Of a stretch of DNA of 64,000 nt, positions 1-64,000 are shown in pieces; the first letter of the stretch is position 1; every line of letters begins with the position of its first letter. A model generated the notes under the pieces. The model was not told the DNA's origin and made no database searches. It was given only the letters and a program-made list of their open reading frames with translations. The position numbers and the translations under genes were made by a program. The DNA is from Ulota crispa. Lineage: Eukaryota > Streptophyta > Bryopsida > Orthotrichales > Orthotrichaceae. The stretch lies in the NCBI GenBank assembly GCA_963920765.1, contig OY987247.1, positions 4,526,001 to 4,590,000 of the forward strand, read 5' to 3'.

Positions 1-44
1 AATAGTCAAACCTGAGTTGACCTAGCTTTTGGAGAGACAGTATA

Positions 45-824
45 AGGTAGGCGCATCCATAAGCGTGGAAATAAGGGTTTTGGAGTAGGTAAAACAATTG
101 ACTAACTTTGAAAAAAATATTGTAAGTTAGGAAATGGAAACAAAAAATATTGGCATAAATTTCAAGGTTCAAACTGCAAGCAATTGTTCACAAAGATTTT
201 TCAAAGTCCAAAATCATTGAAATTGTAGGAACCATGTGTAAGAGATGCTAAAAACAAGGCTTGTTGGTTCTTAACCCCTAAACGACCAAGGTGCTGCTTT
301 GGCCAAAAGAGGGTATTTTTCCCGTATTTAGAGGTGTTGTTGTTTTGGATTTTGTTTGGATATTTGAGGGTTGTGTATTACTATTCGTCTCCACCTTTTG
401 GGATGTTCGGCATGTTTTTGCAATTGTTTTTCTGACTTTGTGAAGCGTTTGTATTGGAGGTGGGTTACGAATATGTAGCTAGAGCGTATTTGCGACTTAC
501 GGATCCGTGTGGTGGATCCCTGAAATGAACACACTCCTGGAGCGCCAAGAGCAAGTGCTCTCGTCTAGTCTCTCAGATTCACAATCCTCTTCAAGAAAAG
601 AACAAAAATCAGATTTGTGTCTCCACAAAATTACAATACAGTTAGGATTTTACGATTCCTTGTGGTTGTTTAAAGGTTAAATAGTGAGATGGGTACTAAA
701 AACTGTCATGGAATCACCCACAACCATCACTTTGTCACCCATAACTATCACTTAAATACCCATAACCACCTTGACTTTGTCAATGACCCCTATGGGGACA
801 TCACGCCCATGGGTGCGGCTACCT
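45..824. repeat. TA-duplicating AGGTAG-end MITE, interrupted
   Basis: The ends read AGGTAGGCGCATCCATAAGCG and, on the other side, CATGGGTGCGGCTACCT. Each end is flanked by TA. The arms match the copy at 25865-26252 in reverse orientation. The copy here is split by a separate element at 275-676. TA duplication and short inverted ends point to a Tc1/mariner-type (Stowaway-like) non-autonomous element; no coding is present. Confidence 0.75.
275..676 (+). mobile_element. TTAA-flanked CCCC-end element nested in the AGGTAG MITE
   Basis: The element begins CCCCTAAACGACCAAGG and ends CCTTGTGGTTGTTTAAAGG, with TTAA on both sides (271-274 and 677-680). The uninterrupted relative at 25865-26252 has a single TTAG at the matching site, so the insertion duplicated four bases. 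A reverse-orientation relative lies at 20758-21144. No transposase is present. Four-base TTAA duplication and CCC ends are what piggyBac-type transposases make; the family assignment is inference. Confidence 0.7.
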
Positions 825-1039
825 TAACTCGTGAAGGACCCTTGGACTTTGTACCAAATATGGTTGCAACTAGTATTCAGAAATTTAAATTAGCTGAAAA
901 TTAAGTGTTACAACCATACATAATGAAAGGTTGAATGATGATAGGTGCATTATTATTTTTTAAAAGCACTCAGAACAACTCAAATACGCCTAGACGTACG
1001 GTCATACATACGGCCGCAAAGAGAGTTGGGGCCCTTCGG

Positions 1040-1894
1040 GGGTTAATGTCTATTGGGCGCCCAGGCCATCTCACTCTGGGTTTTGTTTACAAACAACTCC
1101 CTCGGAGAGAACACCAGAGAACGCCAGAGAATGCCAAGGGAACGCGACCCAACGTCACTGCCAATTTCAGTTCGCCTTTCTGTCCAAATAATGACAACGC
1201 ACATGCCCTTGAAACCCCGCTCACACATCACCTCAGCCACCTGGCCAGCAATTCAAATTTCCCTCTGCCACCCCCCTGCCCGGGCCCGCTCTGCCCAGCA
1301 ACCCACGACCCATCCCCCACCCGACCCGCGCCAACCCCACCTCCTCACACCTTCACCCCCGACCGCCGCAGCCGCGCAGCCGATCTCCCCCGTCGATCCG
1401 CGATATCCACCCGCGATTCCAATTTCCCAGCCTCCAGTAAATCGATAATTGACCAATCGACCATGCAAATTGCATCTCTGGGTCACAAATTTTGCATTTC
1501 TGGGCACGGATGACTGAAGGAAAAAAAAACCCAAAAAGAAAACAGGGGAAGCTGAGAAAACGGCGACGCCGTGCATTTTGAGCTGTTCTCCCCTTTTTTC
1601 AACGGTCACAAGCCTGCTGAACGCAGGGATGAGCTTTGTGTTTGATTGATGCTGCTGCTTTTGCTGCAACTGTGAGAGATCTTCATTAGGTTGAGTCACT
1701 TGTGGTGGCAGTCAGTTGAAGTGTGCCAGTTTTGTCTTTTTTTTCTTCTTGGTTTCTTGGAGTGGTTAGTGAACTTTGCAGGCTATGGTGGAGTAGAATG
1801 CAGGTGAGTGCAACTGGAGGGATTGCATTGCCGAGTTCGAGATCGTAGCGAGGTTTACTTTATTGGTTTGTGTTAGTGTTTGGATCGGGTGACG
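1040..1894 (+). promoter_or_regulatory. GC-rich promoter/leader region of the EB1 gene
   Basis: This stretch is much richer in G and C than its surroundings and lies directly before the EB1 start codon. It includes a C-rich run around 1255-1440 and a poly-A/poly-T stretch around 1522-1535. Open frames cross it on both strands, but none shows a recognisable domain, so I read it as promoter plus 5' leader. No clear TATA box could be assigned. Confidence 0.4.
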
Positions 1895-2995
1895 ATGGGG
1901 GCGACGACGATAGGGATGATGGACGCCGCGTACTTCGTAGGCCGGAACGAGATTCTGTCCTGGGTGAACAACACGCTGGAGCTTTCGTTGAGCAAAGTAG
2001 AGGAGGCGGCGTCGGGGGCAGTGTACTGTCAGTTGATGGACGTAGTGCATCCTGGTATGGTGAGCATGCACAAGGTGAGCTTCGACGCCAAGTCCGAGTA
2101 CGAGATGATCCAGAACTACAAGGTGCTGCAAGACGTGTTCAACAAGTTAAAGATCGGGCGGCACATCGAAGTGAGCAAGCTGGTGAAAGGGCGGCCGCTG
2201 GATAACCTCGAGTTTCTGCAGTGGATGAAGCGGTATTGCGACTGTATAAACAACAATCACGTGAATCCGAGTTACAATGCGACTGAGAGGCGGGAGTCGT
2301 GCAAGGGAGGGAAACAGACGAACAGACGCGTGTTAGGGAACACTCAGAGTAACAACCAGTGCAAGCCCGCTTCGAACGGGGTTGCGTCCAAGGGTAGCAA
2401 TGCTGCTGGTGCTACTGCTCGCCGTGTCACGGAGAACACTCATCCGAACGTGAATGGTCGCGCTCCTGTCTCAGCGGCGCCTCCTGCTGTGAAGCAAATG
2501 CACGACAATGTACAGGTAACAACATTACTCCCCGACCGTTCGCAAATCGTGTTAATACAAACGCACAGATCTGATTTTGTGCGCATTTTGTACAGGCTTC
2601 TTCTGCCTCGAACGAAGACCAGAAGCAGATCATCGAATTGAAGCTCTCGGTTGAGAGTCTGGAGAAGGAAAGAGACTTCTACTTCACCAAGCTTCGTGAC
2701 ATCGAGATTCTCTGTCAAGCCCCGGAGCTCAGCCACCTTGCGGTTCGTATCTTTCCCTTAAAACAATCTTCTCACACATCTTTTCTTACAAACTGTGGAG
2801 CATTTTTTCACATCGCCGTTTGATGAACAGGTTGTAAAGGCTGTGCAAAAGATTTTGTACGCGGCTGAAGACAGTCCGTCAGTGATAGCAGAGGCCAAGG
2901 CTATGGTGGAGGAGGACGAGGCAACTCACCACAGCCAGGATATCCTTTCACCAGGATCGCAATACATGGACGACAATCAAGATTACGTAGGTTAG
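1895..2995 (+). CDS. EB1: Microtubule plus-end tracking protein EB1
   Basis: EB1 binds growing microtubule plus ends through an N-terminal calponin-homology domain and recruits partners through a C-terminal coiled-coil EBH domain. Three exons are supported: 1895-2515, 2596-2742 and 2831-2995, all joined in phase 0 with GT-AG borders, giving 310 residues. The start [19 protein letters not shown] matches the plant EB1 opening, and the calponin domain (about residues 8-115) has [14 protein letters not shown] and [20 protein letters not shown] polar linker follows. The EBH part (about 215-270) reads [18 protein letters not shown] across exons 2 and 3. The acidic tail ends DDNQDYVG and lacks the EEY ending of animal EB1, as expected for plant forms. 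Which plant subtype (a/b or c) is not decided. Confidence 0.95.
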
Positions 2996-3018
2996 TTTCC
3001 GGCAATCGACTAACTCTA

Positions 3019-3328
3019 AGGTAGGAGGTTCTTAAACGGAGCGTTTAAGGGCTGTAACTGAATTTTGGGAAGGTGAAACTAAATTTTCTTTAGAAGACAA
3101 GAGGAATTGGCATCGAACCCAAGATGTTTCATATTTTCTGGAGCTTTGTGGATGTAGTTATGAAATTTTGAAGTGGAAAGACCATACGTGCTCTAAAGTG
3201 GTGCACCTCCTCAAATGTATATCACTTATACATTGTTGAAGGGCTATGAAAAATAACATGTATAAAATGAGTACATTTGAGGAAGTGCACCGTTTTAGAG
3301 CAGTGCACCATTTTAGAACCTCCTACCT
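3019..3328. repeat. AGGTAGGAGG-end MITE, subfamily 2
   Basis: A 310-bp element with ends AGGTAGGAGGTTCT and AGAACCTCCTACCT, flanked by TA on both sides (3017-3018, 3329-3330). It shares the outer AGGTAG with the other family but has a different interior. A second copy is at 5107-5430. It starts 23 bp after the EB1 stop codon, so it may lie in the EB1 3' untranslated region. Confidence 0.75.
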
Positions 3329-3330
3329 TA

Positions 3331-4088
3331 GTCTCTTCAGCAAACAGAGCACTCATCACATTCGGTATAATACTAACAGCATTACTCTCATGGATGCAGA
3401 CGAAGCGTTCCTCACGTCTTCAACACGCCTAGTCTAGTCTACTCTAGCTGGCTTCTCTTTCTCTCTCTCTCGCTCTCAACCGTTATCTCTCTCAGGTCAT
3501 CATCCTGAAGATTGTCTGATGCTTCAGGAACGTAACCTCTATCAGACTTGGTACAATCACGATGCGACCTGTGGGAAACCAAACCAAACAGGCTAGACAA
3601 ACCAAAACTCTGTATAGGATCTGTGTGGTCCAACCAGCAACCATGTTTCTCTCACGTCCTTGATTATAGTTATAATTAAGGCTCGGGGTTCCAAGTGCCG
3701 ACTTGAAGATCCTCCTCTCAAGTTCGTCTCCTCACTCTGTCTTCATCCCCTACTCCGCTCACACTTGTTGAATGATTGTCTCTGCTTTGCTCAACCGCTA
3801 AAACCTACTATTTCAGACATTGCTCCTTCTGTTGTTCGGATCCAATTTAAAATAATATTAACGTTCTTATCATAAAAGTGGCGTGGTGTCTCGTCATTGA
3901 TTTCTAGTCCGTGCTCGCTTTGTTCCAACTGTATGCAAACATTTTCCTAAAGTTTACCTATAAACCTCTTTGAGATGAATACTCTTTATCATGCCATTTT
4001 ACACGATCTGTCAGTTTCGGAAGTCTATTAAGCTTAGTTAGATATGATATTTAAATCTCTACAGAACTTGTCTGTTCTTTAGAAAACA
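3331..4088. other. Intergenic stretch, nothing recognised
   Basis: It includes a CT-rich patch near 3455-3475. Short open frames on both strands show no domain or splice pattern that I could support. Confidence 0.3.
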
Positions 4089-4436
4089 GGGAAAATTTCA
4101 TGGATACCCATGAAGTTTGCCATAATTTCATAGATACCCCTGCTTTTTCAGAAATTTCACAGATACCCCTGCTTTTTCAGAAATTTCACAGATACCCTTG
4201 GACCAATATTTTCATGTGTTTTTTTGTTGTGCATGTCACTTTCCTTCTTTTGTGCGCACGAATTACAAAAAAGAAATAGTGTGTGCACAAAGGGAGAAGG
4301 GAAGTGACATACACATCAAAAAAATGCTTGATAATTTTGGTTCGAGGGTATCTATGAAATTTCTGTGAAATTTCTGAGAAAGCAGGGGTATCTATGAAAT
4401 TATGGCAAACTTCGTGGGTATCCATGAAATTTTCCC
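4089..4436. repeat. Foldback MITE with GGGAAAATTT ends
   Basis: The inverted arms (GGGAAAATTTCATGGATACC and its complement) extend for about 150 bp on each side around a short centre, so the whole element could fold into one hairpin. It belongs to a family with at least eight copies in this window; the copy at 48669-48997 shows the target duplication best. Confidence 0.75.
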
Positions 4437-5106
4437 TAAAAAATAATGATGAAACTAATAAGAAGTTCTTTGGACATAAAAGTATTACTCCAAAATTTTA
4501 TAATTTTATTGTATTTTACTCTATTTCCTAGTATGATGTTTCTCCTCGAATCGTGAGCTTGTTTGCTGTCTCTGGTGTTGTTGTTGTGTAAGTTACACGG
4601 TGATGCGAGTCGCAATTATATGTGCAATTGGAAGTGACTTATTATGCAAGAGGGGCTTGAGTATCGGTGGGCCCAGTGTCAATAGTTTTCATGTGGAGAG
4701 ATCTGCAACGGAATGACTGCTTTATTTGTGTAGCGAGACAACGTAGGACAATAATAAGCGACAGTTCCTTGGGAAAGGTGAATTATTTAGTGTGGGAAAG
4801 TCTGTCGCCGTGGGAATGTCCATGGCTATGGGAGTCATGGGACTTGTCTTGAGGAAAGTGAAATTTGTCAGGTGAAACGGCTTAGCTGCTGGCGTGGGGC
4901 TGGATGCTTGCGTTGAGAGTTGAGACAATACTGGCCTGTCAGGAGCACGCGACCAGCGCGGAGAATGTCGTACGCAGACGTCGTACTGTGATGGGTGGGG
5001 GCCAGTGGCCACCGGGCCAGTTTTCTGAATGTGGGTTACAATGTTACATGGAAAATCCAATGGAAATTTTAATCACTGGCGCTGGAGAAATTCTTGACGT
5101 ACACTA
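4437..5106. other. Intergenic stretch, nothing recognised
   Basis: Mixed composition, moderately GC-rich around 4800-5060. Frames on both strands overlap here without a convincing protein. No splice-linked exons or known motifs were found. Confidence 0.3.
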
Positions 5107-5430
5107 AGGTAGGAGGCTCATAAACCGACAACTAAGGGCTGAAACTGAATTTTGGTGAATTTTGGGGAGGTGAAACTTCTTCAGTAAATTTTCCTTGAAA
5201 GACAAGAAGAATTGACATCTAACCCAAGTTGTTTCATATTTTTTGGAGTTTTGTGGAATTAGTTTAAAAAAATTGAAGTGAAAAGGCCATAGGGCTCTAA
5301 AACGGTTCACCTTGTCAAATGTACTCCGCTTGTACATTTTTGAAACCTATAAAAAATAGCATGTACTCATGAAATACATTTGAGAAGGTGGATTGTTTTA
5401 GAGCTTGAGTGGAATATGAGCCTCCTACTT
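5107..5430. repeat. AGGTAGGAGG-end MITE, subfamily 2 (second copy)
   Basis: The ends are AGGTAGGAGGCTCA and GAGCCTCCTACTT, flanked by TA. The interior matches 3019-3328 (for example GGGCTGAAACTGAATTTTGG), with one decayed terminal base. Confidence 0.7.
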
Positions 5431-7726
5431 TAGATACAATGGTGCATGGTTAGCATCAACTTTTGTAAGAGCAACAATTGGTTAAGATTACAACCCCACT
5501 CCCCTTTTACACAAAGCATGTATTAGGAGCTTGGTTAAGGTCAAGTGCTTGCATGTGGTCAGTGTTTTCTTTTCATCGATGTCCATTTTGATTCATGAGT
5601 TAGAAAAGTGTTCGGTTAGTGTACCAAAACTATGGATTGGAAAGCACCTCCAAAGTTGCTACCACTAGAAATAGCCGAGAAAGTAATGCTAATGGAGTGT
5701 TTGTTTATGATCAATGCTTGGATAAGATCAGTACTTTTTGCAAGCTAACCAAGCACCACTATATTACATTTAGGTTGCCTTCACAATTAGGGGTGGTACG
5801 TTCTTACTATGTTGCACGTCCCAAGTCCCACTGAAATTTCAAAATTTGATTGATGTCGAGCCATGTGTTGGGACTTGGCTATTCACTCTATGTCTTGCCT
5901 TTGGGTTGCTTACATGGCATCACTTTTTGAAAATTTTGGTAGGACTTCACTCAAAGGTTGAGTGGACCATTTTACAAGACCCAACTTTTAATCCAAGTCC
6001 AGTAAATATTTTTGCACATAATATTCATAAATTCATTTAGATTATCATTTTGCTTTTGATAACCCCACCAAGTTGATACTTGGTGTCACAATGGGGCTTG
6101 GATGGATGGGATATGGAACGTAGTGTGTACTGTCCCTAATAGATTGCCTTATGCTAGACAATTGTATGTTAAGTTATTGTTTGGCCAATTGGAGGTGGTC
6201 ATGCGACTTCGTAAACACTAGGATTTCATATGGTTAACGATGCAATTGTTGCTATATTTTTTTTGCAACTTCATTGTTGCTGTTAGGCCCTTCAAAAATT
6301 GTTCACTGCAATAGTTATTGATGGAAAGCACCGTCAAAAATTGTTCACTACAATAGTTATTGATGGAAAGCACTGGAGTATCACTAATTATTTATAGTGT
6401 AAAATGTTTAGAAATTAGTGTGGGCCAACCTAAATGTCCTACTTAGTGTAATATTAGTATACAAGCACATGCTTTGTATGAATTGGATATGTATGGGTAA
6501 TGCAACATTCAATTTTACAAATAAATAACATCACATACATCAATTGGTCTAGAGTCAATTCTTAATGGGTTTTACAGAAAGTCAATATCTCACAATTGGT
6601 TTAGAATCTAACCTTGATGCACCACCATTTTGGTTCTTTTTGGAAACCAAAAGTATAATTGCCCTCATCACAATGCTCTTATTTTATCCTTTGCTAGGGG
6701 GCGTTTGGTGTTTTGTTTTTTTTCTAACACATGGTTGGAGGGTGTTTGGTGTTCCATATTTGAGGCATCCTTTATGTTTCAACTTCCACCAAAAAGCTCT
6801 AGAAGATATTGGAAAAAGACATAGTTGAAGGGTGCTTGGTGTTTTATATCTAGGGCATCCATTATTGCTTCAACTTACACCCAAAAAGTTCTAGAAGCTT
6901 CTAGAAAAGGGCGCGGAGTTAGTGAGGGTTAGGCTCCCACTTAGTAGTATAGATATGAAGCTTTGATAGTAGGCACTAGTAAATAAGAAAACTTGTAAAC
7001 AAGCCTTTTGTATTAGAAAAAGATAATAGTATTCAATTTGTATTCTCAATTGAAATTTAACCCTTATATGTCTAAGAGTGCCACTGCAACCAGTACAATA
7101 TGACATTTTTTTTCTTGTATATATATAGTATGATTTTGCACTTTTATTAAATTTCATATTAACAAAGAAGTTGAAATATAGATCAATGCGGTTCTAGTGA
7201 ACTACTTGAAATCCCAAATTAAAACTTATTGTTGGTAGCAAATGCCAATTTTACTATAACCTATATACTATGCCCTATGGTCATTTGAGAGTTAAATAGT
7301 TCAATACTTTAGAAAACTCTAAGCATGAAGAAAACACAATAAACCTTTGATTAGTATGTTTCATCACAGAAATAGAAAAGAATGAACAAAATTCAACAAT
7401 TGTGATAGGACTAATGTATATTTTTCAAGAAATTTCGTTTACCCACTAACACTGTCAACCATCATTATAAATTGCGGGAAAAACTATTTGAATTTAGAGC
7501 TATGCTTAAGTGAATTAAACAGGTAGCGAATTTTAAAAATGCAATATTTATTGTATTATACAAGAAAAGAAAAACTCAACAAGCCTGTGGAAAAAATAAG
7601 ATATACATTTGGAATGCTCATTTGTACATGAAAGAAGTATAGCATTTATACATTTGTGTGATAACTATTTCTTGAAAACACAACATATTTACTACACATG
7701 TAAAAAGAATAAAAAGAAGAAGTAAG
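5431..7726. other. Repeat-like intergenic sequence
   Basis: AT-rich with no supported gene. A 40-bp segment is directly duplicated at 6294-6374 (ACAATAGTTATTGATGGAAA). Parts of 5750-6400 resemble 43160-43390, so this is a diverged copy of a dispersed repeat. A second duplication (TTGGTGTT...CATCC...CTTCAACTT) lies at 6735-6900, after GGGGGCGTTTGGTG. Confidence 0.4.
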
Positions 7727-8038
7727 GTATGTACACCCATAAGCGTCAAACTAAGGGTTTTGAACATGATGATTATCAATAAACAGCTAGCAAATTATAA
7801 AATCCCAATAGAAACAAAAAAATAATGAGATTGCACTTCCAAATGTATTATTTGGATACTTTGAGAATAAGTTGTGAATTTTTAAAGAGCAAATTGCCAT
7901 TGCATTCATAACTACTTTCAAGATTTCATGTTCACATGTTGTACATCCTTGTCATTACATCTGTCCACTTCCACAGATTTTCCAAGATTTCAGAGGTGAC
8001 GGTTATGGGAATAGTGGTGCTTATGGGTGCACATACCT
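7727..8038. repeat. AGGTAG-end MITE, 312 bp
   Basis: TA-flanked, starting AGGTATGTACACCCATAAGCG and ending TTATGGGTGCACATACCT. The interior is shared with the 44-48 kb cluster, for example GAATAAGTTGTGAATTTTTA. Confidence 0.75.
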
Positions 8039-9341
8039 TAAAGCAATAGAGCAAGATCTTGAGGGACTTCAAAGTAATGATTTTTTGCTTTATTCTTGAT
8101 AATCATATTGTTCCACCAATTTGTCAATTCACCAATGTAGTGTACAAGTTTGTGACAACAAAAACATACAAGCAAACTTATCAACATTATATACAAATAT
8201 TGTAACAATAAAAAAAATAATGGAAGTCCATTTGAGGTTCAATTGATTTTTGCAATTATAAAATTCACAAAAAAGCAAAGCCTTTGTCACAAGATGACAA
8301 AAGATTAAACATAATTATCTCAACAATCACAAATCTAATTTTGCTTAAAACCAAATACTACATACAAAGAGATATTCATTAATTTGGGTCAACACATCCA
8401 TTTTGGGACTTTTGAAAATTTGGGTAGATTGGGTGATCACCCCAAACCAAGCCCCTTTGGTACACTTGTCCTCACCTGAGAGGAGAAATTTGTGAGGGAA
8501 AAAATCTTAGTGACTCAAATTGAACCTGATACTTTTGAATATGGTTTGAGGTGACTATTTTGGATTGAGGTGGAGTACAAAATGGTACCATTGTTTTTCC
8601 CAAATTAACGAATATCTCGTTATACTTACAATTTCATTGAAATGATCACGCTATCACCATACTGCGATTCGAATTTGCACATGCAAAATGTACTAAAAAA
8701 AATCTTAAAAAAAAAAATCGCTCCATAAGTATGAAAGGTAGTAACTCTAAATCCAGTTCAAAACGTACCCTAATCTAAGCCCAAATATCCAGAAATATTG
8801 AAAAGGTAAAAAATACACTAATGTTGATTGCTACCTCAAAATATCATGAAATGAAAATTTACGAAGCAACAAGAATAAAATAGGGAATGACTCTAACAAG
8901 AAAAACGAATTGCAAGAAAATTAAAACGCAAAGAAACTAATGAGCTACACTTACCAGAGAATGAATTGCTAACACTATGAAGTTTGTGGAAGCCGTGGAA
9001 AATGAGAAACTACTTGTCACTTAATCGTATGTATTCTTTTGTCGCCCTATGCTTCTTGTTGCATTTCTCTTCTATCCTCTACATCGATTTTTCCTCAAAT
9101 AGGGCGCGAACACAAAAGTTACGGAATAAGCTTAGTACAATGTCTCTTGATTAGCGTGCAACCACAAGGTTTTGAAATTCCAACAATTTTGAAGTTAAAT
9201 CTTGCAATGTTTGCAACTCTAACCAAAACAAGGCAAGTCTAAGATTCTATATGCAAGTTTACAAAAAAGCAAAATACAATTTCATAAAGAAACAAGGTAC
9301 AAGAATGAACAAATTAGGATTAAGGTGTGGAAATCAACACT
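8039..9341. other. AT-rich intergenic stretch
   Basis: Very AT-rich. I found no gene, RNA or defined repeat boundary in it. Confidence 0.3.
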
Positions 9342-9895
9342 AGGGGGTTTTAGATATCTCAAAAACACGATGAATGAATGGTTGTGAATAAGTTTTCGTT
9401 CATGGTGAACGTGCAGTCACAAAAGTGCTCGTTCACGCATGAACGACGTGCAACCTCTCCCTCCTTGCCTCTCCCGCTAGCTCCGCTCATGTTCCTGTTG
9501 CTCCCGCATTTGCGCATGTTTGTGTTGTTGTCCGCCTCTTGGCTCTCCCTACTCGCCTTTAGACAATTTGGATGCAAAATTGGTTGCCAAGTCAAGGTCA
9601 ATTAAGGAATTGCAATGCGCCACAAGCAACAATGGTGGAGCTAAAGAAATCTTGATTAGAAGTGGACAATTGTGGAGACAAAGGGTTCCAGATTAGAAGC
9701 AATGGCGGTGGAGTTCAAGGGATCTGTACGGAATTGGTGATTGTGGGCAAAGTTGAAAGGGTGGTGAGTAGTTGACTACAATTCGGATATTTGAATGGGT
9801 GATTGCGAGGACATGAAAGGTGGCTTTACTAACTCGTTCACCAATTTCATTCACGTGAACAAAATTGCTGGTGAACGGCATATTTGAAACCCCCT
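9342..9895. mobile_element. 554-bp inverted-repeat element, 3-bp duplication
   Basis: The ends are AGGGGGTTTTAGATATC and GGCATATTTGAAACCCCCT, an imperfect inverted repeat. ACT flanks both sides (9339-9341 and 9896-9898). GTTCACG/TGAACG motifs recur just inside both ends, like subterminal binding sites. No transposase is encoded. The 3-bp duplication fits CACTA or Harbinger types, but the ends match neither consensus well. Confidence 0.55.
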
Positions 9896-10411
9896 ACTAT
9901 GTTTGAAACAAGATGTAGGAACAAACAAATTGCAAAGGTGACGCAAGAACCTCAAAAAGAACAAGGGCTAGGTATGCCCTTTTGTCGTCCATTCTGGCCT
10001 GGTAGTGGGCAAAACACAAAAATGGGTTATTCAATGTTTCATCCACTAGAATCACTTCCACGCCATCCATTCATTGGGTGTGCTGTTCACAAGTGTTCTT
10101 CTATTGGACAAGTTTGGAACCATCATTTGAGCAAGCCCCAAAACTTTCACTATTTTATCCGTTGACGTGAACATATTAGTTGGTGACATGGCAAGTTGAT
10201 GTACCCAACAAAACCTTAAATATAAAACCCTTCATTGGACAAAGCTGATATTTGACAAAACTGATATTTCAACCAATGACGTTTGAGATAATTTCATCCG
10301 CTAGTCTGGAACGGGCATCATTTAGGCAAAGGAGCAATGAGGGGTCGGTTCACCGTGGCCCACTCTAAATCAACTGTACACGTACACCTCCACCCAAATC
10401 CAATTGGCTGA

Positions 10412-10421
10412 GACACGTGTC
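10412..10421. promoter_or_regulatory. Palindromic G-box/ABRE upstream of BI-1
   Basis: The perfect palindrome GACACGTGTC contains the CACGTG core bound by plant bZIP and bHLH factors. CCAAT motifs lie on both sides (10401 and about 10435). It sits about 480 bp before the Bax inhibitor-1 start codon, so stress or ABA control is plausible but inferred. Confidence 0.45.
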
Positions 10422-10895
10422 ACACCCCCAACAGCCAATGACAATCCGCCATTCCGCCCTCGCCTTCGCGTTCAGAGAACAGTTGGCAAAGTTCAAAGGG
10501 CATGGCCTTTCCTCGAACCAACACAGAAGTTCGGATCTGCTTCTGAGAACGCTCTAACACAAACTCGAGAACAACGTTCCCAACTCCACCAATGACCAAT
10601 CGACTTAGAGAACGCGTTCCCGCTTCTGCGAACAGGATCTCTCTAGAATGTTCCTTTTCCTCGGAACCAATGCACATACACACGTCTTCGGAAGCTCCGA
10701 CCAGTATCGCCGCTTAACTTGTGAATCAACAGCGGTTTCCATTCAAATTTGGTTGTAGCGGTGTCGCAATTTTCGAGTGTAATCGTTGCTGAGAAATTTT
10801 TGAGTGCTTTCAGAGCGTTTTTGGTGGAGTTTTGACGGAGTTCGAGGGTTTTGATATTATTTCTTCTTCGGGTGCGTCTTGTGTTTGTCGGAGCT

Positions 10896-13254
10896 ATGGA
10901 TTACGCGGCGTCTTTTTTCGAGGGACGTGGACAGGAGTGGAATTACAACACGATGAAAAACTTCCACGCGATTTCCACGCCTGTGCAGCATCATCTGCAA
11001 CGGGTAACGGGTTTTGCTTTATTAGCTTTGTCGGTTGGTTGCGGGGATTTGATTGTTTGATCCCGGAAGCACATTTTGAAAGCAGTTAATTGTAATTGAT
11101 GTCGTCCTCGTGAGGTTTTATGGCTCTGTGGTGGTATGGTCGTTGAATATGTTGCTTTTGTAGTTGTGATGTATCTGTTTAGGGTTTGTTGTTTTGTGTA
11201 TGACGCGTATGAACTGGCCGTCGTATTAAACGTAACGCAATCAAATGTTGAGCAGTTTCTTCAACTTAGTCATTTGTGCGGTTGTGAAAAACGAGGAAGA
11301 TTAGTTGTAGAAATCTACCTCTATCGGGTTTCTTGGTGGTTTAGTTGTTTGTTTTCGTAATCGATTTGTAGTAGTTTTCTTTTAATCGATATCCTCGTTA
11401 TTTTTATGGTGCTAAGATTGTATTTCTCGCTATTTTAGCTGTGCATTCAAAGTAATGTATGCCTTAGGGTTTGATCTGCGGAAGGTTTGGGTTTGATGCT
11501 TGTGAACTGGCCGTACTGGAAGAGCTGTTTTTTGAGCATTTTGTTACAATTTGTAGATTCATTATGTTGCATAATTTACAGTTTTTTTTTGTTTTTTTGA
11601 CAGATTTATACGACTTTGGCTGCGACGGTGCTTCTGTCGGCAGTGGGGGTGTACATCCATACGTTGTTGAACATTGGGGGTATCATCACTTCGCTGTTGT
11701 TTATTGGCGCCAGTACGTGGCTTGCTGTCACCCCTTCAACGGTACAGAATGAGGTATGTTGATATTTGGTTTGTTTTACAATTATCAATCATCGTTTCAA
11801 TTGCTTTAAGCTCAGCAGAATATATTCTTTTAGGGTTTGCGAGTGTTAAATGCTCTTTATGCGAATGATCAATCACCCTGCATATGGCAATCATCAACCA
11901 CCGTACATATGTGCTTGGTTTTTTATGGTACAGTATTGAGAATTTGTAGTATTACCGGTAGTTGTGCACTTTTGGTTGAGATGGCATTAATATCGAATAT
12001 TATTGAGCATGCCATGTTTAGGGGGATGATGAGCTGAGAAGGGAGGTGCCTCATTCAGTATGAGGCATTAGTTTATTGATAGATTATTATCACTTTCTTT
12101 TCTTTGGTGGCAGTAGTCATTCATGTCACTCTGATAACTCAGAAGGCTGCCAGTATAGTGTTTACGTGAAGATTTGTCGTTCCGGTTGCTTGTGTCTTCA
12201 CTCGAAATATTGATTGCTGTGCAATGCTATGTTCGTTATGTTTCAGACGAGGAGATTACAGTTGTTGGGTGCCGCTGCCCTTTGTGAGGGAGCATCGTTG
12301 GGGACGCTTGTGGGCCATGTACTTGAATTTGACCCCAGGTATGCCGCTGTGATGTGTGGACATGTCATAGTATAGAATTATGTATGATGTTGTGTTATGA
12401 GGAGATCTTTTTATTTGCTTTGTTTTAATCTATAATCTTTGTTTTGATGAAGTAGTGGGACTCTTACTAATGAGAGTGCTATAACGATTCATTTGATGAC
12501 TCAGTTGGAGTTTGGTGTTGCAGTATTGTCATGGTGGCATTTCTCGGCTCCACAGCAATCTTCGCCTGCTTCACTGGAGCAGCATTGCTAGCAAAGCGTC
12601 GGGAGTACCTGTTTCTGGGAGGAGTCTTGTCGTCTACCCTTAGTATGATGGCCATGATGCACTTCGGTTCACTGTTTTTTGGTCGTGGAGCATTGTTATT
12701 CAATGTCGAGGTACGGTTTGGCCTTCTCACCAATCGTTTTGTTTTTTCTGCAGATTTCATTTCATTTGTATAAAGCTTCATTTTTAGTTCAGTTCTAGCG
12801 GCATTAACCTGAACAAGGTTCATCCATTCTTTGTTGCTGATTATGGGTGGCTTTTGTTTGCGCTGCAGCTGTACCTCGGGTTGGCAGTATTTGTGGGATT
12901 CGTGTTATTCGACACTCAAATGATCATTGAGAGGGCATCACATGGTGACTTCGATTACATTAAGCACACAATGGAACTCTTTATGGACTTTGTTGCCATC
13001 TTTGTGCGCATCCTTGTCATTCTGGTTAGTTTCTGAATACCGTTCTTTTATGAGCTTCTACTTAATGTTCTATTTGCCCTACATATGTATACATGGTTCA
13101 AATTGACGATTTCTTTTGATGATGTCTAAATTTGGCCATCTAGTTTATTCATATCATGAACATAGATGATGAACCAGTTTTTGGTTTCGTGCAGACAAAG
13201 AACGCAGGTGAAAAAGAGCGGAAGGAGCGTGAACGACGCAAGCGCCGTGCTTAG
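10896..13254 (+). CDS. BI-1: Bax inhibitor-1 (TMBIM family)
   Basis: An ER-membrane protein that restrains programmed cell death and tunes ER calcium. There are six exons: 10896-11003, 11604-11753, 12247-12338, 12524-12710, 12869-13024 and 13195-13254. All borders are GT-AG and all phases agree, giving 250 residues, the normal family length. It starts [20 protein letters not shown]. Hydrophobic helices follow through exons 2-5, with family signatures [16 protein letters not shown] and [20 protein letters not shown]. The last exon supplies the charged tail [14 protein letters not shown], which in plant BI-1 is the functional calmodulin-binding end. An earlier in-frame ATG at 10851 would add 15 residues, but MDYAASFF matches the family start. 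Intron 1 is 600 bp. The gene is convergent with the K+ channel gene. Confidence 0.96.
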
Positions 13255-13440
13255 GGAGGTCAAATGTTGGGTGTTGAACGTGCTACATGGACAGAGGTGT
13301 ATTCATGGCGTGTTCACTGAAACTGTGATGGTGTTGGAAAACGGTTACATGTAGTTGGTGCTGAGGTCATGGAGGGTTCATCAGTGATATAGTGGTAGTT
13401 TGTAAACACGAGTATTATCTTGTATAGATGTTTTCCTTTC

Positions 13441-13446
13441 AATAAA
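13441..13446 (+). terminator. Poly(A) signal of BI-1
   Basis: AATAAA lies about 190 bp after the BI-1 stop codon in a T-rich context, the expected place for a plant near-upstream element. Confidence 0.5.
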
Positions 13447-14745
13447 TGAAGGGATCATTGATGTATTTGTTTAGTGCAATATTTTAATGCAAAAATTTCT
13501 CTTGAAGAATTATTAGGTTATCAGCTTCAGTTTCTATTCTCGGTTTTCAAAATCTTATGCCAAGTTTTGACAGGATTGGAAAATTTCAAATTGAGTGAGT
13601 TTTTAGAAAAACACACCCTGCAGATTTGGTCTATTAATTCCTTAATAAGTTATCGTCTTATGTGGTAAATATCTCGTACGTGTCAAATTTCAAGGGTTTG
13701 TGTATCTGAAATACTTTTTACGGATTATGTTTGTCATCGTGCAAAACCAAGTTTTTCCAAAGGTTGTGCTTCATGGAAAATCCAAATGACTATGAAGAAG
13801 ATTGTGAGGTTGAGATGATGTTGAGTTGTGTATGTGGGCATTCACTAGTCAATACTCTAAACTCGATTTGTAGATCCAAACTTGATTTATTGATCTAACG
13901 AACTAGCTAATGACTCATTGAAAGGGACTAACGTTGCCAATTGCCAAAGTAGCTCAATAAACGAATTCTGCATTGTCTATGGGACTCCAAGCAATACACT
14001 CATTTTTTCAGGAATTTTTTTCTTGGTTCTAACTTAGTGTTGGTTGGATAGCACCAGAAGGTGCCGAAACTCCTTTCTACTGATATCTTGATTTTTTGGA
14101 AATATTTAACAGTAACATGTTCATAGTCTATTTAGGTTCTTTACAATTACAAGTCTTTGCAACTGACTTTTAGTACCTCATATGAAAATCATCTTAGAAT
14201 GTACTTTGAATTCTTTAGTTCAAAATCACATTTATGAATTTTGACAATAATATCCAACCTTAAAGATGTAATTTAACATTTAAGACCTATGATTTTGATT
14301 TCAAAAACTAATATCAAACTGTTCCTTCAAGTTGTTTGATAATGCATCTCCACAAATTTTAAACCAAAATACAAGTTTAGGAGTGGAGGATTTTAAATAA
14401 TATAATATACACAAATGTACATTGGTCCTAAGTATAACAAATTTAAACAATAGATCCATGCTTGAGAAGGTTCTTGAGATCTAAGAAAGTCTCTTTTTAG
14501 GAACTCTGGAATACTTCATAAACTCAAAGTTTGTTAACTACATAATCTATTGCACAAAAATAGCAAGGTAATGTAAAGAATTAATATTTGTGTTGTACTA
14601 GTACAGAACATTCCTAAGAAAATCTTGGGAAGTGGTTTGTTTAAGACATTTGTTTAATATCCATTCCCTCTCACTATGCTTTTAATCATTTACTACCATA
14701 GGTGTTGGTAAGGTCAAAGTGACAAGTGATACAAGTTCAAATCCC
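13447..14745. other. Intergenic stretch between two convergent genes
   Basis: AT-rich with no gene found. It should hold the 3' ends of Bax inhibitor-1 (+) and the K+ channel (-). Confidence 0.35.
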
Positions 14746-17700
14746 TTAATTTCCCTCTTGAAGACGTGCAAGTGTGATTTTGCCCGAGTTGTTCACATCA
14801 AGTTGATCAAATTGGTGACAAATGTCTGCAATTTCATGCAATTGGATGTTTCCCATCTCTTTTAGTTTGTACACTACAAACTCCGCCTTACTGCAACATC
14901 ACAACAACAAAAATGCAATTGATATTAAGAAAAACTATTGTTTTCATGACCACAAAAGACATTCTCTAATCCATTTCATACACCTTTTCAACAAATGAGT
15001 TGATTTTGAACCTATTTGAATTTTCCTTAATATCATTTTATCATACGCATATCACTTGTCAAGGATCTAAGCTTTTCTTATTCAAAGATTTGACTACTTT
15101 AGCTACCCACTCTTTTGCAATACAACCATCACAAAACAAATTAAATGTTTTAAACCTAAGTTTGCTACAAGGTGTTTGGTACTCTGTTATGCATTAAATA
15201 TTTATTGAGATAGTTACTAAAAATGAAAGGATTAATATCAATCCCATTTTAGGCACATATTCTCAATGAGGCCTTTATACCTACATGTTGTAGGAAACAA
15301 TTAAGGAAGAGGGATGTCATTATGAGCCATACATATTCTTCTCTTTCCAATTTTTGTGTTGACACCTAGTTTCTCAAAATATACTTTTTGTATCATGATA
15401 TCAACAAGATTGTCATGTTGTTGAGCTTATGCTAAATAATTTGAATTCATAGTTGGGTTGAACATCCTTTGCTATGGATCAACATGCCATATTTTTCACA
15501 AGTCTTTGTGTTTAAATAACACTTTGTAACCATAAGTAAATGCTAAGTTTCTTGCACTTATGTATTAATGTGAAGGAAGACTAGAATGGATTAAATTAAA
15601 ATTTTAAAAGTAAAAAGGTCAAAATGCTACGTTATATCATTAATTCTTGATAAATCTAAATCTATACTTCATAATTGATCAAAGTGATCACATTGAACAA
15701 AGTATAAAGTTCATTCTTCAAAACAACTAAACAAAATAGTACAATCCCTTCAAAACTTGCACTCAATATTATGCAAACCCTATCATAGAAACATTCAAAA
15801 ATTACCTCACCTCACTAAGTCAAAATCACCACCCCAAATTTTTTTAACAATTTTGACATTTTGATTTAGACAATGTAGACTGCCTCAAAAGCACCTATTC
15901 TTGCATCAATTTCCAACTCCTTTACCAACAAAAACCTCAAACCTCCACAATTTCAACATACCATTTCCAAATACTACATTCTTTTAGCATATCAAAATCC
16001 CATTATGTGTTCTAACCTCACATATAAAACATATTGTCAACATCCCTTCCAATAAGATATCTTTGGTAAATAATATAGCTAAGACCAATGTTGACTATAT
16101 AAAAGTGATAATAGCAAGGATTTCAGAAAAGAATCTTGGTTCAACTAGATTCACTCAACTAACAGCAACTGCAAATTTGTCAACTATAGGATTGCAAAAT
16201 GCTCTACCCTTAACCATTTCTTATGGAAAATGTTTTGACTTCCTTGTTTGGTAATGCTACGATGCAAGACAACATAAAACAACAAAGATTTAACAACCAT
16301 ATGAGCTATTCATAGCACCCCTTAATAAGTTAAAACTTTTTGTAGCTATAACGCTAGAGGATCTTAGGATAAAAGTTACAAAAAGATATTATACTTATTA
16401 TTTGCAAAAAAAAGTCATCAACATTTAAAGTCAATGACTATTTGACATTTTTGACCAAAAGTTTGTTGATTTATGGTGTCTTACACCATATAAAAAAAGG
16501 ACAAAATTTGATGAATACCCTTGAATTTTGCAATATAGATACCAATATTTCTTCAAAAATTGCACAAATTTTCTTGGACTACAATGTTCAAACGTTTATT
16601 TTGTTGTGCAAGCTACTGTTGTTTTCCTCTACTAAGCACACATTGCTTCTTTTTTGTTCCATTGCACTCCCTTATTCAAAATTGGTCATGAAAGAAGTGA
16701 CAAGCACAACAAATAAATGCTTAAAAATTATGGTCCAAGGGTATTTGTGCAATTTTTGAAAATCCAAGAGTATTTATACAATTATCTCAAACTTTTGGGG
16801 GTGTCCATCAAATTTTCCCTAAAAGAAAATACGTAACCACAAAACTAGTGTTTGGGGAAAAATAATTAGCTTTGCCAACTAAAACCCTAATTTTCCTAGT
16901 TTGAACTGGACTTTCACTAGCATGCACTAGTTATTTTCTTGTAAAATTTCTATATTTATACTATAACATACTCTAATTATGGTTTTGGACAAAACGGGCC
17001 AAATTTTATCCAGTAGTTTCAAGTTTCAACCGGTTTTTTACAATTACAATCAACTTTTTGCAATTTCAATAGGCTTACTGTTTTCTTTGCCATTATTGGT
17101 TGATAATACACTAACTGTCGGTTTTCCCAAACATAGCACAAAACCCCTCAAAACCCCCCAAAATTCCCATAAATAAGTAAAAAACTCATATACACATACC
17201 TGATGCAACCGTCATGATCAAGATCAGCTTGCACAAGGTCGCCGACCGTCAGTTGGCGTTGCAGCACCCACTTGGCAATAAGCCGGTGCCGCTTCTCCAC
17301 CCGCGCCTCTGCCAAGTACAGAAAGCACCGTGCTACCGCCAACGTACTCACCAGCAACCAAACAGCCGCGAACAGCCGCCCCGTAGATGTCGTGAACGTG
17401 TGATCGCCGTAGCCCACCGTGGTAATCGACATGATGGTGCAGTAGAATGCGTCTAGCAGCGTCAACTCCTCGAACTGCATCATCGCTACCGTGCCTGTCA
17501 CGATGCACACCACCGGCACCCCCACCGCCATTGCCACCTTCATCCGAATCCGCATCCGGTTTCCATGCCTTGCGTTTAGAAAATACTTCTTCGCCGCCCT
17601 GCAACGCAACAATTGCCATAGTTAGATCCTTTCAAGGATGCATTGCCCTTGATTGCCAGAGCTCGTGAATAGGGCAAAAGCAGGGGTTTTTTTGGGCAAT

Positions 17701-19895
17701 TAATGGCCCAATAGCCTCATCAAAAAAAAGGTGAGCTTCTATCCTTCCATATTGCAATAATGAAAATTGCATTGTAGCCTACGTTTTCATAAAATTTCTT
17801 ATCAAATTGAGAATTGATGCCATCATATTATGATGAGATAGTTCCAAAAGCATCGTCCAAAAAAGTTGATTGTGCCAATTTCTCGTTAATTTCATTATTA
17901 ACAGCCATGATGGTGCAAGAATCTATGCATAGGGGCCACGTTCAACTCCAACCAAAAATAGGGATGGAGTCCGCAAGCTACACATCATTTTCAAAGAATG
18001 CCATAAAACCATTCATTTGGTCAAAAAAACCAAAAAAGAAAAGGGAAATTTCATGGATACCCTTGAAGTTTGCAAAATATTTTCATAGATACCCCTCCTT
18101 TTTCCAAATATCACAAATACCCTTGGACCAAAAAAATTAGGCCTTTGTTTTATTATGCATGTCACTTCCTTCTCCTTTTGTGTGCACAATACTTCTTTCT
18201 TGTTATGCGTGCGCACAAAAGAAGAATGGAAGTGGCATGCACAACAAAATAAACGCCTAAATTTTTTGGTCCAAAGATATTTGTGATATTTTGGAAAAAA
18301 GAGGGGTATCTATGAAAATATTGCAAACTTTAGGGGTATCCATGAAATGAAATTTTCCTGAAAAGAAACCTGGAGCAAAAGCTAAGGGCTAAACATGCCT
18401 TAAGTGGCTGCCTTGTTTCTCCTTAATTTCATTATTAATAGCCATGAAGCTACAAAAATCCATGCATAGGGGTTACCTTCACTCCAACCAAAAATAGGGA
18501 TGGAGCTTGCAAGCTATAAACCATTTTCAAAAAATGCCACTCAACCATTGGTAAAAATACAAAGAAAAAAAAGGGAAATTTTCATGGATACCCTTGAAGT
18601 TTGCAATATTTTCATAGATACCCTTGCTATTTCATAAATATCATGAATACCCTTGGACCAAAAAATCGAGGACTTTGTTTTGTTGTGCATGTCACCTCCT
18701 TCTCCCTTTATGCGCACACTACCTCTTTTGTGTTATGTGTGCGCACAAAAGAAGAAGGGAAGTCGCATGCACGACAAAACAAACGCCTAATTTTTTTGTC
18801 AAAGGATATTTGTGATACTTCTGAAAAAGCAAGGGTATCTAACTTATGAAAATATTGCAAACTTCAAAGGTATCTATGAAATGAAATTTTCCCGAAAAGA
18901 AACCTGGAGCAAAAGCTAAGGGCTAGACGTGCCTTATTATTTCTCCTTAATTTTATTAATTCATTATTAATAGCCATGAAGCTGCAAAAATCCATGCATC
19001 GGGGCCACCAAAAATAGGGATGCAACCAGCAAGAGTACAAACCATTTTAAAAGAATGCCACACAACCATTGGTCAGAATTCAAACAAAAAAAAACAATCC
19101 TGAGCGCAAGGGCTAGACGTGCCTGAAGTGGCTGCCTTCGACGGCGGAGAGGAGCAGATGCTCCTGCTTGTCCAGGACCACAGTCACCATGGCGCTCACC
19201 AAGGCGTCGATGAACCCGAACCCTACCAACACGAAGACGCAGGTGAAGAGCTTGGAGAATGGCGTCAGGGGCACAATGTCGCCGTACCCGATGGTGCACA
19301 TCGTCACCACGCAGAAGTAGAGCGCGTCCACCACGGCCAGCGTCGACTCGATTCCGGAGAAGTCCTGCGTCCTGAACGCGTAGATGGCCACACCCACTGC
19401 CAGGTACACCATGAGCCCCATCCCCGCTTGGAACACGATGTCGGCGCCTTTCGGGAACCTCGGTCGCTGCAACATCACATCGATGTGGTCTCGGCTCATG
19501 CTCGTCGACATCGCTGGCGCCGTCTGCGCTCTGTGCATGCCCACTCTCGGCTTCTGCTGTTGCCCGAACTCCTCATCGATCCCATCGTTGTCGTTCAAAA
19601 GCGACTGCCGAAGCTTATCGTCGTCGTCGTCGTTGTCGTCGGGGAATAAGAAGCCCAGCGTGAAGGATTTCTTCAAGCCATGGCTGATGTTGAGACTGCT
19701 CCGCCATGAATCCTTCGCGATGGCCTGTTCCACTGCGGGATTCGGGTGAGCGTTTCCGGCTCCCGGCATGCTGCTTGAGCGCGTGTAGACGCTATCCTCC
19801 GGAATCGTGTCCACGCGAGTACTAGTGAAGATGTTGCTCTCGGTGAATGCGACTCGCAGTTTGCGTGCCGCCGCGGGGACCTCATAGTACTCCAT
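14746..19895 (-). CDS. TPK: Two-pore K+ channel, TPK type with EF-hands
   Basis: A tandem-pore potassium channel of the plant TPK family, expected in the vacuolar or another endomembrane. On the minus strand the exons are 19895-19123, 17598-17200 and 14890-14746, giving 438 residues. Exon 1 carries two candidate 14-3-3 sites, RSSSMP and HRAQTAPAM (the latter matches TPK3/5-type proteins), then the first pore TMCTIGYGDIVP. Exon 2 has the second pore SITTVGYGDHTF and the helix WLLVSTLAVARCFLYLAE, and starts an EF-hand. Exon 3 completes it (DLDHDGCISKAEFVVYKLKE) and adds a degenerate second EF-hand, LDVNNSGKITLARL. Intron 1 has a GC donor: only AG|GCACGT keeps the phase. Intron 2 is 2.3 kb and carries a foldback MITE; intron 1 holds a tandem triplication. 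Confidence 0.93.
16499..16819. repeat. Foldback MITE in TPK intron 2 (diverged)
   Basis: A diverged copy of the GGGAAAATTT foldback family: the left end has decayed to GGACAAAATTTGATGAATAC while the right end keeps CAAATTTTCCC. It lies within the 2.3 kb second intron of the K+ channel gene. Confidence 0.65.
18043..18358. repeat. Foldback MITE in triplication copy 1
   Basis: GGGAAATTTCATGGATACCC ends with long complementary arms. It sits in the same position of the repeated unit as the copy at 18573-18893, so the two copies probably arose by duplication and not by separate insertion. Confidence 0.7.
18573..18893. repeat. Foldback MITE in triplication copy 2
   Basis: Same family and same unit position as 18043-18358. 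The flanks GAAAAAAAA and GAAAAGAAA are a possible imperfect 9-bp duplication. Confidence 0.7.
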
Positions 19896-20757
19896 AGCTT
19901 AATACTCTGCTAGCTAGCTCACTCCTGCAACCGAATTTCAACAGACGCGCCGCTCGAGCTTGCACAACACCGCGCTACCTTGAGTTCACGTCGACGCTAC
20001 CTCCATGGCGTACCACAACACCAAAACTTCACCAGATTCTCATACGACGTACGGTCAAATTGGTTAAAAGGCAAAAACCTAAAACGAACGATCACACGCG
20101 AGATTCTTGTATGGAAGGGGAGAATTGTGAGCTGGAGTGTCAGGCGATTCCTTGCTGCTGCAGCATTGGATCAGCTGCGAGGATATATGGAGTGGTACGT
20201 TCCGGCTCGGCAAGCAATCTTTACACAATCGTGAGGGGTAGAAGAGATCGGTATCTGCGGAGTGAATTTGCTTCGGGGAATGAGGTTGGTGTGATTGCGG
20301 AGGTTGCAGTTGTGGCGCCGCGTTTGGAGAGAATTGGGACAGAATCGGGAGAGAAGTGGGATTTGAGGCTGCAGCGCAGTTTTGGGGTGTGTCGCGAGCT
20401 GATGCCGCGAGCGCGGCGACGGGTCGCTCGTGCGCCGTTGGCGCTAGCGTAGATATGGGCTTGAGCCTTGAGGGTCGGTATTCTATATATGGATCTCTAC
20501 GTATGGTATGGCCGTAATGAATTTAGTAATATATCGCATGATGGTATTATATGATTGATGAATAATACCGTTTTGGATTGGATTTGCTTGCTTTTTGGTT
20601 ATGGGCTGGAGGGTGGGAGCGTCTTTTGAGAAGGGGGTATAGGGGACTGGCATGTGTCAAGAGTCGGATTAGGTGATGTACTTGACAGCTCTACCGTACC
20701 CTTGGGGACGGTTCACACCAGTTCTCATGGCCCACGTCCCACTTTAACCCTTAAATG
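19896..20757 (-). promoter_or_regulatory. Probable TPK promoter and leader
   Basis: GC-rich sequence (to about 20450) upstream of the K+ channel start codon. A 130-codon open frame on the plus strand (20060-20452) has odd composition (many Arg, Cys, Ala), no domain and no homology I recognise, so I treat it as leader or promoter sequence. Nothing else was recognised up to the element at 20758. Confidence 0.35.
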
Positions 20758-21144
20758 ACCACAAGGAATTGTAAAATTCTGGCTGTATTGTACAGTGACA
20801 TAAATCTGATTTTCGTTATTTTCTCAACGCGGATAGTGAATCGGAGCGGTTAGACGAGAGCGCTTGCTCTTGGCGCTCCGGCAGCGTGTTCATTTCAAGG
20901 ATCCACCGCAAGGATTCGTAAGATGCAGATACGCTCTAGCTACGTATTTGTAACCCACCTCCAATACAAACGCTTTGCAAAGTTGGAAAAATGATCGCAG
21001 AAACATGCCAAACATTGCAAAAGGTGGAGATGAACAGCAATACACAACCCTCAAAAATCCAAGCAAAATCCAAAACAACAATATTTCTAAATACGGGAAA
21101 AATACCCTATTTTGGCCGCAATGACATGTTGGGTTGTGTAGGGG
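20758..21144 (-). mobile_element. TTAA-family element, reverse copy
   Basis: It is the reverse complement of 275-676 at lower identity. The left end is TTAA then CCCTTAAATGACCACAAGG; the right end GTGTAGGGG is followed by TAAA, one base off TTAA. The shared interior includes GATCCACC...GGATTCGTAAG and CCAATACAAACGCTTTGCAAA. Confidence 0.65.
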
Positions 21145-23028
21145 TAAATCTGAAAAACGTCACACTTAGTCTCAAAATTCAATAAGTTGAGAGCCTAAAG
21201 TTGGGACTTGGCAATTTATATTATGTCCTAAGTTTCCAGTCCCATGATTCACTATATTTTGCCTACATGGTAGCACGTTTCAAAAGTTTTAGTGCCAAGA
21301 AGGTGAAACTTTAGTCACGGTTTTGGGTTGATCAATTTTCAAAATCCAAATTTTAACCCTAATCCCTCCAACATCAGTACCTTAAATGAGATTGTTTATT
21401 TCTTTGTTTGTTTATTTGTCACTTAGAGATCTCCTGGACTGTGTATCTCCTTGTTGTGTGTTTGGTACAATTGGAAAGCTCTCGGCAAGGAGGGGTGCAC
21501 GGGCTTGGTTTTGTGACATTTGGGCATACAATAAGAAATTTATTGAATTTCAAAGTTTTTTCTGGATTAAATATTGAGAAACTACTTTTATTTTTGTTTT
21601 GGTGGTGTTCTTGGTATCATCGGAAAGCTCTTGCTAAGGAAAGGTGCATGGGCTTGGCGTTTGAAATTACTTCTACTTTTACAAACCGTGTGTCCCCTTG
21701 TCACATGCTTGGTATTGTTAGAAAGCTCTTGGCAAGGAAGGGTGCACGGGCTTGGTTGAGCCAACGACACATGGCCACACTAATTTTTGTGTAAATATTC
21801 TATGACTTTCTTTAGTACTTGTCTTTTCCCTAAATAACCCAATGAAGCTAAGATTTTGCATTGAGGTGGGACTTGCATAGATGGAATGGGGGACAAATTA
21901 TGAGTTGTTTCTTAGACTTTGAAGAGTCTTACTAGAAGGAAATCCTATAACTACTGTGGAGTTTTAAAAATAGAAATTTTTATAAATCATAAAAATATCT
22001 ATGATTTGGCGCGCATTTTATCACAAGAACAAAAATTTTGTTGTGGAAATTAACTTCACAAAAAAACTAATGTTTTGAACAACAGGAATATGAATGGGTG
22101 AACATTGTTGTGCATGTTTGAGATTCCTTGCTCCTAGAGATCTTGCTTCTTGCTAGATGTGTGCAAGTTTTTAAGGAGCAATTTCTTTTCACCTATTGTT
22201 GGTGTTAAGTGGACAATAAAATAAATTCCTTGAAGCGAACTTACCAAACTATTTTATTGCCAAATGAACAGCATGTTTTCTTTGACTAAATTTTGTTCAG
22301 GATGAATTACACTATTGTACCTCCTATCCAATTCATACCACCCCCATCGCTTCATTTATCCATCCACCAAATGCAATCTTTGCATGTTGAGATTAAAATG
22401 GCCAATAAAATACTATATGTGGCTTATGTCATTAAAGGACAAAATGTATTCTAATGATTGCAAAAATACCTAACTTTACATTTTGATATTCGAATACGAT
22501 TATTGAAATCGGTCAGAACAAAGATTGTATTTCGAATATAATTTCCAGATTAAATGTCACTAAGAAACATTACTTTTTTAAACTTGAAACATCCTTGTCC
22601 ACAATCTTCGAATTAAATTTTACTTCCAACAAGGGCCATGACTTTGACATTACAAACTCTATATTGCAATTATTCACTATTTGAACTCTTTAATTTTGTC
22701 TACTAGAACATTTATATGACTTGACAAGCTTTCATCCAATTAAATTGCAATCAAATAAATTGTGGTAGTGGGTGATAATTATATGGTTAGTCAAATATAA
22801 AATTTATAACATCTGTTTCAAAAGGTCCCATGCCATTGATGCTATGAGTATTATAAAGAAAAAAAACTTAAAATATCTTCATAAGTGTTCTAAATCTTCT
22901 GCCAATTAAATTTGGAAAAAGAAATGTGTAGAAGACACAATGGAATAGGAAATGGAAGTCTAAACCATCGTAATACCTAGGAGAATTTTGTGCATGACTT
23001 CTCAACCAAAAAAGGGGTGACCCTTTAA
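21145..23028. repeat. Intergenic field with a degenerate triple repeat
   Basis: A phrase (GAAAGCTCT...AAGG...GGTGCACGGGCTTGG) occurs three times, near 21472, 21621 and 21719, in a degenerate direct repeat. The rest is AT-rich without genes. Frames crossing the repeat encode no known domain. Confidence 0.4.
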
Positions 23029-23600
23029 CCCCCACCGCCCATGCTATTTTTGAGTATCTCAGAATTTGCTTGAAAGTGAACAAAGTGTTGGCATTTTGAT
23101 CAATCTTATTAATTTTCTCTGAAGCACAACCGTACAAATTCAAAGTAGATATGTTATAAATCACATAGGAAAAGAAATCACAACAATATCACTTATGGAT
23201 TGAAAGATTATAATGTTTGATCAGGAGGGTGTTAAAACTGCAAAAGTGATTTGAAGTCTTTCAATCCTCTTTTTGCATCTCAAACCTAAAATTGAGGGTA
23301 CCAAAAAAATATAAGTATGTAAAGTATAACATACATAACCCCAATCAATTTACGGCTTCTCAAAGATTATTCTAAAAAAATTTAATTGAATTTTTAATGT
23401 GATTTTTTCTCCAAGTTCTAATGTATTTCAAGCTCATTTCCAAGAGCCTTCAACACTAGAAAGTGAAGATTTGCAAAGGACACTCTTGCACAAAATCTTG
23501 AATAGAAAAATCACTTTAATTCATTATCAAAATCAGACTCCTAGTGTTGAAACTAGATTTCAATAAGAATTGAAAAATAATAATAATCACTAAAAAAAAT
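23029..23600 (-). mobile_element. Diverged relative of the 644-bp TTAA-family element
   Basis: TTAA (23025-23028) is followed by CCCCCACCGCCCATGC. The body matches 44962-45605 in reverse orientation (for example shared AAAATCTTGAATAGAAAAATCA and CCGTACAAATT). The right boundary is uncertain. Confidence 0.5.
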
Positions 23601-23611
23601 CTTAAAAAAAG

Positions 23612-23622
23612 GTCCCACATCG
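23612..23622 (+). promoter_or_regulatory. Exact plant snRNA upstream sequence element (USE)
   Basis: GTCCCACATCG matches the plant USE consensus RTCCCACATCG, which drives U-snRNA and 7SL genes. Downstream there is a GGGGCC...GGGCCCC inverted repeat, but no recognisable U1-U6, U3 or 7SL sequence follows. It may be a remnant promoter captured by a repeat. Confidence 0.4.
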
Positions 23623-23704
23623 CTGAATAAAATTCAGAGGGGCCAATTTGGGCCCCTTGGGCGGTGAGGGGCTAAACAAGGAGAGAGTATCACATCCCGA
23701 TTTT

Positions 23705-23796
23705 CTGAAAATTGAGAATAGAGTGAACTGAAAATTGAGAATAGAGTGAACTGAAAATTGAGAATAGAGTGAACTGAAAATTGAGAATAGAGTGAA
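23705..23796. repeat. 23-bp tandem repeat, four copies
   Basis: CTGAAAATTGAGAATAGAG plus TGAA repeats four times with almost no divergence, so it is young. Confidence 0.85.
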
Positions 23797-23810
23797 GAAA
23801 GTGTGACTAT

Positions 23811-25023
23811 GGGTCTATTTGCACTTGGAGTTTCAAAAGAGCACCTTAAAAAAATAAGAGTGATCCCTGTAACACTAATATGGTGGTGGGCCTAGAGGAG
23901 GGTTGTTATGAAAGGAACCGGATTTTTAGAGAAAGCCATAAGTACTGGGAGTTCACATTTGTGCTTGTATATAAGTATTGCATTGCTCATAAAAGTGCCA
24001 ACGAGAAAAATTCAAGTATGGCGGGGGGAGAGGTTCACACATGTTTATGATTTTATAATCTGCAACACAAGTGCTTCACTTCATTGCTTCACTTGGTGGC
24101 TCCAATTCATTGCTCCTCTTCTCAATTCTACTTAGTTGCTCCACTTCTTTGTTTCAATACTTGAAATTCATGCCACTGCGCTGTTCCTTTATCTCCCTCT
24201 AGTTCAGGTCACAATTTGTTGTTCATGAGTAGTGCGTTTGAGGCAAACTTATGGACATTGACATTCAAGGTCGCGTACGCTGATTTCACACCCATGTTTT
24301 TGGAGGTAAGTTTTGCTTCCAGAGAGCTTGATGTCTGAAATTTGTAATTTCATAGGGTTGGATGGAATTGTGAGAAACGTCGCTTATAGGTGCAATAAAA
24401 TATTTTTTAGCCAATAATTTTCAAACTGCTATTTTGTATCTGAAGGCTAGAGCCCATATTAGGAAAGACCGCAGATAAATTTTTGGATACAGCTCTGGAA
24501 TCTTCACTTTGGGGGGCAATTACAACTATTAAAAATCTGCAAGTGCTGCCGAAATTATTGCACAATTCACAAACACTTTACATTTAGCGCCGCTCTTTCT
24601 CCTGCCGATGTTGATATCAACTTAGCTCCAGGGTTTTTTTTTTCATTTTTTAAGAAGTGCCAAAGTGGCGATTTAAAATGTTATAGTGGTTTCAACATTC
24701 ATCCACATATTGGATATAAAATATCACATTAGCACATATTACATGTTTATAATTTGGTTTTCATCCACAATTTGACAATTTCATCCAAGTTTTTTTTAAA
24801 ATTTGAAGCCTTTTTGGCAATTTCATTCAAGAAATCGTGTGTTTCTTTTTTCTATAGGCTTGGTACCAGTCAAAAAATTTGGTGCAATTTTGCCCCAAAG
24901 TGCCAGAAAAAAAACCTTGCTTGGCTCAGAGGGTAAGAGCAATCGTTGGTGCAAACGGGTGTGCCAAATATTGCAAGTCCACCGGTTTCTCTTCACTCCA
25001 TAGTACCAAGTGCAAATGGACCC
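23811..25023. mobile_element. 1.2 kb element with GGGTCYATTTGCACTTGG inverted ends
   Basis: The left end is GGGTCTATTTGCACTTGG and the right end is CCAAGTGCAAATGGACCC, an 18-bp inverted repeat with one mismatch. No transposase reading frame is visible between them. The target duplication is unclear, so the superfamily is not assigned. Confidence 0.65.
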
Positions 25024-25067
25024 TAAGTTACCCCTACTATAATGCTTTATAATACAGACAATAGATA

Positions 25068-25480
25068 TAGGGAATTGATATATGCACTCCGAGGGGTTGA
25101 TATTTGCACACCCCCCGCGGTAAATTTTAGATTTTCTACCATTATAAAGCTAAATTTGAGAATTTTGAATTTAGATTTAGACATAGAGATCATGATTTAG
25201 TCTAGAACCATAAAAAAAAGTTGCAATTCAACAACACCCAATGAAAAAGCTTTTTTTTACCAATAAAAATAAAAGCAACACTTTTCCTCCTAGCTAAACC
25301 ATTTCATTGGGTGTTATTGAATTGCAACTTTTTTTTATGGTTCTAGACTAAATCACGGTCTCTAAGTTCAAATTTGAATTCAAAATTCTCAAATTCAACT
25401 TTATGATGATAGAAATCTAAAACTTACCCTAGGGGGGTGTGCAAATATCAACCCCCCGATATGCATATATCAATTTCCTA
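25068..25480. repeat. Long hairpin element A
   Basis: Two near-complementary arms of roughly 190 bp. The left arm begins GGAATTGATATATGCA and continues GGGGTTGATATTTGCACACC; the right arm repeats these in reverse. The arms meet around a short poly-T centre. RNA from either strand would fold into one long stem. Confidence 0.75.
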
Positions 25481-25484
25481 AATA

Positions 25485-25858
25485 TAGGATCTTGATATTG
25501 CCACCCCCCTTTTTGATACTACCACCCCCCTCTATTACATCATTGTTTAGTTTTTAGTGGTTTGTGGGGACAATTTTTTTTTTGAATTTAGAATTAAATA
25601 TGTATCAAACTAAGTGACTTTTTGGTGGTGTTTTTCAATATGGTAAACAACAATCAATTTTTTTGATAAGAAAAGACAATAGAGTGATGTATTTTCTTAT
25701 AAAATTTTTTGATTGCTGTTTATCATATTGAAAAACACCACAAAAAAATCACTTGGTTTGATAAGTATTTAATTCTAAATTCAAAACAAATTGTCCCCAC
25801 AAACCACTAAAAACTAAACAATGATATAAAAGAGGGGGGTGGCAGTATCAAGACCCTA
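25485..25858. repeat. Long hairpin element B
   Basis: The left end TAGGATCTTGATATTGCCAC is matched by GTGGCAGTATCAAGACCCTA on the right, with arms of about 165 bp. It lies 5 bp from hairpin A and shares the end theme TTGATAT followed by a C-rich tract, so the two are probably related families. Confidence 0.75.
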
Positions 25859-25864
25859 GATATA

Positions 25865-26252
25865 AGGTAGTAGCATCCATAAGCGTTGCGTCCCCACGAC
25901 CTGACACTGGCAAGGCTAATCAATAAAAAAACAAATGGTTGTGGGTGATTGAGTGATGGTTATGAGTAATGAAGTGATGGTTGTGGGTGACTAGCATGAG
26001 GTTTGGAGTACCCATCTCACTATCTAAGAACCAACAAGTCTTGTTTTTAGCATCTCTTACACATGGTTCCTGCAATTTCAGTGATTTTGGATTTTGAAAA
26101 ATCTTTTTGAACAAATGCTTGCAATTGAAACCTTGAAATTGATGCCAATATTTTTGATTTCCATTTCCTATCTTACAATATTTTTTCAAAGTTAGTCAAT
26201 TGTTTTACCTACTCCAAAACCTTTATTTCCACGCTTATGGGTGCGCCTACCT
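25865..26252. repeat. AGGTAG-end MITE, reverse and uninterrupted copy
   Basis: TA-flanked. In reverse orientation it matches 45-824 without the inner element, so it shows the empty site (TTAG within GGTTCTTAGATAGTGAG). Confidence 0.75.
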
Positions 26253-27499
26253 TAGATGGTTCATTGCATGTGACGTGTCTGATTATATATGGATGAAAGT
26301 CACGCAAGGATGAAAGTCACGTAAGGATGAAAGCCGCGTATGCCTGAAAAACACATGTGGATGAAAAAATGAACATGTTAGAAATCCCGCATCTGGAATT
26401 CTGGATGGAAAGATTGCGTATGGAAGAAAAAATTACGTATGGATGGAAAGATTGCATATGGATGAAAATCACGTACAGATGGGAAGAGGAAAATCCGTCG
26501 TCGTCACTGCCCCGGCGACTGAGAAATAGCTTAGAAATGGTGTGCAGGGGCGTTTGGTTTGCTGAGGAGCTTGGTATCTTATCTCAGACTCGGTGGTCTC
26601 GGTTTCCTGGAGCGACAACAATCTTTGGATGTCCCTGGACGACCGAATCGCGAGCAAACCCTCGTCTCGTGAGAATATTTCAATCAAATTGGCGGAGATT
26701 GTAGTTATGATCGAAGAAACAAATTAGGGTTTGTGGTTGGTAGCTCGGGACGGCGTTCTGATGCAAACTCTTCGTCTTCTTCTTCTGCAATGACGATGCT
26801 GTTACCATAAAGTACCTGTAATTTCAAAGAAATCGAAGAATTGGCCGATTGGTGAGTTCCAGCCATTTTTTTGACGAAGTTTTGAGGTCTTGTATCGCAC
26901 AGGTTTTCATAATTCTGCTTTTTCTTATTCGTGGGTTTTTGGGAGGGTTAGGGTTTGGCAGCAGAGCGGGAGACGACAATGCTTGGTGACAATATGCTTG
27001 ACACGTGGACCTCTTCTGCTAGAGACAATTAATTGATCCAATTTCAATACAATCACTGTTACTCAAATGCAGTCAACAATATCGGGTTACTATCCAGCCA
27101 AATTTGGCTTCTTTTTTGAAGAACATTCTGCGAAGAGTTTGGAGTGATTCTTCTTGTTGGTAAACCCTGAAAATAGCCTTGAAAAGCTTAACTTCGGCTC
27201 ATCCATAGTATTGGAATAGGAAATGGGAATCTACCTTCATTAGGGGGTTCAAACATAAAATCTGGTGTACGAGTTTCTCACCTCACAGGATCCCCGCACA
27301 CACCAGTGAATTTGCAATTAGGGTTTTGTGCATAGGTCGGACGATTAAGGTTTTGTACACAAGTAGGGAGTTAGGGTTTTGTGCATAAATAGGATAATTG
27401 GGGTTTTGTGCACAAGTAGGGGGTCGGAGCGTGTGAGACACCAAATAGGATGGGCCGCGCAAAATTGAGTTTTTGAAGTTCACTCCTACAAGGTTAGGA
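26253..27499. repeat. Intergenic field with short degenerate repeats
   Basis: A GGATGAAAGTCACG motif repeats irregularly over 26285-26480. An AGGGTTTTGTGCATAAGTAGG-like phrase repeats over 27310-27425. No gene is supported. Confidence 0.4.
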
Positions 27500-27628
27500 G
27501 TGGATTCCACTCACCTCGTTGTTCACTAGTGGAGTCATCAAGGTGGATTCCACTCACCTCGTTGTTCACTAGTGGAGTCATCAAGGTGGATTCCACTCAC
27601 CTCGTTGTTCACTAGTGGAGTCATCAAG
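27500..27628. repeat. 43-bp tandem repeat, three copies
   Basis: A unit beginning GTGGATTCCACTCACCTCG occurs at 27500, 27543 and 27586 with no visible divergence. Each unit contains the inverted pair GTGGATTCCAC and CTAGTGGAG. Confidence 0.9.
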
Positions 27629-27727
27629 GTGAATTGCGACGTGAGTCACATGAAAAAGTTGATGTTTGAAGCCCCTTATTATCAATCTGCTGTAGTGGTA
27701 ATTCGGAGACTTTGGGCGAGCAGAGCT

Positions 27728-27852
27728 ATGGCGATGACGATCATCTTTATGCGTTCTGGAGTGTGTAACTATTGGAATTGGAAAACCACGCTCCCTGTCC
27801 CGGCGCTCAATTTTCAGAGTTATGCATCGCCAGAACTGTCCAGTACTTGTCG
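27728..27852 (+). other. Possible alternative first exon for the NDUFA2-like gene
   Basis: An ATG frame (MAMTIIFMRSGVCNYWNW...) ends at TGTCG|GTAAGT in phase 2, the same phase as NDUFA2 exon 1. It could therefore splice in frame to the exon at 29567. The peptide has no acidic residue before Glu36 and could act as a targeting sequence. Homology was not recognised, so this is weak. Confidence 0.25.
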
Positions 27853-27978
27853 GTAAGTAAACTCTGGCAAAACCTCACAAAATATTACAAAATATTGAGT
27901 AACTTTGGATTGCATTGCTGCTGCTTCTGCTGCAATGGTGTTTGACAGGCAGGAGAGTATCTTTGTATTTATTTAGTA

Positions 27979-28549
27979 CTTCCTCTGTCCCTCTAAAAAC
28001 TTCCAAAGCTTTCTTGCAAAGGACGAACTGTGTTTTTAGTCTTTGTGCTAGTGACACATGCATTCCAGAATCTATATACCATCTACTAAATGTATGCAAA
28101 ATCTTCAGTTTTTTGATGTCATTGTTTACTCACCCAAATTCCATGCAAAAAGTACCATATTTGTACATAGTTTGTGAATTTCTAATTATTTTAGTCTGTG
28201 TGTTAGTGACATGAGCATTCTAGAATTGATATACCATCTATCAAATGTATGCAAAATCTCTAGCTTGCTTTTGTGTTGCTGTTTGGGCACCCAAATTCCA
28301 TGCAAAAAGTACCATATTTGTGCAAGCTGCCAGCTCCTTATTTATTGATGATTCAAAGATTAGTAGCAACAATGGTACCTCATATGGACAAGGCCAAGCT
28401 TGCTGAATGCTCTCTAATTGCTTAACTTGCGCCCATGAGATCATTGAACATGGCAAATGCTTTCTCAGCATTTGAATTCAGCAAAAAGCAGCTTTTTAGT
28501 GGTACAAGAAATGTGTCTGATTTGGAGCTTTTTAGAGGGACAGAGGGAA
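27979..28549. repeat. CTCCCTCTGTCCC-family MITE with internal duplication
   Basis: The ends read CTTCCTCTGTCCCTCTAAAA and TTTTTAGAGGGACAGAGGGA and are flanked by TA. A segment with ATACCATCTA...AAATGTATGCAAAATCT occurs twice inside, making this copy longer than the other two. Confidence 0.75.
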
Positions 28550-28712
28550 TATGTGCTTGGAATGAATGTTGGAAGTGGTTGTGATGGGGGCTGAGTGGGC
28601 TGAAGCAGGGGGGAGCAGGAGAAGCCCTGTTCCGCGAAGCATTTTGTGGCTTGAATTTGGTGCCGGAATCCTTTGCATAGTTTCCGTGTTGAAATTCGGA
28701 CGACAGGCAACC

Positions 28713-29673
28713 ATGTCGTGGCGAGGGAAACTGTCGCAAGTGGTGCAGGAGCTTCGGATCCACTGCTGCCAGTACTCGCCCGCGTCCACTGTCACTCGGT
28801 ATTTTCACTACCGCCCTTCACTCTCATCATCTCTTTCGATTCTCATCTTTTGTAGAGATCCTTTGTAGAAATCACTTGTTTGATCTTTTTATAACTTTAT
28901 CTCGAATTGCTTCGGGTTGTAGAGAGAGACTCACTCATGAGCTATGTCTTGAGTTTGATATTTAGGGTTTTGGCTTTGAAAAGAATGTGGTGCGCTTTCG
29001 ATTCCCATCCTTTGTAGGGATCCTTTGTAGAGATCACGTGTTTGATCATTCTATAATTTTATCTCAAATTGCTTCGGGTTGTAGAGAGAGACTCACTCAT
29101 GAGCTACGTCCTGAATTTGAATTTAGGGTTTTGGCTATGGAAGCAATGTGGTGCGCTTTCGATTCCCATCCTTTGTAGAGATCACTTATTTGATCATTGT
29201 ATATTTTTATCTCAAATTGCTTCGGGTTGTAGGGAGAGACTCACTCATTAGCTACGTCCTGATTTTGAAGGGTTTTGGCTATGGAAGCAATGTGGTGCGC
29301 TTCTTTAGGTTTCTGAGACTCTTTAGGTTGTAGGTGCACGTTATTTGTTTTTCATCTCGTTTCAAGACTCGTTGTTTGATTATTCTGGATATTTCTTTTC
29401 AGATTAATGTTCGGTTCCGTCATTTTTACTGCCTGAATTTGAAGTTAGGGTTTTCGAAAGCAATGTAGGCGCGTTTAGTTAAGTTATTCTGAGATTCTTT
29501 AGGCTCTATGCTTTGTTATAATTTCTGGTTTTTTCTTTTTTTCTTTTTTTTTTCTTTTTCTGGCAGGAATTTTATTCAAAGGAGCTATGCTGACTTGAAT
29601 GCCCTGAACCCGACGTTGCCTATTCTGATCCGTGAGTGCAGCGGTGTACAGCCCCGTATCTGGGCTCGTTATG
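28713..29673 (+). CDS. NDUFA2: NDUFA2 (complex I B8 subunit), last exon not found
   Basis: An accessory subunit of mitochondrial NADH dehydrogenase with a thioredoxin-like fold. Exon 1 (28713-28798) encodes [20 protein letters not shown] and exon 2 (29567-29673) encodes [18 protein letters not shown] and [11 protein letters not shown]. Both are close to plant NDUFA2, including the conserved CQ..SPAS and IREC segments. The family continues for about 33 more residues after WARY, but no such exon is seen in the next kilobases. Instead, the next in-phase exon (30217) belongs to FAD synthetase. Intron 1 holds a 161-bp tandem triplication. The gene is either truncated here or part of a chimera; a full copy may exist elsewhere in the genome. 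Confidence 0.8.
28833..29316. repeat. 161-bp tandem triplication in NDUFA2 intron 1
   Basis: Units start at 28833, 28994 and 29155 (CTTTCGATTCCCATCCTTTG). Each contains TTGCTTCGGGTTGTAG and ACTCACTCATGAGCTA. The last unit is shorter. Confidence 0.8.
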
Positions 29674-29745
29674 GTAAGTGCCAGCTCCAATTCCTTTTGT
29701 CAGCCCTTGAATGTCTTGAATAAAACTTAGATGTGCTGTAATATA

Positions 29746-30156
29746 CTCCTTCTGTCCCTCTAAAAAAGCTCCACATCAGACACATTTCTTGTACCACTAA
29801 AATAGAAGCTCCCTTTTGCTGATTTCAAATGCTGAGAGAGCATTTGCCATGTTCAATGATCTCATGGGGGGCAAGTTTAAGCGATTAGAGAGCATTCCTC
29901 TCCTAGCAAGCTTGGCCTTGCCCATATGAGGTACCATTGTTGCTACTAATCTTTAAATCATCAATAATGAGGAGCTAGCAGCATGCACAAATATGGTACT
30001 TTTTGCATGGAATTTGGGCGCCTAAATGGCAACATCAAAACTGGAGATTCTGCATAGATGGTATATTGACTCTAGAATGCATGTGTCGCTAGACTTAAAA
30101 CACAGTTAATCCTTTTGCAAGGAAGCTTTTTGGACGTTTTAGAGGGACAGAGGGAG
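29746..30156. repeat. CTCCCTCTGTCCC-family MITE before the FAD synthetase exon
   Basis: TA-flanked, starting CTCCTTCTGTCCCTCTAAAA and ending TTTTAGAGGGACAGAGGGAG. It fills most of the gap between the NDUFA2 exon 2 donor and the FAD synthetase exon acceptor. Confidence 0.8.
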
Positions 30157-30216
30157 TAGTTAGTTTCACTCTGACCTCTTGAAGCGGATTTCTCAGCAAT
30201 GTTGCACTGAATGCAG

Positions 30217-30740
30217 GAGCCAATTATCGGTTTGGGTACAAGGCAGCAGGTGATGCCTCGGACTTGGTACGTCTTTGTCAAGAGCATGGCTTGCAATCAG
30301 CAATTGTGAATCCAGTGATGGATGAGGCCATAGTAACAGACGGTGCTGCAGCACCGGTTTTGATTGATGACAGTAGCTGTCGAGAGAAAGGGCAGGTGTC
30401 AACAACGCGAGTGCGCAAGGCTCTAGCAAATGGAGACATGACTCGAGTTGCAGAGCTTCTTGGTCGAAATCATAGACTAGTTCTTCAACCAGATAATTAT
30501 GAGGTACATGGCAATTGTATCACTATCCCTCTCTCTTGTGCACTGAATCAACCCCCTAGAATAGGTTCTTACGAATGTAGTTTTATTCTTGAGAACGTGG
30601 ACTCCAGGTCCTTCGTAACAGCAGCAGGGCATGTAAGGATAGATGAGGATTTCGTTTCATTAGTTTTGCAAGGGCCTCATGTGACTTGTTTGCTTCTTTT
30701 TATACAATGTGCGTCGCTTGTAAATTGCAGAAAGATATAG
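30217..30740 (+). CDS. RIBF: Plastid-type FAD synthetase (RIBF), C-terminal half only
   Basis: RIBF enzymes join ATP and FMN to make FAD. This exon encodes the second half: NYRFGYKAAGDASDLV, STTRVRKALANGDMTRV and ELLGRNHRLVLQ, then a region matching the end of plant RIBF (ALNQPPRIGSYECSFIL). The N-terminal nucleotide-binding part, with the GKFDALHIGH-type motif, is absent from the preceding 3 kb. The exon opens at a good acceptor (AATGCAG|GA) in phase 1, matching the NDUFA2 exon 2 donor. Reading straight on, the frame stops at 30740. A donor at 30633 (GGGCAT|GTAAGG) would instead join in phase 0 to the exon at 30731. Activity as an FAD synthetase is unlikely without the N-terminal half. Confidence 0.8.
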
Positions 30741-33700
30741 TGGAGCGTTTCTGGGTGCATCCGAAGACTTTATCATTGGGCGATGCCCATCATATGAATC
30801 CCACGCACAACCAATCTGGAAGCCATGCCTACCGGTAGTATTATATTTTGCTCCTGTTGTGAAATTTAATTCATCCTTGGCTTAGTATATCACCAAGCAG
30901 CAGGCAGATATAATTTACTCATGTCATTGCTTTTGATCTGTTTAATTGTTTTTCCAAAAACAGTCAGTATTCTAATTTTGAATTGATTAGAGGTGTGTGA
31001 ATGAAACAGGTGTTTCAGCAGCAGTGGAAATGCAAACTTCAATGGACCATCAAAAGGTGACAAGGTATTTCTTCATACATTCAAGGATGAGGAGACGGTG
31101 GTTAGACAGGGTAGAGCAGTGGATGTGGTACAGTGTTTAGAACAAGGAGGCGTTCAAGTTAGTTACTCTGATTACTTGAAAATGCTGAAAAGATGTATCG
31201 AGGTTAATGACTTGGTGGCAGGCAGGCTGGTGCACAAGCATATTATCCAACATCGCATATTGCCAGACCAATACACAGTCAATGCATTGGTTAACATGTA
31301 CATACAGTGTGGAAGTTTGGAAGAAGCACGGGAAGCGTTTGACCGTTTGGAAAGAACTGTGCATTCATGGAACGCCATTATTGTAGGTTATGCCCAGGAT
31401 GGCCATGTTGAAAGATCCTTCAGTTTACTTCGGCAGATGCAGCAGGAGGGCCTTAATCCAGATAGAACTACTTTCATGACCTTTCTGAATACTTGCAAAA
31501 CTCCAGGCGCCTTGGAGTGGGGCAGGGAAGTTCATGTCCAAGCTACGAAAGCTGGACTTCTCTCTGACGTCAGAGTGAGCAACTGTGTAATGAATATGTA
31601 TGCGAAGTGTGGCAGTGTTGAGGAAGCACGAAAAGTTTTTGATGGAATGGAGGGAAAGACCGTTGTTTCTTGGACTATGATGATTGGGGGTTATGCTGAA
31701 AGTGGCCGTAGTCATGCTGCTTTTGATATGTTTCAGAGAATGCAGCAGGACGGTGTAGAGCCGAACCTGATTACATACATGTGCGTTTTGAATGCCTTCT
31801 CGACTCCCGCAGCCTTGGAGTGGGGCAAAGCAGTTCATGCTCACATAACCAGAGCTGGACACGAATCGAACACAGTAGTTGGAACTGCCCTGGTGAAGAT
31901 GTACGCCAAATGTGGCAGCTACAAGGATTGTCGTAAAGTCTTTGAAAAGTTGGTTAATCGAGATCTTATTGCGTGGAACACGATGATTGGAGGACTGGCG
32001 GAAGGGGGCAGTTGGGGAGAGGCTTCTGAAGTTTATCACCAGATGCAAAGAGAAGGGATAACGCCAAACAAAGGTACGTACGTGAGTGTCATAAATGCTT
32101 GCGACAATTCAGCAGCCCTGCACTGGGGCAAGGAAATTCATTCTCGGGTGGTCAAAGCCGGTTTCATGTCTGATGTGAGCGTAGCAAACGCCCTCATTAG
32201 CATGTATGCAAGATGCGGAAGCATTAAAGATGCGCGTCTTGTTTTTGATAAAATGGTGAGAAGAGATGTCATTTCCTGGACTGCAATGATTGGAGGCCTT
32301 GCCAAGAGTGATCTGAGCACAGAAGCCTGGGCAGTATATCAGGAGATGCAACAAGCAGGTGTGGAACCAAACAGGGTGACCTATATGAGCATCTTGGATG
32401 CCTGTTCCAGTCCAGCAGCGTTGGACTGGGGGAAGAGAGTGCATCGTCAAATCATGGACGCTGGCCTGGCCGCGGATACTCAGGTGGGAAATACCCTGGT
32501 GAATATGTATTCCGCGTGTGGCAGTGTCCTGGATGCTCGTCAAGTGTTCGACAGAATGAGCAAGCGGGATGTTGTGACCTGCAACGCTATGATTGGCGGA
32601 TATGCAGGGCATAATCAAGGGAAGGAGGCGCTGAAACTATTGTATAGGATGGAGGGAGAAGGCCTGCAGCCTGACAAAGTCACCTATATAAACATGCTGA
32701 GTGCATGTGCAAACGCGGGATCTCTAGAGTGGGCGGGGGAGATGCATTCGCTAGCGGCGAAGGATGGCTGGCTGTCGGACACGAGCGTTGCGAACGCGCT
32801 CGTGAGTACGTACGCCAAGTGTGGGAGCATCGGGGATGCGCAACGGGTGTTCGAGCAAATGAGCAAGCGCAATGTCATCTCGTGGAACGCCATCATCGGT
32901 GGGCTTGCGCTGCATGGACGAGGGCCCGAGGCCGTGCATCTGTTCCATACAATGAAACGGGAAGGGGTCAAGCCAGACGCGGTGACATTCGTCAGCGTCC
33001 TCTCAGCGTGCAGCCACGCAGGCCTTTTGGAAGAAGGCCGCCGCATCTTTTCCAGCATGGCTCAAGACTTTGGCGTGCCACCAACAATTGAGCACTACGG
33101 GTGCATGGTGGACCTGCTGGGCCGTGCCGGGCAAGTCGATGAAGCAGAAGCGCTCATGGAGAGGATGCCCTGGCAAGCGAACACCAAGATTCTGGGAGCC
33201 TTGCTGGGTGCTTGTCGAAGTCACGGCAACATTCTCGTGGCGGAGCGCGCGGCGGAATGCAGTCTGAAGCTGGACCCCGACAATGCCGCTGTGTACGTGG
33301 CGCTGGCCCATCTGTATGCATCCGCGGGGATGTGGGAGTCGGCAACGAAGACGAGGCAAGCCAATTTTGGGCTAGCAATCTTATTACAAAATGTGGGCAA
33401 TTTAAAAATTTAAACCATGAGTGATTGGTTAACTCATAAATGCCACTAACTTGATTCAAAGTAAAGCTTCAGTTTAAACCACTTTCTGCATGTACCCCTC
33501 TCTCCACTCTATGCATGTACCCCTTTCTCCCCTATAAAAGGACAAACAGGTCACTTGAAGTTGCACCATGACACTCTCTCTCAACCAATCTCTATTCTTG
33601 GTTATGTATTCTATTCTTGGTTATATTCTTCTATATATAGAAAATGTTGTGTTCTATTATTTATAATGATGCCCAATAATGATAACATTATCCCACAGGC

Positions 33701-34140
33701 GACTGATGGAGCAGCGAGGCATCACCAAGGAGCCTGGTCGAAGCTGGATTGCAGTGGATGGCCGTGTGCATTCCTTTGTGGCGGCAGATCGGTCCCATGC
33801 ACAGGCCGACGCCATCTATGCGGAGCTGGACCGGTTAATCCTGCAGATGAGGAGGCACGGGTATGCCCCGGACACACGGCTGGTGCTGCACGACGTGGCC
33901 CATCGCCAGAAGGAAGAGGCCGTGTGTCACCACAGTGAGAAGCTGGCCATTGCGTATGGGCTGCTCAGCACGCCCCCCGGGTCCCCCATTCGCATCTTCA
34001 AAAACCTTCGTGTTTGTGCCGACTGCCATTCCGCCTCCAAGTTCATCTCTCGCATCGTCGGGCGTGACATCGTGGCCCGGGACGCTACCCGGTTTCATCA
34101 TTTCCGGGATGGAGTCTGCTCTTGTGGAGACTACTGGTAA
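30707..34140 (+). CDS. PLS-DYW pentatricopeptide protein, organelle C-to-U editing factor
   Basis: A sequence-specific RNA-binding protein whose DYW domain deaminates cytidine in organelle transcripts. Exons: 30707-30834, 31010-33355 and 33699-34140, giving 971 residues if translation starts at ATG 30707; the 5' end is uncertain. About sixteen 35-residue PPR repeats (WNAMIGGY and VNMYAKCGS patterns) lead into the E region ([12 protein letters not shown]) and [10 protein letters not shown]. The DYW domain is complete: catalytic HSE, CADC, HHF and final CSCGDYW. The last intron (33356-33698) has a GC donor, AG|GCAAGC; only this border rebuilds [16 protein letters not shown]. Closest in style to moss editing factors (established family; exact orthologue not assigned). 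Its first exon overlaps the end of the FAD synthetase frame. Confidence 0.93.
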
Positions 34141-36470
34141 TGTGGGCTCGTCTGTCACCCCCTCTTGCCATAGTCTTGGATTGTCCCACCTCCAGCTCTG
34201 TTGTGAGGCCACCAGCCCTTCGGTCATGGCCATTCCTAAGCATGCTGAGGAAGTACTGTACTGTACTTTGGCAACGCGCCACTATTTACTAGTGGAACCT
34301 GTATTGGCATCCCAGTGTCAAGATACTTGGAACTTGTCAAAATGTAGGTTATTGTGTTGTTTCAGAATTTTCTTTTAGAATTCTGTACCCCACCTTGGAC
34401 TCCTCCATTCTTTGATTTGATTAGTGATTTGTGAGGTACCGTAATGTTGATACATTGCACTTCTGCTGTATCGATGATGCACTAGTGACTAGGTGATGGC
34501 AATGAAAGTCATTGTCCTCAAACTAATCTTGAAGTTTGGAAGTGAAGCTGGTATCAACATGCACAGATTTTTTTTTATAATTGTGGCCTCACGGGACATG
34601 AACGCCTGTACAGTACAGTACAGTACATATGGTGTTCCATTAACTCTTAGAGGACTGAGCATATGAGTCTGACCATGTGGTCAAATTTCAAAATTTGCAA
34701 CTACATCTGAGAATTTGGTATTAATTTTGAATTTTCAGAGGTGAATTCACTTGTCTCTGATAAGTCATAAGAAGTTTCAAAAAATTCCGTGTTTTTGTCA
34801 TCTTGGAATTATTTGCAATTTTTTTTAGAGAAACACTGAAGTAGGTAGATTCATACTGATGACGAAATTGGTTGTGGAATTTTGAAAATTTGACCATAGG
34901 TCTATATCAATGTGGAACAGTGATGCTTAAACCAAATTTTCATGTCATTCTATAACCAAAAAATCGACGATCCTTGGTTGCGGCCCCAAAGTTCAAATCG
35001 TTATAAGCTTACAACATTTAGCGTTGGAAATTTTCAGATTTTATAAAATGGAGTAAAAACTAGACTTCGTAAGCTTTGTTTCATTATTTGAGCTCAAACT
35101 CAAAAAATAACTTTCATGAGTAAAACATAAGTATAGAGCAAGGAAATAGAAGTTGTCATGTACATTAGAGAAGCTTATTCTGTCATTTTATGGATCTTGC
35201 ATCTTTTTGTGTAAAAAAAATATACCCCTCAATAAGGGGCTTACCACCAACAAGAGCTACATATTCACACCCATTCAAGGAACTCTTTCCAAAAAAGAAG
35301 GATAAAAATCATCAATCATAGACCATTTTGTGGCTAAGGCATCCTTTCAAGGTCAAGGAACAATTTGCACTTTTGCACTCACATGTTAAATCAATATTTT
35401 GTTAATTCTATAAAAATATAGCATAGAAGAGCTAACACTACATAGGTTTTAATCATGATTTTCATACTGAAGACTCTTGCATTGGCTTCTTGTATACACA
35501 CTTTTATGAGCCCGTAAATGTCCCCAAGGCATAGTAGATATGTTGCCATATAATTGGCATTTATTATCATCAAGAAGTTTTAATTTAGGATCTTAAATAA
35601 CTCACTAGGACCACATTGATTTATACTTCAACTTCTTTGTTGATTTCAAATGTAGTCAAGGTGTGAATCCATTTCAAATACAAGAAAAATACCTTGTATT
35701 GTCATGGTCATAGCAATATGCTTAGACATTCTAGGGTTAATACATGATTTTGTATGGGCATTTTGACTAAATCAAAATTTGCAATAATTAGGATACAAGT
35801 GACATTGTAGTTTGCATCTGTTTACAAATATAAATACTTGTAAATACTAGGACAAAAATGGAAATCACAAGCTCTTCAAATTCTATAAAAGGGTTTTTGG
35901 ATGTACAATTATTGTAGTCAAAGCCCTTACATTAACTACATAGAAACTTCTCTTGTCATTTCATTACTTATAAAAAAAAAGTCAATAAATAGGCACAAAG
36001 AAAGTAGAGGTATTTGTGATATTTTCAAAGATAACAAAGGATATAGTCTAATTTATATGCTTACAAAAAAAGAAAGCAGCTTTAAATATTTTAAATAACA
36101 TTAGGGTATATTGATATTTTAAAATAATGGAGGGGCATTTTTATATTCTTCCAAAAAACTAGGGGTGTTAAACTGTTAATGATATTCTCAAAGATAACAA
36201 GGGATATAATTGGTGTTCCTACAAAAAGCCATGGGTATTTTTACATTTTAAATCTTTGAGGGTTACATTTGATATTTTGAAGAATTGAGGGGTATTTTTG
36301 ATATTTCCCAAAAAATTCACTTAAAAAGAAATGAGCTTGTGTATTTCTTCTCTCTCAAGTGGTCCCTCTTGTACCCAAAGTAACTCACCTTTGACACCAA
36401 ACAATATGGGACAAACCCCCCACTCTTCCTTACAAGTTGGTTTTTGAATAGAATGGGCTTAGTGTACTAA
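34141..36470. other. AT-rich intergenic stretch
   Basis: No gene seen. A (GTACA)n microsatellite is at 34610-34628. Around 36090-36310 the phrase GGGTATTTTTGATATTTT recurs in degenerate form. Confidence 0.35.
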
Positions 36471-36471
36471 G

Positions 36472-36620
36472 CAAGATGTAAGATGCAAGATGCAAGATGC
36501 AAGATGCAAGATGCAAGATGCAAGATGCAAGATGCAAGATGCAAGATACAAGACGCAAGATGCAAGATGTAGGATGTCAGATGCAAGACATAAAATGCAA
36601 GACACGAGATGTAAGACACA
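36472..36620. repeat. 7-bp tandem repeat (ATGCAAG)n
   Basis: A heptamer array, nearly perfect for about 80 bp and then decaying toward 36620. It gives open frames on both strands that are not genes. The unit is not the plant telomere heptamer TTTAGGG. Confidence 0.9.
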
Positions 36621-37827
36621 ACGGTCCAACTAGACAATGGGGTCATGGCCAAGCCCATGCCGTGCTTTGCACCTACACCATGCGCCACATCAGCCGGGCC
36701 CACTTTTGTGGGCACAATTTAAGGTCTAGCTCAACTCAGCGAGGGAGGCCTTTAACATAAGGTAGACATACCCATATCCAACCGTTTAAGGGTTTGGGGT
36801 ACCTTAAAGTCTCGGGAAATTCAAGATTTTTTTTATAGGGTTAGCCTTTCAACAAGCTATCATGGAATGTAATTTTTGTGGAAAAATGTATTGTAGAACC
36901 CCTAAAGGACTGTTTGTCCGTTCAGGGGACAAATAGGTTTTGGGCATGTACCTATGGTTAAACTACTTAGTGCAATTTTTTGAAACTTGTATTGAAGATG
37001 AGGAATTCAAAGATCTATGTGGGCAGCTAATTTTTTCTTCATTTTGACATTTGATGAAGAAATTATGCATGAATTTATGAAAATTTGGGGAGGACTGCTT
37101 GTCTAGGCAGCCCAATTTTTTTTTTTTAAATTACACTTGTTAAGAATAAAATTTTGAAGTTGGTTCTCTAGATTTTTTTTTTATAAGTGAGAAGCTTCAA
37201 ATCATTCAATTTCAATCAATGAGATGAAAGTTAGGAGAAGTTCTTATTTGCGGGTAGTTTTGGAATCCCATTGTCAGACCGGGGAATCAGGTAAACAGCC
37301 ATATCGAAGCATTTACGATAACCATGAAGTGAACTCAAATTTTTTGCAAACTAATATATTTTAACCAAAGTGATGACACAATTTTTCTGAATTTGACCTC
37401 CAGAGAATAATAGAATAGTGAGATTGAAAACTTCCCAGTCCAGGGGTCACCCACCCGCCTTTCGTGAGCGCCATGCCATGCGCCCATGCCATGCTCGGCT
37501 CTTCAACCACGCAATCCAGGGAGCCCCTTTCCCTTCCCTTCCTAAACCCCCGCCAATCGGCCCCCGCCCGGTCTCGCCCTGCCCTGCCTTGCCTTCCGCT
37601 CTTGTCCTGGCCCTCCCGCACTCTCTCTCTCTCTCTCTGCCTCTCCCTCTCACTTCACTCAATTCTGCTTGTCCTGTTGCGCGCACCGCCTCGCTCGCTG
37701 CCTTCCTCTTGCTTGCTTGCGCATCGCCCTCGTCCAATCCAGTGCTGTCCTGTCCAGTCCAGTCGGTGCCGGTGTCTCCGAATGCCTTCCTGAATGCCTT
37801 CCTGAATGCCTTGCTGCTTCTAATGTC
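36621..37827. other. Intergenic stretch and CT-rich leader of the coiled-coil gene
   Basis: A short fragment with AGGTAGACATACCCATA at 36762 and GTACCT at 36800 is a remnant MITE end. An ACCCCTAAAGGAC segment at 36893 resembles the TTAA family and matches 58847-58890. From about 37440 the sequence becomes GC-rich, with a (CT)n run at 37621-37638 that looks like a plant 5' leader. Confidence 0.4.
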
Positions 37828-40565
37828 ATGATGGCTCACTCTCACCACTTGTATGCCGCCTGCTTGGACCACCGCAGCACTGACCTCCTCGATCACCCCG
37901 ACCTCCCCTCTCCCGCCTTTCGTCTCCGCCTCTCCCGTCTCCAGGTTCGCTCTCTCTCCCCCTCTCCCCCTCTCTCTCTGTTTCTCTGTTTCCATTCCCC
38001 CGCCCCCGCACGCTCTGATTCCCTCCGTCTGGTGCCGCTTGTTTTTTCGTGCAGCAAGAGCTTGCGCAATTCGAGGCCCGTTGTCTCGATACCCGTGTCG
38101 CCTTGGACTCCAAGACCTCCGAGACCAATGCCATGAAGGCGCATGTCGGCCTCCTCCAAGCTCAGCTTCTTCAATCCGACCAGGTTGTTGTTGGTGTCAA
38201 GGACCAGCTCTGGGGTCTCGAGGAGGAAGTTGCTCAGCTTCAGGCCGATCAAGTCGCCCTCCAACTCCAGTTGGAATTGGAGAGCGCCAATGTAAGCATC
38301 CATTCGCCCTCTGTTGTTCTCCTCTCTGCTGCCGGTTTCCCATTCCCTTCCCGCGACTGTTTCACCCTGAGAATCTCTCTCTCTCCCTCTCCCTCTCTAC
38401 GATTTGAGTTGATCGCCCGACATCGTGTGCAGCATGCCCGCGACCAAGAGGAATGGGCCTTGGAGAGGGAGGAGTTCCAGGCTCAAGTCGCTCACCTTGA
38501 AACGGAACTACATCTGGCCGACTCCAACGATGGGGAGCTGGACTTCCTGATTACTCCTCCTGCCAAGAAAGGGCACTTCGATAGGACTCTAAGCTCTCCT
38601 GGATACTTGAATGGACTCTCCTTACAGACGCTACTCGATATGGGAGAAGCTTCACTAGAAGTAGAAGAAGACATTCATGAACTCAATACGAGGCTGGAGG
38701 GATCGGAAGCTCGTGAACACGCAGCTCTGCATGAATTGACATTGAAAAATCGTCAGCTCGAAGATCTGCAAATTCAGATTGTACAATTGAAGGTCCGAGT
38801 CCTTCATCAAATCTCTTCTGCTCTTGAATAAAATCAACGAGGAAGAATTTGCATGTTGCGGTTGCGCATTATATTTATTGTGGCATGGCTACCTTCTGTC
38901 AGATCGTGGTCGAAAATGATTTCGAGAGGCACGTCGTGTAACTTTTATTTTTCAAAACTTAGTTGTGCTACAGGAAGAGGTTGCGGCAGAGAAGGACAAG
39001 GCCAGAGACGAAGCAGAGGATCTGACTCAAGAAATGGCAGAGCTGCGGTATCAGTTGATGGAGATGATTGAGCAAGAGAGGGAGTTACGTGCACAAGCTG
39101 AGCAAGCCTCTGTGCTTCGGGTCGTAGAACTGGAGTCTCAGGTAAGCACTGTTTTTCTGGTTGCACTCTTATCGATTGGTCTGCGAGGCACCTGTAGTTG
39201 ATTTGGATTTTATTTATTTTCCGAATTCTTGTACCCTGTACAAATCTAAGAACTTGTACTCGCTCGCTGTAACCTTTAAAATGTCCCACGCTGGAGCTCT
39301 TTTAGTTGTAGAAATGTTATGAGAATTAGTCGGGCGTCAGATTCGGTTGCAGTTCCTTACTTTCCTCTTTATGTCTTATTGAGGCTATTTCCGTCATGTA
39401 CTCTGCCGCCTTTCTTGATCCAGTCTCGTATTTTCTGCAGTCTCTTGAACTGTTCATTATAAACCACTCTCTTTTACAGCTCAAGCTTGACATGGTTACC
39501 AAGGACGTGGATCTGCTATTAAATGCTGATTAGGAATACGCACTCGTCTTAGTACTGTCGATTTTTTTTATGACATTGGTAATTGCAATGTGGTTTTTGC
39601 TTATACTTTCTCAAGAAATTTGCAGAGAGTGTTCGGGTGTTCTGTGCTGTTCAATATAAGAATGACTCGTCCTACAGCATACAATCCCTACACAGATGTT
39701 ATATTGTCTGAACTGTCTTAATGTTGGTGAACTCATTCAGGGGATTTTGAAATATAAGCAGGAGAATGGTGATTACTGCACATGTAGTTTGTCAAGGTTT
39801 ACGAGTTCCTTGTTATTGACCAAGAATCACGCATGTTTGACTTTCCGCAAGTATTGATGCCAGCAAGATGTTTGAACCACAGGTGAAGAGCGCTCGACAA
39901 GAAGTGGTGCAGGCTTTTGCAAGTCGCAGAGAAGCTGAAATGCAATCTGATCGCTTGAGTCTTGAAATACAGCGTATGAGACTGTCTCTTGAGGTGAATA
40001 CTGCATTACCTTCAAACTTCCGAAGTAGTTTTCTACAATGAATTTGGAAAATGGTATTGTACGACTCTTGTTTTCTTAACCACGACTGTGATTGTAGAAT
40101 GCTGAGGTAGAGGTGAATGAGTTCAAAGGAAAATTAAAGCGCGTCCAAGCAGAGGTCAAGCAAAGTAGGAAGGATGTTTTTACTTCAGCAATTGAAGTAA
40201 GGTTTGAACTAGAGAAGCAGGTATGTACTTTTACGTCAATGTTTCTATAGAGTTTTTTTGTTGCCTGTTTTTATCGTTTAACTATTTACCTTTTGGAAGC
40301 AATTTCTTCTTTTTGAAGAATAATGATGTTATTATTACATTTTAGTATCCTCTTGTGAAGCTACATGGTTTCTATCCGTCTAATTGTGTATTCTTCAATG
40401 CAGCTGCTGGAATCACAGTTGACTTGCAACTCTTTAATCGGCGAAAACCAGCAGCTTAAATCAAACTTGGATAGCGCTGTTGCCACCACTTCTGAATTAG
40501 CTGGGTCCTTTAGAGACAAAGAAATAGCACTACATGCCTTTACTGCTAAAGAAAAAAAGGTTTGA
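37828..40565 (+). CDS. Coiled-coil protein of unknown function, possibly decaying
   Basis: I do not recognise the family. Seven GT-AG exons keep frame: 37828-37944, 38055-38291, 38433-38792, 38974-39141, 39883-39993, 40098-40220 and 40404-40565, giving 425 residues. The protein is almost entirely long charged heptads (QLQADQVALQLQLELE, AELRYQLMEMIEQERELRAQ), except for a short segment FDRTLSSPGYLNGLSLQTLL. Two oddities: an extra well-bordered exon at 39480 encodes LKLDMVTKDVDLLLNAD and then an in-frame TAG (39531-39533). And at the A-run 40552-40558 the frame ends at once, while the neighbouring frame continues with coding-like IEAERTCVTTIHRFLEMQ to 40729. Either the gene is being lost, the assembly has a homopolymer error, or isoforms differ. 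Confidence 0.65.
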
Positions 40566-40729
40566 AGAATGTAATTGAAGCTGAGAGGACTTGTGTAACT
40601 ACTATACACCGATTCCTTGAGATGCAACCAATTACGGGCTCTCGAGAAATGTTTTTGGAAGAACCAGTTCAATCTGAAGGTCTTGCCTTCGCTGCAGTGG
40701 TGGAAATGCAAGGTGCCAGTATGAGATGA

Positions 40730-42304
40730 GGCTAAGAACACGGCCTTTCTCAATCAGCCAGGCCTTCAGTTGGACAAGTCGCTGGAATGTGTGGGCCTGT
40801 GGTGATGAACAAGTGCCGATGTCAGCTCCTACTCTAATTTGGAAGGAAAAACATGGTTACCATAAAGAAAGATCAATTTTATTGTATTTGGTTATGATCA
40901 CTTTAACATTAAAATCTCTATAACATTAAAATATCTCTGTAGGAAGAATTTTGAAACTTTTTGGAGATTTTTGTTAGGAAGAAAGATGTGCTTATGGATG
41001 TTTCCTACATATCCATGCAATCAAATCTCAAAAATTTACCACCAATCTTTTTTAATCAATTATCATATAAAATGGTGAATTTCACCTTCAATAATTCACT
41101 AAAAATAGGATTTTGATTTTTTGAAACTCGAATATGGTATGCTTGATTAGGATTGTGTAAGAATTTAAGCTTAGTGATACAAGATACAAAAAGATCAATT
41201 GCATTCTATAAAATGCTAAGTCCCTTGAACAGTAGAATGGGGTGGACATAAACTTATTCAACCCCACCGTACAATACACAAAACATGGGCGTCAAAGTTC
41301 TTCTGTGATTTTCTTTCTAAATATGTTCCCTAAAGGTCCAAGTGTTTGTTTAATAGCCACTTGAGAACTTGGGCAGGGTCATATGGAGTCAATTTTTATT
41401 GGATGTTCTTGAAGTTGTTACACAAGGTGTAAATATGTATCCCCCAATTAGAAATATAGTTTTTTCCCCAATCAGATGCTTAGTTTGAAAGTTATGCTAC
41501 CCAAATGAATTTGGGCAGCTTGGGCAGTTTGGGCATATTTGGAGAATCTTATACTAAAACTCTCATCAACTTTTGAAATTTGGCAAGTATGTAACTAAAA
41601 AGAAATGGTGTACAATTGTCAAAAGAATGAATCAATTGAGGTCTCACATCTCATTCTAAAGGGAGTCATTCTTTGTTAACTATGTTTGGGTAGTTTCAAG
41701 AAAAAATGTTTTTTTCTAACTTTAGGGCCTATTATCTTTCAATCTATAAATCTAAAACTCTTAAATTTTTTTTCAAACATTCCAAATGTTTGTCTTTAAC
41801 TTCTCACCATTTAGATTTCAAATAAAAGATGTCCTCAGTGCACAAGAAATCATGAAAGAATGTCTAATGTATTGCCAACTCACTTAACCTCATAGTGCAA
41901 GGCAACTTAGAGTAAGCTAGAGTCATAATTTGCTCTTGAAACTTTTCATGAGTGCACCTAATAAGATTTAGATATCAGTGGAAAAAAAACTTTAATTCAT
42001 GCTAACCAAAAATTTGACTCCAAAGAGGCTTAAAGTGTGTTGACCCATTTGGGTAGGGACGAAAAACTTTTTTGTAAATTTCAAATGCTATAATCTTTCA
42101 ATTTGTGTGGTCAAATGGGCTAAAATTTTTTGCACTCAATACTAAAATGTATTACTATAGTTTTTTTACGGTTGAAGTTTCAAAAATAAGTTTCAAATTA
42201 TCAACATATCGAAAAAACACAAATTTTGGTAGTTTCTTGCGGAAACACCCCTTGGGCCTTTAGGGGTTGAGTTACATAAGAGTCATTCATTCTCTTATAA
42301 GCTA
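40730..42304. other. AT-rich intergenic stretch
   Basis: No gene seen. A CCCCTTGGGCCTTTAGGGG phrase near 42248 looks like another decayed end of the TTAA family. Confidence 0.35.
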
Positions 42305-42898
42305 CTAGTATAGGCACTCGTCGGTCCGACGGGACGCAAAATAAAATCAAGCCCACTTATGCAATGCATTTCCTCCGCAAGAAAATAATTCTTACTTTTT
42401 GTTAGTGCTCTCCAATTTCAAACTTTACCCATGCACTAAATAGTTGTTTTTGTTTACAACACATTCCCTTGCAGTAAAGCATTTGTTGTTCTATATCTTT
42501 TACCCATGCAGTAAGAGGAACATCACAATCTTTCACTTAAAAAACATTATTTATTTTCTACCAACATAATTTTTTTACCACATTTTCTCTCATACAAATT
42601 TTACCTATGCAAGTTTTTTACCCAACCAAGTTTTTATCCATGCATGTTTATTTACCCACATGGTAAAAATATCGCAATAAAAGGATTGCCAAATGGATAA
42701 ATTGTATTTTGGTATATAGATATATAGATGTAGTAGTTAGATGGTAGGTACTTAAGACATGGCAGGTAGGCAAGTCATGGTAGGTAGGTAAGTCATGGTA
42801 AGTAGGTAAGTCGTGGTAGGTAGGTAAGTTGTGGTAGGTAGAAAGGATCGTGGTAAAAGCTTCGCCAAAACACGAATCGTATTCTATTATATAGAAGA
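42305..42898 (-). mobile_element. Non-autonomous Helitron, 594 bp
   Basis: Read on the minus strand, it starts TCTTCTATATAATAGAATAC after a host A. It ends with a hairpin (CGTCGGACCGACG) 11 bases before the terminal CTAG, followed by a host T. TC start, CTRR end, 3' hairpin and insertion between A and T are the Helitron hallmarks. There are no terminal inverted repeats and no Rep/helicase coding. It carries an 18-bp minisatellite. Confidence 0.8.
42744..42840. repeat. 18-bp minisatellite within the Helitron
   Basis: GGTAGGTAAGTCATGGTA repeats about five times with small changes. On the minus strand it encodes repeated TYHDLP, which I take as fortuitous. Confidence 0.85.
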
Positions 42899-43655
42899 TA
42901 GTTTTGATAGTCATTGTTGTACTCCTCTCCTAAAGCATGCAATTTTTTTTTGGCTCTCACTAGTGTTCACAAATGTTCTTAAATTTTGCAAAACTTCTAC
43001 CACATTGTTTATTATAAATGCTACAAGCAAATACCAGGAGTGTTAAGTTTGAAGTGTAGTGTTTTTAGTAACTCAAGCTAATTATGAAAACTTCACTTTT
43101 ACGGCCATTGGCTCTCATAGCATAGGTGAACCCTCTCACTCAACCCACACTAATTTGCTATACTAAATAGTACATTTAGGTTGCCTTACCAATAGGTTGC
43201 CATGTTGTGGAAAGTTATTGTATGACTCATCACTTGGCCATTTTGAGGTGCAAACAACTCTTTGGATACTAAGGTTTCAAATGGTTTACAACTTGGATGC
43301 TACTAGTTTGTTTTTCTTCAATATTATTATTGTTGCCATGCCCTTTAAAAACTTTTTATTACTATAATTATTGATAAAAATAATGTAGCATCAATAAAGA
43401 TTTACGTAACGTAAAATGCTAAGAAAAGAGTGGAGCAACCTAAATGCATTATTTAGTGTAATTGTAAAAGATCCAACTGCGCTAGTCCCCCAAATAATAC
43501 AAAAAGGACACCCAAGGAAATTTCAAAAATAGACAGTCAGTCACTCGGCAACACGTCCATAACTAAAGTACTTTCATTAAAAAAAAATTGAGTTTCTTAC
43601 TTACAAATTCATCCACTAAAAAAATTGGAATTTTTCCTAGAGGGTTTTAAATCTA
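42899..43655. other. Repeat-like intergenic stretch
   Basis: The part at about 43160-43390 is a diverged relative of about 5760-6400 (shared ATTTAGGTTGCCTT, ATTATTGATAAAA). No gene seen. Confidence 0.35.
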
Positions 43656-43985
43656 GAGAAAATCTTATGGATACTAGTGAAGTTTGCCATATTTATATAG
43701 ATAGCCCTGGTTTTTCAGAAATTGCACAAAAACACTTTTAGACCATAACTTTCATGCGTTTGATTTGTTATGCAAGTTACTTCTTTCATGACCAATGTTA
43801 AAGCAAGGAGTGCCATAGAATAGGAAAAAAAAAGCAGCATATGCATGAGGAAGAAAAATATGACATACACAATAGAACAAATGTTTTGAAAATTATGGTC
43901 CAAAGATATTTATGTAATTTCTGAAAAATTGGGGTATCTATACAAAGAAATATGGCTAACTTTAGGAGAATCCATAACATTTCCC
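43656..43985. repeat. Foldback MITE (diverged copy)
   Basis: GAGAAAATCTTATGGATACTAG and the complementary right end CCATAACATTTCCC. A GGGAAAATTT-family member. Confidence 0.6.
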
Positions 43986-44022
43986 TTAAATCTAAACTTA
44001 CAGAATTTTTGGGGAGAAATTA

Positions 44023-44145
44023 GGGTATGTTCACACTTGATGTTAAGAGTGATAATAACAAAGGAAAATTAGATGCATTAGGATAAACCATTGAACTGCA
44101 TTCATATTGCTAATACCCCTCTTGACATCAAGTGTGAACATACCC
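44023..44145. repeat. 123-bp Tourist-like MITE
   Basis: GGGTATGTTCACACTTGATG and its complement form a strong inverted repeat, with TTA on both sides (44020-44022 and 44146-44148). A 3-bp TTA duplication and these short ends fit the PIF/Harbinger (Tourist) type. Confidence 0.75.
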
Positions 44146-44183
44146 TTAGCCCCTTGGAAAGGAAAACTCATAAGCTTAATGTA

Positions 44184-44497
44184 AGGTAGCCACACCCATA
44201 ACCATCACTATACCCTTAACCATCACCTCTAAAATCTTGGAAAATCTCTGGAAGTGAATAAATGTAATTGCAAGGATGTACAACAAGTGAACATGAATCC
44301 TTAGTGATGATATTAGGTGCAATTGCAGTTGGCTCTTTAAAAATTTGCAACTTATTCTCACAATATCCAAATAATACATTCAAAAATGCAAACTCATCAT
44401 TTTTCTCTTGCTAATAGGATCCTATAATTTGCTAGATGTTTATTGATAATCATCATGTTCAAACCCCTTAATTTGACGGTTATTGGTGTTGCCACCT
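44184..44497. repeat. AGGTAG-end MITE
   Basis: TA-flanked, starting AGGTAGCCACACCCATAACC and ending GGTGTTGCCACCT. The uninterrupted interior serves as a reference for the nested copy that follows. Confidence 0.75.
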
Positions 44498-44791
44498 TAG
44501 TGACGTGTTGGATTCTACCGTTAAGGTAGGAACACCCATAAGCGTTAGTTAGTGTCCCCATAACCGTCACCTCTAAAATCTTGGAAAATCTATGGAAAGT
44601 AAATAGGTGTAATTACAAGAATGTACAACATGTGAACATGAAACCTTAGTGTTGATATTCGGAGCAATTGCAGTCAGCTCTTTAAAAAATTCATAACTTC
44701 TTCTCATAGTATCCAAATAATACATTCAAAGTGCAAACTCATTATTTTTCTCTTGCTAATAGGATCCTACAATTTGCTAGATGCTTATTAA

Positions 44792-45612
44792 CCCCTAAAG
44801 GACCACAAGGACAAACGTCTCTGCTTATACACGGGGGGTTGTGTATCCACAGTGACCCCCTAGTGCTTAACCCTTAAATGATGAGGAGGACAAAAAATGT
44901 TCGCCAAAAATACTTGTGGTGCGACCATTCCGCGGTAACCAGCCCGTCCTTTAAGGGTTAACCCCTAAATGCCCAAGGCACCCAATTCGGGTGTTTGCAA
45001 AACTTTGAAGATGAATTAAATTTTACCAGATCACTTTATTTGATATTTTCTTTTGAACACAAGTTTGTTTTGAAGTCTATTTTCAGTATTAGAAATCTGA
45101 TTTAAAAAATGAATATTTATGATTTTTCTATTCAAGATTTTGTACAAGGGTGTCCATTGCAATCTTGAGTTTTCTAGTGTTGGAAGATCTTGAAAATGAG
45201 CCTCAATTACACTAGAGCTTGGAGAAAAATTTGCATTAGAAATCCATTTAAAAAAAATACAAGAGTAGATTTTGAAAGCCATAAATTGGTTGAGGTTAAA
45301 CATTTAATGACCTTAAACCTCATATTTTTTTGATGATCAACTTTTTAGATTTGACATGTGAAATGAGGATTAGAAGACTTCAAGTCACTTTTGCAGTTTT
45401 AACACCCTCATGTCCTAACATTACAATCTTTCAAACTATATGTGATATTGTTGTGTTTTCTTTTTCCATGTAATCTCTAATATGTCAAGCTTAAATTTGT
45501 ACGGTTATAATTTTTTAAAAATTAATGAGATTTATGAAAAGGTTGGTTGATTGTTCACTTTCCTAAAAATGCCAAGAAGTTCAGAAAGCCTTCGGCATTT
45601 AGGGGTTAAGGG
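44792..45612. mobile_element. TTAA-family element A, itself interrupted
   Basis: It begins CCCCTAAAGGACCACAAGG after TTAA (44788-44791) and is followed by TTAA at 45613-45616. Uninterrupted MITE copies have a single TTAA at this site (GTTTATTAATAATCATC). A further internal CTTAACCCTTAAATGATG at 44869 hints at another end. Confidence 0.65.
44962..45605. mobile_element. TTAA-family element B, 644 bp, nested in element A
   Basis: The inverted ends CCCCTAAATGCCCAAGGC and GCCTTCGGCATTTAGGGG are flanked by TTAA on both sides (44958-44961, 45606-45609). The body has a diverged reverse relative at 23029-23600. No transposase frame is visible. Confidence 0.7.
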
Positions 45613-45668
45613 TTAATTATCGTTGTGTTCAAAACCCTTACTTTTGACGGTTATGGATGCTGCTACCT

Positions 45669-46615
45669 TACTCGGAGAGCAATCAAATATTCAAAACACA
45701 ATGGGGGTTTGAATATAGTCCTTGGAAGCGTCACTACATTGGGCGAGGGTGTGCCTCTTGCTCATTTCTCTGGGGAACCTTTTTCATGGTGAAGCCCGTG
45801 AAACCCAAGGAGGAGTACTCCATCCCAACTCCAGAATCTCTTCACTTCAGCACACTTCGGCGCCCTTGAAGTGCAGATCTGGTGCATTTTTCAGGTACTA
45901 CTACTTACTACTTACTACTTACTTACTAATGGACCGCTCATGGTGCCACTGTTTTTGTCTTTAAACTTGCTCATTTGGGCGCCACTTGGAACGACAACGA
46001 TGGGCTTTTGGGCGGGACTACTGGAACCCTAATTTGCTGGATCGAAAGACTTGGTTTTATGCTTTTGTGCTTTTGTGCTTTGAATCCCTTGTGGCGAGAA
46101 TGTGCACATTGCTATTGACGGGCAAGATTTTAGAGGTCTTAGAGCTTCCAGAGGTTTTAGGTTTTAGCGATTTTAGAGGTTTCAGAGGTGTAACGAATCT
46201 GTCTGTGTTGGAATTTCTTTCGCTGGGATGTACATGTGAGTTGAACATTTTTTTTAAGAACACTTGATAAAGATTTTCGCGAGGAGAGCGGTGAGGTTTG
46301 AGAATCTGGATATTTTTAGGTTTTAGTCAGGTTCTTAGTTACTTTGAGTGACGATGTAGACTGGCATCAAGCTTCAATTGCAGATTGGGAGCTCTTTTGG
46401 TTAGTCTGGAACTTCTTTTGGGAAGGAATTGAAGTCCATTCCTGTAGAATTTGTCTAGATTTTATTTTAGTTTTGAGAAATGTTCTAGTCTCAGAGAGAT
46501 CAAAAGTCCCGTTCTGCTCCAATTCCTAGTTTAGTTCAGGTGTTTGTTTTTCGCAGTGATTTTTTTGAAATGTGGCTTTGAATCGTTTCAGCTTCGTCTC
46601 TTAGGAGTATGTGTA
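45669..46615 (+). other. Possible upstream leader of the QUA3 gene
   Basis: Less AT-rich than its surroundings, with a (TACTTAC)n microsatellite at 45900-45930. Several frames are open but none has a recognisable domain. It could contain a 5' untranslated exon of the downstream gene, whose leader would then be split by MITEs. Confidence 0.25.
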
Positions 46616-46937
46616 AGGTAGCAACACCCATAATCATCAATGTACCCATAATCATCACCTGTAAAATCTTGTAAAATCTTGGATCTTGGAGAAGTGAATA
46701 GATGTAATTACAAGGATGCACAACAAGTGAACATATAATCTTAGTGTTGGTATTAGGTACAATTGCAATCAGTTCTTTAAAAATTTGCAACTTATTCTCG
46801 CAGTATTTAAATAATACATTCAAAAATGCAAACTCATCATTTTTCTCTTGCTAATAGGACCCTATAATTTGCTAAATGTTTATTAATAATCATCATGTTC
46901 AAACCCCTTAATTTGACGGTTATGGGTGCTGCCACCT
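46616..46937. repeat. AGGTAG-end MITE
   Basis: AGGTAGCAACACCCATAATC to GGTGCTGCCACCT, TA-flanked. Confidence 0.7.
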
Positions 46938-46963
46938 TAGTGACGTGTTGGATTTTGCCGTTA

Positions 46964-47487
46964 AGGTAGGAACATCCATAAATGTTAGTGTCCCCATAAC
47001 CATCACCTCTAAAATCTTGGAAAATTTGTGAAAAATAAATAAGTGTAATTACAAGGATGTACAACATGTGAATATGAAACCTTAGTGTTGGTTATGGGTG
47101 CAATGGCAATTAGCTCTTTAAAAATTCACAACTTATTCTCACAATATCCAACTAATACATTCAAAAGTGCAAACTCATTATTTTTCAGTTCCTAATAGGA
47201 TCCTATAATTTGCTAGATGTTTATTAATAGTCAATTTGTGGAAGTAAATAGGTGTAATTACAAGGATGTACAACATGTGAACATGAAACCTTAGTGTTGA
47301 TATTAGGAGCAATTGCAGTTGGCTCTTTAAAAATTCACAACTTATTCTCACAATATCCAAATAATACATTCAAAAGTGCAAACTCATTATTTTCCAATTC
47401 CTAATAGGATCCTATAATTTGCTAGATGTTTATTAATAGTCATCACGTTCAAAACCCTTAAACTAACACTTATGAATGTTTCTACCT
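46964..47487. repeat. AGGTAG-end MITE with internal tandem duplication
   Basis: TA-flanked (AGGTAGGAACATCCATAAAT to GAATGTTTCTACCT). The middle part (TAGGTGTAATTACAAGGATG to TGCTAGATGTTTATTAATAG) occurs twice, at about 47040-47230 and 47240-47440. A lone end follows at 47490-47530. Confidence 0.7.
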
Positions 47488-47721
47488 TAGAGGTGCTTTA
47501 AACTAACGCTTATGGGTGTTCTTACCTTAGAGGTGTTTTTATTTAGGTTTTGTTGGAGTCAGTTAGATCGCGGCATGAAGAGTTTTTGTGATTGTAGAGA
47601 TGTGTGGTGTCTGGATTTGAATGATTAGGTGTGCAAGGCGCCATCAAGTGAGATCCATTATGCAGCAGCTATTTATCAAATTGCGAGACTGAATCGAGAT
47701 TTAGGGAACAATTGGAGGAAG

Positions 47722-50700
47722 ATGACGAAACGAGAGAAGCCAGTGGGACGGCAATGGAAGTTGTTAGATATTACCATATTCACCATGATGGCTGCTCTGA
47801 TTATTCTTTTCACACTCATCTTCACCACTCTCGGAGACTCCTTGGCCGCTTCCGGACAACGGGAGCTCGATGCTGCCATACGAGCTGACCCTTCCAGTTC
47901 TGGTAAGCCTTCCTCCTAATTGCCCATTTTTCAAAGATAAAAAAATTCACCTCAGAAGTTAAGTTCGGAGCACCCATAAGCTTCAGTTTAAGGGTTTTGA
48001 ACATGATGAGTATTAATAAACAGCTAGCAAACTATAAAATCCTATTAGGAACAGAAAAAGAATGAGTTTGCACTTTCAAATGTATTATTTGGATATTGTG
48101 AGAATAAGTTGTGAATTTTTAAAGAGCAAATTGCCATTGCACCCATAACCAACACTAAGGTTTCATGTTCACATGTTGTACACCCTTGTAATTACATCTA
48201 TTCATTTCCACAGATTTTCCAAGATTTCAAAGGTGACAGTTATGAGGACACTAATGCTTATGGGTGTTCCTACCTTAATACTCAAATAGCAACAACTCTC
48301 AATTTGTTATTCAAAATGTAAGGTAGCAGCACCCATAACCGTCAAATTAAGGGGTTTGAACATGATGATTATTAATAAACATCTATTAAATTATAGGATC
48401 TTATTAGGAAGAGGAAAATGATGAGTTTGCACTTTTGAATGTATTATTTGGATATTGTGAGAATAAGTTGTGAATTTTTAAAGAGCCGACTGCAATTGCA
48501 CCTAATACCAACACTAAAGTTTCATGTTCACATGTTGTACATCCTTGTAATTACATCTATTCACTTCCATAGATTTCCCAAGATTTTAGAAGTGATCGTT
48601 ATGGGTACATTGATGGTTATGGGTGTTGCTACCTTAGTATATGATCTCCTTCCTTTTGGTACATTCTAGGGAAAATTTCATGGATACCCCTGAAGTTTGC
48701 AATATCTACATAAGTTAGATACCCCTGCTTTTTCAGAAATTACACAAATACCATTGGACCATAATTTTTAGGCATTTATTTATTGTGTGCGCACTTCTTT
48801 CATGACCAATGTTGAAGAAAGGAATGTAATGAAACACAAAAAAGAAGCAACGTGCGCACAAAGGAAGAAGGGGAGTGACATGCACAACAAAACAAACGCC
48901 TGAAAATTCTGGTCCAAGGGTATTTGTGTAATCTCTGAAAAAGCAGGGGTATCTATGTAAATATGGCAAATTTCAGGGGTATTCATGAAATTTTCCCTAC
49001 ATTCTATTACTTTCCAGAAATGATCTGTTTCAACTCCTATAGCGGCCACTCTCATCCATTTTCGGCAACTAGGGTTTAATTCTTATACCCCCCTTGAAAA
49101 TGCATAGCCTCTCCCACACGTGCTAACGCCATTTGGCACGTAACTCTCGAAAACTTCACCAGTTTGTGATGAAAAGTATTGATTTAGGGTTAGTTTGAAC
49201 TGAGGTCACGACTCATGTATGCATTAGTTGGTGACAAAACAACGCTGTGCATATCAAATGAGACGTTTATGGAATTTCTCTGTGCTCTTGTGAGATTGAT
49301 CTTACTGGTAGAATTGCGAAGGCATATGATGACTGTGTTCATCTCCAGCGTGTCATATACTCCCTCTGTCCCTCTCAAAACGTCCAAAAAGCTTACCTTG
49401 CAAAGGATTAACTGTGTTTTTTAAGTCTTTGTGCAAGTGACACATGCATTGTAGAAATCATTATACCATCTGCCAAATGTATGCAAAATCTCCAGCTTTG
49501 ATGTTGCCGTTTGGGCACCCAAGTTCCATGCAAAAAGTACCATATTTATGCATGCTCCCAGCTCCTCATTGTTGATGATTTAAAGATTAGTAGCAACAAT
49601 GGTACCTCATATGGGCAAGGTCAAGCCTGCTAGGAGAGGAATGCTCTCGAATTGCTTAACTTAACTTGCCCCCATGAGATCATTGAACGTAGCAAACGCT
49701 TTCTCAGCGTTTGAAATCAACAAAAGGGAGCTTTTCAGTGGTACAAGAAATGTGTCTGATTTGGAGCTGTTTTAGAGAGGCAGAGGGAGTAGTAGCGAAT
49801 GAGTATGTAGTTCTGAGGGTTTAGTAGCGATGGAGTCCTCGCATTTACTAACCATGTTTTTGTTGATTGTTGCTAGGTTTTTGGGAGCAAGTGGAAACTG
49901 GACTTCTGGTTGAGTCATGTCCGATTCGGCTTGCTGATATCATGCCATGTCACGACCCCAAGCGAGCCAAGCAGTTCACAAAGGAGCGCAACCATTACAG
50001 AGAACGCCACTGTCCCCCTCTTGAGGAGAAACTGAGATGCCTCATCCCTCCCCCCCCGGACTACCAAATTCCTGTCAGGTGGCCTGCAAGTCTAGAAAAA
50101 GTAAGCTGCACTTGGTTTTTGTGTGTTTGGAGTTCGCTTGCAACCATCATCATCTGTGAGTTCAGATCCAATTTGTGGGCTGAGAGATCCTTTTTCTTTC
50201 TACTGGAACTCTTTTATCAGATCTGGTTCAATAACACGCCGCACAACAAGATAGCGGAGCTGAAATCAGATCAAGGCTGGATGACCCAAGAGGGTGACTA
50301 TTTCGTGTTTCCAGGTGGTGGAACTATGTTTCCAGAAGGTGGAGAGGGGTATGTGCAGAAGCTTGCAACGTATATTCCCTTTGGAACTGGTGCTATTCGC
50401 ACCGCTTTGGATATAGGCTGCGGGGTATGTTTCTTTACTTTGCATTTTTCAAATTCTCTCATGAAAGAAAACACAGCAATAATGCTTTTTGATGAACTTG
50501 ACAAACTAGTTGTGCAGGTCTCAGAGTTTATTCCCTTTGTAAAATAATACTTAGTCTAGCTATCTCATTACATGAGACCAAATGGCATCAATTGGGGCTC
50601 ATGTGGTTTTTTGAAGCAGTTGGTTTGATATATGTTGTTTGAGCAGCAGTGCCTCTCTCTGATTCAGGTGGTTTAAAACTTGGCACCGTCTGTGTTATAT

Positions 50701-53700
50701 ATTGCTCACAATATGGTTTTGAAACTGTGAATTTTTTTGATCTTTTAGGGTTAATGGTCTTGAGAAAGTTGGTTACTACTTTTTACGAACTTGATGAACT
50801 GATGTGGCTAAATGTGCAGGTGGCTAGCTTTGGGGCCCATTTAATGAAGAAGGACGTGATCACACTGTCAGTTGCACCGCGTGATTCTTTCAAGGCGCAG
50901 ATCCAGTTTGCTCTGGAGAGGGGCTTGCCAGCTTTTGTTGGCATGCTCGCCACACAACGCCTCCCGTTGCCTTCACTGTCGTTTGACCTCATCCATTGCT
51001 CGCGCTGCCTCGTCCCATTTGCTGGTTTCAGTACGTTTTTGCCTTCTTTGCGTTTACACACTTGGAATGTTGAGCATCTTAGTTTTATGTAGTGGCACTT
51101 CGTTTTGGTAACATCTTGCCGCAATTTGAAGTTTGAGAGTTATCGTTGTTGTAAATGGCTCTTCTACTGCATGGCGGTCAGCGAATGGAACTAGATTGCA
51201 GCAACAGAAAGTGGTTTTTTTTTCCTGAATACATGAACCTTTATAATTGGCTTTACTCCAAGTTCTTTGCCAGCATGTAACACTGCACTCTATTTGTCTC
51301 CATCTGTGGATGCTTTGCAGAATCTCCTGTTCATTTCGAAACATCTCAGAATTTTAGTGTCCTTAATACAGTGCACATGCACACACACACACATTTATGT
51401 ATAAATACATACATACACATACATGGCATATTTTGGCTGATGATTTACGTATCCTAACAAATTGGTTTTCATGCAGATGGTTCTTACTTCATTGAGATTG
51501 ACCGGCTACTGCGACCTGGTGGATACTTTATAATATCGGGCCCTCCCGTGAACTTCCCAGGCAAGGAGAGGGAGTACGAGGCGCTGCATGAATTGATTGT
51601 TGGGAAGATGTGCTATACCACAGTTATTGTTGCAGATAAAACAGCTATCTGGCAAAAACCCTTGAACACATCGTGTCACCGAGCTCGTTCAAAGCAAATT
51701 CCTCCTTTCTGTACAGGGGATGACCCTGATAACATGTGGTACGTAAAATTCACACCCTATTGAAAAAGCTCTAATGGTAGCCTGTTTTGCAAGGTCTCAT
51801 TCTTTTTTTCCTGCTGCGTCTCCAGTGAAAAACAAGTGTTGTGGTATCTCTACTTGATAGGAATGTCCTACTGGGTGAGTGTATTACCCGACTACCTAAG
51901 CCTCAAGTTGGTGATGTACCACCTCAGCTGCTGCTGCTGCCACATTGGCAGAAACGTCTAGAAACCATTCCAAAACGTTTTTCACAAGCGTTGAATAGTG
52001 AGAGCTTAGAGTTTGATAGGGATACGAGAAGATGGCGTCGTCGAGTTCGATACTACAAAGAGGTTCGTTCCTTGGCATTTTTTCTTCGGGAAAATATCAT
52101 GGATACCCCTGAAGTGTGCAATGTTTTCATAGATACCCTTGCTTTTTCAGAAATTTCACAAATACCCTTGGACCAAATAAATTCAGGCGTTTGTTTCGTT
52201 GTGCATGTCACTTCCTTCTCCCTTTGTGCGCACACTACTTCTTTCTTGTTATGCGTGCGCACAAAGGAAGAAGGGAAGTGCCATGCACAACAAAACAAAC
52301 AAATGCCTGAAAATTCTGGTCCAAGGGTATTTGTGAAATTTCTGAAAAAGCAGGGGTATCTATGAAAATATTACAAACTTCAGGGGTATCCATGAAATTT
52401 TCCCTTTTTTTTCTATTCCAATGGAAGATCTCCTTTTTCAGCTTGTTGAAGTTTTGTTAGTTGTTTTATGATACGGTTTTTTCATTGTTGGCATAAAGTT
52501 ATATACTGGCTCCATGAAATGATGATGACTTACTTTCTGAGAACATGCAGACATTGAAACTGGGACTTGGAACACCGAAATACCGCAACGTGATGGACAT
52601 GAATGCTCTTTATGGGGGCTTTGCAGCCAATTTGATGGCCAATGGAGATCCTGTGTGGGTGATGAATGTAGTGCCCACAACTGTTGCAAACACTTTGAGC
52701 ACAATCTATGATCGAGGACTTGTTGGAGTCGTTCATGACTGGCAAGCTTTCAATTCCTCTTATTTGCATCTCAAATGAATAGGATCGGCAGGTTTCATGC
52801 TTAAGGATTTAGGGTTTAGGGTTTAGATTTTGAGGTAGTGGTGTGTAAGGAAATGCTGGATATCTGGGTCGAAAGGTTTTTTTATATCTGACTAGACCTG
52901 CTTATGAGCAATTTTTATGAGAAGGCTAAGTGTATATATCAATTTGTTATAGCTTTGAGAGATTGGTTGACAGTTTTTGATTTTGATTTGAGAGGACAGG
53001 TGTGAGGCGTTTTCGACTTATCCTCGGACATACGATTTATTGCACGTGGCATCTATGCAACCATTCACCACCTTGGACAAGAGGTTTGTTCTCGCTTTAC
53101 TGACTTTTTCCTTACTGAAGAATCCGTTGTTCTCCTTTGTTAATGGTTTTCATGCAATCTTGTTTCAACTACATTTGAATGGGATGTTAAATGATCCTCG
53201 AACTGATTTCAATCTAAAAGTAGGAAAGATGATTCTGATGATTACAGTTGATTGCAGTACCTTTCTCGAAACGTGTTTTCTTATCTATATTATAAGGAGT
53301 GGGTTTTCTGTCTTTCATGCGATATTCAAAATTCTCTATTAGCAACTGAAGTTCAGAATTCTATTTTATAAAGTTTTCGGTGTCAAGCATTGGGAGTCTG
53401 TCCGTCACCCAAATTTGAAATTCAAAGAGGTGGAGGGAGAGGAAAAGAAAGTTCTGAAAAGTTACCTGGAAATTAAGAGAGGCATACTTGTAGTTGTAAA
53501 GTGGAGAGTATGATTTTCTTCTTTCTTACTTTCTGCGGCTTAGACGATTTATCTCACCTCTTATACGGTTGTGGCCACCTTTGGCCATTTGGGTACATTG
53601 GAGATACAACTCACACTTCTATTAAGATTTAATGAATGCTGGTTACAATTTTCAGTGAGGGGTTTTTATCTAGGGAAAATTTCATGGATACCCCTGAAGT

Positions 53701-54285
53701 TTGCCATAGATACCCCTGCTTTTTCAGAAATTACACAAACACCCTTGGACCAAAATTTTCAGGCGTTTGTTTTGATGTGCATGCCACTTCCCTTCTTCCT
53801 TTGTGCGCACGTTGTTTCTTTTCTATTTCATTACATTCCCTTCTTCAACATTGGTCATGATTCTTCAACATTGGTCATGAAGGAAGTACGAGCACAACAA
53901 ATAAATGCCGAAAAATTATGGTCCAAGGGTATTTGTGTAATTTCTGAAAAAGAAGGGGGTATCTATGTAAATATTGTAAACTTCAGAAGTATCCATGAAT
54001 TTTCCCTTTCTTTACTTATTTTTTTATTAATCCTAACCCTGTTTGTTTCAAACTTGCAGGTGCCGTTTGGCAGAGGTTATGATTGAGATGGACCGAATTT
54101 TACGACCAGAAGGAACCGTGATAATCCGGGATACTCCGACCATGCTCACACGAGTTTCCAAAGTTGCTAAATCTATTCAGTGGAAATATGAAGTCTTTGA
54201 CTGCGAACCAGGAACAGCTGGTAGAGAACGCATTTTTGTTGCAACCAAGCAATTTTGGAAGGCTGAAGCTGTGGAATCCCAATAA
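47722..54285 (+). CDS. QUA3: QUA3-type pectin (homogalacturonan) methyltransferase
   Basis: A Golgi type II membrane protein of the DUF248 methyltransferase family; QUA3 methylates homogalacturonan using S-adenosylmethionine. Nine exons: 47722-47902, 49877-50100, 50221-50424, 50820-51030, 51477-51738, 51861-52062, 52551-52741, 53000-53083 and 54060-54285, giving 594 residues (Arabidopsis QUA3 is about 600). Evidence: cytoplasmic [15 protein letters not shown], membrane helix, [38 protein letters not shown] site [77 protein letters not shown]. Intron 7 has a GC donor (GACTG|GCAAGC); only this gives [15 protein letters not shown]. Introns 1, 6 and 8 contain MITEs. The start follows the shortest N-terminus that matches; an upstream GTG frame is not supported. 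Confidence 0.96.
47956..48275. repeat. AGGTAG-end MITE in QUA3 intron 1
   Basis: The left end has decayed (AAGTTCGGAGCACCCATAAGC); the right end TATGGGTGTTCCTACCT is intact. It begins about 50 bp inside the intron. Confidence 0.65.
48321..48634. repeat. AGGTAG-end MITE in QUA3 intron 1 (best-preserved)
   Basis: AGGTAGCAGCACCCATAACC and GGTTATGGGTGTTGCTACCT form a 20-bp inverted repeat with one mismatch; TA flanks both ends. Confidence 0.8.
48669..48997. repeat. Foldback MITE with a perfect 9-bp target duplication
   Basis: GGGAAAATTTCATGGATACC ends with long complementary arms. TACATTCTA occurs on both sides (48660-48668 and 48998-49006). Nine-base duplications are typical of Mutator-like transposases. 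It lies in QUA3 intron 1. Confidence 0.85.
49360..49789. repeat. CTCCCTCTGTCCC-family MITE in QUA3 intron 1
   Basis: TA-flanked, starting CTCCCTCTGTCCCTCTCAAA and ending TTTTAGAGAGGCAGAGGGAG. The body is shared with 27979-28549 and 29746-30156. Confidence 0.8.
51371..51424. repeat. (CA)n and (CATA)n microsatellite in QUA3 intron 4
   Basis: A compound simple repeat, 5' ACACACACAC followed by ATACATACATACACATACA. Confidence 0.9.
52088..52404. repeat. Foldback MITE in QUA3 intron 6
   Basis: GGGAAAATATCATGGATACC to the complementary GAAATTTTCCC. It begins only 25 bp after the exon 6 donor and occupies most of the intron. Confidence 0.75.
53673..54006. repeat. Foldback MITE in QUA3 intron 8
   Basis: GGGAAAATTTCATGGATACC ends. 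It stops 53 bp before the last exon. A 19-bp segment (ATTCTTCAACATTGGTCATG) is duplicated in the centre. Confidence 0.75.
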
Positions 54286-57100
54286 CCAAACCAGGTGTAC
54301 TCTTTAGAATTTGAAAAGTCTTTTTTCTTTTCTTTTCTCTTTTTTCTTTTTTCTTTTCAACTCCCATTTCTTTTGTCTGATTGACACCAAGATTGTACTG
54401 TAACTCATACTCCTAAACCCCACTAAGCAGCCGTTTCGATTTTTTTTCTTTGTCTATCCTAATGGGAGAAATTATTCAATTGCAATAATTTATAACCTTA
54501 AGATTTTCCTCGACTACTCTTCATTTGACCTCTAAGAATAGCATGGATTTTTGTTCAGGATGGATAGCATGTTACTCTCCCAAGATATGTAGGTTTTATT
54601 TTCTCTCCACACTAGAGCACTTTTGCTGGTGAAATGGAGTCACTTTTTGCCAGCTTTGACAGATTTAGATCAATGTGGGTTGGTCCATCCATTTATTACC
54701 CAATGGAATGTGGATAACGAAGAGTTGGTGACCCAAAAAAATGCCTATGTCCACATTGATATTTTCTGAATGATATTTTTCATTTGACTAGTTTCTATCG
54801 ATTGGTTGTTTCTGAAATTTTCTAATGTAACAAGCTGGTAGAAATATTGATATTAAAGGTTTTAACGTTTTAGTATGCATCCTTTGATAATACTTTAAAT
54901 AATCTTGGGACTGGTTAAGGTTTCACAATAGTGATAGCCATTTCTATCCTTGATAGTAAAAAAATCTATGCAAAATTTTAGTGGTTAATTTTAGAAACAA
55001 ATAGAAAATCGCAATTATTCTAAAAGAAAGAGATCATTTGTTAGTGACACTGTATATTACTTAAAGACTTTCCATTATAACTGCTTTGTTAGAAAAGCTT
55101 TTTGGAGATTTGATGAATGAAGTCATGACAGCTGGTATTTAGGTTGTCTTGTGTTTGCATTGAATATTATTGTACCAAAATATCAATCCTCTAGCAAATA
55201 AACTCATCTAAATTGTACCACCAATATTATGCTTTTACGATAAATAGTACGATTGAGTAAAATAAGACTTCCTACAAATTTTGTACCAACCCCATGATTT
55301 GGTTAGTTGGTTTGATACAAAGTTTCAATCAAAACTCAACACTAATATTTGCTACCCTTCATAAATTTATCAAAACACTCAAATTGTGTAGTTTGTCATA
55401 TAATGATATCTTGAAATCAAAAGATCAAACACAATCCTAGCACTAAAATTCTAGAACTCAAATGCAAAGCTTCTTGTGAGCCAAAGATATTTTATTTGAA
55501 GATGTATCTATGAAGCACATGTAGAAAAAGTTATCAAACATTTCCAAATGCAAAATCAAGAAGTTGATTAATAATTATGGATAAATGCACTTGGTGTAAC
55601 ATTTCACTAAAATGAATGATCAATTTATGAAACTCATTAAAGTATTTGTGCAATTGATTAAGCTTATAACTAGAGTAGCAAATAAAATCATGATTTGGTG
55701 AGGGATTTAGGTGAAATCAAATTCTCAAAGGAGCACCATTAGGATTTTTAGATAATTTAAGCATATAATCATTTTTATTGTATATGTACATTCTTAATCC
55801 CTAAATCATGGTTGTTACATGGGGTTGCTTGTGTGCTTGCCCGCCTGTCTCTTAAAAGTGCCCAATTGAGCTTATGTCCGTCCAATGTAGTTAATTTGTA
55901 ATTGACTTTGAAAAATGGTACAAAATGATAAAAATTCTTACTTTGTACATGTTAGTGATACTCATTGTTGCCAATATGAAGTCAAAATGTGGATTTAAAG
56001 CTTTATCATGTGATAAAATGAAAAATAATAATTTGATTCTTCCATTTTTAGGTCAAAACCCCTAAAAACGGTCATAATAATACAAGAAGACGGATACATC
56101 CACTTGTTTGATATGCTTTGTCTGCCCAACTCTCCCGTCCGAGAGCCAAAGTTGCCCAATGTAACAACCATGATGTGAGCCCCTAAATTGACAATAACGT
56201 CTTTTAATTTAATTTTTTGGGAAATGTGATAACTTTTAAGTCATTTTTTGGGGAAAAACATAAAAACAATAGCTAAAAGCGAATAGTGTAGTTGGCTTGC
56301 GGTACACCTTATACCTTGTGCTAATCTGCACTATTTTGAGTAGATTTCTTGCTAGTTATGACTTTTTAGGTAGTAGGAAGGAAAATTCTTTCTAGCCCTT
56401 TGTATTTGCAATGAAGGGAATTTGCTTAGATTCCTTATTTGCTTTTGCTTTTATTTTTATTTAAAGTCTTATCTACGTTGTCGGGTTGAGAGGAGCGCAC
56501 CTTGGGAACACGCAGGGTGTCTTGCTGCGATCGTGCGTTGCCGACTGAAAACGTTGTCAATCTTGATTTTCTCTTCAAATCTTCAGTCTTCAGTCTTCCG
56601 TTGGCCTATCCTGTGGCTGGCTCTAAGGGTATAAGGGTCAAGGTAGGGATAAGAGCCCACTGGATACGGGACGGGTAGATCGGGACAGCAGACACGAGCT
56701 GCCGTCCGTATGACGGGATCCTAAAATCAAATTCACGATCTGCTGGCCAAAACTCCAGATCGTGAGAACAGAGCAAGTCTCGACCATGTGGGTGATCAAT
56801 CCCACTTCGTCACCACGACAATAAATGGGGTTAAGTTTGGTTTAACCCAAACTGCCCGCAACAAGATTTACAAAACAGAATGGAAATGAATTGACAAACG
56901 AGCCTCCAAAACCGGCTAGGAATAACAAAGCCACATCCCACACATACATAAAAAATAAACCCAAAACATTCCTCTTGAAATCTTCATATCTTCAGATCTT
57001 CAAATCTTCATGTCTTCAAGTCTTCAAGTCTTCATGTTTTAATAAAAACAATGGGGAAAATCACAAATAACAAGTCCTAGAAAAGGCAGCAACCTTCTAT
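54286..57100. other. Intergenic stretch after QUA3
   Basis: A CT-rich tract at 54318-54360 probably lies in the QUA3 3' untranslated region. 54600-56450 is AT-rich with nothing recognised. From about 56470 it is less AT-rich, with TCTTCA/G-type short repeats at 56577-56598 and 56975-57040. Confidence 0.35.
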
Positions 57101-57149
57101 CTAATGCCACAGATGGCTCAAAGATTCAAATGCTAAGTGTAATAGCAAT

Positions 57150-57980
57150 TTGAAAAGCTCTCCTAACTTTCTAACATCCCTCTAAATTTCAACTCAATCT
57201 AAGATACTGTCCAAAAGTTATGCGAGTTCAAAGTAGAGGCTCTTCTTCCTCTTTACAAACTAAACACTGCCTCTAAAAACCTCTATAACTTTTGTTCTAT
57301 ACATTACCCATAGAAACGTGATATCAATTTAGAAAGATGATATCATTGGCTTCAACCCATAAAATTTGCACTTCAAAACAAAACTTTGTCCGAAAGCTCT
57401 AGTCAATCAAAGTGTGGGTCTCAATTTTTTAGAGAGCACCCAAACCCGCAACTTCTACCCACTATAACTTCTTCAATAAAACTCCAAATGAAATGATTAA
57501 AGACAATTTGAAAAGCTATGACAACAAACTATCACTCCTAAAATTTTGAGAAGAAAATCTCATACTGTCCAAAAGTTGTAGCTCTTCAAAATCTCGGCTT
57601 TCTCCTAACAAAAGGGCAGCCACCTCCAAATCTTCACACTTCCATAACTTTCTCGTCCAAGCTTCAAACCTCAAGTTTAAAGACTTTCTAGAAAGCCAAT
57701 AATAAGATAAACACTCTCTCCAAATCTTGTTGCAAAATGATATACGGATCATAAGTTATGGCTTGTCGAAGTCTCAGCCTTTCTTCATAGTTTGGCTTTT
57801 TGACTCCAAAATTCAAACACTCATAACTTTTGCATCACAACTCCAAATCAAACTTGCAAACTCATTTTGGAAAGGTAATCACACAAGGAACAACCTCCTC
57901 AAATTTCAATTCAAAATCACGTATACACAGAAAAAAATCTCCTCTCAAAGTTTCGGGATTTTTCCCCTTTCTTCCCACCA
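57150..57980. repeat. Degenerate tandem repeat of about 175 bp
   Basis: Roughly five strongly diverged units can be aligned by the recurring order: a GGAAAG/GAAAGCC phrase, CTCCAAAT/CTAAATTTC, CAAAAGTTATG or CATAAGTTATG, CTCTTC...TCTCGGCTTTC. Starts are near 57165, 57340, 57515, 57690 and 57865. The units are too diverged to call a specific satellite family. Confidence 0.4.
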
Positions 57981-58289
57981 ACACTCATACACTAACTTCC
58001 AACAACTAAGGGATCTTTTTTCCACAATTTCGACCCTATCTAAGGTAGGGAGGTGGGGCACATCAGCCCATGCTCCTCCTTATCCTAACCCCACCATAGA
58101 TGCCAAAACCCTTTTCCTTTCACACCTTTCCCATTGACTTCTAAATCCTTAGTATTTTTATTCAAACAAAGGCAAAATATATGAGCCTTCCAAAATCTCT
58201 AGATAAACATATGAAAATAATTAAATTACAAAATAAACACCATCGTAAAATGGCCACGTGCTCTTGCGAGCATATAATAGCGTCAAACG

Positions 58290-58560
58290 CTTGTCTTCAG
58301 TTGCCAAGTCGTGGACTTGGTTGGCTGGAAAAGCGGTCGTCTCTGGCCGCCCGCCGGTCCGGGTTCGAATCCTATCGAACTCGTCGAGCGGTGATGGCGG
58401 CTCACGGCTTGGCAGCTAGTGAGGCAGGAAATTGGCCCAGCCAACCCGCTACCTACCCCCCTGAGCTGTGCATGTGACAAGACGGCGCAGCGCATTGGAA
58501 TCTATGGCCGCTGCGCTGTCACCAAACCGTGGTCCTCACCACGACCACCCCTTTTGCCTC
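58290..58560 (+). repeat. Putative tRNA-derived SINE
   Basis: It contains an exact RNA polymerase III B box, GGTTCGAATCC (58362-58372), and an A-box-like TGGCTGGAAAAGCGG at 58322, spaced as in a tRNA. The cloverleaf is incomplete and the segment continues another 190 bp, so a tRNA-derived SINE fits better than a tRNA gene. It is GC-rich within AT-rich surroundings. The 3' end is uncertain. Confidence 0.5.
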
Positions 58561-58893
58561 AACTGTTGATTTATTGAAATCAACACAAATATAAAGAAAT
58601 AACAAGTATTTACATGATGGAGGGAACTCCATCAGGACAACGTTTGAAGCAGGCAAATAGGCCCCACTATGTCTTAAGTAGGCAGTTTGGTTTTTCAGGG
58701 AATCTTGGTGAGATCCCATTTTTATTTTAAGTTCTAACTGCATCTAAACTGTGAAGCAAGCAAATAGGCTCCATTGTGTCCGAAGCGGGTAGTTGGGCTT
58801 TTGAGGAATTTGGATGAGATCCCATTTTTATTTTTACCCCTAAGGGACCACTTGTCCCTACGTGGGACAAATGGGATTTCGGGCATGTACTTA

Positions 58894-61800
58894 CACTAGA
58901 AAACGCTGGTAAATTTGACCGACAGCAAACGACTTACTTTCCTAAACGATTGCACAGCGACAACAAAGCAACTCTAGTCATGGCTAAAATTGTAGTAGTT
59001 GTAGTGCAGTTGTTTATTTGACTTGAGGGATGAGGCCTATTGTGTACATCTTGGGATGAACGATTTTGGAACAATTTTGGGTCCATGATCAAATGAAATC
59101 TTTGCTACCGTCAGAGCAATCTGACATTTTTGACTTTGAGTTGTATGTGAGTCGTATGAAACAACAACTCCTTCTTTACTACTAGAGTATTACTTTAGAA
59201 CAACTATAAAACGACTCTTGATAGAATTAAATTAAATAAATAATAAACTTTGTATTTAGGTTGCCTGTGTTGCAGCTCCCAATAGCATTCTTAATTTGGT
59301 TGGAAAGTGTACACATTAATGAGTGATTTCCTAATTGTTCTATAGTCATTGATTAGTGCTAAAATGCTACATTTGATTCTTTCAAATTAGGGACTATACT
59401 AATGCGGTTGTATTGTAGATGCAATGAGTTTCTTCTTCTCAATTGAACTATTTTCCTACTTGTGATACATTTTTGAGGTTTTTGTCTTCAAACTTGGTCA
59501 TGAAAACAACTAGATAACTGTCACTCCTAAACAACTACTTGATTGTAAATTGACTTGATACCAACTACACAACAACTACAAGACTAAACACCGACTTCAC
59601 ATTAACTAAACAACAACTACAAGACTATACATCGGCTACTAAACGACTACAAACTGACTCAGTTACTCTTGCAGTTGTTATGTACTTATTGTGTAGTTGT
59701 TCTAATCCAATCGTTTATTGCTTATTCTTCTTCTATACTTCTTCTCTTTGGCTATTTACAAAACAAACAAAAATCATGCTCTTCCTACTCCAATTCCAAC
59801 CAACTATTTAGAAAGGGAGTATTTTGGTTAGCTCACTAAACCGTAGGTTTTGGGTTCTAGTCGTATTTCAGATGTACATGAGTTGTAATGAGATCATTAA
59901 AATATTCTTTGAGCATGTGCTAGTTGTATCTTAGTTGTATTTTAGTCATAAATTCAATTAATCATAATAATATTATTATTATCATTATTAACAACAATTA
60001 AAAAGCTACAGATAAAGCTCTTTGAAAGCTTTAAAACTTATGATTCATAATAAATAATTAAAATTTCATCATTTTGATTGTTTTTTAAAGATAAAAGACA
60101 AATTTAAAAAACATGATTTATTTATTTAAAAAAACTTTAACACATTCAAATATCAAAAATTAGATTTTTAAAATTTGCAAAAAAGTTTGTTTCTAATGCT
60201 TTACAATTTGGATTTTAACATGCAAATAGTCCATTTTAAGGTAAATATGTGTTTTAAACACATTGGTGATGTTAAATTTGCCAAAAATTATATACATATT
60301 TAAATTTTAGTAGCAACAAACCCTAAAATTGAGTTGTAGTTTTAGAGTCAATTTGGACCCTTCATTGAGATTAGGGTTGGTAATTTATAGGGTGTAAATG
60401 CAACCGCCACTTTTGAGTTTAGGGTTTAGCTCCACATACTACCTCCATGCTCTTTTGAGGGTTTGTTGACTCTGTGCACTTGTTAAGGTTTGTTGGCTCT
60501 ACGTGTTCTTCTTAGGTTTGCTTGCTTTGCGATCTTCTGCAGTTTGTTTGCTCCGCAATCTTCTTAGATTTGTTTGATCCGCACTTTTCTCAAGTTTGCT
60601 TGCTTTGCACTCTTCTCATGTTTGCTTGCAGCACGCACTTATCAAAGTTTGTTGGCTCTATGCATTTCTCTAGATTTGTTGGCTCTGTGCTCTTTGCATG
60701 TTTGCTTGTTTTGTGCACTTTTCAAGGTTTTTTGACTTTGTGAGCTACCACATGTAATTAATTTTAAGGTTTTGCTTTCATTGTCTATATGGAATTGCAA
60801 GTTTGTGCACATAATGTTGAGTGGGTACAAAAAGCAATGTGTAGTAGTTTGTGATTGCTAAATAAGTAGTAAATGCATTATGAGATTTTGAAAGTCAAGT
60901 CCATGCTCCATGACCTTAAATCGCTGATCTGTATTTGACATGGAGTTTGCAATTGATTGAACAACTACTGCAAGTCGACTAGATTGTGACTGCATGGTGG
61001 TTGCGCTTGGACTGCATTGCAACCAAATTGTAATTGTATTATGATTGTGATGGGTCTTCATAGTAACTGCAAAACGACTTAATTGTGACTTTAGAGTGAC
61101 CTCAATCTGATTGTGTGACCATGTAATGTTTAAACAGGGTTTGCATTTATGACTAGTGTGTGACTACAATTTGTATGCTTCTATGATTGGTATGTGAATA
61201 TATTCTACTAGAATAGTTATTGCATTGTGAAGCCTAAACCTATGACTGTTTGTCTACTATGCCTTGACTGAGAGATCACTCAAATACAACTCTACTATGT
61301 CTCACTGATCAGTTTGTTACTACTATTTAATGACTCATTAGCCACTTGCCTACGACTCTAGAGTTACTCACTTGACTACTGCACTATGACTTTGTGGCAA
61401 CTAGAAACCAACTATTTCTTTACCCTCAAGCCACTTTGATTGAACTAGATCAAGACTAATAGCCCACAAGGTTACCACTATAAACCAACTCAACGGCAAC
61501 TAAGCTACAACTATATGACAATCCATACAACTTTACCATGACTCAGTGACAACTAAGTGATGACTCTATCATGACTCACTGACAACTAAATGACAACAGT
61601 CATATGACTTTACGACTTTATGACCACCAAGTGCTACTACTACACAACTCAATAGCTACTGGATTGCAACTCTGTTATAACTAATTGGCCACTAGTCTAA
61701 GAATGTACTATGACTTGTTGGCAACCTTGTTACGACCCAATGGTCAATCTAATTGCAACGGCATAACAACTCTCTTGCAACTCAATCATATGGCAAGTAA

Positions 61801-62368
61801 GCTGTTTTACAATAAGTAATTTCAAATCCCAACCGGAAACAACTATAATGCAACTATGGATCTACACAATCATCAAGCCCTTACTCTTTACACAAAACTT
61901 TAAATCAACTAGGCTGGAACTAAACTACAACTCTCATGTGCACGTGCAATGTCCAGATCCATGTGTATTTTAAGTCACGACAATTCTGCTCTTAGCAAAT
62001 AGACATACAACACCTGGTACAAGAAACCTTCCACCATGAGTCGTAAATGAGTTGTAACCATACTTGTACATAGTCGTGTTGGAGTTGAAAGAGTGTTCTT
62101 TTGGATAGGCACATAGAGGAGAACGAGGCAATTTTGATGGCTGACCAAAAAAAAAAAACTAACATCCAGCTGACACCGATGAAGAATTTTTGTGGCAAAA
62201 GTGTCAGAAGGATGAGAAATACTTCTTAGTTGTTGTGTCCTAAACGATAGGTTTTGCATGATTGAGAGCCGACTAGGAGTGGTGTAGTTGTAATACAATA
62301 GTTTGTGACCCAAACGACTTTGAAATGAGTTGTTTCTAGAGTCAAATTTTTCTTGTTTTCTTCTAGTG
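58894..62368. mobile_element. Non-autonomous CACTA (En/Spm) element, 3.5 kb
   Basis: It starts CACTAGAAAACGCTGG and ends GTTTTCTTCTAGTG, flanked by the 3-bp duplication TTA (58891-58893 and 62369-62371). The subterminal zones are packed with short ACAACTAC/AACGACTT-type motifs in both directions, as expected for TNPA-like binding sites. No TNPD/TNPA-like frame is visible, so it depends on another copy. It interrupts a repeat that is continuous at 36893-36990 (GGGCATGTACCTATGGTTAAACTAC). Confidence 0.85.
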
Positions 62369-62371
62369 TTA

Positions 62372-63643
62372 TGGCTAAACTACTTTGTGTAATTTTTTGA
62401 AACTTTTATGGATCTCCCGCAATTGCGCACACATTTGGCCTCCATTGCTAAGTCTCTCCAATAATCAGCGCATTCAGGATTCCTTGCTCTTACCTCCAGC
62501 GATAATGCAATGGATCCGCATCAGAGGAATAAAGAGGGCATTGCAGTAGCAGTAGTGATAGGGCTAGCATTGTACTCTATATTCAAAGATCAATTATCTT
62601 GAAACTTGGTGTTGTCAAAAGTACATTTTGAAGTGAAATCACCGTTCTTTTGTCCTTTTATTTTCTGGATCAAGAACATCTATGCCTCTACAGAAAACAA
62701 GGAAAACAAGGAGAACAAGGAGACCAAGGATAATGAAGAGAATGAGGATAACGAGGATGAATGAGGAGGTGCTTACGGGTATGGACATCGTGATGCCTTG
62801 TCTAGAAAGCGTCTGTAATGAATAAGTGGCAAATTGCGAGTAGTGCATATGTTACTGAGCTATTGTGTTATGACGTTTTTTTGTTAAGTCCATGCATGAT
62901 ACACTGCAAGGAATCAATGGTTGGTGAGAAACGACCACTTTAGCAGAGGTTACGCAGATTCAAGCGTTGAGTCTTTTTACATGCGGCAGCCACCCCATAT
63001 GCAAGCTCCTGTTGCTCTTAATTACCAGCCCCGCCTAGCAGCTACTTTTCTTGCTATACAACTTGGCACCATGGCTTGATATGTAATTTCTCATCATTTC
63101 AAACACAAAAAGAATTGAGTGCGAGTATGGGATGGTATGAATGACACAATAACACATGATGTCACGTTTGAGAATTCAAAATTCAAAAATGGGTCAATTT
63201 AAGTTTACCGCAAAAGTCGTTGTGAAAGAATTGCTCAAATCATTTAGAGTAAGTTTAGATTGTTTCATACTTTCTAAGGTACTATTTTGCTTGGAGACTT
63301 TGCACAAACCACTTGGATTAGGTTTCTTTCATTTTGCATGAGACAGTCTAGTGTTAAGCGTATCTTTGGGAGATGCTAGTGAGTCAGAAAGAAGTTTATC
63401 ACAGTGGTGAGGAAATTAACAACCTCAATGTGGGTGTTAGGAGATTAACTGTTGTAGGAGCTTGACAAGAAGGATTGAGTTGCTTGAAATTTTCCTCACG
63501 TTTGTTTTAGAGTACAATGTTTTTTGCTTTTTTCTTTATTTATGTAATTTCAATGGGTATTAGCATTAGTCGGTTTTCTCTCCCAAGAACGTTCTGTGTT
63601 GGTTTTGTACTCATGATTTTGATGGTCCTTTGTTTATGTACAG
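62372..63643. other. Leader or intergenic region before the carboxyltransferase exons
   Basis: A 30-codon ATG frame at 62510-62602 (MDPHQRNKEGIAVAVVIGLA...) has one predicted membrane helix but no known homologue; I do not call it a gene. No transit-peptide exon for the downstream enzyme could be fixed with confidence. Confidence 0.25.
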
Positions 63644-63976
63644 GTGTCCTGTACACATACCTGTGATTCCTCAGGGGCATGGGCTTGCTCTAGGCTATGC
63701 TCCTCAAACCGGCCATGGTGGTGTTTCTTCAGCACCCATTGTGGACCTTGAGAACAAGATTGATGAAGTAAGAATTTGAGCTCCCATTGCCTTATGCCCA
63801 GCCCTAGAATCAAATCCATTGATGTGCTCCTGCCTTTCTCCGCTGAATACTTTTTAATTCAAGATCGAGATCTAAGTTTTTATATTGCAATGTGGCAATA
63901 GGTGCGGGAGCTTGCTAAGAAGACGGGCTTGGATTTCACTGAACAAATTGTTGAACTGGAAGAAAAATATGATCAG
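63644..63976 (+). CDS. accA: Acetyl-CoA carboxylase alpha-carboxyltransferase, N-terminal exons (partial)
   Basis: In plastids this subunit, with the plastid-encoded beta subunit, transfers carboxyl from biotin to acetyl-CoA for fatty acid synthesis. Two exons are visible: 63644-63767 and 63902-63976. VDLENKIDEVRELAKKTGLD followed by FTEQIVELEEKYDQ matches the helical start of plant and bacterial alpha subunits. The segment before it (PVIPQGHGLALGYAPQTGHG) does not match the usual plant sequence there, so exon usage upstream is uncertain. The second exon ends at CAG|GTGGGT, and the catalytic region lies beyond the window. The call rests on about 34 residues. Confidence 0.65.
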
Positions 63977-64000
63977 GTGGGTGATCAGTTGAGCATGTTA

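Follow-up and report, generated by a model that had tools for sequence, protein, structure and literature searches.

A short TTAA-flanked element in a land-plant genome as a very probable non-autonomous piggyBac-type transposon

The 402-bp element at positions 275-676 of the analysed stretch of DNA (the window, 64,000 nucleotides) is very probably a non-autonomous element of the piggyBac type, i.e. a MITE, that was mobilised by a transposase of the piggyBac family. This reading follows from three observations taken together, namely the duplication of TTAA at the insertion site, a shared class of terminal inverted repeats (TIRs), and the presence in the same genome of elements that have such ends and carry the transposase domain PF13843. 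The element is non-coding and lies inserted within an abundant repeat of ~395 bp, here referred to as the host repeat. The features of the insertion, of the host repeat and of a second family copy are as follows.

43..826, + strand: host repeat, ~395 bp when empty, split by the element; 93% (43-273) and 82% (677-768) identity to 25861-26255; right border CTACCTTA (819-826) by inspection
271..274, no strand: left copy of the TTAA target-site duplication, from the sequence and the empty-site pattern count
275..676, + strand: 402-bp element, very probably a non-autonomous piggyBac-type element (MITE); 39 further scored genome copies, 83-88% identical; too short for a transposase
275..287, + strand: left TIR CCCCTAAACGACC, from the alignment of 40 copies
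663..676, + strand: right TIR, TGGTTGTTTAAAGG in the window copy and most commonly TGGTCGTTTAAGGG among the 40 copies
677..680, no strand: right copy of the TTAA target-site duplication, from the sequence and the empty-site pattern count
20744..21148, - strand: further window copy of the 402-bp family (84% identity across 376 bp), with TTAA at 20744-20747 and TTTA (in element orientation) at 21145-21148
25861..26255, - strand: uninterrupted copy of the host repeat, with TTAG at the insertion point (26024-26027)

The initial annotation had described TTAA borders on both sides of 275-676 and a single TTAG at the same point of a related repeat, and had concluded that four bases were duplicated. 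The borders are indeed present, at 271-274 and 677-680, and so is the TTAG at 26024-26027 (CTAA on the + strand). The right end of the element had been given as TTTAGGGG and has to be corrected, as the window copy ends in ...TTTAAAGG; across the 40 copies, ...TTTAAGGG is the most frequent right end. The host repeat consists of 43-273 plus 677-826, and its aligned flanks join exactly at the insertion point of 25861-26255. Since this lone comparison shows TTAG, it would by itself still allow a 3-bp TTA duplication with a neighbouring substitution. The whole genome (274.8 Mb in 157 contigs) was therefore considered: a search for the joined empty site, allowing any fourth base and at most 3 mismatches, returned 805+805 places (1,610), and 0+0 in the reversed control. 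Of the 100 empty sites listed, which are free of other mismatches and come from C1 or the beginning of C2, 98 have TTAA and 2 have TTAG; a 4-bp target-site duplication, TTAA, is therefore the best reading. The four-base duplication is thus borne out by the empty sites, with TTAG as a minority variant. In the window, TTAA occurs at 0.53% of the positions. With its ~395 bp, the host repeat is also a short element of very high abundance; its ends (TAAGGTAGGCGCACCCATAAGCG) are inverted, one side being imperfect.

From 139 first-look candidates, 40 copies of the 402-bp family (the window copy and 39 others) were scored; they are the best-scoring against the window copy, i.e. a non-random sample, and are spread over contigs C1-C10. 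With the copy boundaries fixed by the terminal repeats, exact TTAA is found on the left in 34 of the 40 copies, on the right in 34 and on both sides in 29, so that the tally of flanks that had been proposed as a check came out in favour of TTAA. The flanking four bases agree with each other in 30 of the 40 copies, one of these pairs being TTAG/TTAG, and beyond the four duplicated bases the commonest base does not exceed 18 of 40 in any flank column. The 11 copies in which exact TTAA is missing on one or both sides include cases of decayed ends or of shifts due to the boundary rule (L023, L025, L039, L041). The commonest ends of the family, CCCCTAAACGACC and TGGTCGTTTAAGGG, both yield TIRs that begin with CC, the reverse complement of the latter being CCCTTAAACGACC. 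The copies differ pairwise by 13.6% on average (from 8.4 to 19.3%), transitions outnumber transversions by a mean factor of 4.8, and given this mean divergence the burst of the family does not look recent.

The TIR class is found in very large numbers throughout the genome. The exact 12-mer TTAACCCCTAAA occurs 15,477+15,495 times (30,972) versus 41+36 (77) in the reversed control, and TTAACCCCTAAACGACC, at up to 2 mismatches, 16,077+16,027 times versus 26+39. These ~31,000 exact ends would suggest an order of 15,000 short passengers. Exact CCCCTAAASGACCAAG ends number 1,833+1,830 (3,663), and are directly preceded by TTAA in 1,556+1,521 instances (3,077; 84%); among the 100 listed, 99 represent the G variant. 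Thirty loci with the common exact 17-mer end were fetched (four of which belong to one tandem array), and size classes of ~240, 400, 700 and 930 bp were found behind that end; at four of the 30 loci (L049, L060, L067, L068) a second end was not found within 1.5 kb. The ~930-bp MITE family has the same TIR class as the 402-bp family. The TIR core CCCTAAA resembles the plant telomere repeat. Three further elements in the window are relevant here.

41328..42270, + strand: decayed copy of the ~930-bp MITE group, 72% identity to the L054 copy; TTGA after the right end ...CCTTTAGGGG, left end without clear TTAA
44788..44961, + strand: TTAA-bounded element of 174 bp, the ends being CCCCTAAAGGAC and GTCCTTTAAGGG
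44958..45609, + strand: 652-bp TTAA-bounded element that has the TTAA at 44958-44961 in common with its 174-bp neighbour

The first 21 bases of the 652-bp element (TTAACCCCTAAATGCCCAAGG, TTAA included) are the same as the end located downstream of a piggyBac transposase domain, that of L107; a longer similarity between this element and L107 was not detected at E 1e-3.

Abutting elements can use one TTAA jointly (GGGGTTAACCCC), as at 44958-44961 of the window. Exact back-to-back 20-bp junctions with one TTAA occur 335 times in the genome, and at 81 places the ends lie 1-30 bp apart. A hand estimate of the number of junctions expected from random TTAA insertion, based on the TTAA frequency of 0.53% in the window only and on ~15,500 elements, amounts to ~160; the resulting ~2-fold excess is too rough to claim preferential insertion beside existing ends. 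Another arrangement is seen at L073 (C5:19474772 onward), where a 25-bp unit (TTAACCCCTAAACGACCACCATATA) is repeated in tandem at a MITE end, in four exact copies and one that is near-exact; the unit consists of TTAA plus the terminal repeat, i.e. the end has been multiplied.

Transposase sequences of the piggyBac family are abundant in the same genome. PF13843 has at least 120 matches (116 of 528 candidates scored), the best at E 1.3e-73 and 254.5 bits, and the matches are located on all ten large contigs (C1-C10); none of the 14 control genomes, which are prokaryotes, has a match. Internal stops are present in 110 of 120 matches and absent from 10, and we therefore make no claim of present activity: judged by their reading frames, the more than 100 transposase sequences appear to be mostly broken. 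In two open stretches PF13843 is the sole Pfam match at E <= 0.001. One of these, L088, is similar to the solved structures 6x67 (E 1.9e-19) and 9c0f, i.e. piggyBat (E 6.1e-16); the similarity extends across the first two catalytic motifs for 6x67/6x68 and along nearly the whole domain for 9c0f. We take 6x67/6x68 to be the Trichoplusia ni piggyBac (the 6x67 record is labelled Transposase). The catalytic DDD triad, within the motifs DE.M, DNFF and VD..DQ, is complete in 5 of 12 distinct loci (L083, L086, L087, L090, L091). The set is incomplete in the other seven: L088 is open but carries Asn where the third motif should have an Asp, the match of L089 stops ahead of that motif, and L079, L081, L082, L084 and L085 are affected by stops, frame or pattern. 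A cysteine-rich segment after the domain, as is described for PiggyBac-related transposases (PMC8086355), was recognised, by pattern only, in two of six loci (L086, L087). Some transposase matches come in pairs of equal or near-equal score and opposite orientation, ~14-110 kb apart (C2:36765124/36779670, C7:18203169/18223004, C10:676128/785346), suggesting inverted duplications of whole segments.

The ends of the elements can be connected to these transposases in several ways. Among six large transposase loci, a convincing TIR pair was found at L086 only and at none of the other five; the L086 transposase lies inside an element of 5,027 bp that is bounded by TTAACCCCTCATCGCCAA and TTGGCAATGAAGGGTTAA. 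L103 and L113 together make up a second element with both ends, of ~5,565 bp (summed) and with TTAACCCTTTAACG at each end. For transposase domains other than those of the six large loci, 20 downstream stretches of ~2 kb each were inspected: 16 of them contain an end of the form GGGTTAA (15) or AGGTTAA (1, L109) at 1.47-2.05 kb, and no end was found in the expected range in the remaining four (L092, L094, L104, L106). The regular expression by which ends were found also matched five GGGTTAG sites elsewhere in the 20 stretches. Two of the 16 stretches with a GGGTTAA or AGGTTAA end, L097 (C1) and L099 (C2), are 91% identical over 1.72 kb and cease to be similar exactly at GGGGTTAA.

A link between MITEs and a transposase is seen at L111. 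The end downstream of its transposase, CCTTGGTCCTTTAGGGGTTAA, belongs to a very common TIR class in the genome; over the last 363 bp, this end shares 87% identity with a ~930-bp MITE (L063), and another MITE (L061) matches the end of the L111 element over 626 bp at 71%. Such matches might also be produced by a MITE nested in a dead transposase, which the sequence comparison makes unlikely: in L095, a second transposase locus, the coding part (72%) and the last 446 bp (75%) are both collinear with L111, and the MITE-like ends are therefore most simply attributed to the transposase element itself. A search of 3.6 kb upstream did not reveal the left end of the L111/L112 element. The parent of the 402-bp family itself was sought in a comparison of 70 element pieces, 40 of which are copies of this family, with 36 transposase-related stretches. 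Three of the 40 copies match L107 only, over 50-59 bp (E 2e-5 to 8e-5, at a cut-off of E 1e-3), and among the 36 stretches there is no long copy that combines the family ends with a transposase. The second check that had been put forward, i.e. a DDD transposase in a longer copy with the same ends, has a positive outcome at the level of the TIR class, but these stretches contained no direct parent of the 402-bp family.

The initial annotation had left two options, a piggyBac-related transposase or an unrelated plant transposase that had converged on TTAA. The former is strongly supported by the abundance of PF13843, the similarity to 6x67 and 9c0f, and the CC(C)/GG(G) ends beside TTAA. The TIRs of piggyBac elements begin with 5'-CC(Y), and their transposition proceeds via hairpin intermediates and TTAA overhangs. 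We infer that a transposase of this kind acted on the 402-bp family by that known chemistry. The family would then represent a short non-coding passenger with TIRs of ~13 bp starting with CCCC, for which a DDD transposase of the piggyBac family would be supplied in trans by longer elements of the same genome, and which would be inserted into TTAA by a cut-and-paste mechanism, the TTAA being duplicated on insertion.

Besides transposable elements, the window contains a DYW-ending PPR gene (open reading frames 31098-33413 and 33679-34140). Elsewhere, exon-like pieces above the cut-off were recorded on C7 for PF10274, a gene of motile cilia. The same contig has a weak ChlL-like piece (C7:4302013-4302537) that scores 268.9 bits at a family cut-off of 345.15, by a profile that also matches all 14 controls; it lies inside an open frame reported as 3,579 aa long, and may represent inserted plastid DNA or a masked stretch. 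Taken with the size of the genome, these genes and gene pieces point to a host that is a seedless land plant and probably a bryophyte.

TTAA is duplicated by more than one superfamily, Sola3 being an example, so that the element might have been moved by Sola3 or Kolobok with the piggyBac transposases of the genome as mere bystanders. For Kolobok, TTAA duplication is indeed described, but with termini of the form 5'-RR...YY-3' (PMC9587614), whereas those of the 402-bp family begin with CC and end with GG; on this description of the termini Kolobok is rejected. The absence of a direct parent of the 402-bp family from the 36 stretches would agree with a mover of another superfamily; the transposase elements that were examined, however, have the same CCC-TTAA form of end and do carry PF13843, and we regard the bystander scenario as improbable.

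Far less weight still is given to two other explanations. A plant element of the PIF/Harbinger type (Tourist), with a 3-bp TTA or TAA duplication next to a chance A or T, would be compatible with the single TTAG comparison, but such a duplication is rejected in view of the 4-bp TTAA of the empty host repeats (98 of the 100 listed), in agreement with the 29 of 40 copies that have TTAA on both sides, and its probability is close to nil. Equally negligible is contamination of the assembly by animal, fungal or algal DNA. The thought is suggested by the fact that piggyBac is best known from animals, but element and transposase copies are spread over each of the ten large contigs (C1-C10), the repeat that surrounds the window copy has 1,610 empty-site places in the same genome, and the window contig carries plant-type genes such as the DYW-ending PPR gene; it is the spread over C1-C10 and the nesting in the genome's own repeat by which contamination is rejected.

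Non-autonomous piggyBac thus remains the preferred reading, and can be compared with known systems. The termini of the T. ni piggyBac start with CCC, as do those of the 402-bp family, and the transposases are similar (E 1.9e-19, 6x67/6x68). The plant elements differ from it in that the sequence is diverged, the host is a land plant and most copies contain stops; the two elements measured are ~5.0 and 5.6 kb long. The preference for a TTAA target is likewise common to both (PMC8086355). The likeness to piggyBat (9c0f), drawn from the transposase alone, extends along nearly the whole domain at E 6.1e-16, and the host differs, being Myotis lucifugus in the case of piggyBat (PMC11707139). Transposons of the piggyBac group are known to give rise to MITEs, according to a paper on Blepharisma, in which the 8,000-copy MITE is itself derived from Pogo and no relative of the 402-bp family (PMC9942856). 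Judged by description, the family resembles animal piggyBac-derived MITEs, which are also short non-coding passengers but in a host of another kingdom. The Tourist and Stowaway MITEs of plants are likewise short non-coding TIR elements of high copy number; their transposases are of the PIF/Harbinger or Tc1/mariner type, and Stowaway duplicates 2 bp (TA). Tourist is described with a 3-bp duplication (TAA/TTA), unlike the 4-bp TTAA of the 402-bp family (PMC10004981).

In the plant literature, five TIR superfamilies had been described according to a paper from 2008 (PMC2528002), and six and seven, respectively, are counted by two reviews from the text of which piggyBac is absent (PMC9033089, PMC10741241). 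Nevertheless, piggyBac-like elements are stated to occur in fungi, plants and metazoans (PMC8086355), a repeat table for ferns has 1,230 PiggyBac entries amounting to 0.00% (PMC6890710), and a MITE review names PiggyBac among the angiosperm MITE superfamilies (PMC10004981). In rice, markers have been excised by means of the T. ni piggyBac, which, in the account of a 2017 paper, was by then untried in Physcomitrella (PMC5505980). Among the openly licensed PMC papers listed, no title or opening of an abstract dealt with piggyBac transposases in mosses; the text matches in PMC10619864 concern 'piggybacking', those in PMC5505980 the T. ni tool, and the one in PMC4938662 is a literature reference. 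Mention of piggyBac-like elements in plants is thus not new; what is notable is the scale, and the presence of genuine transposases in a land plant.

At a higher level, we lean slightly towards the view that piggyBac has long been resident in a seedless land plant, probably a moss or some other bryophyte, as a large and diversified radiation with more than 100 transposase copies in several diverged lineages and ~15,000 short passengers, which would form a main DNA-transposon class of the lineage, overlooked where annotation skips TTAA elements, and which would have been kept from early land-plant ancestors or acquired horizontally. Annotation that is restricted to the reviewed superfamilies would misfile or miss TTAA elements. 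If the above holds true, a native plant piggyBac system would have practical interest, vertical retention and horizontal transfer could be told apart by testing across bryophytes, and the range usually ascribed to the superfamily would have to be extended to a land-plant genome rich in genuine piggyBac transposases and their MITEs.
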